From Flaviflexus ciconiae (GTDB lineage: Bacteria > Actinomycetota > Actinomycetes > Actinomycetales > Actinomycetaceae): a DNA stretch of 64,000 nt. The stretch's first letter is position 1. Each line of letters starts with the position of its first letter. Shown piece by piece: positions 1 to 64,000 of this stretch. Both the position numbers and the translations under genes were made by a program. A model generated the notes under the pieces. That model was not told the origin of the DNA. It saw only the letters and a program-made list of their open reading frames with translations, and searched no databases. The stretch is from positions 806,001 to 870,000 of the forward strand of contig NZ_CP034593.1 in the NCBI RefSeq assembly GCF_003971195.1. Reading direction: 5' to 3'.

Positions 1-2
1 AG

Positions 3-464
3 ATCGTTGCTGTTTTTACTCACGCCATCGATACTCGCCGCGGGATTGGTGATATTTCGACGCATGATGGTCGGTCGATCCCGGCGATACCCGTAACCCA
101 GGCCCGCGACATTCTGCCGTTCGCCGAGGTCGCGGAGGCCGTGGCAGTTGACGAGGCACAGTTCTTTGGAGCGGAGCTCATGAATGTGGTAGACGCACTC
201 CTCGATCGAGGCGTCGATGTCGTGGTCTGCGGCCTGTCGGTCACGTTTGACGGCAGGCCGTTCTCGCCGATTCCGGAGCTCATGGCAGTCACCGAGCGCG
301 TTGAGAAGCTCACAGCGGACTGTTCGGTATGCGGGGCACCTGCCTCCTTTCACCAGCCCGCTTCCAACCAGGACTTAGGCGATCCTCTGGAGATTGAGGA
401 ACGTCAGGTGGGTGGCGCCGAGGCCTACGAAGCCCGGTGTCGACGGCACGCCACCAGGCAGTAA
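3..464 (+). CDS. tdk: Thymidine kinase, C-terminal part (5' end outside window)
   Basis: The reading frame is already open at base 3, so the start lies upstream of the window. The DEAQF segment (near base 145) is the Walker B / catalytic Glu region of type II thymidine kinase, followed by a CGL-type segment and a CSVC...CRRH set that matches the structural zinc site of this family. The enzyme phosphorylates thymidine in the cytosol as part of nucleoside salvage. About 153 residues are present and the ATP-binding P-loop is missing because of the window edge. A hairpin at 597-631 may terminate its transcript. Confidence 0.9.
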   Translation: MVAVFTHAIDTRRGIGDISTHDGRSIPAIPVTQARDILPFAEVAEAVAVDEAQFFGAELMNVVDALLDRGVDVVVCGLSVTFDGRPFSPIPELMAVTERVEKLTADCSVCGAPASFHQPASNQDLGDPLEIEERQVGGAEAYEARCRRHATRQ

Positions 465-572
465 TCCGCTCCTCCGTCGCACCTGAGCAAGGTGAATCTT
501 CGTCGCCCGGCGAGACCGTCCTGCGGCGCAAGTAGCTTTCGGCTGTCCGGTGGCACATCGTTACCGAGTCGA

Positions 573-803
573 TTATGAGTTGGCAGTATCGACGGGCAGT
601 GCCGGGGCACCCTTGGGGCGCTCCGGCACTGTTTCATTACACTCCTCGTTCACGGCACTTCGCGAGTTTGTTAAGCCTTCAACCTGTACTTCAAGTTCTT
701 TGGCAATATCGTCGATACTGCGCGAATGCGGTTCTGCCTGTCCTTCTGCCATCGTCTCCCTCACCTGTCGGATGATGTCTGCGCCCCGTGGGGCGTACTT
801 CAT
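573..803 (-). CDS. Small hypothetical protein, 76 aa
   Basis: I do not recognise the product. The chosen ATG (801-803) is preceded by GGAAG at a spacing of about 10 bases. An upstream in-frame start at 866 is less likely because it would read through a palindrome. The first 50 residues (starting MKYAPRGADII) look like a soluble, helical, charged peptide with RQVRETMAEGQ and IDDIAKELEVQ segments. The tail is low in complexity and coincides with a hairpin. Its convergent position against tdk and the 16-bp palindrome just upstream fit a small autoregulated gene, but this is weak evidence. Confidence 0.35.
   Translation of the reverse strand: MKYAPRGADIIRQVRETMAEGQAEPHSRSIDDIAKELEVQVEGLTNSRSAVNEECNETVPERPKGAPALPVDTANS
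597..638 (+). terminator. Possible Rho-independent terminator downstream of tdk
   Basis: A perfect 9-bp stem, CAGTGCCGG (597-605) with CCGGCACTG (623-631), is followed by TTTCATT on the plus strand. It lies about 130 bases after the tdk stop. It also lies inside the end of the small minus-strand ORF at 573-803, so one of the two readings may be wrong. Confidence 0.45.
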
Positions 804-816
804 AGGAACTTTTCTT

Positions 817-832
817 CCGGTCACGTGACCGG
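817..832. promoter_or_regulatory. 16-bp perfect palindrome, candidate operator
   Basis: CCGGTCACGTGACCGG reads the same on both strands. It lies 13 bases upstream of the start codon of the small minus-strand ORF. That position suits an operator overlapping a promoter or leader. The regulator is unknown. Confidence 0.4.
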
Positions 833-1135
833 CCGGGCGGTGGGAGGCCCTTCCGGCGGTGAGCATCCCCGCCTCCCGGAGGGCCCAGCGCCTTCCCTCC
901 TATTACCTGGGGTTACCGTGAGTGTTCCCGCGTCATAACCTGGGTTCAGTCTGAACGTTTCCCGTAGAGGTGGCGAGCATCACCTGGTGAATTCTTTACT
1001 CTCCTCCAAGCGCTCACGCCCAGCGGAAAGCTCTCTTCCCGAGCATCCTGTAAACCCCTCAGTTCCCATTCCGGCATAGGTTCACGCTTAGGTACCCCGG
1101 ATCTCTGCGTACGCCCTGGCTTCGACCCCTACCCG
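833..1135. other. Non-coding stretch downstream of uidA
   Basis: I see no convincing gene on either strand. The only structure found is a 13-base dyad, GTTCAG-T-CTGAAC, at 944-956. It is too far from any start to assign a role. Confidence 0.5.
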
Positions 1136-3032
1136 CTAGTCTTGCGGTGTTCCAAGATCGCGTAGACCGGTCCAGCGCTTGCGCAGGAGATGCGCAACGG
1201 CCTTGGGCTTCCGATCGCAGGTGAAGGCGCTCTTCTTGTTACCGTCCACGCGGACGATCCCATGTCCGGTTTGGAAGTCGGCAAAGTTCCACAGGTGCTC
1301 GCCCTGCACACCGGGGTGGAGGTCGAACAGGCCGAGATAGGCTTCGACGATCTCGACCTGAAACTCTTCCGACCACATGGCTCCGGTAAGCGAGTGAAGG
1401 CCCGCAACGGTGGCGGCCCCGAACTCTGTCGCGATGATGGGCTTACCGTACGCTTCCCAGTCGGTCAGCTTCTGGTCGAGAGCGTCAATGCCGGAGGGAT
1501 GTGGCCGGTTTGCGTGTACCAGCCGTAGTACCGGTTGATCATGAGTACGTCGCAGTATGTGGCCAGCCGGTCCTCGGAAGCCGGCGAGAACTGAACGTTC
1601 ACATATTCGACGGGACGCGTCGGATCCAGGCGGCGGGTGAGCTCAAAGAGGGGTGCGAAATAAGCTTCGGACTCTTCCGTATGCGATTCGGGTTCGTTCG
1701 CAATGGACCACATGACGACACTGGGATGGTTCTTGTCCCGCGCAACAAGTTCTGACAGGTGTGCCGCATGAGCTGCCTGCGTTTCTTCGGAAACATCATC
1801 CGGTCCGAACACCCTGTCGATCTTCGCACCGAAGGTTGCACCCACAACTTTGTTCATTCCGACCGCAGCGGCCTCGTCGATGACGACGACGCCGTGCTCG
1901 TCCGCATAGTCGAGAACCTCTTCCGCGTACGGGTAGTGGGAGGTTCGGAGCGAATTCGCCCCGATCCACGACAGGAGTTCGAAGTCGTGGACCATGAGGA
2001 CATCACTGTGGCCCCTGCCGATCGTGTCGTGATCCTCGTGCATGACGAACCCGCGGAAGTAGAACGGTTTCCCGTTGATGTGGAACTCGTGCTCCACGAC
2101 GTCCACCGTGCGGATACCAACCCGAAGGGTGCAGGAGTCGATAACGTCATCGGCGTCGCACACCTCGATAAGGAGGTCGTAGAGCCCTCCCTCACCGAGT
2201 TCCCACAGGGTTGGGTTCTTGACCTTGATGTCGAACGTATATTCCAGGCCCTTCGCATCAACACCCATCGAATCGGCTCGCCCGGCCTCGGTACCGTCGG
2301 GTCCGAGAAGTGCGGCGCGGAGTGTGAGCAGTGACGTTTGTGTGCCAAAGCCTTCGGGAAGGACGCGATGTCTGTATTCGTCTGCGTCGTGCACGTTGGA
2401 GATTGATGCCCGGCACGACACGAGGCCACGGACCTCGGCGTCGGCTTCACTTTTCTCAATGTCAGTGACAGCCGTAATGTCATCGAGGTAGTTGACGGAG
2501 GTGGAGTAGAGCCACACCCGGCGATGGATACCGGCATAGTTAAAGAAGTCGTGCATCTGCCCCTGCACCGGGCCGTACGCGGTGTCTTCAACGTAGCCGG
2601 GCGGAATAGTATGCCAGCGCAAGCGGTTGTCGATCCGGACTGTAATCCGTACTTCTTCGCCGGGCGCAACAAGATCGGAGACATCGGCTTCCAACGGCAG
2701 GTAACCACCTTCGTGCTGTGCCACATGGATATCGCTAACCCAGACATCTGCTTTGTGGGTGGCCGAGTCGAAGCGGAGAACAACAAGCTGATCGTGCCAG
2801 CCGCGCGGCTCCCGAACGGTCGTTTGGTAGAAGACGGCACCAACTATTCGTGGAGGGCGCGTCCCGGCACAATGTCGTTGTAGCTGGCCGGCACCGGCAT
2901 AAGAAAAGCATCGTCGAGCGGCCGACCGAACCACCTCTGCTCCTCCCCTACCTCATCCGGATCGGCCTTAAACCTCCACAAGCCCGAGAGGTCCTTGCGT
3001 TCACGAGTGGGCGTATCGAGCGGCTTGAGCAT
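1136..3032 (-). pseudogene. uidA: Beta-glucuronidase, interrupted by two frameshifts
   Basis: Three consecutive pieces in different frames together match family-2 glycosidase beta-glucuronidase almost end to end. The N-terminus begins MLKPLDTPTRE and has a good GAAGGATC ribosome site. The central part contains HDFFNYAGIHR, DEHGVVVIDE and the acid/base Glu in WSIANEP. The C-terminal part carries the nucleophile Glu in IIATEFG and ends after FTCDRKPK and LLRKRWTG. The frame changes fall near 2861-2867 and 1491-1499, and each is repaired by adding one base. The intact product would be about 630 residues against about 600 for the E. coli enzyme. It would release glucuronate from glucuronides and so feed the uxaC-uxuB genes near 15-18 kb. 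Both catalytic residues survive, so sequence error is a live alternative to true inactivation. Confidence 0.85.
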
Positions 3033-3185
3033 GGTGATCCTTCCCTCGCCACCCAGCCTAGGCGCAAGTCATCGCGTTGGCACGGGGGTCATTCGCTCAG
3101 CGAAATCGAGTGCAACTTGCTTGGGCAGGTACGCCCAATAAGCAAAGCCCGCACCCAGCGCCACGGAGGAGGCAATAGCTGTGGA

Positions 3186-3205
3186 GCCAGTCCGATCGGA
3201 CTGGC
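3186..3205. promoter_or_regulatory. 20-bp perfect palindrome upstream of uidA
   Basis: GCCAGTCCGATCGGACTGGC is perfectly self-complementary. It lies about 150 bases upstream of the uidA start and about 110 bases beyond the acylase stop. It has no T-run, so an operator is more likely than a terminator. The 280-base gap around it holds no gene I can support. Confidence 0.45.
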
Positions 3206-3312
3206 CCTACTCGTTCGCCCATATTCTGATTCGCTGACCATCAGCCAGCTCTCTTAGCTGCCCCGCACATCGTTACTCACAGGCACAGAGAATCGCCGCT
3301 GATACTGGCCAG

Positions 3313-6084
3313 CTATCCGCCGGTGATTGTCATGGTCTTAACGCCGGTCTCGTCGACCTGTTCGCGGGTAAAGGCCCACGGCAGGGTTTCACCTTCCGCC
3401 CACATAGCAAACTGGTTGTCGACATTGTGGGACCGGGGATGACCCGAAGTGCCCGAGGAAATGATCCAGGTGGCCGCGTCCAGGTCGGACAGGTCAACAA
3501 CCATTCTCATGGAGGGACCCGGACCCACTTCGTAGTCAACGAGGCCATTCTCGTCCACCGTAGGCGAGAAGCCGTTGGCGTTGGGAATGGAGGAGCTACC
3601 CGGAATGGGGAGCGGATCGCCGTTGAAGTAGTTGCGAACAATGCTCGGGATAGCATCGCCTCCCATGACGGAGTGCGTCGGGGTTTCGACGTGAATCTTG
3701 CCCCACTCCCACTCGTCCATGTCCTCTCCCATCTGTTCGCTCAGGTCGTGATCCATGGCTTCCAGGGCAGCGACCATGATGGCATCGCGGTCCTCCACGG
3801 CCTCGGTTGACGGGTTGTCCCACCACTCGCTATCGGCTTCCAGTCCGGCAAAGAAGATCAGGTACCTGGTGGAGTTTGTGGCACCAAAGCCATCGATGCG
3901 TTCACCGAGAGTGAGGTCCATCAAATGCGAGTAGGCGGATGACATGATGGCGGCACCGGCCTCGTCCGTAGCCGCATGCGCACCGTTCTCGAGCCAGGTG
4001 GACAGAATGCCCTGCGCCTCGGAGAGCCGTTCACTATCAGTATCAACAGTTGCAAAGTGCTCGGCAAGCTCCTGGCCGTACGGGGACTGGTCGAGAAGCA
4101 TGATTTCGTTTGCTCGATCCACCGTGATCGGCGTACCCGCCTCGATGTCTGATTCGATGGCGTCACGAATCGCCTGTGCACGGTATCCACCATCGGAATA
4201 GCTACCGAGGTACGGGCCAAGATCGGGGGGCGTCACCTGCTGGTTGGCAGGAACAATGAAGCCCTCCGCGGGGTCGAGCGAAGCTGGCATGTCGTCCGCA
4301 CCGTAGTAGCCCTGCCAGTCATAGGACGAATCCCAGCCCGGCCGCGGCCACCTGCCATCGGCACCCAGGTTCTCGGGCAGTTGCGCCTGCTCTAGGTCAC
4401 CATCGGCGTCACTGACCTCAGGGCGGATCGGGAACAGACCCGGCGCCTGGTATCCAATATGACCATCGTTCGTCGCGAAGACAATGTTCTGTGCGGGAAC
4501 CGCGAAGGCTGCCGCGGCCTCCGCAACCTCGTCCGCATTACTCGCTCGATTGATCGCAAAGATCGCATCGCCCGTCGTGCCGGGCTTTAACGCAGTCCAC
4601 TCGAGTGCAATCGAGAAGTCACGCGGAGCATCCGGCAGGGAGGCGGTTCGATCATCTGAGATCAGCAGATCGGACACGATCGGTCCGTGGACGGACTCGC
4701 GTACCTCAACCTCGAATGAGTCTCCACCAGCAACATTGAACGTTTCGGTCCGGATCTCGTACTCAACATCCTCGCCGTCACGTTCGTACGTTGTCTCCCC
4801 CGTATTCTTCTCGACAACAAAGTCTGTGACGTCCCCGCCAAGGTTAGTTAGGCCCCAAGCCAGCTCGGAGTTGCGGCCAATGATGAGGCCGGGCATCCCA
4901 GAGAAGGAGAAGCCGGTCGCATCGTACGTGCAGTCTTCCGTAATCTCCACGCAGTGCAATCCAACCTGGTACCAGACCGACGGATAGGAAATAGTCAGGT
5001 GCGGATCGTTCGCCAAGATCGGCATACCCGACTCTGTGTACTCGCCCGAAACCACAAACGAATTCGAGCCCACGCCGCTCCCCCTGCCCAGCATGATCGG
5101 CATCGCATCAAGGGTCTCTTGAGACTCGAAGACGAGCGCAGAGATCTGAGCCTCCGATTCCGCTCCGGCGGCGCCCCCTGCTGATAAATCTCCAGCTTTA
5201 TCGGCCGAGGCATCTGAACCTGATTCATCGGCCGATGCCTCTGGATCTGCAACATCAGCCGAATCCGTTCCATCCGCAGTGTCAGAACCTGCCGTCTCCC
5301 CAGCGACGAGCGGACGAGCTTGCGCTCGCGGATAGGTGTCTCGCGGTTGCAGATTCGTGTCGTCACTACCGGTGAGAATGGGATCGTGGTCGCCTGCCGA
5401 GAAGGCGGGGAAGAGCTCCTCGACAAGCTCGGTGTCACCAATGCTGTCGTAGGCGACAACCCTGGCAACCTCGTCATCGAGGTTGTTCTTCAGGTCCCAC
5501 GCCATGGCCTTCAACCAGGCAAGGGAGTCGATGCCAGTCCAGGGCTCGATATCGGCCACCGGAACCGACAGGGAAAGGACCGTGTATTCAAGGCCGAGTT
5601 CACCGGGTGAACGATCTGCAATGTAGGCGTTCACACCATCGGCGTATGCGGTGTAGTAGGACCGCGACTCCTCGGTGATGAGGTCCCACTCTTCTTCGGC
5701 GAGCTTCCGCCATCCCATCGAACGGATAACGACGTCGGCTTGCTTCGCTTCGTCCACGTCACCAACAAGCTCGGTAAGGCGGCCTCCGGTCATGTGGCGT
5801 CGGTAGTCCATTTCAAAGAATCTGTCCTGGGCGTGGATGTAGCCCTGGGCTCGGAACAGATCCGCATCCGTCGTGGCATAGATGTTCGGGATTCCGTATT
5901 CATCCCGAATGATCTCGACGGTGCCATCGGCACCTTTGATAACGTGCTCGCCCCCGTGGGTGGGAAGCGATTTGTTGAGCGTGACAATGAGGAAGCCTCC
6001 GCCGAAGACGACGAGGGCAACGAGTAAAGCGAGGATGGCAACTGCGACCTTTCGGCCGAGTCTGCGCGGTAATGATTGGGACAT
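3313..6084 (-). CDS. Penicillin acylase family (S45) Ntn-hydrolase, membrane-anchored
   Basis: The start MSQSLPRRLGRK is preferred over the in-frame ATG at 6255 because AAGG lies just upstream and a transmembrane helix follows (residues about 12-36). That fits a protein secreted but tethered outside the cell. The alpha-subunit region contains DEYGIPNIYA and AQGYIHAQDRFF, typical of S45 enzymes. After an Ala/Ser/Asp-rich linker (about residues 260-312) comes GVGSNSFVV, whose Ser340 should be the autocatalytic cleavage site and N-terminal nucleophile of the beta subunit. The C-terminal half keeps GNDP-type and HSRSHN-like family segments (here NDPHLT and SHNVDNQ). The protein has 923 residues, long for the family mainly through the linker. 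Possible substrates are acyl-amides such as N-acyl homoserine lactones or beta-lactams; the sequence does not decide. It is divergent from gnd. Confidence 0.85.
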   Translation of the reverse strand: MSQSLPRRLGRKVAVAILALLVALVVFGGGFLIVTLNKSLPTHGGEHVIKGADGTVEIIRDEYGIPNIYATTDADLFRAQGYIHAQDRFFEMDYRRHMTGGRLTELVGDVDEAKQADVVIRSMGWRKLAEEEWDLITEESRSYYTAYADGVNAYIADRSPGELGLEYTVLSLSVPVADIEPWTGIDSLAWLKAMAWDLKNNLDDEVARVVAYDSIGDTELVEELFPAFSAGDHDPILTGSDDTNLQPRDTYPRAQARPLVAGETAGSDTADGTDSADVADPEASADESGSDASADKAGDLSAGGAAGAESEAQISALVFESQETLDAMPIMLGRGSGVGSNSFVVSGEYTESGMPILANDPHLTISYPSVWYQVGLHCVEITEDCTYDATGFSFSGMPGLIIGRNSELAWGLTNLGGDVTDFVVEKNTGETTYERDGEDVEYEIRTETFNVAGGDSFEVEVRESVHGPIVSDLLISDDRTASLPDAPRDFSIALEWTALKPGTTGDAIFAINRASNADEVAEAAAAFAVPAQNIVFATNDGHIGYQAPGLFPIRPEVSDADGDLEQAQLPENLGADGRWPRPGWDSSYDWQGYYGADDMPASLDPAEGFIVPANQQVTPPDLGPYLGSYSDGGYRAQAIRDAIESDIEAGTPITVDRANEIMLLDQSPYGQELAEHFATVDTDSERLSEAQGILSTWLENGAHAATDEAGAAIMSSAYSHLMDLTLGERIDGFGATNSTRYLIFFAGLEADSEWWDNPSTEAVEDRDAIMVAALEAMDHDLSEQMGEDMDEWEWGKIHVETPTHSVMGGDAIPSIVRNYFNGDPLPIPGSSSIPNANGFSPTVDENGLVDYEVGPGPSMRMVVDLSDLDAATWIISSGTSGHPRSHNVDNQFAMWAEGETLPWAFTREQVDETGVKTMTITGG

Positions 6085-6256
6085 GTAGCACCTTGGTAAA
6101 ACAACGTTGTGGTCGAACCATCCTAGGACGAAAGGCCCGTTATTGGACCGTTTCCCGCGGTGAGTCGGCGTCGAGTTGCGGTGGCGGCTACACCGACCTG
6201 GCACAATGGTGCATACCGCACATGGCAAGAGCATTGCCATTACGCCGCAACACATG

Positions 6257-6268
6257 GCAACTTGTTGC
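6257..6268. promoter_or_regulatory. GCAAC-N2-GTTGC dyad upstream of gnd
   Basis: GCAAC TT GTTGC lies 59 bases before the gnd start. The same dyad (GCAAC CA GTTGC) occurs upstream of larE at 10875-10886. LacI-family regulators bind short dyads of this type, and a LacI-type gene lies in the cluster, so a shared operator is plausible but unproven. Confidence 0.4.
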
Positions 6269-6326
6269 AGAAACTCGTGTGCTAAACCACGCTATTTGGT
6301 AAGACCTACGACAAAGGAGTCCGGAC

Positions 6327-7781
6327 ATGACTATTTCTAAACCTGCTCCATCTTCCGCCGATATCGGTGTCACCGGTATGGGTGTGATGGGCCGTAACCT
6401 CGCCAGGAACCTTGCCCGGCACGAACATCGGGTCGCCATCCACAACCGCACCGCCTCCAAGACCGAAGATGTCATGGACCAGTTCGGTGACGAAGGTACC
6501 TTCGTTCCCTCTGAATCTCTCGAGGATTTTGTTTCGTCGCTGACCCCGCCCCGCGTCGCGATCGTCATGGTCCAGGCGGGTGCAGCAACCGATGCTGTCA
6601 TTGATGATCTGGCTGACCTGCTGGACGAAGGCGACATTATCGTTGATGCCGGGAACGCACTGTTCACGGATACTCGCCGCCGCGAGGCCGCCCTGAAGGA
6701 GCGCGGCCTGCACTTCGTTGGCTGCGGTGTTTCCGGCGGTGAAGAGGGTGCGCTTTGGGGTCCGTCGATTATGCCGGGCGGTTCCGCAGACTCGTACAAG
6801 CGGCTTGGCCCCATGCTCGAGTCGATTTCCGCTCACGTCGACGGCGAACCGTGTTGCACCCACGTCGGTGAGGACGGTGCCGGTCACTTCGTCAAGATGG
6901 TGCACAACGGTATCGAGTATGCGGACATGCAGGTCATTGGTGAAGCCTACGATCTGCTCCGCCGCGGCCTTGGCCTCACGCCCGCAGAGATCTCGGAGAT
7001 TTTCGCGGAGTGGAACAAGGGCGATCTTGACTCGTATCTCATGGAGGTCTCCACGGAGGTTCTCCGCCAGGTGGATGCTGAAACCGGCAAGCCACTCGTT
7101 GACATCATTGTTGACCAAGCCGGCCAGAAGGGCACCGGCATGTGGACCGTCCAGACGGCCCTCGATCTTGCTGTTCCCGTCACCGGTATCGGTGAAGCAA
7201 CCTTCGCCCGCGGCCTGTCCTCCGCCGTTGTACAGCGCGACGCCGCCGCCGATTTCGAAGGAATTGCCGACGAATGGAATATTGCGGACCGCGACGCCTT
7301 CATTGAGGATGTTCGCCAGGCTCTCTACGCGTCGAAGATCATTGCTTACTCGCAGGGATTCAACGAGATCCAGGCCGCGGCCACCGAGTATGGCTGGGAT
7401 ATTAGCCTTGCCGACATGGCTCGGATCTGGCGGGATGGCTGCATCATCCGTGCCCGCTTCCTCGGCGATGTCACGAAGGCTTACGACAAGAACCCGGAAC
7501 TTCCGCTCCTCCTCGCCGATGAGTACTTCTACAACGCCGTGAAGACGGCACTGCCGCACTGGCGCAGGGTTGTTTCGCTCGCAGCGCTGCACGGCGTTCC
7601 TGCACCGGTCTTCTCGTCCTCCCTGTCGTACTACGACGGGGTGCGGGCCGACCGCCTCCCGGCTGCCCTCATTCAGGGTCAGCGTGACTACTTTGGCGCG
7701 CACACGTACAAGCGCGTGGACAAGGAAGGCACGTTCCACACCCTGTGGGCCACCGAAGAACGGGGCGAAGTCGAATCCTAA
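6327..7781 (+). CDS. gnd: 6-phosphogluconate dehydrogenase (decarboxylating)
   Basis: This enzyme oxidises 6-phosphogluconate to ribulose 5-phosphate with loss of CO2 and reduction of NAD(P)+. The start has a strong AAAGGAG site. The Rossmann motif GMGVMGRNLARNLA is at residues about 17-30, the GVSGGEEGA substrate segment follows near residue 135, and KMVHNGIEYADMQ, with the catalytic Lys, near residue 192. At 484 residues it is the normal long form. In this window it sits apart from zwf-opcA (44-46 kb) and instead heads a sugar-acid cluster, which suggests that it handles 6-phosphogluconate made from imported sugar acids. A strong hairpin follows directly. Confidence 0.95.
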   Translation: MTISKPAPSSADIGVTGMGVMGRNLARNLARHEHRVAIHNRTASKTEDVMDQFGDEGTFVPSESLEDFVSSLTPPRVAIVMVQAGAATDAVIDDLADLLDEGDIIVDAGNALFTDTRRREAALKERGLHFVGCGVSGGEEGALWGPSIMPGGSADSYKRLGPMLESISAHVDGEPCCTHVGEDGAGHFVKMVHNGIEYADMQVIGEAYDLLRRGLGLTPAEISEIFAEWNKGDLDSYLMEVSTEVLRQVDAETGKPLVDIIVDQAGQKGTGMWTVQTALDLAVPVTGIGEATFARGLSSAVVQRDAAADFEGIADEWNIADRDAFIEDVRQALYASKIIAYSQGFNEIQAAATEYGWDISLADMARIWRDGCIIRARFLGDVTKAYDKNPELPLLLADEYFYNAVKTALPHWRRVVSLAALHGVPAPVFSSSLSYYDGVRADRLPAALIQGQRDYFGAHTYKRVDKEGTFHTLWATEERGEVES

Positions 7782-7789
7782 GACTCTCC

Positions 7790-7813
7790 GTGGTGGGCCG
7801 CACGGCCCACCAC
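7790..7813 (+). terminator. Terminator hairpin after gnd
   Basis: A perfect 10-bp stem, GTGGTGGGCC with GGCCCACCAC, encloses a 4-base loop and starts 8 bases after the gnd stop. No clear T-run follows, as is common in high-GC actinobacteria. Confidence 0.75.
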
Positions 7814-7903
7814 CCCATTCCGTTGAATCTCAACTAAATAGCTCCAAGAGGAAAACCCACGCTCGGCTTCCACCCGGGGTTCAGCTGCACCGCACGCTAT
7901 TTC

Positions 7904-7917
7904 AAGCTCGGGAGCTT
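7904..7917. promoter_or_regulatory. Dyad AAGCTC-GG-GAGCTT upstream of the PfkB kinase
   Basis: Six-base arms flank GG in an AT-richer stretch (7900-7985) ahead of the kinase gene. It could be an operator near the promoter. There is no direct evidence for a binding protein. Confidence 0.3.
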
Positions 7918-7988
7918 TATTCAACGGGACTTATAAATTTTTCCATTCTCTATCTGCACATCCACTTCCCAACATGTAGAGGTATTCA

Positions 7989-9062
7989 ATGAAACTCCGT
8001 GAAGATGCTCGCTGGTCCATCGTCGTACCGACATCGATCGGCGTCAGGATCACACCCGAAAACCGTCAGCCCGTCCACACCACCGACCGATTCTTCATGC
8101 ATGCGACGTCGGCAGAGACCAACGTTGCGTCCGTGTCGTCGTACCTGGGTGAGCCCACGAAGGTTCTGACGAACTTCGTCGAAGGCTCCCCGATCTCCGC
8201 CTTCATTCAGGCTGATCTCCGTAAGCGCGGCATGGCATTCGAGGGCCCCTCGCTGCCGCAGGGCGACGCCTGGGGGTACCGCCACCAGTTCAACGTTGCC
8301 GACTCCGGTTTCGGTGGCCGCGGCCCCCGCGTCTGGAACGACCGGGCGGGCGAGGTCGGACTCGACCTCGATGCCGCAGATTTCGATCTAGATCGCATGT
8401 TCAAGGACGAGGGCGTGAAGATGGTCCACCTATCCGGTCTCGTTGCCGCTCTTTCCCCGAAGACCTCGAAGTTCTGTGTCGAGATTGCGAAGAAGGCCAA
8501 GGAGCACGGCACTGCCGTTTCTTTCGACCTGAACTACCGCGCTTCCTTCTGGAAGGGCCGCGAGGAAGAGCTCTCCGCAGCGTTCCATGCGATCGCCGAG
8601 CAGTGCGACATTCTCTACGGCAACGAAGAGGACTTCCAGCTCTGCCTGGGCATCAAGGGACCCGAGGCGGGAGGCAAGGACATCGATGAGGAGATCGACC
8701 AGTTCAAGCAGATGATCGGCCGCATCCAGGAGGCCTACCCGAAGGCGCAGTACATTGGCACCTCGCTCCGTGAGGTCGTCTCCGCGAACCACCACCGCTG
8801 GGGCATGATCCTCTGGGGCGAGGGCGAGTTCAACGTTGCGCACCTTCGCGACATTGACGTCCTCGACCGTATTGGCGGCGGCGACGGCTCGATCGGCGGC
8901 GTTCTCTACGGCATCCTGCAGGGCTGGGAACCGGAGAAGTGCATGCAGTTCGGATGGGCGACGGGCGCACTTGCGGCAACGTCAATCACCGACTTCGGCG
9001 CACCGGCCGACGAGGAGCAGGTCTGGGCCATCTGGTCCGGCAACGCACGCGTCAAGCGGTAA
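7989..9062 (+). CDS. PfkB-family sugar kinase, 2-keto-3-deoxygluconate kinase-like
   Basis: This is a ribokinase-fold enzyme that should phosphorylate a sugar or sugar acid with ATP. The start follows AGAGG at a good spacing. SFDLNYRASFW (residues about 178-188) is the segment typical of KDG kinases. The C-terminal motif DRIGGGDGSIGG (293-304) replaces the usual GAGD and keeps the catalytic base Asp299. At 357 residues it is slightly longer than many KDG kinases. It lies between gnd and larA with its own terminator. KDG is the default substrate, given uxaC and uxuB downstream. With neither a mannonate dehydratase nor a KDPG aldolase gene in view, another aldonate such as gluconate cannot be excluded. 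Confidence 0.8.
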   Translation: MKLREDARWSIVVPTSIGVRITPENRQPVHTTDRFFMHATSAETNVASVSSYLGEPTKVLTNFVEGSPISAFIQADLRKRGMAFEGPSLPQGDAWGYRHQFNVADSGFGGRGPRVWNDRAGEVGLDLDAADFDLDRMFKDEGVKMVHLSGLVAALSPKTSKFCVEIAKKAKEHGTAVSFDLNYRASFWKGREEELSAAFHAIAEQCDILYGNEEDFQLCLGIKGPEAGGKDIDEEIDQFKQMIGRIQEAYPKAQYIGTSLREVVSANHHRWGMILWGEGEFNVAHLRDIDVLDRIGGGDGSIGGVLYGILQGWEPEKCMQFGWATGALAATSITDFGAPADEEQVWAIWSGNARVKR

Positions 9063-9094
9063 GCACACATCAACCAGAGGCTGACATAACAGGA

Positions 9095-9137
9095 AGAGGA
9101 GGGGTCCCGTGGCGCTGCCCCGGCACCCCTCTTTTCC
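9095..9137 (+). terminator. Rho-independent terminator after the PfkB kinase
   Basis: AGGGGT (with an adjacent CCG pairing across a mismatch) pairs with ACCCCT and is followed by CTTTT. It lies 35 to 75 bases after the kinase stop. Confidence 0.7.
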
Positions 9138-9140
9138 ACC

Positions 9141-9225
9141 CTACGGACTTCCATCATCCACGGACTTCCATCATCCACGGACTTTCGTCAACCATGGGCC
9201 TCCGTCAACCACGGTTTTCCGTCCG
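9141..9225. repeat. Tandem array A, five 17-bp units
   Basis: Five adjacent 17-base units begin at 9141, 9158, 9175, 9192 and 9209. The first two differ only at one position (CTACGG versus CCACGG, then ACTTCCATCAT). Later units drift. The period is not a multiple of three and no good ORF crosses the array, so it is not coding. Confidence 0.75.
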
Positions 9226-9412
9226 TCGCAGTCCCAGCCCCGCAAATCGTTCCCATCATGGTTCGTTTCCGGGCCGTAGGTGAAGGCGAGTTCAGCAATC
9301 AAACATGTATCGTGCCTTCCCCGGTCAACAGCGGCCCGCCCTTCGAACCAGATCCGCGACCAGAATGGGTTGGACCACCACGCGCCACCCGCGGCAACGA
9401 CCTAGACAGGGT

Positions 9413-9497
9413 GGCCACCTAAACAAAGCGGTCTCCTAAACAAACCGGCCAACTCGACAAACCGGCTACCCAAACAAACCGAATACCCATACGAACC
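9413..9497. repeat. Tandem array B, five 17-bp units upstream of larA
   Basis: Units start at 9413, 9430, 9447, 9464 and 9481. On the minus strand the consensus is about GGTTTGTTTGGGTGGCC. The array ends 31 bases before the larA ATG, so it overlaps the larA promoter or leader. Its sequence differs from array A although the period is the same. The 187 bases between the arrays show nothing I can name. Confidence 0.7.
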
Positions 9498-9528
9498 GGC
9501 CTACCCGGCAGGCACAGAGAGGTGCATT

Positions 9529-10824
9529 ATGACGAAGCTTTATCCCGGTATCCCCGAAGCGATTGGCATCGGTGGTCCCGATACGACGTTGACGGATGAT
9601 GAGATCCGCAGTTTCGTTACTGAGCAACTGGGTGACTACGACTTCGATGGCAAGCGCGTGACGCTTGTTGTCCCCGACGGTACCAGGCATGCCCCGGTTG
9701 CAAAGCTCGCCCATATGATCCGCGATGCTCTTGGCAATCGCCCAAAGGACGTTCGCGTTGTCATCGCTCTTGGCACCCACGACAAGATGAGTGAAGAGGC
9801 TATCGGTGCGCTCATGGGCTACGAACCCGGGCATTTCAACGACTCTTTCCCGGGTTGGCAGATTTTCAATCACGAATGGTGGGATGAGGACACGTTCGCG
9901 AATCAGGGAACCATTCCCGCCGACAAGATCAAGGAACTATCGGGCGGACGTCTCGAGCGTGAAATGGTTGTGCACGTCAACAAGATGGTGGTTGACACCG
10001 ACATCACCTTTATTCTCGGTCCGGTGCTCCCCCACGAGGTTGTTGGTATCTCTGGCGGCAACAAGTACCTCTTTCCCGGGCTTTCGGGTCACGACGTCAT
10101 CAACATGTCGCACTGGGTGGGTGCTCTCATCACATCCTTTGAGATGATCGGCTCTCGCGGAATCACCCCCGTCCGTCAGATGATCGACGCGGCAGCATCG
10201 CTTGTCCCGTCAACGAAGATCATGCTTGGCATGATCGTGAAACCGGGCGGCGGCTACGACCTGCACTACGTCGCCTTCGGCGATGTTCACGCGGCCTGGG
10301 AGGCCTGCGCACAAGTATCTGCGGACGTGCACGTCAAGTACGTGGAGAAGCCATATCGGCGGGTCGTGTCCATCATGCCGACCATGTACGAGGACATGTG
10401 GACGGCAGCGAAGGGCTTTTACAAGCTCGAACCGATCGTCGCCGACGGCGGAGAGCTCATCATATACGCCCCGCACATCGACACGATCTCCCACATGCAT
10501 CCCGACATCGTCAAGATCGGCTATCACAACCGCGACTACTTCGTGAAGCAGTGGGACAAGTTCGAAGACAAGCCCTGGGGTGACCTCGCCCACTCGACAC
10601 ACTTGCGGGGCAAGGGCACCTTCGACCCCGAAACCGGTACCGAAGAGAACCGCGTGACCGTCACCCTCGCCACGAAGATCCCTCGCGATGTCGTCGAGTC
10701 CATCAACCTGTCTTACATGGATCCCGAGGACCTCGACTTCGAGGCCCTAGAAGCCGATCCCGATACCTTCGTCGTCCCGCACGCCGGTGAACTCCTGCAC
10801 CGCGTCGAAGCACGCGAAAGGTAG
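9529..10824 (+). CDS. larA: LarA-family nickel-pincer hydroxyacid racemase/epimerase
   Basis: LarA enzymes invert the alpha carbon of 2-hydroxyacids through hydride transfer to a nickel-pincer nucleotide. Residues corresponding to the L. plantarum LarA active site are recognisable: VPDGTR (Asp50, Arg53), LGTH (His84), LPH (His169), the cofactor-binding Lys179 in SGGNKYLFPG, and a downstream His195 in MSHW. The start has GAGAGG about 6 bases upstream. The protein has 431 residues. It is followed by the cofactor genes larE, larB and larC. It lies among gnd, a KDG-kinase-like gene, uxaC and uxuB, so I infer that the substrate is a sugar acid such as gluconate/mannonate rather than lactate. The family assignment is firm; the substrate is not. 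Confidence 0.85.
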   Translation: MTKLYPGIPEAIGIGGPDTTLTDDEIRSFVTEQLGDYDFDGKRVTLVVPDGTRHAPVAKLAHMIRDALGNRPKDVRVVIALGTHDKMSEEAIGALMGYEPGHFNDSFPGWQIFNHEWWDEDTFANQGTIPADKIKELSGGRLEREMVVHVNKMVVDTDITFILGPVLPHEVVGISGGNKYLFPGLSGHDVINMSHWVGALITSFEMIGSRGITPVRQMIDAAASLVPSTKIMLGMIVKPGGGYDLHYVAFGDVHAAWEACAQVSADVHVKYVEKPYRRVVSIMPTMYEDMWTAAKGFYKLEPIVADGGELIIYAPHIDTISHMHPDIVKIGYHNRDYFVKQWDKFEDKPWGDLAHSTHLRGKGTFDPETGTEENRVTVTLATKIPRDVVESINLSYMDPEDLDFEALEADPDTFVVPHAGELLHRVEARER

Positions 10825-10874
10825 TACTCAAGAGAATAGGTGCCGGCAAACTTCTCAGCAATCTGTCCGAGACG

Positions 10875-10886
10875 GCAACCAGTTGC
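10875..10886. promoter_or_regulatory. GCAAC-N2-GTTGC dyad in the larA-larE gap
   Basis: GCAAC CA GTTGC matches the dyad ahead of gnd. The 294-base larA-larE gap also holds further GGCAA repeats between 10940 and 10976. There is no gene in the gap that I can support. It probably carries the promoter of larEBC. Confidence 0.4.
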
Positions 10887-11118
10887 ACCGCTAGGACGAG
10901 CAACTACACCGGCCAGTATCCATAAAAGCAGATTGGGCGATGGCAACAACTGGCAATGTTGTCATCGTGGCAACGAACATTGATGAAATAGACGCAAGAG
11001 AGCTTGACTTCACGCAAGGGAGCGATGACATGGCCGAATGGACACCGTTGTCGATGCGGAATGCTGACTGCGCCAGGTTTGCCCGCTTCCCTCGGGCTCA
11101 CCGTCGAGGAGGAAACGC

Positions 11119-12021
11119 ATGACTAGTCAGATAGCGGCAACGCCCGGTTTCGCCCGCGATCTTCCACCGCACTTCGACGAGCTCGCCCAACGGGTCGCCG
11201 CCGAGGTTAAGAATGCTCTCGGCAAGGCACCGCGGCCCAAAATCGGGGTTGCCTATTCCGGCGGCGTAGACTCCGCTGTTCTCGGCGCCCTTGTCGCTCG
11301 CGCAGTCGGCCCCGATAGAACCGTTCTTCTCCTCGGCATTTCTCCATCGCTGGCAGCACGTGAACGAACCCTCGCCCACAGGCAGGCCGAGGAAATGGGT
11401 CTACAGGTGATCGAGGTTCCCACTGAAGAGATCAAAAACGCTGAGTACCGCAAGAACGACGTTGACCGCTGCTACTTCTGCAAGGACGAGCTCTTCACGA
11501 CGCTGGATGACAGCGCGGCCGAGGCTCATGATCTTGGCGTAATCGCCTACGGCGAGAATGCCGATGATTCGAAGCGACCGGATCGTCCCGGCGGCAGGGC
11601 TGCTCGAGAGCATTCCGTTCTTTACCCCCTCGCCACCGCCGGCATCAAGAAGGTCCAGGTCCGGGAGATTGCCTCTGCTCTTGGCCTGAGCTCTGCGCTG
11701 AAGCCGGCAGCCCCGTGCTTGGCTTCCCGTATTCCTCACGGCCAGGAAGTCACGGCCGAGAAGCTTCATGCCGTTGACGTAGCCGAAGATGTTGTTCTTG
11801 GCGCGGGCTTCAGCGACTGCCGCGTACGCCATCACGGCACCGTTGCCCGTATCGAAGTGCCGACGGACGAGATCGGCAGGATCGCCAATGACGAGCTTCG
11901 TAGACACGTTCTCAAGGGTGTGAAGCAGGCGGGCTTTAGCCACGTCGCCTTCGATCTCAACGGCATCCAGTCCGGTGCTTTCACCATGCAGATTCTCTCC
12001 CGCAGACCGGAGGAAGCATGA
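11119..12021 (+). CDS. larE: LarE, sulfur-inserting enzyme of nickel-pincer cofactor synthesis
   Basis: LarE is an N-type ATP pyrophosphatase that turns the two carboxylates of the LarB product into thiocarboxylates. The PP-loop SGGVDS is at residues 47-52. Cys118 and Cys121 occur in RCYFCKDE and Cys200 in PCLASRIPHG. The last corresponds to the cysteine sacrificed in L. plantarum LarE. Having all three recalls the LarE type that binds a [4Fe-4S] cluster. AGGAGG precedes the ATG. The stop overlaps the larB start (ATGA), so the two are translationally coupled. Length is 300 residues, slightly longer than typical. Confidence 0.92.
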   Translation: MTSQIAATPGFARDLPPHFDELAQRVAAEVKNALGKAPRPKIGVAYSGGVDSAVLGALVARAVGPDRTVLLLGISPSLAARERTLAHRQAEEMGLQVIEVPTEEIKNAEYRKNDVDRCYFCKDELFTTLDDSAAEAHDLGVIAYGENADDSKRPDRPGGRAAREHSVLYPLATAGIKKVQVREIASALGLSSALKPAAPCLASRIPHGQEVTAEKLHAVDVAEDVVLGAGFSDCRVRHHGTVARIEVPTDEIGRIANDELRRHVLKGVKQAGFSHVAFDLNGIQSGAFTMQILSRRPEEA

Positions 12022-12707
12022 GCAGTATCGCGAACCTTGACTTTGGTCGATACGAGCGGAGGGGTTATCCCGAAGCCGTTCTGTGCGACGGGAAGTCCCT
12101 TGACCAGTGTGTACATATCGCACGCACCTGGAGAGCAAAGGCCAATGAGGGCCTGAACCTGGGCACGGTCCTGTTCACTCGGATTACCGAGGACAAGGCC
12201 AAGGCGGTCACCAACATTTTAGATGGTGCGATCTGGCACGAGACAGCCCGCATGGTGGCGTGGCCGGGGGACGTACCTGAGCCAAGCGGAGGCAAGGTCA
12301 TTGTTGCCTGCGCGGGCACGTCCGATCTTCCCGTCGCCCAAGAAGCAGCGCTCACCGCACGGTACCTCGGCAGGTCCGTGACCGAACTCGTTGATGTTGG
12401 GGTTGCCGGCCTGGACCGGATCCTCGCCCACCGCGAAACTCTCCAGTCCGCCCGGGTCATCGTGGTAGTGGCCGGAATGGAAGGGGCACTTGCTTCCGTT
12501 GTATCAGGACTCGTTTCTTGCCCGGTTGTTGCCGTCCCAACGTCGGTTGGCTACGGAGCGTCGTTCGGAGGCATCACTGCCCTTCTCAGCATGCTGAACT
12601 CCTGCTCCCCCGGCGTGTCCGTCGTCAATATCGACAACGGCTACGGAGCCGGACATCTCGCAGCGCAGATCGCAGAACCCCAGGGAGACACGCATGGCAC
12701 CGCATGA
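12018..12707 (+). CDS. larB: LarB, nicotinate adenine dinucleotide carboxylase/hydrolase
   Basis: LarB carboxylates the pyridinium ring of nicotinic acid adenine dinucleotide and cleaves the phosphoanhydride, which is the first step towards the nickel-pincer cofactor. The C-terminal half has the fold of the PurE-type AIR carboxylase, seen as ACAGTSDLPVAQEA (about residues 95-108), VAGMEGALASVV and PTSVGYGASFGG. Length is 229 residues, normal for the family. It overlaps larE by 4 bases and larC by 14 bases, so the three genes form one unit. Confidence 0.92.
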   Translation: MSSIANLDFGRYERRGYPEAVLCDGKSLDQCVHIARTWRAKANEGLNLGTVLFTRITEDKAKAVTNILDGAIWHETARMVAWPGDVPEPSGGKVIVACAGTSDLPVAQEAALTARYLGRSVTELVDVGVAGLDRILAHRETLQSARVIVVVAGMEGALASVVSGLVSCPVVAVPTSVGYGASFGGITALLSMLNSCSPGVSVVNIDNGYGAGHLAAQIAEPQGDTHGTA

Positions 12708-14213
12708 TCACGGCCACAGCAGACATTCCGACCGCGAGCACGCCCACTCTCATGGTCATTCTCATGACGGGGCTTCTCACGGAAGTCACTTGCACGGTAG
12801 TCATCCCCACAACCACGGTGGGTACTCTCATTCTCACGGCGAGTACAGTCGCGAGATTTCGACTGCCGACGGCCTACCCGTACCCGAGAGTCAGCAAATT
12901 GAGGCAACCGACCTTTGGGAAGGTGAAGCAGACCGGACTCTGTGGATCGATGCGAGCCAGGGCGCTTCTGGCGATATGTTGCTCGGTGCTCTGCTTGATG
13001 CTGGTGCCGATGCTGGTTCTGTTGCGAAGGTTCTTGAGCTCATCGCACCGGGCCTGCTCCACCTTCAGTCGCGGCACGTGGTCCGCGGTCCGTTCCGCGC
13101 GGTCAAGGTGGACGTCATTGCCGACGAGCCGAATCCCCCCGCCCGTCATCTCTCCGACGTCGAGGAGCTTCTGGAAGCTCCGGGAGTTCCCCGGCAACCC
13201 GGGATTTAGCAAAGGAAGCGTTCCACCTGCTCGCGGAGGCCGAGGCTCACGTGCACGGCGCAAGCATCGAGTCGGTTCATTTCCACGAGGTGGGCGCTCT
13301 CGACTCGATCGGCGATATCGTCGGCGTCTGCGAGGCAATCCGGACCCTCGGGGTGGAAACAGTCGTCACCTCAACCGTTGCGGTCGGTGCGGGAACGGTG
13401 AAGACCCAGCATGGTGTGTTGACGGTTCCACCACCCGCCGTTGCCGAGCTGGCGAAGGGCTGGCCCGTCGAGGCCGGCGGACCGGGGGATGTTGGCGAGC
13501 TCTGCACTCCAACGGGGATGACTCTGATTCGCACGCTGTCCGCTAGGCACGGGAACATGCCGGAGATGGTGGTTGAGGAGATTGGTGTTGGTGCCGGCAC
13601 CAGAATCCGCAAGGACCGGGCAGGCGTTGTTCGAGTGGTGGTCGGCACCGCGGCGCACGATAGGACACCAGCTCACTCCGTGGCCGGTGCCGCCATTGAT
13701 TTAGATTCTTCGCATAATCAGGTAACTGAACCCTCCTTTGAGCCGGACGATCGGGTGCATACGGTCGAGGCGAATGTGGATGATATGGATCCGCGCCTGT
13801 GGCCGAGTGTGCTTGATGCCTTGATTTCTGCCGGTGCGAATGATGCCTGGCTGACACCGATTGTTATGAAGAAGGGCCGGCCCGCCGACGTTGTCTCCGC
13901 GCTCTCGCATGAGAATAGCCTGTCGGCCGTCGTTGATGCGATGGTGGCACACACCTCGACGATCGGCGTGCGCGTTTCTGCGCCCTCGCACCGGAGGGTC
14001 CTGAACCGCAGCATTGTTCCGATCGACGTTGACGGGATGATGGTGCGGGTCAAGGTCTCGGGGTCCGAGGACGAGATCACGCACGTGAGCATCGAATTTG
14101 ATGACGTCGCTCGGGTGGCTCGTTCTCTCGATATTCCGCAGCGCGAGGCACTGTCAATGTGTGAGTCTGTTGCCTGGTCGGCCGGACTCGTTTGCGGAAG
14201 GAGTATGCCGTGA
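12694..14213 (+). CDS. larC: LarC, nickel-inserting cyclometallase, split by a frameshift
   Basis: LarC inserts nickel into the pincer nucleotide. Part one (12694-13209) opens with a His-rich tract (residues about 4-50) likely to bind nickel, then has the LarC1 motif WIDASQGASGDMLLGALLDAG. Part two runs in the -1 frame to 14213 and contains LAKEAF..LAEAEAHVHG, HFHEVGALDSIGD and GTVKTQHG. The switch must fall near 13188-13194 (TCCCCGG), where the first frame meets TAG 13 bases later. In Lactobacillus plantarum larC1 and larC2 are joined by programmed ribosomal frameshifting, so this may be real. However, the window has nine other single-base deletions, so a missing C or G is just as likely. 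The stop overlaps the regulator start (GTGA). Confidence 0.85.
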
Positions 14214-15216
14214 CGGACGCAAAGAAGCGTGTCACCATTTACGATGTCGCTAAAGTCGCGGGAGTCGCTCCCTCAACCGTGTCGCGAGCCTTCTCTCGAC
14301 CGGGTCGTGTCAATGCCGAGACATCCCGCCGGATCTACGAGGTTGCCGAAGGACTCGGTTACCGTTCCCAGTCACCGGCCCGCCTGGATACGGGGAAGGT
14401 TTCGAAGATTCTCGCCTTTGTCGTCTCCGACATCAATAACCCGTTCCTCACTCACATCATGCGGGGCTTCCAGCAGGAAGCCAGCCAGCAGGGCTACACC
14501 ACCCTACTGATTGACTCTCAGGAGTCCGATTCCGCAGAGCGCAGCTCTATTGAGAAGATCATTCACCTGGTTGACGGCGTTGTTCTTACCTCATCGAGGA
14601 TGTCTGATTCGACGATCAGCCAGATCATGAAGGTCAAGCCCGTGATCGCCATTAATCGCGAGGTCCGCGGGGTTCCCTCCATTCTTCCCGACACTGACCG
14701 CGGTGTGCGCCAGGCCGTCGAGCTGATTGCCAGCCATCATCACAAGCGCCTGCTTTATCTGGCTGGCCCAGAATCATCCTGGGCCGACGGCGTACGGTGG
14801 CGGGCGCTCGCCGAGTCCTGCGATGAACTGGATATCACTCTCAAGCGCATCGGGCCCTATCCGCCCTCGCTCATGGGTGGCATTACTGCTTCCCGGGTGT
14901 GGATCCGGCAGCAGTCCTCGGCTGTCATGGCCTACAACGATCTCCTTGCCATCGGGTTCATGAAGGCCGTTCAGAACGCTGGCTTCAACGTTCCCGGCGA
15001 CGTGTCCGTCATCGGCATGGACAACACGATCACGACCGCACTAACCACTCCTACACTCACGACCGTCGCTACTCCCCGAACATGCTGGGTGTGCGGGCTG
15101 CTCGCACTCTCATCTATCAGTTGCAGAACCGGTCGAAGCAACAACCCAAGACCGTGACGGTCCCCATGAACGTGTTCCTGCGGGAATCCGTGGGGCCCGT
15201 TCCAACACCAGCCTAG
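14210..15216 (+). CDS. LacI-family transcriptional regulator, frameshifted near its C-terminus
   Basis: The GTG at 14210 is chosen because GGAAGGAG lies 6 bases upstream; it overlaps the larC stop. The N-terminus VTIYDVAKVAGVAPSTVSRAFS is a LacI-type helix-turn-helix, followed by a periplasmic-binding-protein-like sensor domain. The frame is lost near 15064-15068. Adding one base restores SPNMLGVRAARTLIYQL and a normal end at 15216, giving about 335 residues. It probably senses a sugar acid and controls the lar and uxa/uxu genes, perhaps through the GCAAC-N2-GTTGC dyads. The frameshift may be sequence error. Confidence 0.85.
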
Positions 15217-15257
15217 GAATCTCCGGCTCGATGACCACCACCAACGAAGGATTCGTG

Positions 15258-16694
15258 ATGACAACGCCACGTACCGGCCGCGCGCCGCTCACTCTCCACC
15301 CGGACCGGCTCTTCCCTGCCGATCCGACCACCCGCGATATCACGCGTAAGATCTACCAGCAGATTGTTGACCTGCCGATCATTTCCCCGCACGGTCACGT
15401 GCCGGTCGAATGGCTTGCCGATGACATTCCGTTCACCGACCCGACCTCCCTTCTTCTCACCCCGGACCACTACACGAACCGCATGCTTCATGGCGCGGGC
15501 GGCGTTGAGCTATCCGAACTCGGCGTTCCCGTGGGAAGCGAGATGACACCCGAACAGTCCCGGAATGCGTTCCGCAAGCTGTGCGAGAACTGGAAGTACT
15601 TCCGTGGCACCCCGGTTCGCTACTGGTTCGAGCAGGAGTTCTACGACCTGTTCGATGTACGGGTGCGCCCCAGTGCCGACACTGCGGACGAGATCTACGA
15701 CCAGATTGCCGCGAAGCTCGCCACCCCCGAGTACCGGCCGCGCGCTCTCTACCAGCGGTTCAATATCGGGGCGATTGCCACGACCGATGATCCCTGTTCC
15801 GACCTGTCCGGTCACGCGAAGTTGCTGGCAGATCCGACATGGGACAGCAAGGTGGCCCCGACGTTCCGGCCCGATGCGTACCTCGAGCCGGGCCGGTCCA
15901 ACTGGAATGAGCTCACAAACAACCTGGGTGAGGTTACGGGCGTCAATGTCGACACCTACGCCGGCAACCTGGAAGCCATGAGGACCCGCCGCCAGTACTT
16001 CAAGGAGCACGGCGCCGTCTCCTCCGATCACTCTCACGCCGATGCTGGATGCGAGAGGCTCTCCGACCGGGAAGCCGAAGCGCTGTATGCAAAAGCAAGA
16101 CAGGGCACGATCGAACAGGCGGATGCTGACAGGCTCCGCCGCCACATGATCAACGACCAGGCGAAGCTTGCCACCGAGGACGGGCTGGTCATGACCCTGC
16201 ATCCGGGCGTGTACCGCAACCACGACACGCAGGCCTTTGAGCGCTACGGTGCCGACGTCGGCGGCGACGTTCCCTACGCCATTGAGTTCACGAAGGCACT
16301 TCAGCCCATCCTTGACTCCTACGGCAACGTTGACGGCTTCCAGCTGGTCGTGTTCACCATGGACGAGACGGTGTACAGCCGCGAGCTGGCCCCCATGGCC
16401 GGCTACTACCGCTGCCTCTTCGTTGGCGCCCCCTGGTGGTTCATCGACGAGGCTGACGCCATCATGCGCTACCGCCGTTCCGTCACCGGGTACGCAGGCT
16501 TCTACAAGACATCCGGGTTCATCGATGACACCCGCGCCTTCTGCTCGATCCCGGCCCGCCACGACCTGGCCCGCCGCATCGACTCCGCCTTCCTCGGTGG
16601 CCTCGTTGCCGAGCACCGCCTCGACATGGATGAGGCCGTCGAGACCGCTATCGATATTGTCACCACCCAGCCGCGAAAGGTATTCAAGCTATGA
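15258..16694 (+). CDS. uxaC: Glucuronate isomerase
   Basis: This enzyme interconverts D-glucuronate and D-fructuronate (and galacturonate and tagaturonate) in the cytosol. The ATG at 15258 has GAAGGA upstream. The ATG at 15231 would add nine residues and has a weaker site. Family features are SPHGHVPVEWLADD near the N-terminus (metal-site His residues), PTFRPDAYL, DHSHADAG and the C-terminal GAPWWFID and KTSGFIDDTRAFCSIPARHD. Length is 478 residues, normal. It follows the regulator by 41 bases and overlaps uxuB by ATGA, so all are probably co-transcribed. Its substrate would come from beta-glucuronidase or from import. Confidence 0.95.
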   Translation: MTTPRTGRAPLTLHPDRLFPADPTTRDITRKIYQQIVDLPIISPHGHVPVEWLADDIPFTDPTSLLLTPDHYTNRMLHGAGGVELSELGVPVGSEMTPEQSRNAFRKLCENWKYFRGTPVRYWFEQEFYDLFDVRVRPSADTADEIYDQIAAKLATPEYRPRALYQRFNIGAIATTDDPCSDLSGHAKLLADPTWDSKVAPTFRPDAYLEPGRSNWNELTNNLGEVTGVNVDTYAGNLEAMRTRRQYFKEHGAVSSDHSHADAGCERLSDREAEALYAKARQGTIEQADADRLRRHMINDQAKLATEDGLVMTLHPGVYRNHDTQAFERYGADVGGDVPYAIEFTKALQPILDSYGNVDGFQLVVFTMDETVYSRELAPMAGYYRCLFVGAPWWFIDEADAIMRYRRSVTGYAGFYKTSGFIDDTRAFCSIPARHDLARRIDSAFLGGLVAEHRLDMDEAVETAIDIVTTQPRKVFKL

Positions 16695-18085
16695 GCACGC
16701 AACTGACCCGTTCCACCCACGGTAGGCCAGCCGCACCCGTGCGGATTCTCCACGTGGGGCTGGGCAACTTCATGAGAGCCCACCAGGCCTGGTACACGGA
16801 AAAAGCCAGTAACGCCGACGAGTGGGGAATTGCAGCTTTCACGGGCCGCAGGCCTCTGATGGCGGAGCTGCTGGCGCCCCAGGATGGTCTTTACACTCTG
16901 ATCACCAAGGAGGCAGCCGGTAACTCCTACGAGGTCATCTCGTCAATCGTTGCCGTCCATCCCGCCTCCGACTTCGCTTCCTTCATTGGCTACTTTGAGT
17001 CCTCGGACCTGTCGATCGTCACCTCAACGGTGACCGAGGTCGGCTACTGCCGCCGCCCCGACGGCTCCCTGGATCTGGAGGACGCAAGGGTGGCAGCCGA
17101 CCTGGAGGCACTCAAGGAACTTGTCGGTAAAGAAATGGAGCTGGGCTCTGCCGAGCTCTCCACGGCGCCCGCGAAGATCCTTGCCGGTCTTCTTGCCCGT
17201 CGGGCCGCCGGGGTTGGACCGCTCACGATCCTGCCGTGCGACAACCTGCCGGACAACGGTTCAGCATTCGCACGCGTTGTGGCCGATGCTGCCCGCGAGG
17301 TCGATCCCAGCATTGTGCAGTGGATGGTTGAGAACGTCTCCTGGGCCACGTGCATGGTTGACCGCATTACCCCCGCAACTTCCGATGCGGATCGAGACGA
17401 GTGCGAGAAGGTGCAGGGCTACGCCGATGCCTCACCGGTTCCGACCGAGCCCTTTAGCGAATGGGTTATCTCGGGCGACTTTCCCGCGGGCCGCCCCGAC
17501 TGGGAAGTCGCCGGCGCTCAGATCGTTGAGGATGTCGAGCCCTACGAGCAGCGCAAGCTGTGGATGCTGAACGGCTCCCACTCCCTCATGGCCTACGCAG
17601 CACCGATCTTCGGCCATGCGACCGTGGCCGACGCCATCGGCGACCAAGTGGTGCGGGGCTGGGTTCAGAAGTGGTGGGAGGAAGCCGGCTCCGGACTTCA
17701 GGTCGAATGGGAGGACTACGCGGCAGCCCTCCTGGCTCGCTACGAGAACCCGAACATTCGTCACCTGCTGGCACAGATCGCACACGACGGTTCCCAGAAG
17801 ATCCCCGTCCGCATCGCACCCACGCTGATCAATCAGCGCACGCAGGGTAAGCTCCCGGTCTCCGCAGTTAAGGCCGTTGCAGCCTGGATGCTCCACTTGC
17901 AGGGCTATGGCGCACCTGTTGTCGACAAGAGCGCCGACAAGGTCGCCAGCCAGCTGAACGACAACGCAACGAAGAATGCCGAAGTCGTTCTCAACTATGT
18001 GGCACCCGAGCTCAGCGGCGATGCCGAACTCGTCACCGCGATCGCCGATGCAGCAGAGGAAATCCTCAGCTTCGTCAAGGAATAA
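16691..18085 (+). CDS. uxuB: Fructuronate reductase (mannonate oxidoreductase), long-chain mannitol dehydrogenase family
   Basis: This enzyme reduces D-fructuronate to D-mannonate with NADH. The Rossmann segment HVGLGNFMRAHQAWY is near residue 20. LPCDNLPDNG is in the middle, and the polyol-dehydrogenase signature RKLWMLNGSHSLMAY (about residues 289-303) holds the conserved Lys-x-x-x-x-Asn/His set. Family members also act on mannitol, altronate or arabinitol; coupling to uxaC favours fructuronate. Length is 464 residues. No uxuA (mannonate dehydratase) follows, so the fate of mannonate is open. A hairpin at 18111-18156 closes the operon. Confidence 0.9.
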   Translation: MSTQLTRSTHGRPAAPVRILHVGLGNFMRAHQAWYTEKASNADEWGIAAFTGRRPLMAELLAPQDGLYTLITKEAAGNSYEVISSIVAVHPASDFASFIGYFESSDLSIVTSTVTEVGYCRRPDGSLDLEDARVAADLEALKELVGKEMELGSAELSTAPAKILAGLLARRAAGVGPLTILPCDNLPDNGSAFARVVADAAREVDPSIVQWMVENVSWATCMVDRITPATSDADRDECEKVQGYADASPVPTEPFSEWVISGDFPAGRPDWEVAGAQIVEDVEPYEQRKLWMLNGSHSLMAYAAPIFGHATVADAIGDQVVRGWVQKWWEEAGSGLQVEWEDYAAALLARYENPNIRHLLAQIAHDGSQKIPVRIAPTLINQRTQGKLPVSAVKAVAAWMLHLQGYGAPVVDKSADKVASQLNDNATKNAEVVLNYVAPELSGDAELVTAIADAAEEILSFVKE

Positions 18086-18110
18086 TCCCTGGCCATCACG
18101 GATAGTAAAG

Positions 18111-18156
18111 CGTCAGGGGCGAGAGAAGAACACACAATTCACTCCCGCCCCTGACG
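18111..18156 (+). terminator. Hairpin closing the uxaC-uxuB operon
   Basis: A perfect 11-bp stem, CGTCAGGGGCG with CGCCCCTGACG, encloses a 24-base loop 25 bases after the uxuB stop. There is no T-run. The Nudix gene converges from the other side, so it may serve both. Confidence 0.6.
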
Positions 18157-18264
18157 GCATATCTCATATTAAAGCGGCAATTAGACCGCGAAACTCAGAC
18201 TATTCAGTATGTGAACTCTCCCGTGAGCATGCCGGTACAGTTTAAGCCCTCATCCCTTAGGCGG

Positions 18265-18819
18265 TTAGTTACCCTCGACCACGTTTTCCAGGTAGAGGCG
18301 TGCCCGTCTGATTCGCAGGGGTAGGTCGGGTGTAACACCGGAGGGCAGGTCGTCCACCGGCCACCACTGCACCTGTTCGCTCTCGTCACTCACGGAGAAC
18401 TCTGCATCCGGATCTGCAATCGCTGCAAACCCAACGTCCCAGTGGCGAGAACAGGTAAAACCGCCGTGCAGGTCGTGCCGATCGAGGTCAACAACTCCCC
18501 CGGTCAGTTCAAGATCTTCGATCCCACTTTCCTCGCGGGCTTCACGAACCGCGGCGGCCTCAAGCGTGTCGTCGCCTGCTTCGAGATGTCCGCCGAACTG
18601 GACCCAGAACTGACCCTTCTTGTGAAAGGTCAGCAAAATCTGGCTGCGGTCCGGTGAGAACACGAAGCAGCTCGCCGTGATGTGCTGATCGCCAAACGGC
18701 TTCCACAGCATGGCCTCACCGTCGGCACCCACCTTGACGAGATATGACTCCTTCAGTTGCTTCTGGAAAGGGTCGATCGACGAGTAGGACATGAGGTGAG
18801 AGATAACAGATTCGAGCAC
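18265..18819 (-). CDS. Nudix hydrolase
   Basis: The Nudix box GHLEAGDDTLEAAAVREAREESG (near residue 77) has Asp where the first Glu usually stands and keeps the REAREESG metal-binding helix. Such enzymes hydrolyse nucleoside diphosphates linked to another moiety. The substrate cannot be read from the sequence. Length is 184 residues. The start at 18819 may be 27 bases too early, since a second ATG (MSYSSID) lies at 18792. It converges with uxuB and is not obviously linked to either neighbour. Confidence 0.85.
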   Translation of the reverse strand: MLESVISHLMSYSSIDPFQKQLKESYLVKVGADGEAMLWKPFGDQHITASCFVFSPDRSQILLTFHKKGQFWVQFGGHLEAGDDTLEAAAVREAREESGIEDLELTGGVVDLDRHDLHGGFTCSRHWDVGFAAIADPDAEFSVSDESEQVQWWPVDDLPSGVTPDLPLRIRRARLYLENVVEGN

Positions 18820-18902
18820 ACTGTAATTCTACGTTCCGCACCCAGTCGCAGGTACTCCAACGTGCCAGCTACGGACAGCCCTCACTTATCCTCTCCTGGG
18901 AC

Positions 18903-19055
18903 TCATTGCTTGATCCCGATGCTCATTGCCTGGCCACGGGGTTTACCGACTACCCGGCCCAGGCTCACAACCGTGCCGATGTTCACCACCCTGCCTAGGT
19001 TCATTACCACACCCAGGGGCATGACCCGACCACTGAGGTTCATGACTCGGCCCAT
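18903..19055 (-). CDS. Possible 50-aa peptide made of hexapeptide repeats
   Basis: On the minus strand an ATG-to-TGA frame encodes repeated six-residue units of the form [M/V]-N-L-G-R-V (for example VMNLGR, VVNIGT, VVSLGR), ending in KPRGQAMSIGIKQ. At the DNA level this is a degenerate 18-bp tandem array between 18930 and 19055. No convincing ribosome site precedes it, so it may be a repeat rather than a gene. The 18-base period that keeps frame, and hydrophobic residues at fixed positions, argue for selection on the peptide. Hexapeptide repeats of this kind can form beta-helices, though this one is short. Confidence 0.35.
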   Translation of the reverse strand: MGRVMNLSGRVMPLGVVMNLGRVVNIGTVVSLGRVVGKPRGQAMSIGIKQ

Positions 19056-19205
19056 GAACTACTCGGAGTAAGCAACCTGATGGTCAACCTGCATTGCCTT
19101 GAACATCCATAATTTCAGAATTGTCTTACCTGGAGTTTGTGGCGACATATCGGCGTTTTCGGGATTTTCTAGCAATGCCCTTGAAAAGACTAGGTGACTC
19201 ACCCC

Positions 19206-19250
19206 TTGACAGGCACCCGGTTAACTGGTTAGTTGGTCATGTAATTAACC
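19206..19250 (+). promoter_or_regulatory. Promoter and likely operator of the GntR-ABC operon
   Basis: TTGACA (19206-19211) is followed after 17 bases by TTAGTT (19229-19234). The inverted pair GGTTAA (19219-19224) and TTAACC (19245-19250) brackets the -10 region and start site. YtrA-type regulators commonly repress their own operon, so this is the expected operator position. Confidence 0.6.
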
Positions 19251-19262
19251 AAGGAGGTGGTC

Positions 19263-19631
19263 ATGGACTTCTCAGCCCAGACTCCCATCTACATCCAGAT
19301 TGCGGATGACATCAGGAGGCGTGTTGTCACCGGAGAACTACAGGCAGGTGACCAACTTATGTCGACCACTCAGTACGCCACGACGTATCGGATCAATCCG
19401 GCAACCGCTAATAAGGCTTTCGCCACTCTGGTTGAAGAGGGCCTCGTTGAGAAGCGCCGTGGAATCGGCATGTTTATCACTCCTCATGCACACGAAACTC
19501 TGACAACCGCTGGTCGTGCAACGTACCGGGAGGAGACTCTCTTCCCCGCCGTTGCAGCCGGCCTCGAGCTCGGCCTTACCCCTCAGCAGATCATTCAACT
19601 CACCACCGACCTTCTCAAGGACGCATCATGA
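19263..19631 (+). CDS. GntR-family regulator, YtrA type
   Basis: The ATG at 19263 follows AAGGAGG. The protein has 122 residues: an N-terminal winged helix (TPIYIQIADDIRRRVVTGEL, then NPATANKAFATLVEEGLVEKRRG) and a short helical tail, which is the layout of the YtrA subfamily. Such regulators lack a large ligand domain and sit in front of ABC exporters they repress, often responding to cell-envelope antibiotics. The stop overlaps the start of the ATPase gene (ATGA). Confidence 0.9.
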   Translation: MDFSAQTPIYIQIADDIRRRVVTGELQAGDQLMSTTQYATTYRINPATANKAFATLVEEGLVEKRRGIGMFITPHAHETLTTAGRATYREETLFPAVAAGLELGLTPQQIIQLTTDLLKDAS

Positions 19632-20359
19632 CTTACTCCATTTCTATGACGAACGTGTCGTACGCGTACGGCAAGAAGGAAGCTCTTCGCGGCATCAACG
19701 CACAGATTCCGGCCGGCACCATTACGGGCCTACTCGGTCGCAACGGCTCCGGGAAGTCCACGCTGGCAATGCTTCTTGCGGGTCAGATGAAGGCGGAGGG
19801 TGAGCTTCTCGTTAACGGAACCTCTCCCTGGGAGAATCCGGAGATCATGCCGAACACGGTCCTCGTATCGGATTCGACCTCAATCTTTCTCGATAACAAG
19901 CTCGGCAGGTCGTCCGAGCTGTGGCGAAACAGCCGCCCGAACTGGGATGAGGACCTCTACAACGAGCTTCTCGACATGTGGCAACTGTCCGAGAAGGACA
20001 CCTATTCTTCACTATCCCGCGGGCAGCAGTCGGCTTTCGTTGCCGCTCTTGGCCTTGCGTCTCAGGGTGAGCTCACGATTTTCGACGAGGTCCATCTGGG
20101 CATGGATGTGGTGGTTCGCCAAGAGTTCTACGACGCCATGCTTGCCAGCTTCGTCAAGAAGCCCCGCACCATCATTCTCTCGTCGCATCTCGTGTCCGAA
20201 ATCGAGAACCTCATCGAGGAAGTTCTCATTGTTGATCGCGGCAAGCTCATTGCAGCCGGCTTCGCCGATGATCTTCGCGAAGAGCACGGACAGGACGGTG
20301 CTCAGGCATCGCTCACCGATGTTCTGATCAACCTGACCGGAAAGAGGATAGGGAAATGA
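19628..20359 (+). CDS. ABC transporter ATP-binding protein
   Basis: The nucleotide-binding domain has Walker A GRNGSGKST (about residues 38-46), a signature LSRGQQS in place of LSGGQ, Walker B LTIFDEV and the H-loop SSHLV. At 243 residues it is a single-domain subunit. It would energise the two membrane proteins encoded next, to which it is coupled by an ATGA overlap. The cargo is unknown. Confidence 0.92.
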   Translation: MTYSISMTNVSYAYGKKEALRGINAQIPAGTITGLLGRNGSGKSTLAMLLAGQMKAEGELLVNGTSPWENPEIMPNTVLVSDSTSIFLDNKLGRSSELWRNSRPNWDEDLYNELLDMWQLSEKDTYSSLSRGQQSAFVAALGLASQGELTIFDEVHLGMDVVVRQEFYDAMLASFVKKPRTIILSSHLVSEIENLIEEVLIVDRGKLIAAGFADDLREEHGQDGAQASLTDVLINLTGKRIGK

Positions 20360-21084
20360 CGACCACAACCATGACCCACAGGAGCCTCTACAACAGGATT
20401 TCCACCCAGGACCTGAAGGCGTTCTACTGGATGACGCTGATCGTCGCGGCGATTATCACCTCCATGTACACCGTCCTTCCCTTCATTCCCGAGTCGTGGC
20501 TGGAAAACTACGGAGGCGATAGAACCAACAATTTCTTTCCGCCCGAGGCGATTGATAATCCGCGTTTCGTTCTGATTCCCGAAGCAATTACCTCGACTCT
20601 CGTCATCATCCTGTTCGTCAACGGGATCGTCACGGCGGCAGAGAACCGCACAATGCTCGGTGCCGGGGTGACCCGCAAGGCCGCCTGGATTGATGGACGG
20701 GTAGCAAACATTGGTATCGCGACCATGATCTACGTGCTCTGGACGATCGCCATCGCGGTAGCCGTTCTTCTCGACGGTGGGTTCACCAACCTCGATGTTG
20801 GCATCATGGTGCAGAGCTCGCTCACGTTCTACGCGGCCCTGCTCGTCGCCTTTGAACTCGGGTATGCCATCTCGATGCTGTTCTGCCGCTACCACTGGTT
20901 CGGCGCACTCATCGCCGCCGGTATCGGCATCACCGTTGGCATTCTCATCATGATCATGCAGCGGGGCGAACTTCCCGCGGACTGGGCCTGGTACACCTGG
21001 CTCGCCACCATCGCCTTTGTTACCTTCGCCTTCGCGGCCTCACGCCACATGCTGTTAACGCTTCCAATGAGGCGCAGCTCGTAA
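20356..21084 (+). CDS. ABC transporter membrane subunit 1
   Basis: This is a 242-residue polytopic protein with about six hydrophobic segments, starting with MTLIVAAIITSMYTVLPF. The segment ENRTMLGAGVTRKAAW after the second helix is shared with the protein encoded at 21222, so the two are paralogues and probably form a heterodimer. It overlaps the ATPase gene by 4 bases. I find no signature that reveals the transported compound. Confidence 0.75.
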   Translation: MTTTTMTHRSLYNRISTQDLKAFYWMTLIVAAIITSMYTVLPFIPESWLENYGGDRTNNFFPPEAIDNPRFVLIPEAITSTLVIILFVNGIVTAAENRTMLGAGVTRKAAWIDGRVANIGIATMIYVLWTIAIAVAVLLDGGFTNLDVGIMVQSSLTFYAALLVAFELGYAISMLFCRYHWFGALIAAGIGITVGILIMIMQRGELPADWAWYTWLATIAFVTFAFAASRHMLLTLPMRRSS

Positions 21085-21221
21085 TGGCAGGACCCCGCCA
21101 CACCAGCCACACGACTCCGGTCAACCATCCTTGTGGCCGCCCGGTCACTCCCTATCGACACTCTCTCCTCGCATCCAACACCGCACCGACGAATTTTCCG
21201 CCCCGTTAGGAAGGCACCATC

Positions 21222-21926
21222 ATGACTCACGCCCAGCTAGCCGCGAGGTACGCGCCCGCCGATAGTCGTAGCCTGCGAACCACACTGGGCTGGACTACCG
21301 GGATGGTCGCCGTCATCTTTGTCGTTGCCGGGATCTTCCCCACCGCGTGGTACGAGGAAACTCAGGAGATCCTGCAGACCACCCGGATTGGTCTCGAAGG
21401 GAGGGACCTGGAATTTGTCCGAGCCGCCGACATGGTGACAAGTTCCCTCACGGTTGTTGCACTCGTTGTCGGCATCATTACCGCCGGCGAGTTCCGCACC
21501 TACCTGGGTGCCGGCGTCACCCGCATGTCGATATGGACGAATGCTCGCAAGAATGCGATTGCCCTCACCATCGTCCTTGTCATCTTCTCAACAGCCTCAC
21601 AGTTGCTCGGCATTGCCCTCGACAGCGCATGGGATGATGTCTCCTGGTCCAAGTTCGCTATCGTTGCACTGGCCTCTGCCGGAGCTTTCCTCCTCGCCCA
21701 CGAGTTCGGTTACTTCGTTGCTCTCATGCACGTGCGTCTGACGATCTTGCTCGCCCTGGCAGCCACCCTCCCCATCATCTTCCTCTCGGTCTTCACCCTG
21801 GTGCAACTCAGCGTTAACGGGTGGGAGATCTGGACCTGGATCTGGCTCGCCATCATCCTGACCGTGACTATTGGAGGCACCCACAAAGCAACAAGCACGC
21901 TACCCATGAGGCGGAACGGCTACTAA
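21222..21926 (+). CDS. ABC transporter membrane subunit 2
   Basis: This is a 234-residue polytopic protein paralogous to the preceding one (EFRTYLGAGVTRMSIW segment, similar C-terminal THKATSTLPMRR). The ATG follows AGGAAGG. It lies 137 bases after subunit 1; the gap shows no separate gene. The operon is therefore gntR - ATPase - membrane 1 - membrane 2, closed by the hairpin at 21972. Confidence 0.75.
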   Translation: MTHAQLAARYAPADSRSLRTTLGWTTGMVAVIFVVAGIFPTAWYEETQEILQTTRIGLEGRDLEFVRAADMVTSSLTVVALVVGIITAGEFRTYLGAGVTRMSIWTNARKNAIALTIVLVIFSTASQLLGIALDSAWDDVSWSKFAIVALASAGAFLLAHEFGYFVALMHVRLTILLALAATLPIIFLSVFTLVQLSVNGWEIWTWIWLAIILTVTIGGTHKATSTLPMRRNGY

Positions 21927-21971
21927 TAACCACAGCGTTCCGACCGGCGCCGACTCCGGCCCCGGCACCAC

Positions 21972-22003
21972 AGGTCCCCGACCGCAATCCCGTTCGGGGA
22001 CCT
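21972..22003 (+). terminator. Terminator of the GntR-ABC operon
   Basis: The stem AGGTCCCCGA pairs with TCGGGGACCT over 10 bp and is followed by TCTGTTT. It begins 46 bases after the last stop of the operon. Confidence 0.8.
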
Positions 22004-22164
22004 TCTGTTTCCACAAAACAATTCACGAGGCAATCGCAGGCGGAGCACGACCCAGCAACAGTAACCGCGACGAGCAACACTCGGCCAGGAAACCCCAGGC
22101 ACGTCGATCCATTCAGCTCAATGTACGCAGACACCAAAAGAGAGCGGCGCGTTTTTCAATGCCA

Positions 22165-22211
22165 TTGCCGGGCGAGAAGAACGGGTCTACGATTAATTCA
22201 ACAGTCGTTGA
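22165..22211 (+). promoter_or_regulatory. Promoter and dyad upstream of the TetR gene
   Basis: TTGCCG (22165-22170) and TACGAT (22188-22193) are 17 bases apart. Just downstream lies the dyad TCAAC-AGTC-GTTGA (22198-22211), placed where a TetR protein would block its own promoter. Confidence 0.5.
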
Positions 22212-22222
22212 GTTAAGGGAGC

Positions 22223-22981
22223 GTGGGCCCGGTCGTGAATCAGCAAAACGAGTCGGCAGAACCGCGTGCCACCTCCAACACCGAATCAGCAAGCCAAGCA
22301 TCCGCACCACCACCTGCCGCCAATTCCCCGGAGCAGCAGGGAGGCGATAGCGGGAAACGCCGCGTCGGCCGGCGGGCGGGTCGTTCCGCCACTCGTGAGG
22401 AGATCCTCAACGCCGCTCGTCCAATGTTTGCTGAACGCGGTTTTGCGGGAACATCCATCCGGGCAATAGCCCGCGAAGCAAAAGTGGATCCCGCTCTCGT
22501 CATGCATTACTTCGGCGATAAGGAGGGCCTGTTCCGTTCGGCTCTCGAGTTGCCCGTTAATCCCCGCGAAATTCTCAGTAAGGTCATCGAAGGCGACCGG
22601 GAGAAACTGCCGGAGCGGATCATCACGACCTTCCTGGCCGTGTGGGAAGGTCCGGTTACGGGCGAAGCGATGCAAGCAATTGTCCGCCGCGTCTTTGGCG
22701 AACCGGATTCATTCAACCTCGTACGTGACTTCATGGGCGAACTCATCATTGAATCCCTCTCCCCCGCTCTGAAAGATGTTCCCGAGGAAGAGGCGCGCGC
22801 TCGTATTTCTCTCGTTGTGTCCCAAATGCTCGGCTTTGTGCTCGGTCGCTACGTCGTTGGGTTGGATTCCCTGCAGCGCATGACACACGAAGAAATCGTC
22901 ACATACTTGGAACCCACGCTCCGCAGATACCTGCTCGCCGATCTCGGCGACATCGACACCTCCGCCGGGGAACACTCATAA
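22223..22981 (+). CDS. TetR-family transcriptional regulator
   Basis: After a disordered, Ser/Pro/Gln-rich N-terminal stretch of about 50 residues comes a standard TetR DNA-binding domain: TREEILNAARPMFAERGFAGTSIRAIAREAKVDPALVMHYFGDKEGLF, with the helix-turn-helix at SIRAIAREAKVDPALVMHYF. The rest is the all-helical ligand domain. The start is uncertain: GTG at 22223 sits almost on the AAGGGAG site, and GTG at 22235 is better spaced. It precedes an ABC exporter and probably represses it. Confidence 0.85.
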   Translation: MGPVVNQQNESAEPRATSNTESASQASAPPPAANSPEQQGGDSGKRRVGRRAGRSATREEILNAARPMFAERGFAGTSIRAIAREAKVDPALVMHYFGDKEGLFRSALELPVNPREILSKVIEGDREKLPERIITTFLAVWEGPVTGEAMQAIVRRVFGEPDSFNLVRDFMGELIIESLSPALKDVPEEEARARISLVVSQMLGFVLGRYVVGLDSLQRMTHEEIVTYLEPTLRRYLLADLGDIDTSAGEHS

Positions 22982-23074
22982 GCATGTGAACTCTTCGCAA
23001 GATCGAGTGTGCAACATTCACGGTAAAGCCCGCGAACCCGACCGCACCGCTCTCGCCAACTAAAGAAGGCTTTG

Positions 23075-24025
23075 ATGACAACGACTCCAGCAGTAGCATC
23101 CGAACCCGCAATCGCTATCCGTGGTCTCGTCAAACAGTTCGGTAGCACCACCGCTCTTGACAGTCTCGATCTCGAGGTCCTTCGGGGTGAAACCCACGGC
23201 TTCCTTGGCCCGAACGGCGCAGGTAAGTCCACCACCATCAGGGTTCTCCTTGGCCTGCTGAAGGCAGATGCTGGGGACGTTAGCCTGCTAGGGCAGGATC
23301 CTTGGAAGAACGTTGTCCCACTGCACCGCAGGCTGGCCTACGTCCCGGGCGACGTGGTGCTGTGGCCGGGGCTATCGGGCGGGGAGGCCATCGATCTCCT
23401 GGGCAATCTACGAGGCCGACTGGACGAGACTCGACGCAAGCACCTTATCGAGCGTTTCGAACTTGATCCGACGAAGAAAGGCAAGCAGTATTCGAAGGGC
23501 AACCGTCAAAAGGTGGCCATTATTGCCGCGCTCTCCTCCGACGTTGAGCTCTTGATCCTTGATGAGCCCACCGCGGGACTGGATCCGCTTATGGAGGCGG
23601 TGTTTCAGGAGGAGATCGCTGCTGAGAAAGAGCGAGGGCGAACCATTCTCCTGTCGAGTCACGTCATGTCCGAGGTCGAGGCACTCGCCGACCGGGTCAG
23701 CATTATCCGACAGGGGAAGATCATCGAGACAGGTACCCTAGCCGATCTGCGCGGCTCCGAGCGTATTTCCATTTTCGCTACCGTTCGCAAGCTTCCCAGC
23801 TCGCCTTCCGAACTGGGGCCACTGATCAATCCGGTATTAAACGACCATCTGCTCAACGCATCGGTTGCTCCCGAGAATCTCACGCAGGCCATGACCAAGC
23901 TGTCGGCCCTTGGCCTCGATCAGCTCGAAGTCTCACCGGCCTCTCTCGAGGACCTGTTCCTGAGCCATTACTCCATTGGATCTTCGCGTGAAACAGACAT
24001 TGCCGACCCGGAGGGCGCGCGATGA
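23075..24025 (+). CDS. ABC transporter ATP-binding protein, drug-exporter type
   Basis: This 316-residue protein has Walker A GPNGAGKST near residue 46, a degenerate signature YSKGNRQK, Walker B LLILDEPTAGLDP and H-loop SSHVMSE. The C-terminal extension of about 100 residues is typical of ATPases paired with large 12-helix exporters. The ATG at 23075 is preferred over the TTG three bases upstream. It overlaps the permease gene by ATGA. A role in export of antibiotics or lipids is inferred from the family. Confidence 0.9.
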   Translation: MTTTPAVASEPAIAIRGLVKQFGSTTALDSLDLEVLRGETHGFLGPNGAGKSTTIRVLLGLLKADAGDVSLLGQDPWKNVVPLHRRLAYVPGDVVLWPGLSGGEAIDLLGNLRGRLDETRRKHLIERFELDPTKKGKQYSKGNRQKVAIIAALSSDVELLILDEPTAGLDPLMEAVFQEEIAAEKERGRTILLSSHVMSEVEALADRVSIIRQGKIIETGTLADLRGSERISIFATVRKLPSSPSELGPLINPVLNDHLLNASVAPENLTQAMTKLSALGLDQLEVSPASLEDLFLSHYSIGSSRETDIADPEGAR

Positions 24026-25692
24026 TCGGGAGAGACTCTCAGAACGTCGTGGACGGCCGGTGCCAAGAAGGCTCGGTGACGGCTGAGGCATCCACACAGT
24101 CCAACCGGACCGCCGGCATCAAACCCCTCCTCGTGGTGTCCCTCCGGCAGGACCGCCTTCTCATTGCTCCGTGGATTGCCCTGATCACGGTTCTCTCCGC
24201 TTCTTCGATCCTCGCCTATCTCTGGGTGTTTCCGGATCAGGCGGACCGCATGGCACTGGCGAATGCCATGGGGTCCAATCCCGCCCTGTCTTTAGTCTTC
24301 GGCCCGGCCCACAACATGCTGACCTCCGACGGGTTTAATGCCTGGCGTGCCGGTCAGCTCGGCGCATTCTTCTCGGGTCTCATGACGATCTTTATCGTTG
24401 TCCGTAACACGAGGGCCGCAGAGGATTCCGGGCAGGCAGAACTGCTGGCATCGGGAGTTATGGGCAGGGGTGCTCGGCTAGCCGTCGCAGTGTTCATGGC
24501 AGCAATCGCCTCCCTGGCACTTGGCGTCGTCTGCTTCGTTGTCACCGTCCTGTGTGGCGGCGGGGTTATCCCAACAGTGTTGCTGAGCGCTAGCTACACG
24601 GCCTCTGGCCTGATGTTTGCCGGCGTTGCCGCGCTCGGCTCACAGTTGAGTGGCGATGCTCGAGGAGCGACCAGCCTATCGATAGCAACTCTCGGCATCA
24701 TCTACGTCCTGCGTGGGTACGCCGACACTGGCGATCTGGGCAACTGGGCATCCTGGGCCACTCCCCTGGGCTGGCTCGGTGAGATCAGGCCGGGTACCGC
24801 GAATAATCCTTGGCCACTTCTGTTGGCACTCGGCTTTGCCATCCTTCTTATTTCCGTAGCCTTCCTTCTTCAGTCCAAACGCGACTTTGGTTTCGGCATG
24901 CTGCCACAGCGTCCCGGTCGGCCCCGCGCCGGTCTTGCCCGCACGATCTGGGGCCATTCCCTGAAACTCCACCTGCCGAGCATCGTCGGCTGGCTCATCG
25001 CATTCGTAGGGCTTGGCGCCCTGTTTGGCACACTGGTAACCACTATCGACAAAATCATGGCGAACAGCCCTGGTATTCCATTCCTCCAGGGAGGGGAAGG
25101 CGACCTTGCGGCGACCATGTCCTTCGCTTTCCTCGGCATGATCCTCAAGATCCTCGCAATCATCGCCGCGGTTATGGGTGTGCAGGTGATCATGAAGATT
25201 CATTCCGAAGAGGCGAGCGAAAGGGCGGAGCCGCTACTTGCTGGTTCACTGTCTCGACAGAAGTATCTGGCTTCCCACGCCATCATTGCCTTTGCCGGAA
25301 CCGCTCTTGCACTTCTCGTCGGTGGACTCTTCCTTGGGATCGTCGCCCACGCCAGCGAACCCACTATTAACACCTGGCAGGTGCTTCACCAGGCCCTGGT
25401 CACGATCCCCGGAGCCTCGGTGCTGGTCGGGCTCGCTCTCCTTGCGGTAGGCGCAGTGCCATCACGAAGGCTCGTTGGTTGGTTAGGTATTGTTGCGACT
25501 TTTGCCCTCACGATCCTTGGCCCGACGTTCAACCTGTGGAACTGGGCGCTAGCGATCTCTCCCCTTTACCACTTGCCCAACGTCGGTGTGGCCGATCCCG
25601 ACTTCGTCGGGGTGACCGTCCTTTCGCTCATCACCATTGTCTTCACGACAGTGGGCTTCCTAGGCTATCGCCGCAGGGATATGAACATCTGA
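24022..25692 (+). CDS. ABC transporter permease, polyketide-antibiotic exporter family
   Basis: This 556-residue protein has about twelve hydrophobic segments in two similar halves (each half begins with a helix pair and an Ala/Gly-rich loop: ALANAMGSNPAL in the first, IMANSPGIPFL in the second). That layout is typical of actinobacterial exporters annotated as polyketide antibiotic exporters. A soluble N-terminal tail of about 35 residues precedes the first helix; the start codon is set by the ATGA overlap, though a later start is possible. It works with the ATPase before it. Confidence 0.85.
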   Translation: MIGRDSQNVVDGRCQEGSVTAEASTQSNRTAGIKPLLVVSLRQDRLLIAPWIALITVLSASSILAYLWVFPDQADRMALANAMGSNPALSLVFGPAHNMLTSDGFNAWRAGQLGAFFSGLMTIFIVVRNTRAAEDSGQAELLASGVMGRGARLAVAVFMAAIASLALGVVCFVVTVLCGGGVIPTVLLSASYTASGLMFAGVAALGSQLSGDARGATSLSIATLGIIYVLRGYADTGDLGNWASWATPLGWLGEIRPGTANNPWPLLLALGFAILLISVAFLLQSKRDFGFGMLPQRPGRPRAGLARTIWGHSLKLHLPSIVGWLIAFVGLGALFGTLVTTIDKIMANSPGIPFLQGGEGDLAATMSFAFLGMILKILAIIAAVMGVQVIMKIHSEEASERAEPLLAGSLSRQKYLASHAIIAFAGTALALLVGGLFLGIVAHASEPTINTWQVLHQALVTIPGASVLVGLALLAVGAVPSRRLVGWLGIVATFALTILGPTFNLWNWALAISPLYHLPNVGVADPDFVGVTVLSLITIVFTTVGFLGYRRRDMNI

Positions 25693-26311
25693 TCGGCTGC
25701 CGAAGGATCGTCTTCAGCTTCGCTGGATGTGTCCTGCGTGGATCGCTCAGGTAGATCTCGTGATGTGTTCCCGACAGGGCATGACCATCTCCAGCGATCT
25801 TCTTGTGCATTGCTGAAATGACGGGACCTTCCTCAGAATAGGGACCAACATGGAGGGTCTGCAGTGCGTCTCCTTCATCGAATCTCTCAAAGCGAACCTG
25901 TTCAATGAGCCGTGGAGCATCCGCCTTCATCACAACATCAACTCGACACCGCTCAATCGTCTCTGCCGTGATCCAGTTCGGAACCATGATCATCATCGTC
26001 CACCGCCACGATGTCTTGTCGAGCCCTGAGGCGAACGCGTTCATGTCATCTGCCCACCAGAGGCCCTCCAATGGCATCACCACGTAGTCGCGACCCAGTT
26101 CATTCTTGCTGAAGAACTTTATCCGGTAAGCAAGCGGGTACAGAGCCCCGAGAGAATCCCGGTACTCCTCGGAGGTATTCGGGTCGCCCATGCCATCAAT
26201 CTTCAGGAAGTCCATGGGAGGAACCGTCAGGTAGTCGAGTAAACCCATTTTCGCCCGGTAGTGCGGTTCCTTCTTATGATCAACCTTCATGACATCCACT
26301 GCTCCCGACAT
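25643..26311 (-). CDS. GyrI-like domain protein
   Basis: About 220 residues with the GyrI/small-molecule-binding pattern: YRAKMGLLDYLTVPPMDFLKIDGMGDPNTSEEYRDSLGALYPLAYRIKF and the ending IYLSDPRRTHPAKLKTILRQPI. No helix-turn-helix is attached, unlike SoxR/BmrR-type regulators. Proteins of this type bind small hydrophobic compounds and some hydrolyse them. The start may be 26311 or 26290 (MKVDHKK); neither has a strong site. The gene runs 50 bases into the end of the permease gene, so the two converge and overlap. The last 15 residues look like an added tail beyond the usual family end. Confidence 0.8.
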   Translation of the reverse strand: MSGAVDVMKVDHKKEPHYRAKMGLLDYLTVPPMDFLKIDGMGDPNTSEEYRDSLGALYPLAYRIKFFSKNELGRDYVVMPLEGLWWADDMNAFASGLDKTSWRWTMMIMVPNWITAETIERCRVDVVMKADAPRLIEQVRFERFDEGDALQTLHVGPYSEEGPVISAMHKKIAGDGHALSGTHHEIYLSDPRRTHPAKLKTILRQPIRCSYPCGDSLGSPLS

Positions 26312-26453
26312 CTTGCAATACAAACCGTGATAACCAGACAGACCGCGGCACCGTTGAGTCTCCCATCCAATCAAAATGGAAGGCATTACTCATCGTTCAC
26401 CGGCGCAGCCGGAAAATCCGACCACACGAAGTAGGCAAACTGGACCCTCGTTA

Positions 26454-27793
26454 TCAGACCCTGGTCTCGGGAACTTCCTTACCTTCACCGGTTCCGTCGT
26501 CCTTTCTCCTACGGAACCGGTTCACACCTTTGGACATGCCTGAGCGGAGTCTGCCGGCACTATCTCGAGCCCGGTCACCTGCACCACTTCCAACACTCTT
26601 AGCACGTTCCATCGCTCCGGTGCTCACGTCCCTTGCTCGGTCCCGAGCCGCTCCGCTGGCGTTTTTTACTGCGTTGAGGCCGTCACTACCTTTATCGACA
26701 ATGTCATCCTTGAGGTCACCGACGGCTTCCTTCCAGCCACGTCCTTCGATCTCGGTTGCTGAGGACTCGATCCCAATACTCTGCTCAAAAGCACTGATGT
26801 CGTGGAGGGTCTCGTTCCCGGCCTCCACAATCCTTTTTCCGTTCACTGGATTGAACAGGACGCCGGCCTTGCCGATCGCAGCAGCCGCGTTGATCCGCTC
26901 GATGAGGTTGGCGGTTGTCTGAGCGATCTCGGTCCTGCGCTTTTCCCGCGCCCTGACCAGCGACCTCCGGTGGGCGTCGAGTTCCTCGGGGACGCATCAA
27001 GCACCCTATCCAACTCGAGCACCCCGAGTGCGTCTTGCAGTTGGAAAGACCGGGCGAGGACAGCCAACCATTCCACGACAGACTTCTCGGTGTCGCGTAC
27101 AAGCTCGGCGAGTTCATCAACCCGGTTTTCTTTCTCAATCTTCTCTGAAAGCCACTGGATCTGGCGGAGTGCATAGGCCTGTGTTTTCGCAATGATCTGA
27201 TGAGAGCCCTGAATTCTCGACCAAGTCACCTCGGAAACGCGTCCGACTTCCTGTCTTGTCACGCATGCGTCGTCGAGCACGAGACCAACGCCGATCATGT
27301 CGGCGTAGACAGCATCCTTTTGTGCCCGAAGGACGTCATCCACTTTGGAGTCGATTGTTCTGAGGTAATCGGTAATTTCCTCCATGGCGTGCTCCATGGC
27401 TTGCTGCGCCATGAGCCCGGCCACGCCCGACAGTAGAGCCGGATTAGTCAGGGCCGCACCCGGTGTTCTCAGAAACTGAAGGTGTTGAGCAAACTTCCCG
27501 TCCTCTATGAGCGTCCCGCGAAATGTTGTCTTCGAGGAACCCTTCAGTGTTGTTCCCTTCTTGAGCGCCTCCGCCGACTCTTCGGTGAGCTTCAGCCACC
27601 TGCCGAAATTAGCGGTGACCTCAGCTCCAGCCTGAGTGAGAGCCGCTCCCCGACTCATCCCCGTGCGGAGCATACTGAGGTCAAGCTCTTTTGCTTCCAT
27701 ACCGGCACCCGCCAGAAACTGCTCAACGGCTGTCTTCTCGCCAATAACGGCGACACCATTGCCGTCCGCGATCAGCTCAACTTCGTCCGACAC
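26454..27793 (-). CDS. Uncharacterised actinobacterial protein, frameshifted
   Basis: I do not know its function. The GTG at 27793 (MSDEVELIADGNG) is chosen because AAAGGAAG lies 6 bases upstream. A helical region follows (YLRTIDSKVDDVLRAQKDAVYADMIG, EWLAVLARSFQLQDALGVLELDRVL). The frame breaks near 26987-26992 in CGGGGAC. Adding one base continues as EELDAHRRSLVRAREKRR and joins the last piece, which has a Gly/Arg/Ser/Asp-rich C-terminus. The repaired protein has about 446 residues. It may be soluble and coiled-coil rich. It is divergent from the small membrane protein gene at 28079. Confidence 0.65.
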
Positions 27794-28025
27794 AATAGCT
27801 TCCTTTGGCAATCCCACACATCTGGCAACGTCCTGCACACACCATTATTGTCCATGAGCCGTACTCAATGGTGTGAAAGGAAGGAAACTTATATCGGTGA
27901 AGCCACGCCTGCTCCGGAGCATTTTAGCTCCCATATTCTACTTATCGACGACAGCGGCATTGTTCCATCGGAAACTTCCTTCGCCCGCAGGTGGGGACCA
28001 GGCACCACCCGTTAGCCCGTCGACC

Positions 28026-28054
28026 TTCGGTGCCAGCTCTTACACTCGTTAAAA
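28026..28054 (+). promoter_or_regulatory. Possible promoter of the small membrane protein gene
   Basis: TTCGGT and TTAAAA are separated by 17 bases, 24 bases before the GTG start. This is a consensus-like fit only. Confidence 0.3.
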
Positions 28055-28078
28055 TGCAGCCCACACAGGAGCGCAACC

Positions 28079-28291
28079 GTGGAATTTCTTTTCCTGCTTT
28101 TAGCCGCCTTCGGAGCCTGGTCGCTACTTGCCCCCGGCAGCCAGTTCGAGATCATGAATACGCTTCGTTATCGGGACCCCGAGTATCACGAGCCGTCCTC
28201 TTTCGCCCTCATAATGACCCGGATCAGCGGACTCTTGATCATCGGCTTCTCGGTCTGGATGAATTTTCATATGCCGGAGCCGCCGCCGTAA
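28079..28291 (+). CDS. Small membrane protein, 70 aa (possibly DUF6199-like)
   Basis: The GTG start follows AGGAGC at 8 bases. There is one hydrophobic helix at the N-terminus and another near residues 46-60, with YRDPEYHEPSS between them. A YRDPE..EPS loop between two helices is seen in small actinobacterial membrane proteins; I recall the DUF6199 label for that pattern but cannot confirm it. No function can be given. Confidence 0.6.
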   Translation: MEFLFLLLAAFGAWSLLAPGSQFEIMNTLRYRDPEYHEPSSFALIMTRISGLLIIGFSVWMNFHMPEPPP

Positions 28292-28382
28292 GTCTCTCAC
28301 TCACATCGGTTGTAACAACGACTTCTACCTTCGCTTCCACGGAGCATTCATTGCGAACGGCACACTCCTTCACGAGCGTTGC

Positions 28383-28934
28383 TCAGTTGTTTGTGGGCGT
28401 CGCTATCTCTCGTTGGCGTTCAACGAGGTCAGCAATCTGCTCGGCATAGATCTCCGGAATCGTGGCTTCGAGTTTCTCGACCTCACCTTCGGTGATCAGA
28501 ACCGAAGTTCCATCAGCATCGACACCCCAGAACCTGGATCCATCCCCAAGAACCATGATGAGAGGGACAACGCTTCCTACGCCCCACTCGGCTACCTTTT
28601 CGCTTGCGGTCAGGATACTGGCCCATTCCGGTAAATCTTCAACATCGAAGCCGAGAAGAACAACGCCCCGCCAAAACGTCCACGCGGGAGCCACGGAGAA
28701 CAGTTCAGGCTCCGGCCATGCTTCAGGCCTGGCAATGATCGAGACACCATTGGTCCGCTTCGTAAGAGCAACAAACTCGGACGGGACTTCAACCGGTAGC
28801 AGCGACTCCACTCGACTTATCTGCTTCTTATCAGGAGTACTAGCGCCGACAGCATAGAAGATCTCGTCATCCACTGGACCAAGAGTCTCCCAGATAGCCT
28901 CGTGAAACTCCTGATCTCTGTTGCCGCGCGCCAT
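28383..28934 (-). CDS. SMI1/KNR4 (SUKH) family protein, possible immunity protein
   Basis: The ATG at 28934 has GAAAGGA upstream; the in-frame ATG at 28958 lacks a site. The 183-residue product has the SUKH pattern: an N-terminal helix, ISRVESLLPVEVPSEFVALTKRTNGVSI, then LGFDVEDLPEWAS and VVPLIMVLGDGSRFWGVDADG. SUKH proteins often give immunity to secreted or contact-dependent toxins, but no toxin gene is visible next to it. It may be an orphan immunity gene. Confidence 0.7.
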   Translation of the reverse strand: MARGNRDQEFHEAIWETLGPVDDEIFYAVGASTPDKKQISRVESLLPVEVPSEFVALTKRTNGVSIIARPEAWPEPELFSVAPAWTFWRGVVLLGFDVEDLPEWASILTASEKVAEWGVGSVVPLIMVLGDGSRFWGVDADGTSVLITEGEVEKLEATIPEIYAEQIADLVERQREIATPTNN

Positions 28935-29106
28935 TGCTGTCCTTTCAAAGATTCCCAATAATGCTAACAGTCAGCGATTCTTGAAAGCACAAGACAGATG
29001 CAACAGCGGGGACTCGGGCTAGCGCAACTAATCCATTTGCCGCAGGCACCGACCCATGAGCAAGCATCTTCAACCTCTCGAAGCTCCGACCCCGGCATTT
29101 CCAAAT

Positions 29107-29447
29107 CTATTTACTCGTCACCTGCCGGTTGTGGACCATGGCAATCTCAACCCAGTCCGATAGCTGCTGGTCATCAGCGATGACATCTGCCGATACCTCA
29201 ATCCATCCCGGCCCCAAGTCACGCCCCTTACCCATTTCCGCCTGCATGGCCCAGGACGTTCAAGCAACTTGTCATGTTGCTCAGCGTCAACCCGAACCAG
29301 CAGCCCACCGTCCTTCAATGCACTAACGATCATCCTTTCGTTGACCATCATGGACCTACCGCCGAACATCGACACTTCACGCACGTCCGGCTCATCTGCA
29401 ATCAGATCTCGAATCTTCTCTACCAGTGCGATTTGTTCTGGAGTCAT
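29107..29447 (-). CDS. TfoX N-terminal domain protein, frameshifted
   Basis: The N-terminal half (IRDLIADEPDVREVSMFGGRSMMVNERMI) is the TfoX-N fold. The frame is lost near 29249-29252. Adding one base gives AMQAEMGKGRDLGPGWIEVSADVI and an end at 29107, about 113 residues in all. Proteins of this size are common in actinobacteria and their role is not established; E. coli Sxy/TfoX activates competence genes. The break is in a G run and may be sequence error. Confidence 0.7.
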
Positions 29448-29479
29448 CGCGTGCTCCTCAATCTTGAGCAGACACCATC

Positions 29480-29819
29480 ACCTGCTCGTTGAGGTCCACA
29501 GTATGCGAGGGGTGCCTGTCATGCTCGGCGAGATCCAGATACATCGATCCGTCCGCCAATCCCACCGGTGATCGCGTAGCCAAAGTCCACATGGTCCGCA
29601 AGATGGTCGACAGGAAGGGCGATCCCGTCCAACACCTCCGGGCGCGCTCCAGGCTGGCCGGATCGCGGCCGGACCGGTTCGTTCAAAGGTTACCGGACAC
29701 ATCATCGAGAATCTGGCCCGTCCTCTTCTCCAATGCTAGCCGTGCCAGCCCAACCCGGATCAGCACATATCAAAACGTAGAGGGGTAGAGCGCGTTCGCG
29801 TCACAGACAACCAGCGCTA
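29480..29819 (-). pseudogene. Decayed PIN-domain (VapC-like) toxin gene
   Basis: Directly after the antitoxin stop, a frame reads IALVVCDANALYPSTF, stop, YVLIRVGLARLALEKRTGQILDDV, SGNL, stop, TNRSGRDPASLERARR. This matches the start of PIN-domain proteins, with the first catalytic Asp in CDAN. Two in-frame TGA codons and drift later on mark it as broken. PIN toxins are usually RNases. Confidence 0.6.
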
Positions 29820-30077
29820 TCAGCTCAGTCCGAGCGTGTGAGCCTCCGCCGCCAACTCGTTCGCTACAGCCGAGCGGCGCGCGTCGTCCTCCTGCAGATA
29901 GCGAACCAAGGACGAGGCCATGATACGGCAGTCTGTGCCGACCGTACGGTAGGCGATCAGCCCGTTATCGAGCAACCCGATCAGAAACTAGCGAGACACG
30001 TTCAGCACGTCCGCTGCCCGTTGCGTGGTTAGCTCTGCGTCTGTCGGCTCGGGCACCGGCTTCGCAATGTCACTCAT
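29820..30077 (-). pseudogene. Excisionase-like helix-turn-helix antitoxin with an in-frame stop
   Basis: The frame from the ATG at 30077 reads ELTTQRAADVLNVSR, TAG, FLIGLLDNGLIAYRTVG, then SLVRYLQEDDARRSAVANELAAEA to the stop at 29820. That is the layout of HTH antitoxins paired with PIN-domain toxins. The TAG falls inside the recognition helix region, where Pro or Ser is usual. Together with the broken toxin gene it is the remnant of a toxin-antitoxin operon. Confidence 0.65.
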
Positions 30078-30188
30078 TACCCCACCCCTGCTAGTCGAAC
30101 TAATCGAAGTATTCACGATAAATGTACCGGTATGGTTCGTCACTGCTAAAGGATCGCAGCACTTTTGTGGCGCACTGGCGGAATGTTG

Positions 30189-31141
30189 TCAGGCTTGCGC
30201 GTCCCACCAGTCGAAGACGCGGATCGCTTTGTGGGTGACCCATTTGGATGGCTCGCCGGTGGGGCGTCCATGTGGAACCAGACTTTTCCTTGTAGCTGGT
30301 GGCCTTGGAGCCAATTGCCGTTTGGCTGTCGTTGCGCGCGGATGTGCTCGATCGCCCACTCTCCGAGGATCCGGTGATGTGCCATCGGCGATAGCGGCGG
30401 TACGGAAGTCATCCGCGGCAGCGAGAACGCTTAGTAGGCGCGGCGCGGAGGTGCGAGGCTCAACGTCCAGTCGTTGAAGGGTTTCCCGGTCGAGAGCTTT
30501 TGGAACAAGCCCCCTGGATAAGACGTATTCCTCCCCGCGGTGTCGGGCCGCGCGAACACGGTCTGCGTCCCCGGTGGCGAGTTGATGGTCCAGCAACCCA
30601 ATGAGGGAGTTGAGTGTGGAGTGGAACGAGGAGACGGTCGCTCCTTCGACCCACTCGCGTTCCAGCCACTATCGTCGAGCTGGTGTTCCAAGAACCAGTC
30701 GACGATATCATCGACGTCCGCCCCTAGCCAGAGACCGTTGGACAGGGTCCAGGAGTTCATGTAGCAGTCCGCCTCACCGTCCTAGTACGGCAGGTCGTCA
30801 TACTCCCAGCGAGGATTCGCTTTCAGCCACTGTGCGGTGTTCCCTAAGTCGGCGGCGTCAACACCCCACTCGCGAAGGTCTTTCAGCGCCCAGGTGGTAC
30901 CTGTCCAGGGCTGTGGCTCATCGGTGTCAGACTCCCATCCTGCCGGGAAGAACGCACCGCCCGCCCACTGCCCATCAGTATCCTGCCGGGCAAGTAGCTC
31001 GGCGCCAAACCCCTCGGTCGCTACCCGTGTCCGAGTCACCTGCCATACCTTCTCAGGCACACCCAGGATGTCGCGTTGGATTTGCCAGCGTAGCGCTGGG
31101 TCAGAATCGTGCAACCATTCGGCAAGGTCGTCGCGGATCAT
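30189..31141 (-). pseudogene. Decayed squalene-cyclase/prenyltransferase-like (alpha-toroid) protein
   Basis: The start MIRDDLAEWLHDSDPALRWQIQRDIL is intact with GGAG upstream. Then follow QDTDGQWAGGAFFPAGW, an in-frame TAG at 30782-30784, NSWTLSNGLWLGADVDDIVDWFLEHQLDDSGWN, and several pieces in changing frames (STLNSLIGLLDHQL, FQKLSTGKPFNDWTLSLA, WAIEHIRAQRQPNGNW, KWVTHKAIRVFDWWDAQA). The repeated DG.W / QW pattern marks an alpha/alpha toroid of the cyclase-prenyltransferase type. One stop and about five frame changes show true decay. Original length would be about 315 residues. Confidence 0.75.
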
Positions 31142-31288
31142 CACTTGCTCCGTTCGTTTGCGAGCGGTCGCCACACCCTCCTTGGAAGGCCTCCTGCTGG
31201 TCCGTTCATTTGCAATACCATTCGGAACGAATCCGGAAGCCGTGTTCCCGGGTTCTCCTATAGGTACTTTGTTGGGTTTCTACCGAGA

Positions 31289-31330
31289 AGAAAACGCTGG
31301 CAACCAACTTTACGTTGATATACCAGCGTT
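31289..31330 (-). terminator. Terminator of the tRNA-Pro gene
   Basis: On the minus strand, AACGCTGG pairs with CCAGCGTT (31323-31330 and 31293-31300) and is followed by TTTTCTTC. It starts 6 bases after the encoded CCA of the tRNA. Confidence 0.75.
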
Positions 31331-31338
31331 TTACGTGG

Positions 31339-31412
<74 letters not shown>

Positions 31413-31496
31413 TTCGCGTTTGCGACTTTTCAAGATTAGCCCAACGGAAGGTTAAAACTCCAATTAGACCGGCCGCTAAAAGCGTTATTGATGCCA

Positions 31497-32261
31497 CTAT
31501 TCCCGGATTCGGATAGAGAGTGACGTGACCCCACCCTCGCACTTCTCCAATTCGGTCATGGCAGTGGTGATGACGTTGAAGCCTTCTGCCTTAAGCATCG
31601 CTGCGGTTTCGGTAGCGGTCTCCGACATGAGGATCGTTTCACCGTCGAGGATGAGAACACGGGAGCCCTGTGGCTCGAGTGCCCTGCGATATCCCGGGAA
31701 GTAGGATTCCGGCGGAGCCGCCTTCGGGTGAGCAATGAAGGTGCCGTCCGGAAGTGCAGATACTGCTGACTTCAGGTTCAGAGCATGCTGCATCGGGACT
31801 GTGACAACCGTCGGCTCGTATGCGGAGAGTCCACGCTTTAGCCAGTCGAGTCCATCGAGATCCGTGCGGGTCGAGAGGCCGGCCCAGATGGTGCCATCGT
31901 ACTTGAGGATGTCGCCTCCCTCGAGGTAGCCCCAGTCGGCTAGGTGCTTGATCTTCAGTCCCTGCTCCCGCAGAGTCTGTTCGACCGCTACCGTTTCCGG
32001 TTGCCTGGACGGGAATCGTGGCTTCGCAATAACCGCGGTGTCGCCGTAAACAACAGCCGTGTCTTCGATGAAGACGGAGTCAGCCTGGTGCGGTGCTGGT
32101 TCGACTTCGATAACCTCTGCCCAGTCGCGGAGGATGTCGCCGTAAGCCTCCCACTGAGCGAGTGCCAAGTCTGCGTCTACCCCCTGGCGGGTCATGTGGG
32201 TGAGCAGCCCGTTCTCAAGCTTGGGTGAAGGCTTCCGAACAAGTGCCTTGACGAGCCTCAT
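31497..32261 (-). CDS. ddaH: Dimethylarginine dimethylaminohydrolase family protein
   Basis: The guanidine-modifying fold is seen in QADSVFIEDTAVVYGDTAVIAKP, GYLEGGDIL and the C-terminal KCEGGVTSLSIR, whose Cys is the nucleophile. Such enzymes hydrolyse methylated arginine or arginine-like guanidines to citrulline and an amine. Arginine deiminase is a related alternative but is longer. Length is 254 residues. It lies 3 bases downstream of der in the same direction, so it may be transcribed with the der operon. Confidence 0.85.
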   Translation of the reverse strand: MRLVKALVRKPSPKLENGLLTHMTRQGVDADLALAQWEAYGDILRDWAEVIEVEPAPHQADSVFIEDTAVVYGDTAVIAKPRFPSRQPETVAVEQTLREQGLKIKHLADWGYLEGGDILKYDGTIWAGLSTRTDLDGLDWLKRGLSAYEPTVVTVPMQHALNLKSAVSALPDGTFIAHPKAAPPESYFPGYRRALEPQGSRVLILDGETILMSETATETAAMLKAEGFNVITTAMTELEKCEGGVTSLSIRIRE

Positions 32262-32264
32262 CGA

Positions 32265-33704
32265 CTACTTCCTCTTTCTGCGTTCACGGACCTTGACGGA
32301 GATCTCGATCGGTGTTCCCGAGAAGTCAAACGTTTCGCGAAGCCGGTTCTCAATGAAGCGGCGGTAGCCGTGTTCAATGAATCCGGTCGAGAAGATGACG
32401 AACCTGGGCGGGGCCGCACTCGGCTGGGTGGCGAATAGGATCCTCGGCTGCTTACCACCGCGCACCGGGTGCGGGTGCGCGGCAGAGAGTTCGCCCAGGA
32501 AGTTGTTGAGTTTCGAGGTGGTGATCCTGCGGTTCCAGTTCTCGTACGCGTTATTCATCGCGGACGAGAGACGATTCGTATGCCAACCGGTCAGCGCCGA
32601 GAGATTCACCCGCTGAGCCCAGGACAGCTGGACAAGCTCGCGTTCAAGTTCGCGGTTGAACTCTTCTTGGCGATCAACATCGACCAGGTCCCACTTGTTC
32701 GCGATGATCACGAGAGCCCGACCAGCATCAACCACCTGCTGGATAACCCGCACGTCCTGTTCCGTCAGGGGCTCTGAAGCATCGAGAAGAACAAGACCGA
32801 GGTCTGACTTTTCGATGGCGTTCTGGGTGCGGAGCGATGCGTAGAAGTCGGCACCGGAGGTCTGGTGGACGCGGCGTCGGATGCCGGCGGTATCAACAAA
32901 GGTCCAGGCTTCGCCATCCAGCTCGATGAATTCATCGACGGGGTCGCGCGTGGTTCCAGCGAGCTCGTTCACAACGACCCGCTCCTCCCCTGCAAGCCTG
33001 TTCAGCAGCGACGACTTACCGACATTCGGGCGGCCTACGAGAGCAACCCGGCGGGGACCTTCGGAACGATAGCGCGAGTTCACAAGGGATGTCTGCGGCA
33101 GGATCTTCATGATCTTGTCGAGCAGGTCACCGGAGCCGCGGCCGTGCAGCGCCGACACCGGGTAGGGCTCGCCAAGGCCGAGAGACCACAGGTAGGCAGC
33201 GTCCGCCTCCTGCATGTCAGAGTCCACCTTGTTGGCCACCAGAACAACGGGCTTGCCGGAACCGCGAAGGAGCTTGACGACTTCCTCATCGGTTGAGGTT
33301 GCTCCAACAGTGGCGTCAACAACGAAAGCAACGGCATCGGCTTCGTTGATAGCGAGCTCTGCCTGCTGGGCTACCGACAGGTCAAGGCCTTTGACCTTCG
33401 ATTCCCATCCACCCGTATCGACGACAATAAAGGGGCGCCCGTTCCAAATTGCGTCGTAGCGGACGCGGTCACGGGTGACTCCGGGAGTATCCTGCACAAC
33501 CGCTACTCGTTTACCGAGGATGCGGTTGATAAGGGTGGACTTGCCGACATTGGGGCGGCCGACCACCGCGAGGACGGGAGGGACGGGGCGTTCCTTGGCC
33601 GCGGGAGCATCGCCCTGCCATTCAAGATCGGCAAGGTCCTCCTCGGTCAGGTCGTACTGGTCGAGTGCGCTACGTAGCGCTTCCGTCGACTGATCGTCGA
33701 TCAT
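32265..33704 (-). CDS. der: Ribosome-assembly GTPase Der (EngA)
   Basis: Two tandem GTPase domains, each with GRPNVGKS (first near residue 49, second near 222), then DTPGVTRDR / ELAGTTRDP switch regions, NKxD motifs (ANKVDSD, ANKWDLV) and a C-terminal KH-like domain. Der assists maturation of the 50S ribosomal subunit. Length is 479 residues, including an acidic N-terminal extension of about 40 usual in actinobacteria. It overlaps cmk by ATGA. Confidence 0.97.
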
Positions 33705-34393
33705 GTCGCCCTCCTCATGAGGTCTTCGACGGCTTCCACAACTTCGTCGATGCTCATCGACGAAGAGTCGATGGTGTGCACACCATCGGAGGCTGTCATG
33801 AATTTTGTGACCGCACTGTCAACGCGGTCCCTGCGGGACACAATGTCCCTGGTCTTTTCGATGGTTTCCTCATCTACCTTGCCGGAAATCTCTTTCGCAC
33901 GGCGTGCGAGACGAGCTTCCTCGGAAGCGATGAGAAGAATACGTACATCGGCATCGGGCTTGACCACCGTTGTGATGTCACGGCCCTCAACAACAATGCC
34001 TTTACCACCCGAATACGAGTCGGCTTCCAGTTCAGCGTCGATGATGTCCCGCTGCAGGGAGATGAGAATGTCACGCACGGGGTAGTAGGAGGAAATGGTC
34101 GAGACGACCGCCGACAGTTCCGCGGTGCGGATAATTTCGGTGATGTCCTCACCGGCGCAAATCTGGGTCTGATCGTCCGGGTCCACTGGAACGGTAACGG
34201 GAAGCTTCTTAACGGATTCGATCACGGCTTCTTCGTCATTCAGGTCAACACCTTCGTGCATAACCCACCAGGTAGCGGCGCGGTACATGGCGCCGGTGTC
34301 GAGGTAGGCGAGGCCGTTCCTGCGTGCGGTCTCGCGCGACACGGTTGATTTGCCGGAGCCGGACGGCCCGTCAATGGCGATTGTGATGCCCAC
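33701..34393 (-). CDS. cmk: Cytidylate kinase
   Basis: It phosphorylates CMP and dCMP. The P-loop GPSGSGKST is at residues about 7-15, followed by [13 protein letters not shown]. The GTG at 34393 is chosen over an upstream in-frame ATG because GGAGG lies 7 bases before it and the family starts with this [10 protein letters not shown] segment. Length is 230 residues. The GTG shares its G with the TAG stop of tyrA, so translation is coupled. Confidence 0.95.
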
Positions 34394-35475
34394 TAGTTTT
34401 CCTCCATCTCCACCGAAGCAACAGTCCATCCCCGCTCTTCCAGCCCGTCAGCAAGCGGACGTGCCTGGGAAGGATTGACGGCAATCGCTGCGCGGCCCAC
34501 GGGCTGAGCCCTCGAGTGTTCAAGGGTCAGATCCTCGATGTTAGCCCCAATCTCGCCTGTCTCCGTAAAGAGGCGCCCGAGCTCGCCCGGCTTATCGGGA
34601 ACCAGAACGGTCACGGTTGCGTACCGCATGGGGGCGCCGCCGTGCTTACCCGGGATCCGGGAGACTCCGACATTGCCGTCGGAAACGACCTTGGCGACCT
34701 CGGAAACACCCGCATACGAGTCCTCGGTGACCATCCGGTCAACACCGTCGATAAGGCCGTCGAGACGGGTGCGAATGTCTTTAAGGATGGTGGAAACCGG
34801 GCCGGGGTTGCCGGCAATGATCGTTGACCAGAGCTTCGCATCGGAACTCGCGATACGCGTCACATCCCGTAGTCCCTGACCTGCCAGGTCCAGGCTCGTC
34901 GGAGTGGCTTCAGTCAGCGTTGCGGCGAGCAGGGACGACATGAGCTGCGGAACGTGGGAGACACGGGCAACGGCAGCATCATGAGCTTCCGCAGTCATCT
35001 CCACCGGGAATGCCCCAACCTCCATGGCAATCTGCTTGATCAGAGCAACGGCCGAAGGAATCGTCGTCTCGTGCGGGACAACCACCCAGGGCCTACCAAT
35101 AAACAGGTCACCGTCGGCGGCAATGGCACCGGAGCGCTCCCTGCCTGCCATGGGGTGGGAGCCGACGTAGCGTTCCTTACCGCCTTCCACTTCGGCAACG
35201 ACAATGTTCTTGACCGAGGCAACGTCGGTAACGATTGCCTGCGGGAATGACGACAGAGCATCGTTAACCATGTCAGCCGCAACGTCGGGCGGTGTCGCAA
35301 CGATAACGAGATCCGGTGCAGTGGATTCTTCGGATGCTTGTTTACCTGCACCGAGGTCTTCGGCGAGTGCCGCCATGATCGGGCTCGCGTCAACGAGCTG
35401 GATTTCATGGTCCTTGGAAAGGGCCAGCCCGAGCGATGTGCCGAGCAGGCCCGATCCAACAATCCGAATGATCAC
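34393..35475 (-). CDS. tyrA: Prephenate dehydrogenase
   Basis: It converts prephenate to 4-hydroxyphenylpyruvate in tyrosine synthesis. The NAD-binding motif VGSGLLGTSLGLAL is at the N-terminus. GSHPMAGRERSG holds the substrate-site His, and HVPQLMSSLLA is in the helical domain. A C-terminal ACT domain (VTVLVPDKPGELGRLF, near residue 285) implies allosteric control by an amino acid. Length is 360 residues. Its location between rluB and cmk is usual for actinobacteria. It overlaps rluB by ATGA. Confidence 0.93.
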   Translation of the reverse strand: MIIRIVGSGLLGTSLGLALSKDHEIQLVDASPIMAALAEDLGAGKQASEESTAPDLVIVATPPDVAADMVNDALSSFPQAIVTDVASVKNIVVAEVEGGKERYVGSHPMAGRERSGAIAADGDLFIGRPWVVVPHETTIPSAVALIKQIAMEVGAFPVEMTAEAHDAAVARVSHVPQLMSSLLAATLTEATPTSLDLAGQGLRDVTRIASSDAKLWSTIIAGNPGPVSTILKDIRTRLDGLIDGVDRMVTEDSYAGVSEVAKVVSDGNVGVSRIPGKHGGAPMRYATVTVLVPDKPGELGRLFTETGEIGANIEDLTLEHSRAQPVGRAAIAVNPSQARPLADGLEERGWTVASVEMEEN

Positions 35476-36200
35476 AGGTCGACCGACTTCATAAGGACCG
35501 CGAGTTCAGAACCACCGACGATACGGGATTTGCCGGGCTTGAGCCGGCCGAGACCGATCGTTCCAAACTGGGTGCGAACAAGGCGTACAACGGGGAAACC
35601 CACGGCGTCGAGCATGCGGCGCACAACGTGGTTGGCTCCGGAGTGGAGGGTGATCTCGACGATCGAGTTGGGCAGACCCATTTCGATGATCTTAACCTTG
35701 TCGGCCTTGACCACACCATCTTCGAGGGTGACGCCCTTCTCTAGGCGGTTTGTTGCACCCTTGTTGATCTGTCCCTCAACGGTAGCCACGTACGTCTTCG
35801 GCACCTCGTAGGAGGGATGGGTAAGGCGGTGCGTCAGGTCGCCATCATTCGACAACAGGATAAGGCCCTCTGTTTCCTGGTCGAGGCGGCCCACGTGGTA
35901 GAGCCTCTCATCGCGATCCCCCACGAACTGGGCGAGCGAGGGCCGTCCCATCTCGTCCTCCATGGTCGAGACGATCCCGGCGGGCTTGTGCAGGGCGATC
36001 GTTACCTTCGACTCGTCGAACGTGACCCTTTCCCCATCGACCCGGATGATCTGGCCGGGTTGTACGCGGGTGCCGAGACGCGTGACGGTCTTGCCGTCAA
36101 CCGAGACTCGTCCCTGTTCAATAATGTCTTCGCAGGCGCGACGAGATCCCACGCCAGCATGCGCCATGGCCTTCTGAAGGCGCTCGCCCTGTTCACTCAT
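35472..36200 (-). CDS. rluB: 23S rRNA pseudouridine synthase, RluB/RsuA family
   Basis: An S4 RNA-binding domain at residues about 6-60 (ERLQKAMAHAGVGSRRACEDIIEQGRV) is followed by the catalytic domain with HVGRLDQETEGLILLSNDG, whose Asp is the nucleophile, and HSGANHVVRRMLDAVG. The gene lies between scpB and tyrA and overlaps both by 4 bases. Length is 242 residues. RluB is inferred from context; the RsuA family includes RluE and RluF. Confidence 0.93.
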   Translation of the reverse strand: MSEQGERLQKAMAHAGVGSRRACEDIIEQGRVSVDGKTVTRLGTRVQPGQIIRVDGERVTFDESKVTIALHKPAGIVSTMEDEMGRPSLAQFVGDRDERLYHVGRLDQETEGLILLSNDGDLTHRLTHPSYEVPKTYVATVEGQINKGATNRLEKGVTLEDGVVKADKVKIIEMGLPNSIVEITLHSGANHVVRRMLDAVGFPVVRLVRTQFGTIGLGRLKPGKSRIVGGSELAVLMKSVDL

Positions 36201-37138
36201 TGTCGATCCTTTTCTATGTCGTCGAGCTCATCGAGCTCAGGCAGGTGCGGGGAGGCAGGCGGAAGCTCCGCAAGCGATGTCATCCCCATCTTTTCTAAGA
36301 AATATCCAGTTGTACCATACAGAACAGCACCGGTTCCTTCTTGGCCTGTCGCCTCCACAAGGCCGCGAGTCATGAGGGTGCGGACAACGCCGTCGACGTT
36401 CACTCCGCGGATCTCGGCAACCTGGGCACGAGTAACTGGCTGCCTGTAGGCAATCACAGCAAGTGTCTCAAGAGCGGGGCCTGAAAGCCTTGCCGTATGG
36501 CCAAAGGTGACGAAACTCCCCACGATTTCTGCGTATCGAGGCGAGGAGTACATCCGCCATCCCTCCCCCGCTTCCCGCAGTTCGAAGCCGCGCCGCGGGC
36601 CCGTCTCACCCCGGTACTCGGCAGCAAGTCCACGAAGAGTTGAATCAATGACTGCCTCAGAGATACCGAGAACCTGAGCAAGGGACCTCGTGGACACGGG
36701 CTCTGACACGACCATCAAGATCGCCTCAAGAGCACCGCGTATGTCTTCAGGACTGATGCCATGAGAACCATCCCGGACAGGGCTGTCTGTTTCTAACGAC
36801 TCCTGACCAACGTTGTTCAAGAAAGACGAGTCCTCTTCTGTATGATCCGATTCTGTTGGATCCGTTTCAGAACCATCCAAGACGGTACTAACCTCCCCCG
36901 AGTCGGAACTGTCCAACTGGAAGTCGGATCTGTCTGCCTGCAAGTCAAAGCTGTCCGCCTCCCCTAGGCCGGAACCCTCTCCGCCTGCAAACAAGTCTTC
37001 ATCGATCAGTTCTGTGGGTTCGGGCTCATTCTTTCTAGTCTCGACATCGTTCTGCCGAATCTCGGGCACATTCTGTCCAAGCTCAGAATCATGCTTCCCA
37101 GCTTCGACTTCACCGTGCTGAGCGTTTACGCGGTCCAT
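36197..37138 (-). CDS. scpB: Segregation and condensation protein ScpB with an acidic N-terminal extension
   Basis: Residues about 130-295 form the tandem winged helices of ScpB: IRGALEAILMVVSEPVSTRSLAQVLG, RGFELREAGEGWRMYSSPRYA, LSGPALETLAVIAYRQPVTRAQVAEIRGVNVDGVVRTL. ScpB joins ScpA and SMC in chromosome condensation. The first 125 residues are Asp/Glu/Ser-rich and look disordered, which is unusual. Starts nearer the domain are possible, but the frame overlaps scpA by 13 bases, which supports an early start. Length is 313 residues against about 200 in many species. Confidence 0.93.
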   Translation of the reverse strand: MDRVNAQHGEVEAGKHDSELGQNVPEIRQNDVETRKNEPEPTELIDEDLFAGGEGSGLGEADSFDLQADRSDFQLDSSDSGEVSTVLDGSETDPTESDHTEEDSSFLNNVGQESLETDSPVRDGSHGISPEDIRGALEAILMVVSEPVSTRSLAQVLGISEAVIDSTLRGLAAEYRGETGPRRGFELREAGEGWRMYSSPRYAEIVGSFVTFGHTARLSGPALETLAVIAYRQPVTRAQVAEIRGVNVDGVVRTLMTRGLVEATGQEGTGAVLYGTTGYFLEKMGMTSLAELPPASPHLPELDELDDIEKDRQ

Positions 37139-37893
37139 GCCACCTCCAGTTCGGACAGTGCCTGCTCCTGGGAGATAGCGATACGGCCGTTGCGGAGCAG
37201 GTCAAGGACGGCAAGGAAACGTGCGACGACAGTTGCTGCGGTGGGTGCGTCGGCGCAGAGTTCACGGAAAGATACTGATCTGCCCCCGGCGAGCTTGACG
37301 GCGAGGACATCAATCTGGGATTCAACGGAAACAAGCGGGTCGTGTAGGTGGCTGAGGCCGATGGTCGGTTCTGCCGTGTCGCGCTCAAGCACCTGCCGTG
37401 CGAGTTCGGCAAGCCCCTCGGGGCTAACGGTCAGCTGAACCTCGGGCATGAGGTTCGCAAACTCTTGTTCAAGGGGAACGTCGCGTGCGACCGACAGCGA
37501 GTTCTCCGCAAGGGTGCGGGCGATAAGTGTGGCGAGATCTTTGTAGGCCTTGTATTGCAGAAGCTTGGCGAACAGGAGATCGCGTGCTTCGAGGAGTTCG
37601 AGGTCTTCCTCGTCGTCCTCGGTCGAGGGCAGGAGACGCGCTGCCTTGAGGGCCAGGAGCGTGGAGGCGATGACGAGGAACTCGCTGGCCTGGGACAGGT
37701 CCATTTCGGCTCGGGCGCGCGCGTGGGCCAGGAACTCGTCAGTGACTTCGGCTAGAGCGATGTCGGTGACGTCGAGTTGTCGTTTGGCTATGAGAGACAG
37801 GAGTACGTCGAATGGGCCCGAGAAGACATCAAGGGTGACGTCAAACCCGAGCGAGCTCTCCGTGTCGAAGAGCGACTCCTGGCGCCCCTTCAT
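37126..37893 (-). CDS. scpA: Segregation and condensation protein ScpA (kleisin)
   Basis: ScpA bridges the SMC heads. The N-terminal segment FDVTLDVFSGPFDVLLSLIAKRQLDVTDIALAEVTDEFL is the conserved kleisin start, and the C-terminal winged helix follows near residue 180. The ATG at 37893 overlaps the parA stop (TGATG) and is preferred over a GTG one codon earlier. Length is 255 residues. Confidence 0.95.
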   Translation of the reverse strand: MKGRQESLFDTESSLGFDVTLDVFSGPFDVLLSLIAKRQLDVTDIALAEVTDEFLAHARARAEMDLSQASEFLVIASTLLALKAARLLPSTEDDEEDLELLEARDLLFAKLLQYKAYKDLATLIARTLAENSLSVARDVPLEQEFANLMPEVQLTVSPEGLAELARQVLERDTAEPTIGLSHLHDPLVSVESQIDVLAVKLAGGRSVSFRELCADAPTAATVVARFLAVLDLLRNGRIAISQEQALSELEVAWTA

Positions 37894-38753
37894 CACGCAC
37901 TGTGACCGCGTGCGATGACTTCACGTGCTAACCGGCGATATGCGAGGGCACCGGTGTGGCTCGGTGCGTACGTCGTGATCGGCTCGGCCGCAATGGTGGC
38001 ATCCGGGAACTTCACGGTGCGGGAAATTTTCGTGTCGAACACCTGGTCGCCAAAGCCCTCCTCAACGGAAGCAATGACCTCGCGGGCGTGCAACGTACGG
38101 TTGTCGACCATGGTTAGCAGAACGCCGTCGAGACGGAGCTTCGGGTTGAGGCGTTCGGTGACACGCTCGATCTGCTCAACAAGGAGGGCTACGCCACGCA
38201 TGGCGAAGAACTCTGCTTCGAGCGGGATGATGACACCGTGGGCGGCCGTCAGGGCATTGACGGTGAGCAGGCCAAGGGAGGGCTGGCAGTCGATGATGAT
38301 GACGTCGTAGTCATCCATGACGGGACGTAGGACGCGTGCCAGGGTTTGTTCTCGTCCTACTTCGGAGACGAGCTGGATCTCGGCAGCCGACAGATCGATG
38401 TTGGCGGGAACAACGTCGAGGCCTTCGACGGAGGTGTGGTGAATGATCTCTTCGATGTTCGGCTTCGCGGCGAGCAGCTCCGTATAGATCGTGCGCTCAA
38501 GCCCGCGGGCGTTGACTCCCAGGCCGGCGGAGGCGGCTCCCTGGGGATCGAAGTCAACGAGGAGAACCTTGCGCCCATATTCTGCAAGGGCCGCCGCAAG
38601 GTTAATGGATGTCGTTGTTTTGCCGACACCGCCCTTCTGGTTGCACATGGCGATGATGCGGGCGGGGCCGTGCCCATCAAGCTCGGGAGGGTACGGGAAG
38701 TCGTTTCCTTCCGGGTCGCTCATGAGCGGTGGTTGCTTCGGGTTTTCAGTCAC
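37893..38753 (-). CDS. parA: ParA-family chromosome-partitioning ATPase
   Basis: The deviant Walker A KGGVGKTTT is near residue 40, with switch I DFDPQGAAS and Walker B IIIDCQPSLG. Located between xerD and scpA, this is the second ParA/Soj-like protein of actinobacteria rather than the one beside the origin with parB. A role in DNA or protein positioning along with ScpAB is likely but not shown. Length is 286 residues with a GTG start. Confidence 0.93.
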   Translation of the reverse strand: MTENPKQPPLMSDPEGNDFPYPPELDGHGPARIIAMCNQKGGVGKTTTSINLAAALAEYGRKVLLVDFDPQGAASAGLGVNARGLERTIYTELLAAKPNIEEIIHHTSVEGLDVVPANIDLSAAEIQLVSEVGREQTLARVLRPVMDDYDVIIIDCQPSLGLLTVNALTAAHGVIIPLEAEFFAMRGVALLVEQIERVTERLNPKLRLDGVLLTMVDNRTLHAREVIASVEEGFGDQVFDTKISRTVKFPDATIAAEPITTYAPSHTGALAYRRLAREVIARGHSA

Positions 38754-38770
38754 CCCTCAACAATAGCGAA

Positions 38771-39682
38771 TTAGCGGGCCGATCGTGCACGTGGGTGCGA
38801 TGTGGCGAAGGTTTCCTTCAGGGTCTCAATGCTCACAGCCGTGTAGATCTGCGTCGTCGTGACCGATGAATGCCCGAGGAGCTCCTGAACGACCCTGACA
38901 TCCGCACCACCCGATAAGAGGTGTGTTGCGTACGAGTGACGGAGAGTATGGGGCGAGATATGGGAAGTAATCCCGGCACGATCCGCACAGGCCTGGATAA
39001 CGGCCCAGGCCGACTGGCGCGACAGCGGCCGACCGAGGGTGTTCAAGAACAGTGCGGGAGTGCCTTTTCCTTTGGAAGCAAGTTCCGGCCGGGCCCGAAC
39101 CAGGTATGCCTCGATGGCGTCGATTGCGTAGGAGCCGAGGGGAACGACTCGCTCTTTTCGGCCTTTACCGAACAGCCGTACCGCGTGGCCTTCCAGATCA
39201 ACATCATCAATGGCCAGGCCAACTGCCTCGGAAATACGTGCCCCGGTCCCGTAAAGCACTTCCATAAGTGCCTGGTCGCGGGGACCGATGGGCGGATCGG
39301 GAATGCTCGCCGCGTCGATCAGTGCCGTGACTTCCTCAATGCTGATGGGCTTGGGGAGCCGCTTGTCCTGCTTGGGTAACTTGAGGTCCTTGGCCGGGTT
39401 GTCTTCGGTCCAGCCCTCGCCGAGAGCAAACTTGTGAAAAGACCGCACTGCCGTCAGCGTGCGGGCAAGAGATGACGGAGCCAGCCCTTCATCGCTCAAG
39501 TACTCGGCAAAGCCCGCGACCTGCTCCCCCGTTAAGTCCGACAGGTTCTCAATGGCGAGGGTGTCGAGGTACGCGAGATAACGGTCGAGGTCTCGCGAAT
39601 ATGCGGAGACGGTGTTGTCGGACAGGGAGCGCTCGACGGCAATAGAGTTCAGATAACCGGCGACAGCGCGCTGTGGTTTCAC
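38771..39682 (-). CDS. xerD: Site-specific tyrosine recombinase XerD
   Basis: It resolves chromosome dimers at dif together with XerC. The N-terminal SAM-like domain is followed by catalytic residues in GTGARISEAVGL (Arg), HTLRHSYATHLL (His-x-x-Arg), LGHSSVTTTQIY (His and nucleophile Tyr). The fixed position upstream of parA-scpAB argues for the chromosomal XerD and not a phage integrase. Length is 303 residues. The GTG start overlaps the ctaB stop (GTGA). Confidence 0.95.
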   Translation of the reverse strand: MKPQRAVAGYLNSIAVERSLSDNTVSAYSRDLDRYLAYLDTLAIENLSDLTGEQVAGFAEYLSDEGLAPSSLARTLTAVRSFHKFALGEGWTEDNPAKDLKLPKQDKRLPKPISIEEVTALIDAASIPDPPIGPRDQALMEVLYGTGARISEAVGLAIDDVDLEGHAVRLFGKGRKERVVPLGSYAIDAIEAYLVRARPELASKGKGTPALFLNTLGRPLSRQSAWAVIQACADRAGITSHISPHTLRHSYATHLLSGGADVRVVQELLGHSSVTTTQIYTAVSIETLKETFATSHPRARSAR

Positions 39683-40647
39683 ACGAAGAACGGGTCGACT
39701 GCCACTGCGATGAAGACGATCGCGAGGTAGTAGATGGAGCCGTGGAAAACCTTCATGGCCTTCGGCTTACCGAGCTCAGGGTTGCGGGCATGACGGAAGA
39801 GGTCAATGCAGGACCACATGAACCAGGTGCCGGACAAGATTGCCGCGACCGAGTAGATCCAGCCCATCGGCGCAACCGGGATCAAAGCAAGGGTTGCGAT
39901 AATCGTAGCGGCGGCATAAACAAGGACGCGCTTCGCAACGGTCAGATCGTCGGCAACGGCACCAAGCATGGGCACACCGGCGCGGCGGTAGTCCTTCTTG
40001 AACTTCATGGATAGTGGCCAGTAGTGCGGCGGGGTCCAGAAGAAGATCACAAGGAAGAGAATGACAGCAGGCCAGTCGAGTGTGCCGGTCTGTGCTGCCC
40101 AAGCAATAAGGACAGGCATGCAGCCTGCGGCTCCACCCCAGACAATGTTCTGGTCGGTGCGGCGCTTCAGGATGATCGTGTACAGCACGACGTACAGCAG
40201 GATCGCCACGGCCGCAAGAGCGCCAGCGAGCCAGTTCGTGAAGACACCGAATCCAATAATCGAAATGATGCCGATAACGGTGGCGAAGATCGTGGCGGCA
40301 CGCGGGCTGATCTCACCGGTCACGAGGGGACGCTGCTTGGTCCGGTTCATGACGGCATCAATGTCCCGGTCGAGAACCATGTTGTAGGCGTTAGCCGAGC
40401 CGGATGCAAGGTAGCCGAAGACAATGCAGGAAATCATGACCTGCCACGTCGGCCATCCATCCGCGGCAAGAATAACGGTGGGAACCGTCGTGGTCAGCAA
40501 GAGCTCAATGATACGGGGCTTCGTGAGAGCGATATATGCTGCGACGATAGACCGTTTCTTTCCCCTCGGGTGGAGGGGTTGCGGGGCCTTCTCGGTAGGA
40601 GAATCGACGTTCTCGAATTCGAGATCTGACGTTGACCGCTGACTCAC
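39679..40647 (-). CDS. ctaB: Protoheme IX farnesyltransferase (heme O synthase)
   Basis: This membrane enzyme attaches farnesyl to heme B for cytochrome oxidase. It has about eight or nine hydrophobic helices. The prenyltransferase Asp motif is in NAYNMVLDRDIDAVMNRTKQRPL, and a second conserved loop is WTPPHYWPLSMKFKKDY. The GTG at 40647 is chosen because AAAGGTGG lies 5 bases upstream. Length is about 322 residues. It is divergent from tkt, an arrangement usual in actinobacteria. Confidence 0.95.
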   Translation of the reverse strand: MSQRSTSDLEFENVDSPTEKAPQPLHPRGKKRSIVAAYIALTKPRIIELLLTTTVPTVILAADGWPTWQVMISCIVFGYLASGSANAYNMVLDRDIDAVMNRTKQRPLVTGEISPRAATIFATVIGIISIIGFGVFTNWLAGALAAVAILLYVVLYTIILKRRTDQNIVWGGAAGCMPVLIAWAAQTGTLDWPAVILFLVIFFWTPPHYWPLSMKFKKDYRRAGVPMLGAVADDLTVAKRVLVYAAATIIATLALIPVAPMGWIYSVAAILSGTWFMWSCIDLFRHARNPELGKPKAMKVFHGSIYYLAIVFIAVAVDPFFV

Positions 40648-40946
40648 ACAAACCACCTTTTCACGACCGTTGGTGCCACAGTCTATCCCACTAGTATGGC
40701 GGAAAACCTAGTACCAGAAGGAAAATGTGGTGAACTAGGACTTTCGGTCCGTTATGCCCCGGCTTACGAGCAAAGGTGCTACCCGATGCGTGTCCAACAA
40801 CACTGCCGCGCGCATTGTCCCTGCACTTTTACCCGCGCTAAATACCCGCTTGGCGAAACTTCTGAGATATCCGTGAAGTCGTGACCATTTGCAGACTAGA
40901 CTCGGACTCATCCGCCCACATTCAACGCATCTACAAGGAGACACAT
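40648..40946. other. Divergent intergenic region between ctaB and tkt
   Basis: Just under 300 bases with no gene I can support. It must hold the two promoters, but I see no clear -35/-10 pair or operator on either strand. Confidence 0.5.
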
Positions 40947-43034
40947 ATGGCTTCCCAATCTTTTACCTGGACCGAACTCGACCAGCGGGCTGTCGACACG
41001 ACTCGTGCTCTTGCCGCTGATGCGGTTCAAAAGGTTGGTAACGGACACCCCGGCACCGCGATCTCTCTCGCACCTGCCGCCTACGTTCTTTTCAATAAGG
41101 TCATGCGTTTTGATCCGGCCGAGCCCCGCTGGGTTGGTCGCGACCGCTTCGTCATGTCCGCCGGTCACTCCTCGCTGACCCACTACAACCAGCTGTTCCT
41201 CACGGGCGGCGGCGTTGAGCTTGATGACCTAAAGGCTCTCCGCACCTGGGATTCGATTACCCCCGGACACCCCGAGTTTGGCCACACCGACGGCATCGAG
41301 GTCACGACCGGCCCGCTCGGCCAGGGGCTGGCTTCCGCTGTTGGTATGGCCTACAACGCTCGCCGCGAGCACGGCCTGTTCGATCCGGAGACCCCTCAGG
41401 GTGAGTCCCCCTTCGACCACTTCGTTTACGTCATCGCCGGTGATGGCTGCCTCCAGGAGGGCATTACCTCCGAGGCTTCGTCGCTTGCTGGCACCCAGCA
41501 TCTCGGCAACCTCATCCTTATCTGGGACGATAACCAGATCTCGATTGAGGATGACACCAATATTGCGTTCAACGAGGACGTCCTCAAGCGCTACGAGGCC
41601 TACGGCTGGCACACCCAGACGGTGGACTGGACCAACGGTGGTTCGGATTACAAGGAGGACCCCGAGGCCCTCTACAACGCCATCGTCGAGGCACAGAAGG
41701 TCACCGACCAGCCGTCGATTATCCGCCTCTCCACGATCATTGCTTGGCCCGCACCGAAGGCCCAGGGCACCGGCGCTGCGCACGGTTCCGCCCTCGGCGC
41801 CGACGAGATCAAGGGTCTGAAGGAAAACCTTGGCCTCGACCCGGAGAAGGACTTCCAGGTTGATGACGAGGTCATCGACTACACCCGTGGCAACGCCGCT
41901 AAGCGTGCTGCTGAGGCTCGGGAAGCCTGGCAGCCTGCCTTTGACTCATGGCGTGAGAACGCCGGTGAGCGTGCCGACCTATTCGACCGGCTCATTAAGC
42001 GTGAGCTTCCTGAAGGCTGGGAGGAAGCACTTCCCGTCTTCGGAACCGAGAAGGGTCTCGCCACTCGCGCCGCCTCCGGCGCTGTCCTGACCGCTCTTGC
42101 TCCGGTTCTGCCCGAGCTGTGGGGCGGCTCCGCCGACCTCGCCGGTTCGAACAACACGACAATGAAGGGCGAGCCGTCGTTCCTCCCCGAGGATCGCCAG
42201 TCGGAGCTCTTCCAGGGCAACATCTACGGCCGTACCCTGCACTTCGGTATTCGCGAGCATGCCATGGGTGCCATCACCAACGGTATTGCCCTGCAAGGAA
42301 CCACTCGCCCCTACGCAGGTACCTTCCTCGTGTTCTCGGACTACATGCGCGGCGCTGTTCGCCTCGCCGCTCTCATGGGTACACCGTCGACCTTCGTGTG
42401 GACGCACGACTCCGTCGGTGTGGGCGAGGACGGCCCCACCCACCAGCCGATCGAGCACCTGTGGGCACTCCGTGCAATCCCGGGCCTCGACATTGTCCGC
42501 CCGGCAGATGCAAACGAGACCTCGTACGCATGGCGCGGCATTCTCGAGCGCAACGATCGCCCCGCCGGCTTGGTCCTCTCACGCCAGGGCCTCCCGGTCT
42601 TTGACCGCGACGAGTTCGCTTCGGCCGAGGGCGTTCTCAAGGGCGGCTACGTCCTTGCTGACTCCCCGACCGGCGCGGTTGACGTTGTCCTCATCGGCAC
42701 CGGCTCCGAGGTCCAGCACGCTGTGAAGGCACGCGAGGAGCTCGCGAAGGAAGGCATCGGCGCCCGCGTCGTTTCCATGCCTTCGCTCGAATGGTTCAAT
42801 GAGCAGGACGCCGAATACCGCAACTCGGTCATCCCGACCGATGTCAAGGCACGTGTCTCCGTTGAGGCTGGCGCCACCTTCGGCTGGGCCGGCATCGTCG
42901 GCGATCACGGCCGCTCGGTTGGTATCGACCACTACGGTGCATCGGCCGACGGCGCACTGCTCTTCGAGAAGTTCGGTATCAACGCCGAGGCGGTTGTCAA
43001 TGCAGCCCGCGAGTCCCTTGACTCCCTGAAGTAA
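40947..43034 (+). CDS. tkt: Transketolase
   Basis: It transfers two-carbon units in the pentose phosphate pathway with thiamine diphosphate. The ATG at 40947 follows AAGGAGA; the in-frame ATG at 40881 has no site. Features are [13 protein letters not shown] near residue 30, the thiamine/metal motif [13 protein letters not shown] ... WDDNQ (about 155-190), and [11 protein letters not shown] in the pyrimidine domain. Length is 695 residues. It is followed after 12 bases by tal, and the four genes to opcA form one operon. Confidence 0.97.
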
Positions 43035-43046
43035 GGAACAAGCAAA

Positions 43047-44135
43047 ATGACTAACCTTCAAAAGTTATCTGACGCGGGTGTGTCGATCTGGCTGGACGAC
43101 CTTTCCCGGTCGCGACTGACCAGCGGTAACCTCGAATCACTGATCGCCGAGAAGAACGTTGTCGGTGTCACGACGAACCCGTCGATCTTCCAGGCCGCTA
43201 TCTCGTCCGGCGATGGATACGAGGAGCAGCTTGCCTCGTTTAAGGGCAAGGGCGCCGAGGCCGCAGTTGAGGCCATGACCACGGACGACGTTCGTGAGGC
43301 CTGCGACCTGTTCGCTGAGATTTACTCGGCAACGGGCGGCTATGACGGACGCGTGTCCATCGAGGTCGATCCTCGCCTTGCGAAGGAGACCGATGCGACG
43401 GTCGCCCAAGCCACGCAACTCTGGGACACTGTTGACCGCCCGAACGCTCTCATCAAGATCCCGGCAACCGTAGAAGGCTTGCCCGCTATCACCCAGACGA
43501 TCGCGGCAGGCATTTCCGTCAACGTGACCCTGATCTTCTCGCTCGACCGGTACCGTGCGGTGGCCGAGGCCTACATCGATGGTCTCGAGCAGGCCGCCGA
43601 AGCCGGTATTGATCTCGCAACGATCCATTCCGTGGCCTCCGTCTTTATCTCGCGCATCGACGCTGAGGTAGACAAGCGACTCGGCGAGATCGGTGGAGAG
43701 GCGCTCGAGCTTCAGGGCAAGGTCGCTCTTGCTAACGCCCACCTCATGTACGAGGCATACGAGGAGATCTTCTCTTCGCCTCGCTTCGAGGCTCTCAAGG
43801 AAAAGGGCGCTCACGTGCAGCGTCCCCTGTGGGCGTCGACGGGAACGAAGAACCCCGACTACTCCCCCACCCTTTACGTCGACGAGCTCGTCACCGAAGG
43901 CGTCGTAAACACGATGCCGGAGAAGACGCTCGACGCGGCGTTCGAGGGCTCAGTTGTTCGTGGTGACACGGTACGCGACCAGTACGACAATGCTCGCTCG
44001 GTCCTCGCGGACCTGGCACGCGTTGGCGTGAACCTCGGTGACGTCACCCAGCAGCTCGAGGATGAGGGCGTCGTCAAGTTCGAAGAGTCCTGGAACTCAC
44101 TTCTCGACACCGTGAAGGACAAACTGGACTCGTGA
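43047..44135 (+). CDS. tal: Transaldolase
   Basis: It transfers a three-carbon unit between sugar phosphates. The start [30 protein letters not shown] and the Schiff-base Lys in [11 protein letters not shown] (near residue 136) are diagnostic of the long actinobacterial/plant-type transaldolase. Length is 362 residues. The stop overlaps the zwf start by 4 bases. Confidence 0.97.
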
Positions 44136-45640
44136 CGAATCCGTTAAGACATCCGGAGGATCGCCGGTTGCCGAAGATCGCGGGGCCCTGTAGCCTCGTG
44201 CTCTTCGGCATTACCGGCGACCTCTCGGACCGCAAGATCCTGCCAGCGCTCTACGATCTTGCCTCCCACGGTCTCCTGCCGCCCTCCTTCGCCATTACCG
44301 GCGTGGCGCGGCGGCTCAAGGTTCCGTTGGAGGAACTGGTCGAGGAGTCCATCCGCAACTTTGCTCAGACACCTTTTGATCAGCGCGTCTTCGACCAGTT
44401 CATGGGTTCTATTTCCGTGGTCATGGGTCAGTACGACGAGGCCAAGACGTTCCAGGACCTGCGCGACAAGCTGGACGAACTCGACGAACAGCAGGGAACG
44501 GGTGGCAACCACGCGTTCTATCTAGCAGTGCCGCCGGATCTATTCCCCACGGTGCTGACACAGCTTGGCGAAGCTGGGCTGTCGGAGCACCCGGAGGGCT
44601 GGCGGAGGGTCGTTATCGAGAAGCCCTTTGGTCACGACCTCGAGTCGTCCCAGGAGCTTAACGATCTGGTGACCGAGGTATTTGCGCCCGAAGATGTCTT
44701 CCGCATTGATCATTACCTGGGTAAGGAAACGGTTCAGAACCTTCTGAGCCTCCGGTTCTCCAACGAACTGTACGAGCCGCTGTGGAACTCCGACCACATC
44801 GACCACGTGCAGATCACGATGGCGGAGAACATCGGTATTGGTTCCCGCGCCGGCTACTACGACGGCGTCGGTTCGGCCAAGGACGTTATCCAGAACCACC
44901 TCCTTCAGCTACTCGCACTGACCGCCATGGAGGAACCCGTTTCCTTCAGCCCGCACGATCTGCGCCAGGAAAAGGAGAAGGTGCTGTCCGCACTCGACTT
45001 CTTTGGTCCGGTCGACCAGTCGGCAATCCGCGCCCAGTATTCAGAGGGCTGGCAGGGCGGCAAGTTCGTCAAGGCCTACCTGGATGAAGAGAACATTCCC
45101 GCCGATTCGGTGACCGACACGTACGCGGCCCTTCGCCTAGCGGTGCGTACGCGCCGCTGGCAGGGCGTCCCGTTCTATGTTCGTACCGGCAAGCGTCTCG
45201 CACGCCGTGTCACCGAGATTGCGATCGTGTTCAAGCGTCCCCACTTCCTACCCTTTGAGCAGCGAGTGACCGCGGGCCAGTCCAACAACACGCTTGTCAT
45301 CCGGATCCAGCCGGATGAAGGGGTGACCTTCCGTTTCGGTGTCAAGGTTCCCGGTGCGTCGTTCAATGTTCGCGACGTGACGATGGACTTCTCCTACGGT
45401 CACGCGTTCACCGAATACACCCCGGAGGCGTACGAGCGACTCATCCTTGACGTGTTGCTGGGCGAGCCACCGCTCTTCCCACAGCAGAAGGAAGTTGAGG
45501 AGTCCTGGAAGATCCTGGACAGGGCCTTCGAGTATTGGGACACGCTCGACACGATCGACACCTATCCCCCGGGTTCCTGGGGACCACTGTCATCGGACCA
45601 CATGCTGGCCCGTGACGGTCGTGCTTGGAGGAGAGCGTAG
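44132..45640 (+). CDS. zwf: Glucose-6-phosphate 1-dehydrogenase
   Basis: It makes 6-phosphogluconolactone with NADP+. It has the N-terminal nucleotide motif [11 protein letters not shown] and the active-site signature RIDHYLGKE (near residue 190). Length is 502 residues with a GTG start inside the tal stop. Together with OpcA it forms the actinobacterial G6PDH complex. Its product pathway continues through gnd, which lies 38 kb away in this window. Confidence 0.97.
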
Positions 45641-46572
45641 TGATTCTTCACCTGTCATCGACCACATCCGCCGACGTGGCCGCTGAACTTGACCACCTGC
45701 GTGACAAGTTCGGTTCCCTCACTCTCGGCAAGGTCCTTACCCTCATCGTTGTTGCTCGCAACAACGAGTCGATCGAGGCAGCCCTCGATGCTGCGGACGC
45801 AGCATCACTCTCCCACCCGTGTCGCATCATCGCCTACCTGCCGGACACGCAGGCAGACGTCAACGAGGCAAGCCTCGGTGCCGAACTACGCGTCGGTGGA
45901 GAGGCCGGAGTCTCGGAGATCATCATCCTGCGTCCCCTCGGTGGCGCAGGAGCGAACCCCACCTCCCTGCTTCTCCCCCTCCTCCTTCCCGAGGCACCGG
46001 TCGTCGTCTGGTGGTCCGAGGATGCTCCGGCCAACCCGGCCGAGCATCCCATCGGGCGTCTTGCGAACCGACGGATCACGAACACGATCGCTCACACGAA
46101 TCCCGTTCCGCTCCTCAAGGATCTCGCAAAGAACTACACCCCTGGCGACACTGACATGAGCTGGGCTGGATGTACGCTGTGGCGCGGCAACCTCGCTGCC
46201 ATGCTCGACGAGCCACCCTTCGAGGCTGTTGAATCGGCTAGGGTCCAGGGATCGCTCGAGCACGCCTCAACGTACCTGATGGCGTCCTGGTTGGCACTTC
46301 GACTCGATGCTCCCGTCACCTTGGAAGATTCGCAGGGTTACGGGCTTGAGAAGATCACGCTGAGCCGAGCATCCGGCGATCTCGTCCTTCACCGCAAGGT
46401 GGGTGAGACAACCGCCGAGATGATTCGTCCCGGTCGCAAGACCCAGCGAGTTCGTCTCGAGACCCGTACTCAGGAGAACCGCCTCACGGAGGAACTCCAG
46501 CGCATGGTCCCGGACATCTCCTACGGCCATGTCCTCGAGGCGTTTGGGAACGGCATCATTCCCGGTTGCTAA
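45640..46572 (+). CDS. opcA: G6PDH assembly protein OpcA
   Basis: OpcA is needed for assembly or activity of Zwf in actinobacteria and cyanobacteria. The GTG at 45640 shares its G with the zwf TAG and follows GGAGGAG. The segments LPLLLPEAPVVVWWSEDAP, YTPGDTDMSWAGCTLWRGNLAAML and YGLEKITLSRASGD are typical. Length is 310 residues. In many relatives the lactonase gene pgl comes next; here a terminator follows instead. Confidence 0.93.
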   Translation: MILHLSSTTSADVAAELDHLRDKFGSLTLGKVLTLIVVARNNESIEAALDAADAASLSHPCRIIAYLPDTQADVNEASLGAELRVGGEAGVSEIIILRPLGGAGANPTSLLLPLLLPEAPVVVWWSEDAPANPAEHPIGRLANRRITNTIAHTNPVPLLKDLAKNYTPGDTDMSWAGCTLWRGNLAAMLDEPPFEAVESARVQGSLEHASTYLMASWLALRLDAPVTLEDSQGYGLEKITLSRASGDLVLHRKVGETTAEMIRPGRKTQRVRLETRTQENRLTEELQRMVPDISYGHVLEAFGNGIIPGC

Positions 46573-46619
46573 CACTTAGCTAAGGACCAGATACCCTAAG
46601 AACACGTAGCCTATCGGTA

Positions 46620-46651
46620 GGGGTGGGGCGGCCACACGGTCGCCCCACCCC
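46620..46651 (+). terminator. Terminator of the tkt-tal-zwf-opcA operon
   Basis: A perfect 11-bp G/C-rich stem, GGGGTGGGGCG with CGCCCCACCCC, and a 10-base loop, starting 48 bases after the opcA stop. Confidence 0.85.
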
Positions 46652-46727
46652 GTGCTCGTCCATGACAAAGCACAGTTCACAAAGCGCAATACGATGCTGC
46701 GGAATGCACTGATGGTCATAGAGTGGG

Positions 46728-47459
46728 CTACCAGTCGGGTAGCTGGAACCCACCATTATCTCGGGGCACCACGAGTGGCTCGTCAACATCCTCCTGCATG
46801 TCCAAAGGCCACAACAATATCTGAGTTCCGTCCTTTTCGATCAGTTCAAAACCTTCGACAGGCTCGCCAGATCTGGTGGTCACCCGAGTGCCGTCAGCAT
46901 CCGCCGGAATCAGAACATAGGACAGGCCCCGAACGTTCGGGCCATCAAGTGTCCCACCAACACCCATACGGTGTATCTGTTCCGACGGCGAACATCCCCC
47001 GGCAAACTTCTCCAGATCGCCATGCTTATTCGGTAAGCCCACAAAATGACACACGTCGCTCGCCCCAGAAAGACCTCGTGCCGGTATGGAACGAGCCACC
47101 CACATACGTGCGAGCTCGGTTTCACCAATCAGGCGTATTGTTCCATCAACCAGGGCAGGCGCATGCATTTTGTCCGATAGTTTCGTCGGTTCGCCGGAAG
47201 CCAATGCGGGAACCACAACTTGAGGAGTTAACCGATCTGGCTCTCCCTGTGTTGGATCGTCATCGGTTTACGGCGTACCGGTCTCGTTCTCGGGCAACTC
47301 GCTCTCAACCGGACCTGTCGTCAGGGTTTCCATGTCGTCCGGTTGCGAAGTGTCACCACTACTTCCGCAAGTGGCAAGCCAGAACCCCACAGCAAGGCCA
47401 AGAGTGACAACTTTGCCCCTCGCCCCCGTGCTCCGGGAGTTTCCTAAGCCAGCAAACAT
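46728..47459 (-). pseudogene. Putative lipoprotein with an in-frame stop
   Basis: The frame opens at the ATG 47459 and has a signal peptide ending in the lipobox-like LATC (GLAVGFWLATCGSSGD), then an acidic linker. At 47268-47270 an in-frame TAA interrupts it, and the same frame continues as TDDDPTQGEPDRLTPQ and on to FQLPDW at 46728. The repaired protein has about 243 residues. The mature part has no motif I recognise. Either a nonsense mutation or a sequence error explains the stop; the downstream half could also start at the GTG 47216. Confidence 0.55.
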
Positions 47460-47538
47460 GCCCGTCACCCTTCGATTACCCGTCACTTGAGAAGCGTCAA
47501 CACTGACGCAGTGGCCTAAGACTTTGCTTTACACCACA

Positions 47539-47586
47539 TTAGCGCTAACGCCATCAAAACGTGTGATGCACAAACTTTGGCGCTAA
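47539..47586. promoter_or_regulatory. Two TTRGCGCTAA palindromic sites
   Basis: TTAGCGCTAA (47539-47548, perfect palindrome) and TTGGCGCTAA (47577-47586) lie 38 bases apart centre to centre. They are between the lipoprotein gene (minus) and the membrane protein gene (plus), so they could control either. The regulator is unknown. Confidence 0.4.
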
Positions 47587-47735
47587 ACCGAACTCCAGAT
47601 GGAAATCCATTCAGAAAACACCTAACGCTTCCAAGTTCGAGATAGAAGAGGGGTGGGCAGGATCGCTGGCACTCTTTTCTAAGGTTTGGTTGTGCCCGAG
47701 CGCGTTCGGGTACGTGCTCCGGTAGCCTGGATCGA

Positions 47736-48380
47736 GTGAGCAGGAGACGCAAGCCATCAAAGAAGATCCGCGCAGGCAACGGTAGCGCACTGAAGCCCTA
47801 TCGGCGGTGGGAGTGTTTATGGCGCTCGACGTTCTCGATTGCTCTGAAGGACGGTGACCACGAGGATGATCAACTTCGCGAGTACACGGTCGACGTCGAC
47901 TACTTTGACTGGGACATTCGCCTTTATACAGACGGAGTTCAAACCGCCGTCGGGTCCTATCCTGTTCGCTTCCCTGTACCGGGCGGGCTCATTCACGCGG
48001 ACCTCTCCCTCTATGGTGCCCAGCGAATGCACTATGAGCCAGGCGTCGGTGACCCTGTCCTACTCAAACCACATAGAAACTCCCTCGAAGGCTTGAGAGC
48101 GGCATTTGCTCGCCGACATCCGCTCGCATCCCGCATCATCTCCTGGACCGCCATAGCAACCCTCCTCATCGGCCTTGCCGTATTCATACCTTTGCTCGTG
48201 CAGCGGATTTCAGAGATTGAATGGGTTGCCGAGAACATCGGAACCTTCGTTTCCCCAATAAATCTTCCCGGCTGGCTCAACGGCACGCTCCTCGTTGCGG
48301 GCATCTTTGCCGCGCTTGAGCGTGCACTGACAATTAGGAGCCATTGGTTGATCGACGCGGACACCTGGTGGCTGGACTGA
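47736..48380 (+). CDS. Hypothetical membrane protein, 214 aa
   Basis: The GTG start gives a basic N-terminus (SRRRKPSKKIRAG), then a soluble region of about 110 residues rich in Asp and Tyr (EYTVDVDYFDWDIRLYTDG), and two C-terminal hydrophobic segments (IISWTAIATLLIGLAVFIPLLVQ and LNGTLLVAGIFAALERAL). I do not recognise the family. The topology puts the soluble part in the cytoplasm or, less likely, outside. It has no obvious partner in the neighbourhood. Confidence 0.6.
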   Translation: MSRRRKPSKKIRAGNGSALKPYRRWECLWRSTFSIALKDGDHEDDQLREYTVDVDYFDWDIRLYTDGVQTAVGSYPVRFPVPGGLIHADLSLYGAQRMHYEPGVGDPVLLKPHRNSLEGLRAAFARRHPLASRIISWTAIATLLIGLAVFIPLLVQRISEIEWVAENIGTFVSPINLPGWLNGTLLVAGIFAALERALTIRSHWLIDADTWWLD

Positions 48381-48596
48381 CCCGCCAAGGATAAAAGATG
48401 ACTCGGAACGCACCAATTTGCGTGAAGGAAGTTCCATCAGTAAGCCCCTCGGATCGCCTGGAATACTAGAGCGCATAGAAGATGTGACAAATTCTTCTAG
48501 TAAGGCATTGTCTTAACCCGGGCAGCTTTCCCGTTAACTTGTTGATATATCTTTTGCTGATACAAAGGTGAGGTAATCAAGATCAACCGGTTTCGA

Positions 48597-48890
48597 TTAT
48601 GGCGTCCGTAGTACTCCAACGGGATCGCGGTGTGCCGCATATACGGCGGGTGGAAGGGTTGACACTAAGGCTGCGATAACCGACAAAATCCCGACTCCAA
48701 TCACGAAATCGACCGGGGGCAAAGCATTCATGCGTCCGGTGATAATGCTTCCTATGACAACAACACCGAGAACCGCACCGATTAGTGCCGCATATGCCGT
48801 GCGAAGCACAACTAAAGCGATAATCGTCATCCGAGTAGCACCCAGGCCTCTGCGACCTCCTAGATCCGCTCGCCGCTGGCACCTCATCAT
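48597..48890 (-). pseudogene. C-terminal remnant of an FtsX-like ABC permease
   Basis: QRRADLGGRRGLGATRMTII, then two hydrophobic segments and the ending HRDPVGVLRTP, match the last helices of FtsX/MacB-type permeases. The N-terminal three quarters of such a protein are absent and a stop lies just upstream, so this is a truncated remnant. No matching ATPase is next to it. Confidence 0.6.
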
Positions 48891-49146
48891 TGAACTGAAT
48901 CAGGTCGTGGACTACGGTTGCGCATTGCTAACCGCATCGCTGTCTTGTAGGACATAACATCGGCGTAGCTTTCATCACTATCAGCCTTGTTATCGCACGC
49001 GTACGACAACCTACCGTTGCTTGAAACATCCCAAGGCGGAGCCAACAGTCTTAACACAGGGATCCAGGGATGGATAGCGATCCTATCGAGGAGCTCGGTC
49101 TCTTCAGCAACCCTCCGCGCACATTGTTACCCGCACTCGTACCAAA
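48891..49146. other. Non-coding remnant region
   Basis: No supportable gene. A short minus-strand frame ending at about 48892 (SYKTAMRLAMRNRS) faintly resembles the start of permease proteins and may be further debris of the FtsX-like gene. Confidence 0.35.
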
Positions 49147-49179
49147 AAGTTCCTCCCAGGCAATGCCCGGGAGGAACTT
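49143..49179 (-). terminator. Terminator of the gap-pgk-tpiA-secG cluster
   Basis: A perfect 11-bp stem, AAGTTCCTCCC with GGGAGGAACTT, is followed on the minus strand by TTTGGT. It lies 15 bases after the secG stop. Confidence 0.88.
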
Positions 49180-49193
49180 CATGTCTTGGTCGT

Positions 49194-49436
49194 CTAAAGG
49201 AACTTGACGATGAGACCGTAGAGGATAATGCAGACGCCCCACGTGACTGCGATGCCGACCGTGATGCGGTTAAGGTTCCGCTCAGCCACGCCCGATGAAC
49301 GCATGGCCGTCGACATTCCGCCGCCGAACATGTCGGAGACGCCTCCGCCCTTGCCCTTGTGGAGCAGGATGGAGAGTACAAGCAACAGTGAGGTGATCAC
49401 CAGAAGTACGGTGATGATCGTTTTAAGAATGTCCAC
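49194..49436 (-). CDS. secG: Preprotein translocase subunit SecG
   Basis: This 80-residue protein has two hydrophobic helices (residues about 3-24 and 60-78) joined by the Gly-rich cytoplasmic loop HKGKGGGVSDMFGGG, the hallmark of SecG. It is the small subunit of the SecYEG channel. Its place after tpiA is the usual one in actinobacteria. Confidence 0.95.
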   Translation of the reverse strand: MDILKTIITVLLVITSLLLVLSILLHKGKGGGVSDMFGGGMSTAMRSSGVAERNLNRITVGIAVTWGVCIILYGLIVKFL

Positions 49437-49484
49437 GATGTCCTTTCGGTCCGAGTCTAGTGTAGACGACCCGAACGGGTCAGC

Positions 49485-50261
49485 CTAACCGTTGTAGCGA
49501 ACGATCTTGGCGAACTCGTCAGCCTGGAGCGATGCTCCACCAACGAGTGCACCGTCAACGTCCTTCTCGGCCATGATGTCAGCGATGTTCGACGACTTGA
49601 CGGAACCACCGTAGAGGATACGGGTGGCGTCGGCGGTCTCCCGGTCGTACAGCTCAGCAATCTTTTCGCGGATCGCTCCGCAGACTTCCTGAGCGTCAGC
49701 CGGGGTTGCGACCTCGCCGGTGCCAATGGCCCAGACGGGCTCGTAGGCAATGACGAGCTTTGCAACGTTCTCCGCAGCGATGTCCTTGAGAGCGCCCTCA
49801 ACCTGAGCGAGCGTGAATGATACCTGGTCGCCTGCCTTGCGGACGTCAAGGCCCTCACCAACGCAAATAATGGGGGTGATGCCGGCGGCGATGGCCTTCT
49901 GCGACTTCGCATTGACCAGTTCGTCGGACTCGTTGTGGTATTCGCGGCGCTCCGAGTGTCCGATGACGGCGTAGGTGACGCCGAGTGCGGTCAACATCGA
50001 GGCCGAGATCTCGCCGGTGTATGCTCCGCCGTCGTGGGCGGAGATGTCCTGCGAGCCGTAACCGATTTCGAGCTTGTCAGCGTCGACAACGGTCTGGACG
50101 GTGCGGAGATCGGTGAAGGGCGGAACAACAACAACTTCGACCTGCGAGTAGTCGTGCTTCATGTCCTTCAGCGTCCATGCCAATTTCTGGACGAGCTGAT
50201 TAGCCTCGAGGTGATCGAGGTTCATCTTCCAGTTGCCTGCCATAAGCGGGGTGCGTGCCAT
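49485..50261 (-). CDS. tpiA: Triosephosphate isomerase
   Basis: It interconverts dihydroxyacetone phosphate and glyceraldehyde 3-phosphate. Visible are GNWKMN at the N-terminus (Asn, Lys), VIGHSERRE (catalytic His) and the catalytic Glu in [11 protein letters not shown], then LYGGSV for phosphate binding. Length is 258 residues. The ATG directly abuts the pgk stop. Confidence 0.97.
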
Positions 50262-51452
50262 TTAGTCCTCCAGGATTGAGATGCCCGGCAGGTCCTTGCC
50301 CTCGAGGAATTCGAGGGAGGCGCCACCGCCGGTGGAAATGTGGGAGAAGGTCGCCTCGTCGAAACCGAGAGTGCGAACTGCTGCGGCGGAGTCTCCTCCA
50401 CCGACGATTGAGTAGCCGGAGCCATCAGACATAGCCTGAGCAACGGCCTTGGTGCCGCCTGCGAACGCGTCGAACTCGAACACGCCCATGGGGCCGTTCC
50501 AGACAACGGTCTTCGCGTCAGCGATCTTCGAGGCATAGAGCTCGGCCGACTTCGGGCCAATGTCGAGACCCATCTGGTCGTCCGGGATCGAGTCGGCGTC
50601 AACGACCGTTGCCGGTGCATCTGCCTTGAACTCGGGCGCGACAACGACGTCGACGGGCAGAACGATCTCAACGCCGCGTTCCTTGGCGGTTTCGAGGTAG
50701 CCCTTGACGGTGTCGACCTGGTCCTCTTCGAGGAGGGAGGAGCCAACGCCGTAGCCCTGTGCCTTAAGGAAGGTGAATGCCATGCCGCCACCGATGAGGA
50801 GGCGATCAGCCTTTTCGAGGAGGTTCTTGATGACACCAAGCTTGTCGGAAACCTTCGAACCACCGAGGATCACAACGTAGGGACGATCCGGGTTGTTCGT
50901 TGCCTTCGACAGGGAGTCGATCTCCTTGAACACGAGCTCGCCGGCCGCCGAGGGCAGCTTCTGGGCGATGTCGTACACGGAGGCCTGCTTACGGTGAACA
51001 ACACCGAAGCCGTCCGAAACGTAGAGATCAGCAAGTGCCGCGTACTCCTCGGCAAGTGCGGAGCGCTCCGCGTCGTCCTTCGAGGTTTCGCGGCCGTCGA
51101 AACGAACGTTTTCGACGAGGGCGATCTGGCCTTCTTCGAGGGAGGCGGCTACCTGCTTGGCGCTTTCGCCAACGGTGTCTTCGGCAAGGACAACGTCCTG
51201 GCCGACGAGCTCGCCGAGGCGCTTAGCAACCGGGGCGAGGGAGAACTTGGGGTCCGGCTTGCCCTTCGGGCGGCCCAGGTGCGCCATGACCAGAACCTTC
51301 GCGCCAGCTTCTGCGAGGCGGGTCAGAGTCGGGAGCGCTGCTTTGATACGACCATCGTCGGTGATGGTGTCGCCGTCGAGCGGGACGTTGAAGTCGGAGC
51401 GGACGAGAACGGTCTTGCCGCGTACGTCGCCCAGGGATTCAAGAGTCTTCAT
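50262..51452 (-). CDS. pgk: Phosphoglycerate kinase
   Basis: It transfers phosphate from 1,3-bisphosphoglycerate to ADP. It has the N-terminal [11 protein letters not shown] and MAHLGRPKG substrate motifs, NVRF, then [14 protein letters not shown] and the C-terminal GGGDSAAA nucleotide motif. Length is 396 residues. It is second in the gap-pgk-tpiA glycolytic unit. Confidence 0.97.
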
Positions 51453-51470
51453 AGTGTTCCTTCCAAGAAT

Positions 51471-51506
51471 GACGCCCGCGTACCCGGGATGGGTGGCGCG
51501 GGCGTC
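51471..51506 (-). terminator. Intercistronic hairpin between gap and pgk
   Basis: The stem GACGCCCGCG pairs perfectly with CGCGGGCGTC over 10 bp, with ATTCTT following on the minus strand. Between co-directed glycolytic genes it probably attenuates read-through or protects the end of the gap message. Confidence 0.55.
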
Positions 51507-51525
51507 AGTCTTAACTACCTAGAGT

Positions 51526-52637
<1,112 letters not shown>

Positions 52638-52734
52638 TCAGTATACAAGTTTCAGGGATTTTCTATATGGGACCAATAGGTTTTGGTGAGAATGTTCTCG
52701 GTGGGCTTACAGCAATGGTCGATGGACCATCAAA

Positions 52735-53717
52735 TTAGCCTCTGCGGCGATGCAGATCGTTAACCGCATCCACCGTATTGGGAATCCCAAGTTCGGCTGC
52801 CTTCTTGTCCGCCATCGTGTTCAGCCTGCGGAGCCGGCCGGCGACCGCGTCCTTCGTGGCGACGGGGTTGAGCCGCTCCCCCAGCAGGTTCAAGGAATCT
52901 TCCGGGTACTTCATCCGGAACTCCCCTGCCTCCCGAAGGTTGTCGGGAATGTCGTCACCGAGGATCTCAAAGGCTCTCTTAACCCTGATGACTGCGATAA
53001 CCGCTGCGTCGGCGCTTCTGCGCATATTCGCGTCATCGAAGTTGGCGAGCCTGTTTGCCGTTCCGGAAACTTCCCGGACGGTGCGGAGTTCCTCCCAGCG
53101 GATCACGGCGTCGTTGGCTCCCATGCGGGTAAGCATGGCGGCAATGCCGTCGCCTTCCCGGATATCAACCCGGTAGGCACCGCGGGACTCGCGGGCGCGG
53201 TAGGTAATGTCGAGTCTGCGGGCCAGCCCGCCAAGGGCGTATGAGGCTTCGAGGCCGGGGCAGATCACTTCGAGGGAAGCGTTGCGGCCCGGCTCAAGAA
53301 GGGCACCGCGGGCCAGGAACGCGCCGCGCCACGAGGCAGCAGCGTCAGCTTTGGAGCCGCCGACGACGGTGGGCGGCAGACCTCGGACTGGACGCCCGTA
53401 CGTATCAATGAGGCCAATACGGCGGGCAATGCGTTCACCGTCGCGTCCGATGCGGACGACGTAGTGGTGGGCTCCCCTGCTTCCGCTGGCCACGGTGTGG
53501 AGTTCTGGCTCAACCCGGTAGACGCGGTGCACGAGTTCTCTCAGGCGGCGTGCACTACCGGCATGACCAAGTTCAGCCTGGAGGGCAACGCGGCCGGAGT
53601 TAATGTGAATGCCCCTGCGAACCGAAACATCGTGGCGATTTCAGCCACCGTCGCGGAGGCCATGCTGGATTCAACTGAAGCCAGCTCATCTTTCACGGCG
53701 GGTGTCAGGGCAGACAT
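52735..53717 (-). CDS. whiA: WhiA, DNA-binding developmental/cell-division regulator, frameshifted in this sequence
   Basis: The ATG at 53717 (MSALTPAVKDELASVE) follows AAAGGATGAG. The frame is lost at the C/G run 53612-53615. With one G added it reads RFAGGIHINSGRVALQAELGHAG and joins the long piece (YVVRIGRDGERIARRIGL, RGAFLARGALLEPGR, ATANRLANFDDANMRRS, C-terminal helix-turn-helix). WhiA combines a homing-endonuclease-like fold with an HTH and controls sporulation or division genes in actinobacteria. The repaired length is about 327 residues. The break is probably sequence error. Confidence 0.9.
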
Positions 53718-53747
53718 TCGTGTAGCTCATCCTTTGCTTGAGAGATT

Positions 53748-53765
53748 AAAGCCCAGAGGGCTAAA
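53748..53765 (-). terminator. Weak hairpin between yvcK and whiA
   Basis: AGCCC-TCT-GGGCT followed by TTTAATCT on the minus strand. The stem has only 5 bp, so it may only modulate read-through. Confidence 0.3.
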
Positions 53766-53786
53766 TGATCTTACCCCTTTATCGGG

Positions 53787-54752
53787 TCAGTCGGCTCTCG
53801 ATACATCGGTGATGGTGCCCTCGAATGCGTCTCGGAGGGCCGCGGCGAACCGGAGCGGGTCATGCACATCACCCCGCCCAGCTTGGTTCACTTGCCGCAT
53901 AACCAGCCTCGCTTCCACGGCATCAACAGCTTCATCGAGAGCGGAAAGGTCATCGATTGATGTTGGGTCTGCAAGCACCACTGTGGGCGTGATCCCACGG
54001 GAATACTTGACGAAGCTCGTGACGTGATCAGCATGCCTCATGTCGCTCGTCTCAACATCGTTGGTGAGGTTCAGGGCCAAAAGTATCTTCGTGCTCGAGT
54101 TCTTGAGGGCATTACGAATCTCGGGAAGCATCAGGTGGGGGATGACGGACGTGTACCAGGAGCCTGGCCCAAACACGCACCAGTCAGCGTCCTGGATTGC
54201 ACCAAGCACTTCGGGGTGTGCGTCGGCCGATTCGGGGATGAGGCGTACCTGTTCAACCCGCCCGGGAGCCACTGCGACCAGGGACTGGCCGCGAATAACC
54301 TTGTGGTGGCCGTTGTCGTCAACGTCGGCCTCAATATCCATTGGCACGTTGCTCATGGGGAGGACCCTGCCGTGTACGTTGAGGAGGCGGCCGACAACGT
54401 CAAGTCCCTTGACCGGGTCATCGAGAAGGTTCCACAGTGCCGCGATCAGCAGATTGCCGGTGGCATGGTTGTTGAGCGGGCCGTCTGTCACGTAGCGGTG
54501 TTGAAGAACATCGCGCCACAGGTGCCCCCATTCGTCATCGTCACAGAGCGCCGACAGCGCCATGCGCAGGTCACCGGGCGGAAGGATGCCAAGCTCGGTG
54601 CGGAGCCTGCCCGACGATCCACCATCGTCCGCCACGGTGACAACTGCCGTGAGATTATCGGTGACGTGGCGGAGTGCGGAAAGGGTGGCGTAGAGGCCGT
54701 GCCCCCCGCCGAAGGCCACCACGTTGGGGCCCCGGGAGCCGGTGGGTAGCAT
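53787..54752 (-). CDS. yvcK: YvcK/CofD-like protein (gluconeogenesis factor)
   Basis: The N-terminal VVAFGGGHGLYATL and VVTVADDGGSSGRLR mark the nucleotide-binding fold of the YvcK branch of the CofD family. In Gram-positive bacteria it affects growth on gluconeogenic carbon sources and cell-wall synthesis, binding UDP-sugars. Its place between rapZ and whiA is conserved. Length is 321 residues. Confidence 0.93.
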   Translation of the reverse strand: MLPTGSRGPNVVAFGGGHGLYATLSALRHVTDNLTAVVTVADDGGSSGRLRTELGILPPGDLRMALSALCDDDEWGHLWRDVLQHRYVTDGPLNNHATGNLLIAALWNLLDDPVKGLDVVGRLLNVHGRVLPMSNVPMDIEADVDDNGHHKVIRGQSLVAVAPGRVEQVRLIPESADAHPEVLGAIQDADWCVFGPGSWYTSVIPHLMLPEIRNALKNSSTKILLALNLTNDVETSDMRHADHVTSFVKYSRGITPTVVLADPTSIDDLSALDEAVDAVEARLVMRQVNQAGRGDVHDPLRFAAALRDAFEGTITDVSRAD

Positions 54753-54755
54753 CGC

Positions 54756-55697
54756 CTACTCCTTTCCGAGGTCGCGGTGGACGACGACTACCCGGGAGCC
54801 GCGCTCCCGCAGGCCGGCGGCAACCCGCTCGGAAATGGCGACGCTCCTGTGCCTACCGCCCGTGCACCCAATGGCAATGGTGACATTCGGCTTCAGCTCC
54901 CTCTCGTATCCGGACAGGATTCCAGAAATCAGGTCTATATAGCCATTAACAAAATGCGTAACCCCATCCTGGGTGAGGACATAGTCCTGGACGGGCTTGT
55001 CGTGGCCCGTGAGGTTACGTAGCTCGCCAATCCAGTAGGGGTTGGAGATAAAGCGCACATCAACCACGTGATCCGCATCCATGGGAAGCCCATATTTGAA
55101 GCCGAACGACATGACAGTGACTCGAGTCTGGAGCTCACCTTCGGCGGCAACAAGCTGTCGCACGTGGCGGGCCAGGTCATGGACCGACATATCCGTCGTG
55201 TCGACGATTGCGTCTGCTCGGCCCCGCAGAGTCTTAACTGCTTCCCGCTCGGCATGAACAGCGTCGAGCAGGCGGCCGGTGTCCTGCAGCGGGTGGGGAC
55301 GACGAACGGATTCGTACCGCTGCACCAATACGTCATCATCACAGTCGAGGAAGAGAATGCGGTGCTCAACACCGGCGTCACGCAACTCATCAAGAACGGC
55401 GATGAGGTCATCAAAGAACTTTCCGCCGCGCACGTCCGCAACGACAGCAACGCGGTTGACAGAACTACCGGGAGACATGAGGCCCGTCAATGCTTTGAGG
55501 AGCCTTGGCGGGAGGTTGTCGACCACGTACCAGTCGAGGTCTTCTAGGACGGCCGCGGCGCGGGATTTACCGGCGCCGGACATACCGGAAATGATGATGA
55601 GCTCAGGAACTTCTGGCTCGGGCACGTGAGCTTCAGCCTCTGCCCCGGGCACCCAGGCGGGGAAGGAGTCCGTCTGATCAATCGCATTCTCGTCCAT
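54756..55697 (-). CDS. rapZ: RapZ-type nucleotide-binding protein
   Basis: Walker A GMSGAGKSRAA lies near residue 40, with DNLPPRLL, FLDCDDDVLVQRY and a C-terminal domain (FGFKYGLPMDADHVVDVRF, IGCTGGRHRSV). In E. coli RapZ controls glucosamine-6-phosphate synthase through small RNAs; its actinobacterial role is less clear. The ATG at 55697 is preferred (AGG upstream) over the one at 55724. Three bases separate its stop from the yvcK start. Confidence 0.92.
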   Translation of the reverse strand: MDENAIDQTDSFPAWVPGAEAEAHVPEPEVPELIIISGMSGAGKSRAAAVLEDLDWYVVDNLPPRLLKALTGLMSPGSSVNRVAVVADVRGGKFFDDLIAVLDELRDAGVEHRILFLDCDDDVLVQRYESVRRPHPLQDTGRLLDAVHAEREAVKTLRGRADAIVDTTDMSVHDLARHVRQLVAAEGELQTRVTVMSFGFKYGLPMDADHVVDVRFISNPYWIGELRNLTGHDKPVQDYVLTQDGVTHFVNGYIDLISGILSGYERELKPNVTIAIGCTGGRHRSVAISERVAAGLRERGSRVVVVHRDLGKE

Positions 55698-56068
55698 GTA
55701 CCTATCGTGCCAGGTTTGTCCCATCCGCGGGTAGGCTCAGCGCCCGTAGTCAGCAACTTTTGAGGATTGACATTTGACCGTGTGTGGAGCGCATGGCTAT
55801 CGGCGTCATGAAACTGAGTCTTGTGGCTGAATCGGCAAAACTGCTTCGCAAACACACTTTTCATCTCATTAAGGTGGACGTGAACCGTTCTCTAAGTAGA
55901 CGTGCACTGGGAACACTTATTTTGAAGTCACCGCAACAAGCCAAGGGCGAGCCGCATCGTCTGCCGGTCTGCCTGTCCGAGTGGCTCTGGCTAGTATCTC
56001 GGCAAGAAAACACGAGCCTGTCCACTAAGGCTTGATGCGCTCCCCCAGGTGATGGAATTAGTCTGTAG
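55698..56068. other. Gap between rapZ and the inserted gene
   Basis: A plus-strand frame (55784-56035, or from an internal ATG) exists but has no clear ribosome site or recognisable motif, so I do not call it a gene. No strong hairpin or repeat is seen. It should contain the rapZ promoter. Confidence 0.4.
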
Positions 56069-56994
56069 CTAACGGCTCGACATTGATGCCCAGCCTAAGT
56101 ACTCATCGGGGTCTCCATTGAAGAAAATCGTCGCACCGGGAGTCCATCCGATGACCGCTGACATACTGCCGTCGAATTCGATAGTGCGGTAGGACGTCAT
56201 GAGGAATCCGCCCAGCGTCAGTTCTATCCAGTCGAAGGATTGTGAAATCGTCTGCCAATCAGGCGTGACCCACTTTCGTTGGGTGCCCAGCATATCTGAC
56301 CAGTCGTGAAGCCGCCCATCATCGGTAACAACAGTATGCGCTACGCTCAGAAGGTCTTGCCAATCGGATGGGCTCGTTATCCGCAGGCCCTGCCCGCAGG
56401 GGTCATTCTTGGCGAGCGGTAGCGTCCGATTATCACCTGCGTAAGCCGTGTCGTTGTCGAAGCAGACCGCCATCGTACTCTCCAGACTCTCAATAGGGCC
56501 CGGTGTTGTCTGGATAGTCTGCGCACTTCGCGGCTGATTCGACCAGTGGCTCTGTTCAGTCAGGTCGTCGAACGGGGACGTACCGATGTCTTTTGCGGTT
56601 ACCCGGTGGGATCGAGCACCTTCCCACCACCAGGTGAAATCCGGTGATGTGGCAATAATCCGGGCAAGGGGCGGAAGCACTCAGCGAATCTGCTAAGCCG
56701 GTAACCCGGACGATTAAGGGGCGTGAGAACACCGAAGCTCAATTCTGTTGCCATCCGACCGAGATGAAGAAGCGTGTCCTTCGCCGACCCAAGAAGGGTA
56801 GGCACGCCACGGTCCACCACAGCACTAGTGAGGCGGTCGATGACCGACTGATCCGGGCTGCGCAAAAGTTCCTCGGGATCCACGAAATATCCGTCGAGAA
56901 GCTCTGTCCGCGTTGTGCTAATGGAAAGGAAGAAGAATAGGGCCGGGAGAGACTCGAGGACTTCCCCTTCCCGGTTGACGGTGGGACCATTCAT
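56069..56994 (-). CDS. Hypothetical protein inserted between uvrC and rapZ, frameshifted
   Basis: I do not recognise it. The ATG at 56994 (MNGPTVNREGEV) follows AAAAGG. The frame changes near 56679-56684; adding one base joins PGYRLSRFAE to VLPPLARIIATSPDFTWWWEG, giving about 308 residues. The second half is Trp- and Asp-rich (SDWQDLLSVAHTVV, WSDMLGTQRKWVTPDWQ) without signal peptide or membrane helices. It resembles in style the small cytosolic proteins of toxin-immunity regions, but that is only an impression. Its position splits the usual uvrC-rapZ neighbourhood, suggesting insertion. Confidence 0.5.
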
Positions 56995-57093
56995 CTGAAG
57001 TCGCCTTTTCTGCAAATGCCGATATTTCGCGGTGTGTACGGTACTACGAGAAAACATGACATGGCGACACCCTTTGTCGTCATTGTCCTCAAC

Positions 57094-59096
57094 TTAACTG
57101 CTCCCGTCAGGCTTCGGATGGAAATGATCGTAGATCTTCTGTGCGAAGGCGGGCCCAATCCCGGGGGCGGTGGCAAGCTCTTCGGGCTAGCCTGCTTGAT
57201 CTTGGCAACGCTCCCAAATTTGTCGAGCAGGTCTTTTTGGCGGGCAGGGCCAAGTCCCGGAATAGCGTCGAGAGCAGAGCGTGTCATGGCCTTCGAACGC
57301 CGCTTCCGGTGGTGGGAGATGGCGAAGCGGTGGGATTCATCGCGCACATGCTGGAGCAGGTGGAGGGCCGCTGAGGAACGAGGGAAGATGACCGGGAAGT
57401 CATCCCCGGGGATCCAGACTTCCTCGAGGCGCTTCGCTAGGCCAACAACTTCAACATCGACACCCAGCTCATCAACAACACGTTGGGCTGCATTAACCTG
57501 CGGGAGGCCACCGTCAACGACGATGAGGTTCGGGCGGTAGGCAAACTTTTTGACCCTGCCGGTGTCCGGATCAACGGCACCCGATACGGCTACTTCTTCG
57601 TCGACGTCACGCGAGCCTTCCTTCACCTTGGCAAGGCGCCTGCGAAGCACCTCGTCCATGGCCGCCGTATCGTCACGTGCGCCCTCGCCGTTCTCGCCAC
57701 GAATGATGTAGTGGCGGTAGTCGGCCTTGCGGGGTATGCCGTCCTCAAAGACGACCATGGACGCCACCTGGTGGGTGCCCTGCGTGTGGGACACGTCGAA
57801 ACACTCGATACGGAGCGGTGCGGCCGAAAGCCCGAGAACATCCCGAAGATCTTCCAGTGCCTTCGCACGTTGCGTGAGGTCGCCGGAGCGCTTTACCTTG
57901 GCGCGAGCAAGTGCCTGGGTGGCATTCTCGTGCACCGTTTCTGCGAGCCGTGCCTTGTCGCCACGCTGTGCCACGTGCAGGTTGATGCGGGCTCCGCGGC
58001 GTTCTTCCAGCCAGGCGAGGATTGCATCGGGATCGTCCGGCATGACCGGCACGATAATTTCTCTCGGGATTGCCGTTGTCGGGGTGTGGGTGCGGTCGTC
58101 AACGGACCGTGCCTGCCCCTCCGGCATCTCACGACTCGGCTTCAGGAGGCGGTTCTCGCCCTGCTCGCCATAGACCTGAAGCAACAGGGCGGTCACCAGC
58201 CCAGCATCGTCCAAGTTCTCAACACGTTCGGTCACCCAGCCACGCTGGCCGCGCACGCGGCCACCGCGCACGTGGAACACCTGAACGCTTGCTTCGAGTT
58301 CGTCGGAGACAAGGCCGAAGACGTCAACGTCGGTTCGGTCCGGGAGAACCACCGCGTTCTGTTCGACAACGCGCTTGAGCGCCTCGACATCGTCGCGGAG
58401 CCGCGCTGCCCTTTCGAAGTCGAGTTCGGTAGCAGCCTTCTTCATGTCGCGTTCGCGGGAACGAATGTGACGCCCGGTGTCACCATCAAGGAAGTTGCAC
58501 AGCTCGAGAGCAAGCTCCCTGTGGTCTTCTTCGGAGATCCGACCCACACACGGTGCGGAGCACTTATCGATGTAGCCGAGCAGACAGGGACGCCCCGAGC
58601 GTTGAGCTTGTTTTAGAACACCGGGTGAGCAGGTTCGCACCGGGAACGTGTGGAGAAGTGAGTCAAGGGTGTGCCGGATCGCCCACACCTGCGTGTAGGG
58701 CCCAAAGTAGCGGTTACCTTTCTTATGAGCATTGCGGGTGATACCTGCTCGCGGAATCGACTCGGACATCGTGACCGCCAGGTACGGGTACGACTTGTCG
58801 TCCCGGTACATGACGTTGAACCGGGGGTCGAATTCCTTGATCCACGAGTATTCGAGGGTGAGCGCCTCAACCTCGGTCTTCAGCACCACCCATTCGACCC
58901 GTCCGGCAGTGGTGACCATTTGCCTGGTGCGCGGGTGTAGGAGCGCGAGGTCCTGGAAGTAGTTGACGAGCCGTTGCCGCAGGTTCTTTGCCTTACCGAC
59001 ATAAATAACGCGGTCGTCCTCGTCGATGAACCGATAGACCCCCGGATCGGTGGGAATATCGGAGGTCTTTGGACGGTAAACGGACGGGTCAGCCAT
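57094..59096 (-). CDS. uvrC: Excinuclease ABC subunit C, frameshifted near the C-terminus
   Basis: UvrC cuts on both sides of a lesion. The N-terminal GIY-YIG nuclease (PGVYRFIDEDDRVIYVGKAKNL), Cys-rich link (CSAPCVGRI), UVR domain (DFERAARLRDDVEALK) and RNase-H-like domain (ECFDVSHTQGTH, NLIVVDGGLPQ) are intact. The frame is lost at 57183-57187; adding one base restores EELATAPGIGPAFAQKIYDHF of the helix-hairpin-helix domain and a stop at 57094. The repaired length is about 667 residues. Without repair the frame runs to 56991 with an unrelated tail. Sequence error is likely. Confidence 0.93.
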
Positions 59097-59100
59097 ATAC

Positions 59101-61932
59101 CTACCCTAGGAGCGGGGCAAGGAATTGTCCGGTGTAAGAATTCTTCACCTTCGCAATGTCCTCGGGGGTACCCTGGGCGATAACCTGTCCGCCGCCGGCA
59201 CCACCCTCGGGTCCCATGTCGATCACCCAGTCCGCGGATTTAATAACGTCCAGGTTGTGTTCGATCACGATCACGGTGTTGCCCTTGTCGGTAAGGCCCT
59301 GGAGGACCTTGAGGAGCTTCGACACATCTTCGAAGTGCAGGCCGGTTGTCGGCTCGTCAAGCACGTAGACGGAACGGCCGTTGCTCCGACGTTGCAGCTC
59401 GGAGGCGAGCTTCACGCGCTGGGCCTCGCCACCGGACAGGGTGGTGGCCGACTGACCAAGTCGAACATAGCCAAGACCAACGGAGTCGAGGGTGGAAAGG
59501 TGCCGGGTGATTCCGGAGACGGGTCCGAAGAACTCGAGGGCCTCCGAGATCGTCATCTCAAGTACATCGGCAACGGACTTGCCCTTGTACTTCACCTCGA
59601 GGGTGTCGCGGTTGTAGCGCTTACCGTCGCACACTTCGCAGGGCACGTACACGTCGGGAAGGAAGCTCATTTCGATCTTGATCGTGCCGTCACCCTTGCA
59701 CGATTCACAGCGACCGCCCTTGACGTTGAAGGAGAACCTGCCGGGGCCGTAGCCGCGGACCTTGGATTCGGGAACCTCAGCGAAAAGCTTGCGCACCCGG
59801 TCCCACACACCTGTGTAGGTGGCTGGGTTTGAGCGCGGGGTACGACCAATCGGAGACTGATCGACGTGGATGACCTTGTCAAGACCGTCGAGGCCCGTCA
59901 CGGACGTGTGACGACCGGGAACAATTCGTGCGCGGTTCAGCTGGTTGGCAAGGGAGTTGTAGAGAATCGAGTTCACGAGCGTGGACTTGCCGGAACCGGA
60001 AACACCGGTGACGGCCACGAAGCAGGAGCGTGGGAAAGAAACCGTGACGTTCTTCAGGTTGTTTTCCTTGCCGCCCTTCACCGTGATCTGGTTCTTCTTG
60101 TCGACTTTGCGGCGTCCCGTTGGAAGCGGGATAGACCTGCGTCCAGCAAGATAGGCACCGGTGATCGAGGAGTCTTCCACCAGAAGTCCGTTGTAGTCGC
60201 CTGCGTAGACGATTTCTCCCCCGCGCTCGCCCGCGCCAGGGCCGATGTCAACGATATAATCGGCGGACTTAATCGTGTCTTCGTCGTGTTCGACAACGAT
60301 CAGGGTGTTTCCGAGATCGCGGAGCTTCTCAAGGGTCTGAATGAGGCGCGCGTTGTCGCGCTGGTGCAGACCAATCGACGGTTCATCCAAAACGTACAGA
60401 ACGCCAACCAGGGCAGAACCGATCTGGGTGGCGAGTCGAATGCGCTGAGCTTCACCGCCGGACAGCCCGGCGGCCCCGCGGGACAGCGTGAGATAGGTGA
60501 GGCCAACGTCGACGAGGAAGCCGAGCCGGAACTGGGTTTCCTTGAGAACAGCATCGGCCACGGCCCGCTGCTTGGGCGTGAGTTCCAGCTTATTGAGGAA
60601 CTGGGACGCTTCGGCGACCGACAGATCGCAGAGCTCTGCGATGGAGAGGCCGCCGATGGTGACGGCGAGAACCTCGGGCTTGAGGCGGGCGCCGTGACAC
60701 TCCTGGCAGGGGATCTCCCTCATGAAGGATTCGTAACGTTCCTTCGACCATTCGGACTCGGTCTCTTCCCGCTTCCTTTTGACGAAGTCGAGAACACCTT
60801 CGAAACCGGTTGCGTACGTGCGTTCACGGCCCCAGCGGTTCTTGTACTTGACCTTGATCTTGTAGTCCTTGCCGTACACGATCGTGTCGCGGACTTCCTT
60901 GGAAAGTTCACCCCACGGGGTGTCGACGGAGAAACCAATCTCCTTGCCGAGTGCGGTCAGTTGCCTCGTGAAGTAGGTCTTGTTGCCAGCCCAGGGCAGG
61001 ACAGCACCATCGCGTAGTGAGATCGACTCGTCGGGAACAACGAGCGCGGGATCCACCTCTAGCTTGGTGCCGATACCCGAACACTCGGGGCAGGCGCCGT
61101 AGGGTGCGTTGAACGAGAACGTGCGGGGCTCAATTTCGTCGAGGGTCAGCACGTGGTCGTTCGGGCAGGCGCGCTTCTCCGAGTACTTTCGGAACCGCTG
61201 CGGATCCTCTTCATCGACGTCCACACGTTCGATGACAACCAGACCATCAGTCAGGCGCAGCGCGGTCTCGATCGAGTCGGTGAGCCGGCGGGTCGAGTCC
61301 TTCCGGACGAGGCGGTCAACGACGACGTCAATGTCGTGACGGAGCTTCTTGTCGAGCGTCGGTGGGTTGTCGAGCCGAACCATTTCGGAGTCGACCTTGG
61401 CGCGGGAGAAACCCTGCTGCTGAAGATCGGAGAACAGTTCGCCGTATTCGCCCTTGCGTCCGCGGATCACGGGAGCAAGAACCTGGAATCGTGTTCCCTC
61501 GGGAAGCTCCATGACGTGGTTGACGATCTGCTCCGCAGACTGCGAGCTGATCTCTTCACCGCACTCCGGGCAGTGCTGGATACCGGCACGGGCGTACAGC
61601 AACCTCAGGTAGTCGTATACCTCGGTAATTGTTCCAACGGTTGAACGCGGGTTGCGGCTTGTCGACTTCTGGTCGATCGCGACCGCGGGCGACAGTCCCC
61701 CAATGTAGTCGACGGAGGGCTTATCCATCCGTCCCAGGAACTGCCTCGCGTACGAAGACAGGGACTCGACGTAGCGTCGCTGACCCTCGGCGAAGATCGT
61801 GTCAAAAGCTAGGGATGACTTCCCGGAACCGGATAGGCCGGTGAAGACCACAAGCTGATCACGTGGGATCTCGAGGTCGACGTTCTGAAGGTTATGCTCA
61901 CGGGCACCGCTGACAACGATATGTTCAGTCAC
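59101..61932 (-). CDS. uvrA: Excinuclease ABC subunit A
   Basis: UvrA is the damage-sensing ATPase of nucleotide-excision repair. Two ABC modules are seen: Walker [10 protein letters not shown] near residue 32 and GVSGSGKST in the second half, with signatures [12 protein letters not shown] and [12 protein letters not shown] and zinc-finger Cys pairs ([13 protein letters not shown]). The GTG at 61932 gives the standard start [17 protein letters not shown]. No ribosome site is evident, so a leaderless message is possible. Length is 943 residues. A possible SOS box lies just upstream. Confidence 0.96.
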
Positions 61933-61961
61933 TCGGACATTGTAACTGTTCCACGAGACTT

Positions 61962-61977
61962 TCGAACAAATGTACCC
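61962..61977. promoter_or_regulatory. Possible LexA (SOS) box upstream of uvrA
   Basis: TCGAAC-AAAT-GTACCC lies 30 bases before the uvrA GTG. The left half matches the actinobacterial/Bacillus-type LexA site (TCGAAC-N4-GTTCGA) perfectly and the right half only in part. Confidence 0.35.
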
Positions 61978-62100
61978 CTCAACACACTGCGTGTCTCGGC
62001 ACATGGGACCCCCCTATACCGCCGTAGCCGGAATGCTTACGTTCGTAGCAATCCGTTGCTCGGTAGCCGTAAACCCGGCGGGGTCGGTAGTGTAGAGGGC

Positions 62101-62742
62101 ATGAGTATGACCTATCACACCGGTGCCGGCCTCCCTCCCGTAACAATTGACCTCGACGACACAAGGATCGTGAAGATGTCGGTGGGGAGCATGGACAACA
62201 ACGTCTACCTCATCGAGAACAACCTTGGCGATGCGGTGATTGTCGATGCTGCCGCCGAGCCGGAGCGGGTGGCTGAGCTTGCCGCTGGCAAGACCGTTCA
62301 CGCCATTATCACGACCCACGAGCATCACGACCACATTGGCGCTCTCGAAACGGTTCACCACGTGTTCCCGGAAGCCGAGATTCTCGCGACCAAGGAAACG
62401 GGCGCAGCCCTACCGGTTGAGGCAACGGATTCCCTCAAGCACGGCGAGGTTAGGTCCTTCGGTGATCTTGAGCTCGAGTTCATTGTTCTGCGCGGCCACA
62501 CTCCCGCCGGCCTTGCGATTGTCGTTGAGGGGTCTCACATCCTGACCGGCGACTCCCTGTTCCCAGGCGGGGTTGGTAAAACTCCGTCAGAGCAGGCTTT
62601 CTTCCTGCTCTTCAACGATGTTCGCGATCGCCTGTTCGAACGCTTCGACAACGATACGATCATCCACCCCGGCCACGGGAACTCCACGACTTTGGGCGAT
62701 GAACGCCCGAAGCTGACCGAATGGGAAGGACGGCGCTGGTGA
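62101..62742 (+). CDS. Metallo-beta-lactamase-fold hydrolase
   Basis: The ATG at 62101 follows AGAGGG. The metal-binding motif THEHHDH (near residue 67) and downstream GHTPAG and HPGHG motifs mark an MBL-fold hydrolase of about 213 residues, similar in size to glyoxalase II-like and YcbL-like proteins. The substrate cannot be named. It is divergent from uvrA and overlaps the YciI gene by 4 bases, with the transporter gene after that. Confidence 0.9.
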   Translation: MSMTYHTGAGLPPVTIDLDDTRIVKMSVGSMDNNVYLIENNLGDAVIVDAAAEPERVAELAAGKTVHAIITTHEHHDHIGALETVHHVFPEAEILATKETGAALPVEATDSLKHGEVRSFGDLELEFIVLRGHTPAGLAIVVEGSHILTGDSLFPGGVGKTPSEQAFFLLFNDVRDRLFERFDNDTIIHPGHGNSTTLGDERPKLTEWEGRRW

Positions 62743-63008
62743 TTTTCGCAGCGACATACACATACGACCCCGAGCGCGATGACATCCACGATGTTCGCCC
62801 CCTGCACCGCGAGTACCTCAAGACTCTGTTCGATGATGGAAAGCTACTTGCCAGCGGTCCGCGCGGCGACGGTGCCCTTCTCATCCTTTCAGCTGACTCC
62901 GAGCAGCAGGCGATCGATCTTCTTGGCGGCGATCCGTTCATGAAGTCCGGAATCGTCCTCGAACTCGACATCAAGGAGTGGACCGTCGTTTACGGTCCGT
63001 GGGCGTGA
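62739..63008 (+). CDS. YciI-family protein
   Basis: The GTG at 62739 overlaps the MBL stop and follows GGAAGGA. The 89-residue protein has the ferredoxin-like YciI pattern: RPLHREYLKTLFDDGKLLASGPRGDGALLIL, with the conserved His and Asp of the putative active site. The function of the family is not settled. It overlaps the next gene by GTGA. Confidence 0.85.
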   Translation: MIFAATYTYDPERDDIHDVRPLHREYLKTLFDDGKLLASGPRGDGALLILSADSEQQAIDLLGGDPFMKSGIVLELDIKEWTVVYGPWA

Positions 63009-63961
63009 AACGCATTGATCCCTTCATTGTTGGGATCCTTCTTGCATTCGCGCTAGGTCTTCTCTGGCCCGCCTCCGACGGTGTTCGCACCGGGATCTCG
63101 TGGGCCGGAGATGTCCTTGTCGCTATCCTGTTCTTCCTCTACGGCTTGCGCCTGCGAACCTCCGAGGTGCTGGCCGGGCTGACGAACGTCAAGGTCCAGG
63201 GGCTCATTTTTGCCTCCACCTACATCGTTTTCCCCCTTATTGGTCTCGCCATCCATCCGTTGCTGGCCCCGGTCCTTGGTGAAGGCTTCGCGAACGGTTT
63301 CCTCTATCTGGCCTTCCTGCCCTCCACCATCCAGTCGTCGGTGACCTTCACGTCGATCGCCAAAGGTGACACGGCGGCCGCGGTATGCGCGGCAACGTTC
63401 TCGAACGTCATTGGCATGTTTCTCACTCCCCTCTACGTTCTGATCTTCATGAACATTGAGGGTGCCTCGGCCGGATCGATTTCGAGCGTCCTCACCCAAC
63501 TGCTACTGCCGTTTATTGTCGGCCAGATTCTCCAGATCAAGCTGGGCGACCGCATTCGCAAATACCCGAAGCAACTGAAGGTCTACGACCAGGGCACGGT
63601 GGTTGTCATTGTTCTCGGAGCCGTTCTCGACTCGACCGCTGCCAACACGTGGGATGGTGTCACGCCCCTACAGATCGTTGTTCTGATCGCCGTTTCCTGT
63701 GTGCTTCTCGCCATTATTCTGGCGCTCACCTGGTATGCATCGGCTTGGCTCAAGGTGGGCAGGCCCGGCCAAATTGCCGTCCTCATGTGCGGTTCCAAGA
63801 AGTCCCTCGCCACGGGATTGCCCATGGCGCAGGCGATCTTCCCGGCCGCTTTGATCGGGCCGATTGCCGTGCCGGTCATTATCTTCCACCAGATCCAGCT
63901 ACTCGTCTGTGCGGTTATTGCGTCAAGGCTCGGGCGTGAAGAGTCGGACGTAGCCCGGTAG
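63005..63961 (+). CDS. SBF-like (bile acid:sodium symporter family) transporter
   Basis: Ten or so hydrophobic helices with the YfeH/SBF-like segments LFFLYGLRLRTSEVLAGLTN, FLPSTIQSSVTFTSIAKGD and CGSKKSLATGLPMAQAIF. The GTG start is coupled to the YciI stop. Length is 318 residues. Members are predicted sodium-coupled organic anion carriers; the substrate is unknown. Confidence 0.88.
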   Translation: MKRIDPFIVGILLAFALGLLWPASDGVRTGISWAGDVLVAILFFLYGLRLRTSEVLAGLTNVKVQGLIFASTYIVFPLIGLAIHPLLAPVLGEGFANGFLYLAFLPSTIQSSVTFTSIAKGDTAAAVCAATFSNVIGMFLTPLYVLIFMNIEGASAGSISSVLTQLLLPFIVGQILQIKLGDRIRKYPKQLKVYDQGTVVVIVLGAVLDSTAANTWDGVTPLQIVVLIAVSCVLLAIILALTWYASAWLKVGRPGQIAVLMCGSKKSLATGLPMAQAIFPAALIGPIAVPVIIFHQIQLLVCAVIASRLGREESDVAR

Positions 63962-63980
63962 GGGCGCTATCGTTTCCACT

Positions 63981-64000
63981 ATGAAGCCCTTCCTACTCAT
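63981..64000 (+). CDS. Start of a further gene (truncated by window end)
   Basis: ATG AAG CCC TTC CTA CTC follows the transporter stop by 19 bases in the same direction. Only six codons (MKPFLL) are visible, so nothing can be said about the product. Confidence 0.4.

Follow-up and report, generated by a model that had tools for sequence, protein, structure and literature searches.

A locus of Flaviflexus ciconiae raises the question of how glucuronate is degraded when genes for its conversion to D-mannonate are present in a genome in which mannonate dehydratase (UxuA) was not found. The original prediction concerned the window, which is the whole stretch of 64,000 nucleotides that was analysed. 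It read a co-directed run of gnd, pfkB, larA, larE, larB, larC, lacI, uxaC and uxuB as a route from glucuronate through mannonate and gluconate to 6-phosphogluconate and Gnd. In this study, the run was confirmed at 6327-18085 from its ORFs and their families (Table 1), and the route was supported as the best interpretation by the lack of UxuA, by a LarA nearer to GntE2 and by synteny. We consider it probable that the locus represents a regulon for glucuronide catabolism under LacI control, which avoids KDG and leads into the pentose phosphate pathway. The basis is gene content, searches in which no UxuA, Edd or GntK was found, synteny, a shared motif, the relationship and residues of LarA, and the exclusion between GntK and the PfkB-family protein (PfkB-357); substrates and reactions in this organism are inferred from genomes throughout.

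In the proposed route, UidA would release glucuronate, UxaC would convert it to fructuronate, and UxuB would reduce fructuronate to D-mannonate. LarA, carrying a nickel-pincer cofactor predicted to be made by LarB, LarE and LarC, would epimerise D-mannonate at C2 to D-gluconate. PfkB-357 would then convert gluconate to 6-phosphogluconate in the place of GntK, and Gnd would decarboxylate this product to ribulose 5-phosphate. Such a route uses one NAD(P)H, regains one NADPH and spends one ATP, with no dehydration to KDG.

Gene content of the locus and the genome

Table 1. Coordinates of genes and operator-like sites in the window
Feature	Position	Strand	Basis
gnd, decarboxylating NADP-dependent 6-phosphogluconate dehydrogenase, 484 aa	6327..7781	+	NCBIfam PRK09287 724 bits (cut-off 413), TIGR00873 656 (cut-off 426.7)
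PfkB-357, 357-aa PfkB-family kinase, proposed D-gluconate 6-kinase	7989..9062	+	Pfam PfkB; nearest structure 2afb
larA homologue, proposed nickel-pincer-dependent D-mannonate/D-gluconate 2-epimerase (GntE-like)	9529..10824	+	PDB 4nar match, Lar_N
larE, sulfur transferase, nickel-pincer cofactor synthesis	11119..12021	+	TIGR00268 244 bits, cut-off 150
larB, cofactor synthesis	12018..12707	+	NF033503 273 bits, cut-off 175
larC first piece, frame-broken	12694..13209	+	Ni_insertion profile positions 1-85; relatives' LarC aligns in two frames
larC second piece, other frame	13251..14213	+	TIGR00299 and NF052512, both over cut-off
LacI-family regulator	14192..15157, last part in other frame to ~15207	+	Pfam LacI and Peripla_BP
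uxaC, glucuronate isomerase	15231..16694	+	NF002794 517 bits, cut-off 387; PDB 2q01 uronate isomerase E 4e-129
uxuB-like mannitol-dehydrogenase-family protein, proposed fructuronate reductase	16691..18085	+	Pfam Mannitol_dh
uidA, beta-glucuronidase, three frames	1172..3068	-	main piece 518 bits to PRK10150, just below cut-off 544; three tblastn pieces
Operator-like palindrome TGGCAACTTGTTGCAG	6255..6270	.	core ends 58 bases before gnd
Operator-like palindrome CGGCAACCAGTTGCAC	10873..10888	.	between larA and larE

The uidA gene was indeed nearby, on the opposite strand and in three frames. The larC and lacI genes were present in the run as described, but neither was intact in the window. UxaC was identified by a score over cut-off. 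The family of the UxuB-like protein was supported by Pfam, and its subfamily was settled neither by profile nor by PDB score. It scored 248 bits to D-arabinitol 4-dehydrogenase and 215 bits to fructuronate reductase, far below both cut-offs (600 and 603), so its name rests on context. The uxuB gene adjoined uxaC in all 8 LarA loci holding both genes.

The canonical UxuA-KdgK-KdgA glucuronate route requires UxuA. A profile search of the whole genome (one contig, 96.1% complete) gave no UxuA match, the control being positive in 5 of 14 known genomes including T. maritima. UxuA and the KDPG aldolase had been noted as missing from the window; this was confirmed, the aldolase occurring twice elsewhere in the genome and UxuA giving no match anywhere in it. 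The two aldolases and a KDG kinase were present without a dehydratase and without the operator at the aldolase loci, and thus no uxuA-kdgA pair exists. Both ILVD_EDD proteins of the genome scored over cut-off as dihydroxy-acid dehydratases and far below the Edd cut-off, and a gluconate dehydratase of the IlvD/Edd type was rejected by these cut-offs. A gluconate dehydratase of the enolase superfamily was also rejected, the two MR_MLE matches being MenC, by its position in a men cluster, and enolase, by eye. The searches of the genome also gave no recognised gluconokinase: no protein was over the cut-off for GntK (TIGR01313), and among 10 of the 11 FGGY matches, which were scanned, none reached the FGGY gluconokinase cut-off (best 255 vs 648.55 bits).

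The same gene order or gene set recurred in relatives. G075, a genome of the same genus (98% complete), keeps gnd-pfkB-larE-larB-lacI-uxaC-uxuB; no LarA or UxuA was found in this genome and no larC in the cluster stretch. Mannonate would thus have no outlet in G075, unless a different enzyme takes over this step or the cluster is in decay. Among the 15 LarA genomes, a full UxuA was present in G052. In G095, G126 and G133 the UxuA profile was matched weakly (26-29 bits; Pfam cut-off 23.7), and these proteins were rejected as IolE-like, with 32-33 bits against the mannonate dehydratase cut-off of 191.

LarA as a putative D-mannonate/D-gluconate 2-epimerase

The best PDB match of LarA was 4nar (GntE2), with 204 bits and E 3e-59, compared with 31 bits for lactate racemase and 25 for malate racemase. 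By fold, 4nar also ranked first (TM 0.84/0.86; 31% identity). Sequence score, profile score and fold all placed LarA nearer to GntE2 than to lactate racemase, and a role as lactate or malate racemase was rejected on these comparisons. In alignment to 4nar and 2yjg, the cofactor-binding and catalytic residues D72, R75, H108, H174, K184, H200 and K298 of the reference LarA had as counterparts D50, R53, H84, H169, K179, H195 and K295 of the present protein, which were invariant in 23 aligned sequences, the query included. According to Desguin et al., LarA groups 18-20 are marked by an EV/S loop after the catalytic histidine, a W in helix 11 and an A/V signature in helix 14. The present LarA has the first two, the loop E170-V171 after the catalytic H169 and W291 being invariant in the same 23 sequences. 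LarA was below cut-off for every NCBIfam model listed. On the hexonate-epimerase model NF052594 (cut-off 500) it scored 183 bits; a 414-residue stretch of GntE2 itself scored just 193, so the model does not cover GntE2 either. From these relationships, we propose that LarA is a GntE-type D-mannonate/D-gluconate 2-epimerase.

The idea of this route is not new: it was put forward for Thermotoga in 2012, and an assay of the epimerase followed in 2020. GntE2 (LarAH20) of Thermotoga maritima is a proven D-mannonate/D-gluconate 2-epimerase and acts on free mannonate, according to Desguin et al. (2020). The T. maritima route has a common logic with the one proposed here: uronate isomerase and reductase, LarA-family 2-epimerase, gluconate kinase and pentose phosphate pathway. 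T. maritima has UxuA, whereas it was not found in this genome, and T. maritima has a gluconate kinase gene, presumably of the FGGY family, where this locus has a PfkB-family protein. What seems new is the actinobacterial regulon for the route, together with a candidate PfkB-family gluconokinase replacing GntK.

PfkB-357 as a candidate gluconokinase

PfkB-357 matched Pfam PF00294 with 72 bits, and the GxGD residues G296, G298 and D299 were invariant in three alignments. Its nearest solved structure was the KDG kinase of T. maritima, 2afb (TM 0.83/0.90), and it shares with KDG kinases (KdgK, PfkB family; 2afb, 1v19) the fold and the DLNYR, NEED and GxGD motifs. The two differ in two places. PfkB-357 has TSAE where the compared KDG kinases have GGGE or GGAE (GGxE), T40 and S41 being invariant in 41 sequences, and GGGDGS in place of GGGDSF (GxGDSF). 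The GG pair, part of the N-terminal substrate motif of KdgK, was seen in 2afb as well as in the two KdgK proteins linked to an aldolase. PfkB-357 was below the KDG-kinase equivalog cut-off (best 91 vs 440 bits); the aldolase-adjacent KDG kinase of the genome also missed it (148 vs 440), and this test is therefore weak alone. PfkB-357 also belongs to neither known gluconokinase family, GntK (TIGR01313) or FGGY (TIGR01314), and would be an unrelated enzyme for the same job.

The distribution of the two kinases was complementary. Among 151 Actinomycetaceae genomes, PfkB-357 was present in 14, GntK in 44 and both in none (Fisher p 0.006, a value that ignores relatedness). The 15 genomes with a LarA of at least 58% identity each had exactly one of the two, 10 PfkB-357 and 5 GntK; the scan for FGGY-type gluconokinase covered the F. 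ciconiae genome (10 of 11 matches). Three genera contain switches between PfkB-357 and GntK. G150 has gnd directly beside larA, with no pfkB there, and its GntK lies on another contig; in three genomes GntK is fused to Gnd. Many loci join PfkB-357 to gnd and LarA, unlike KdgK: it adjoined gnd in 8 of 15 loci and was not beside it in the other 7. Four genomes with PfkB-357 lack LarA (G036, G057, G069 and G075). As a separate observation, a GH3 or HAD gene occurred in the fetched stretch of 9 of the 15 PfkB-357 loci. A class-wide search (E 1e-100, genomes at least 90% complete) returned the F. ciconiae genome alone, 1 of 393, so that no wide count is possible.

The mutual exclusion with GntK strengthens the original guess that the PfkB protein is the gluconate kinase. 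On balance, we lean towards the reading that PfkB-357 is a third, unrelated gluconokinase that arose from a KDG-kinase-like ancestor, was repeatedly swapped with GntK in Actinomycetaceae and Propionibacteriaceae, and forms with LarA a complete glucuronide-to-pentose-phosphate regulon. Among the papers listed in literature searches, none described a PfkB gluconokinase, judged by title or the start of the abstract. If this reading is true, a KDG-kinase name for PfkB-357 in actinobacteria would be wrong and a missing gluconokinase would be identified. The breakdown of uronates by these bacteria, which carry a beta-glucuronidase, would be nickel-dependent, and its redox balance would differ from that of the textbook route, with NADPH and pentose phosphate rather than pyruvate as products.

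Other roles for the two proteins were weighed against these data. It is very unlikely that PfkB-357 is an ordinary KDG kinase, with a dehydratase that escaped the profile searches supplying its KDG. The nearest structure and folds are those of KDG kinases, some sources name the protein 2-dehydro-3-deoxygluconokinase, and a KDPG aldolase exists in the genome; however, the kinase next to the aldolase is a closer homologue (180 bits to 2afb, compared with 111 for PfkB-357), the TSAE and GGGDGS motifs depart from the KDG-kinase pattern, and neither UxuA, Edd, a sugar-acid MR_MLE enzyme nor, at the aldolase locus, the motif described below was found. The kinase might instead act first, PfkB-357 being a mannonate kinase and LarA or another epimerase acting on 6-phosphomannonate. 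The retention of pfkB, gnd, uxaC and uxuB without larA in G075 agrees with this order, and so does the galacturonate pathway of Lactobacillus suebicus, in which, as reported by Valk et al. (2020; PMC6978723), an isomerase route likewise reaches 6-phosphogluconate without UxuA, kinase before epimerase on the phosphorylated acid, in extracts and with the genes unknown. We regard this order as rather unlikely, since PfkB-357 and GntK exclude each other even in genomes without LarA, and since GntE2, the closest characterised LarA relative among those compared, acts on free mannonate. LarA could also epimerise another sugar acid, such as an aldarate, its place among glucuronate genes marking a side branch. 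GntE1 (LarAH19) of Corynebacterium glutamicum is likewise an actinobacterial LarA homologue in a uronic-acid gene context with D-mannonate epimerase activity; its native substrate is in doubt, and Desguin et al. suggested another one for it, its KM for mannonate being 120 mM. For the present LarA this is highly improbable, because the genome searches gave no further enzyme known to consume mannonate, and several relatives have larA in one run together with gnd and pfkB.

Frame breaks and an operator-like motif

Compared with the LarC of relatives, larC was spread over two frames (12625-13206 and 13197-14210), and alignment to relatives placed a frame change in lacI between 15025 and 15076. These breaks, with that of uidA, might be real, so that the locus is a decaying remnant in the genus and the route is dead in this strain; the G075 cluster without larA and larC is consistent with this. 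An intact 506-residue LarC (P0241, 30 member sequences) exists that is 98% identical to the second larC piece, and because of it the break in larC probably reflects a faulty assembly or is confined to this strain. Sequence errors are also suggested by the number of frame-broken genes, three between 1172 and 15207, together with an FGGY-family gene elsewhere in the genome that carries an internal stop. Since LarA, PfkB, Gnd, UxaC and UxuB also have whole ORFs, we consider decay unlikely; it can in any case be compatible with the best explanation of the role of the gene set elsewhere.

The core GCAACNNGTTGC had exactly two occurrences in the 64-kb window, and both belong to this locus; 0.11 were expected, and two were reached in 1 of 100 shuffles. 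The full 16-base consensus, by contrast, was not matched in the window even when 3 mismatches were allowed. The core also preceded gnd or larA in several relatives, and G075 has the same 16 bases as TGGCAACTTGTTGCAG, with 60 bases between the end of the core and its gnd. Loci selected around pfkB and larA, 417 kb in all, held 11 near-matches, of which 10 lay at most 250 bases upstream of gnd, larA, lacI, GH3 or HAD genes. When three discovery sites were left out, 7 of 8 near-matches still lay in those positions (p 1e-10, relatedness being ignored). The search gave no such motif in the locus of Arachnia. We infer that the LacI regulator pairs with this operator-like motif.

A GH3-HAD pair beside pfkB in several relatives at first suggested a competing role for the kinase. 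Motif sites adjoin these genes: G095, G133 and G046 each have one between GH3 and gnd, in G014 a site precedes GH3, and in G087 one lies 185 bases upstream of HAD. These sites suggest that GH3 and HAD may belong to the same regulon.

Gene run and its counterparts in relatives

The window covers bases 806001-870000 of a genome assembled as a single contig of 2.83 Mb (96.1% complete). ORFs and profile searches confirmed the predicted co-directed run of gnd, kinase, lar, regulator and uronate genes with uidA nearby, a penicillin-acylase-like ORF (recognised by eye) separating uidA from the run. Profile scores do not settle the substrate of the UxuB-like protein. Alignment of relatives' proteins to the window showed that the reading frame shifts inside each of larC, lacI and uidA. 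Because an intact 506-residue LarC exists (cluster P0241, 30 member sequences) that is 98% identical to the second larC piece of the window, at least the larC break probably stems from faulty assembly or is peculiar to the strain. An FGGY-family gene elsewhere in the genome (L011) also carries an internal stop; together with the three broken genes, this may point to more indel errors than usual in the assembly.

Coordinates of the features discussed (window positions, genome positions or fetched stretches with their own numbering)
Feature	Location	Strand	Basis
gnd, PfkB-family kinase, larA, larE, larB, larC, lacI-type regulator, uxaC, uxuB-like	6327-18085	+	ORFs and profile searches
uidA	1172-3068, upstream of the gnd run	opposite (-)	frame changes
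larC-lacI frame-broken stretch	12694-15207	+	frame changes versus relatives
KDG kinase, KDPG aldolase, second PfkB kinase, second KDPG aldolase	1762621-1769537 (G000:C1; L018:9621-16537)		
GntK-6-phosphogluconate dehydrogenase fusion, about 650 residues	L100:8071-10011, L103:8355-10337, L104:7698-9677		single proteins
GH3 and HAD-like genes of relatives	L071:16373-19829, L064:3014-5695, L028:4612-7280, L077:10052-12757		
LarA locus of Propionimicrobium lymphophilum	L029:8461-11323		
Cluster of the same-genus relative G075	L062:7869-16275		

The gene order recurred in relatives. In Arachnia propionica it was HAD/GH3, gnd-pfkB-larA, a GPH-type transporter, uidA, larE-larB-larC, lacI, uxaC and uxuB. 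Genomes G095 and G046 held the same set, G126 held it minus uidA, the transporter and GH3/HAD, and G133 had its first half within the fetched stretch. We examined 17 LarA loci (LarA identity at least 58%; 15 from the family panel, plus Arachnia and Propionimicrobium). The fetched stretch included gnd at 10 of the 17 and both uxaC and uxuB at 8, several of the remaining loci being short contigs or short fetched stretches. At four loci (G052, G076, G118 and G139), larE, larB and larC were present, and gnd, uxaC and uxuB were not in the fetched stretch. The Propionimicrobium stretch contained no gnd, uxaC, uxuB, larE, larB or larC; the LarA of this species, 65% identical, adjoins a fumarase-like gene (by eye).

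Epimerase candidate and dehydratase search

The solved structure closest to LarA by sequence was 4nar, at 204 bits versus 31 for lactate racemase, 27 for 9q3j and 25 for malate racemase. 4nar also ranked first against the predicted LarA structure (from 23 sequences, pLDDT 85), with TM scores of 0.84/0.86. 4nar is GntE2 of Thermotoga maritima, which turns D-mannonate into D-gluconate with a KM of 17 mM; the same report lists the catalytic and cofactor residues (Desguin et al. 2020, PMC7583248). In our alignment, D50, R53, H84, H169, K179, H195 and K295 of LarA occupy these positions, and they, the E-V loop and W291 were invariant in 23 sequences hand-picked among the 120 best matches. LarA thus has these residues, the loop, W291 and the fold in common with GntE2. 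Neither protein exceeded any NCBIfam cut-off, including that of the 'putative hexonate epimerase' model (LarA 183 bits, GntE2 193 bits). By bit score and fold rank, LarA is nearer to the gluconate 2-epimerase GntE2 than to lactate racemase, in line with the original proposal.

A profile search for UxuA gave no match in the whole genome (control positive in 5 of 14 well-known genomes). Both ILVD_EDD proteins exceeded the cut-off as dihydroxy-acid dehydratases; of two MR_MLE matches, one is MenC by its position among men genes, the other an enolase by eye. The single P-loop GntK match stayed below the cut-off (22 versus 113.75 bits), and no GntK was found at E 1e-10 with every candidate scored. 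Ten of the 11 FGGY matches were scanned for FGGY gluconokinase, the best reaching 255 bits against 648.55; the 11th, outside the scan, is stop-interrupted beside a glpD-like gene (by eye). Of the genes originally proposed for a genome-wide search, uxuA and gntK were thus not found. As to kdgA/eda, the genome has two KDPG aldolases, together with a KDG kinase and a second PfkB protein (1.762-1.766 Mb), but no dehydratase was recognised at their locus, nor was the operator-like motif found there. Tripartite-transporter-like genes (by eye) adjoin this locus, whose products perhaps import and metabolise KDG or a similar keto-deoxy acid.

Rodionova et al. 2012, as cited in PMC7583248 and PMC6978723, proposed the route from mannonate through gluconate into the pentose phosphate pathway. 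Epimerase activity was shown in 2020 for GntE2 and for GntE1 of Corynebacterium glutamicum (Desguin et al., PMC7583248) and in 2024 for further LarA homologues (PMC11770544). The searched passages of two reviews on how uronates or sugar acids are metabolised (PMC6353982, PMC12076931) do not mention the route. Titles and abstract openings, from a coverage mostly outside subscription journals, described neither a PfkB-family gluconokinase nor a nickel-pincer enzyme with gluconate in Actinobacteria. Therefore, the idea of the route is not new; what this analysis adds is an actinobacterial regulon for it and the candidate kinase.

PfkB-357 as a candidate gluconokinase

The window copy of PfkB-357, the 357-residue kinase of the run, was 74-89% identical to 40 homologues picked out of the 120 best matches. 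Its description as KDG-kinase-like held for the family (PfkB) and for the nearest structures, which are KDG kinases. Two of its motifs consistently depart from those of the aldolase-linked KDG kinase in this genome (TSAE for GGGE, GGGDGS for GGGDSF).

Across 151 Actinomycetaceae genomes, we called PfkB-357 at E 1e-60, GntK over its cut-off and LarA at E 1e-30. PfkB-357 occurred in 14 genomes, GntK in 44 and both in none (one-sided Fisher p 0.006). The GntK count scored 22 candidates per genome; all candidates of the 14 PfkB-357 genomes were scored separately, and none was GntK. LarA matched in 17 genomes, and two matches at 30-31% identity were dropped before counting (G113, 57% complete, with neither kinase; G125, with GntK). 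All 15 remaining genomes hold exactly one kinase (10 PfkB-357, 5 GntK), and 58 of the 151 hold either (p 1.7e-7; both p values assume independence, which related genomes violate). Switches within three genera are the better argument: among the genomes listed, g1 has 2 with PfkB-357 and 4 with GntK, g16 has 1 and 2, and g23 has 3, 2 and 2 with neither; these genera may contain more genomes that carry neither kinase. The zero overlap strengthens the original suggestion that the PfkB protein may phosphorylate gluconate.

PfkB-357 adjoins gnd in 8 of 15 loci. In G150 (g23), larA directly follows gnd with no pfkB between, and GntK lies on another contig, separated by two genes from a gluconate-permease-like gene (by eye). 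G146, G078 and G121 each have a protein that joins classical GntK to a Gnd domain, so Gnd and a gluconokinase go together in Actinomycetaceae in any case. In G057, the partner of gnd is PfkB-357 and that of the aldolase is a separate KDG kinase; this genome also has UxuA. No GntK was found in the Arachnia genome, which carries PfkB-357. The Propionimicrobium genome also gave no GntK match, and the fetched stretch around its larA has no gnd or lar cofactor gene.

Operator-like motif and loci lacking LarA

Palindromes between GH3 and gnd of G095, G133 and G046 yielded the consensus TGGCAACCGGTTGCCA; the regions scanned held 17 palindromes of all kinds versus 7.6 expected (at most 16 in a shuffle). 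Allowing up to 3 mismatches, the consensus had 11 sites in 26 loci (417,020 bases), and 10 lie no more than 250 bases upstream of gnd, larA, lacI, GH3 or HAD. Setting aside the three discovery sites leaves 8, of which 7 are upstream of those genes (p 1e-10). The window has just two copies of the core GCAACNNGTTGC, one located 58 bases before gnd and the other between larA and larE, versus 0.11 expected (a single shuffle out of 100 gave 2). In G075, the identical 16 bases stand 60 bases ahead of gnd; the Arachnia locus had no site with up to 3 mismatches. The LacI protein of the cluster would be the one that binds this motif. In several relatives, genes for a 590-aa GH3 glycosidase and for a HAD-like protein (recognised by eye, without a Pfam match) adjoin gnd-pfkB, and a motif site precedes GH3 in some. 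These two genes may be members of the glucuronate regulon.

G075 keeps the cluster with larE and larB, and thus cofactor genes without their enzyme: no LarA or UxuA was found in its whole genome, and larC was not in the fetched stretch. This genome may be losing the route, or it deals with mannonate by other means. This leaves room for the order reported by Valk et al. 2020 (PMC6978723), in which phosphorylation precedes epimerisation. G036, G057 and G069 likewise have PfkB-357 and no LarA match; two of these assemblies are less than 90% complete and one consists of 690 contigs. A full UxuA is present in one LarA genome, G052. Proteins of G095, G126 and G133 scored 26-29 bits to the UxuA profile, above its 23.7 cut-off; we rejected them as UxuA, as they are IolE-like (AP_endonuc_2 102-106 bits, IolE model 158-160) and reach 32-33 bits on the mannonate dehydratase model, whose cut-off is 191. 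These IolE-like proteins (L113, L114 and L115) lie 17-20 kb from larA in G126, G133 and G095, in the same neighbourhood as the cluster.
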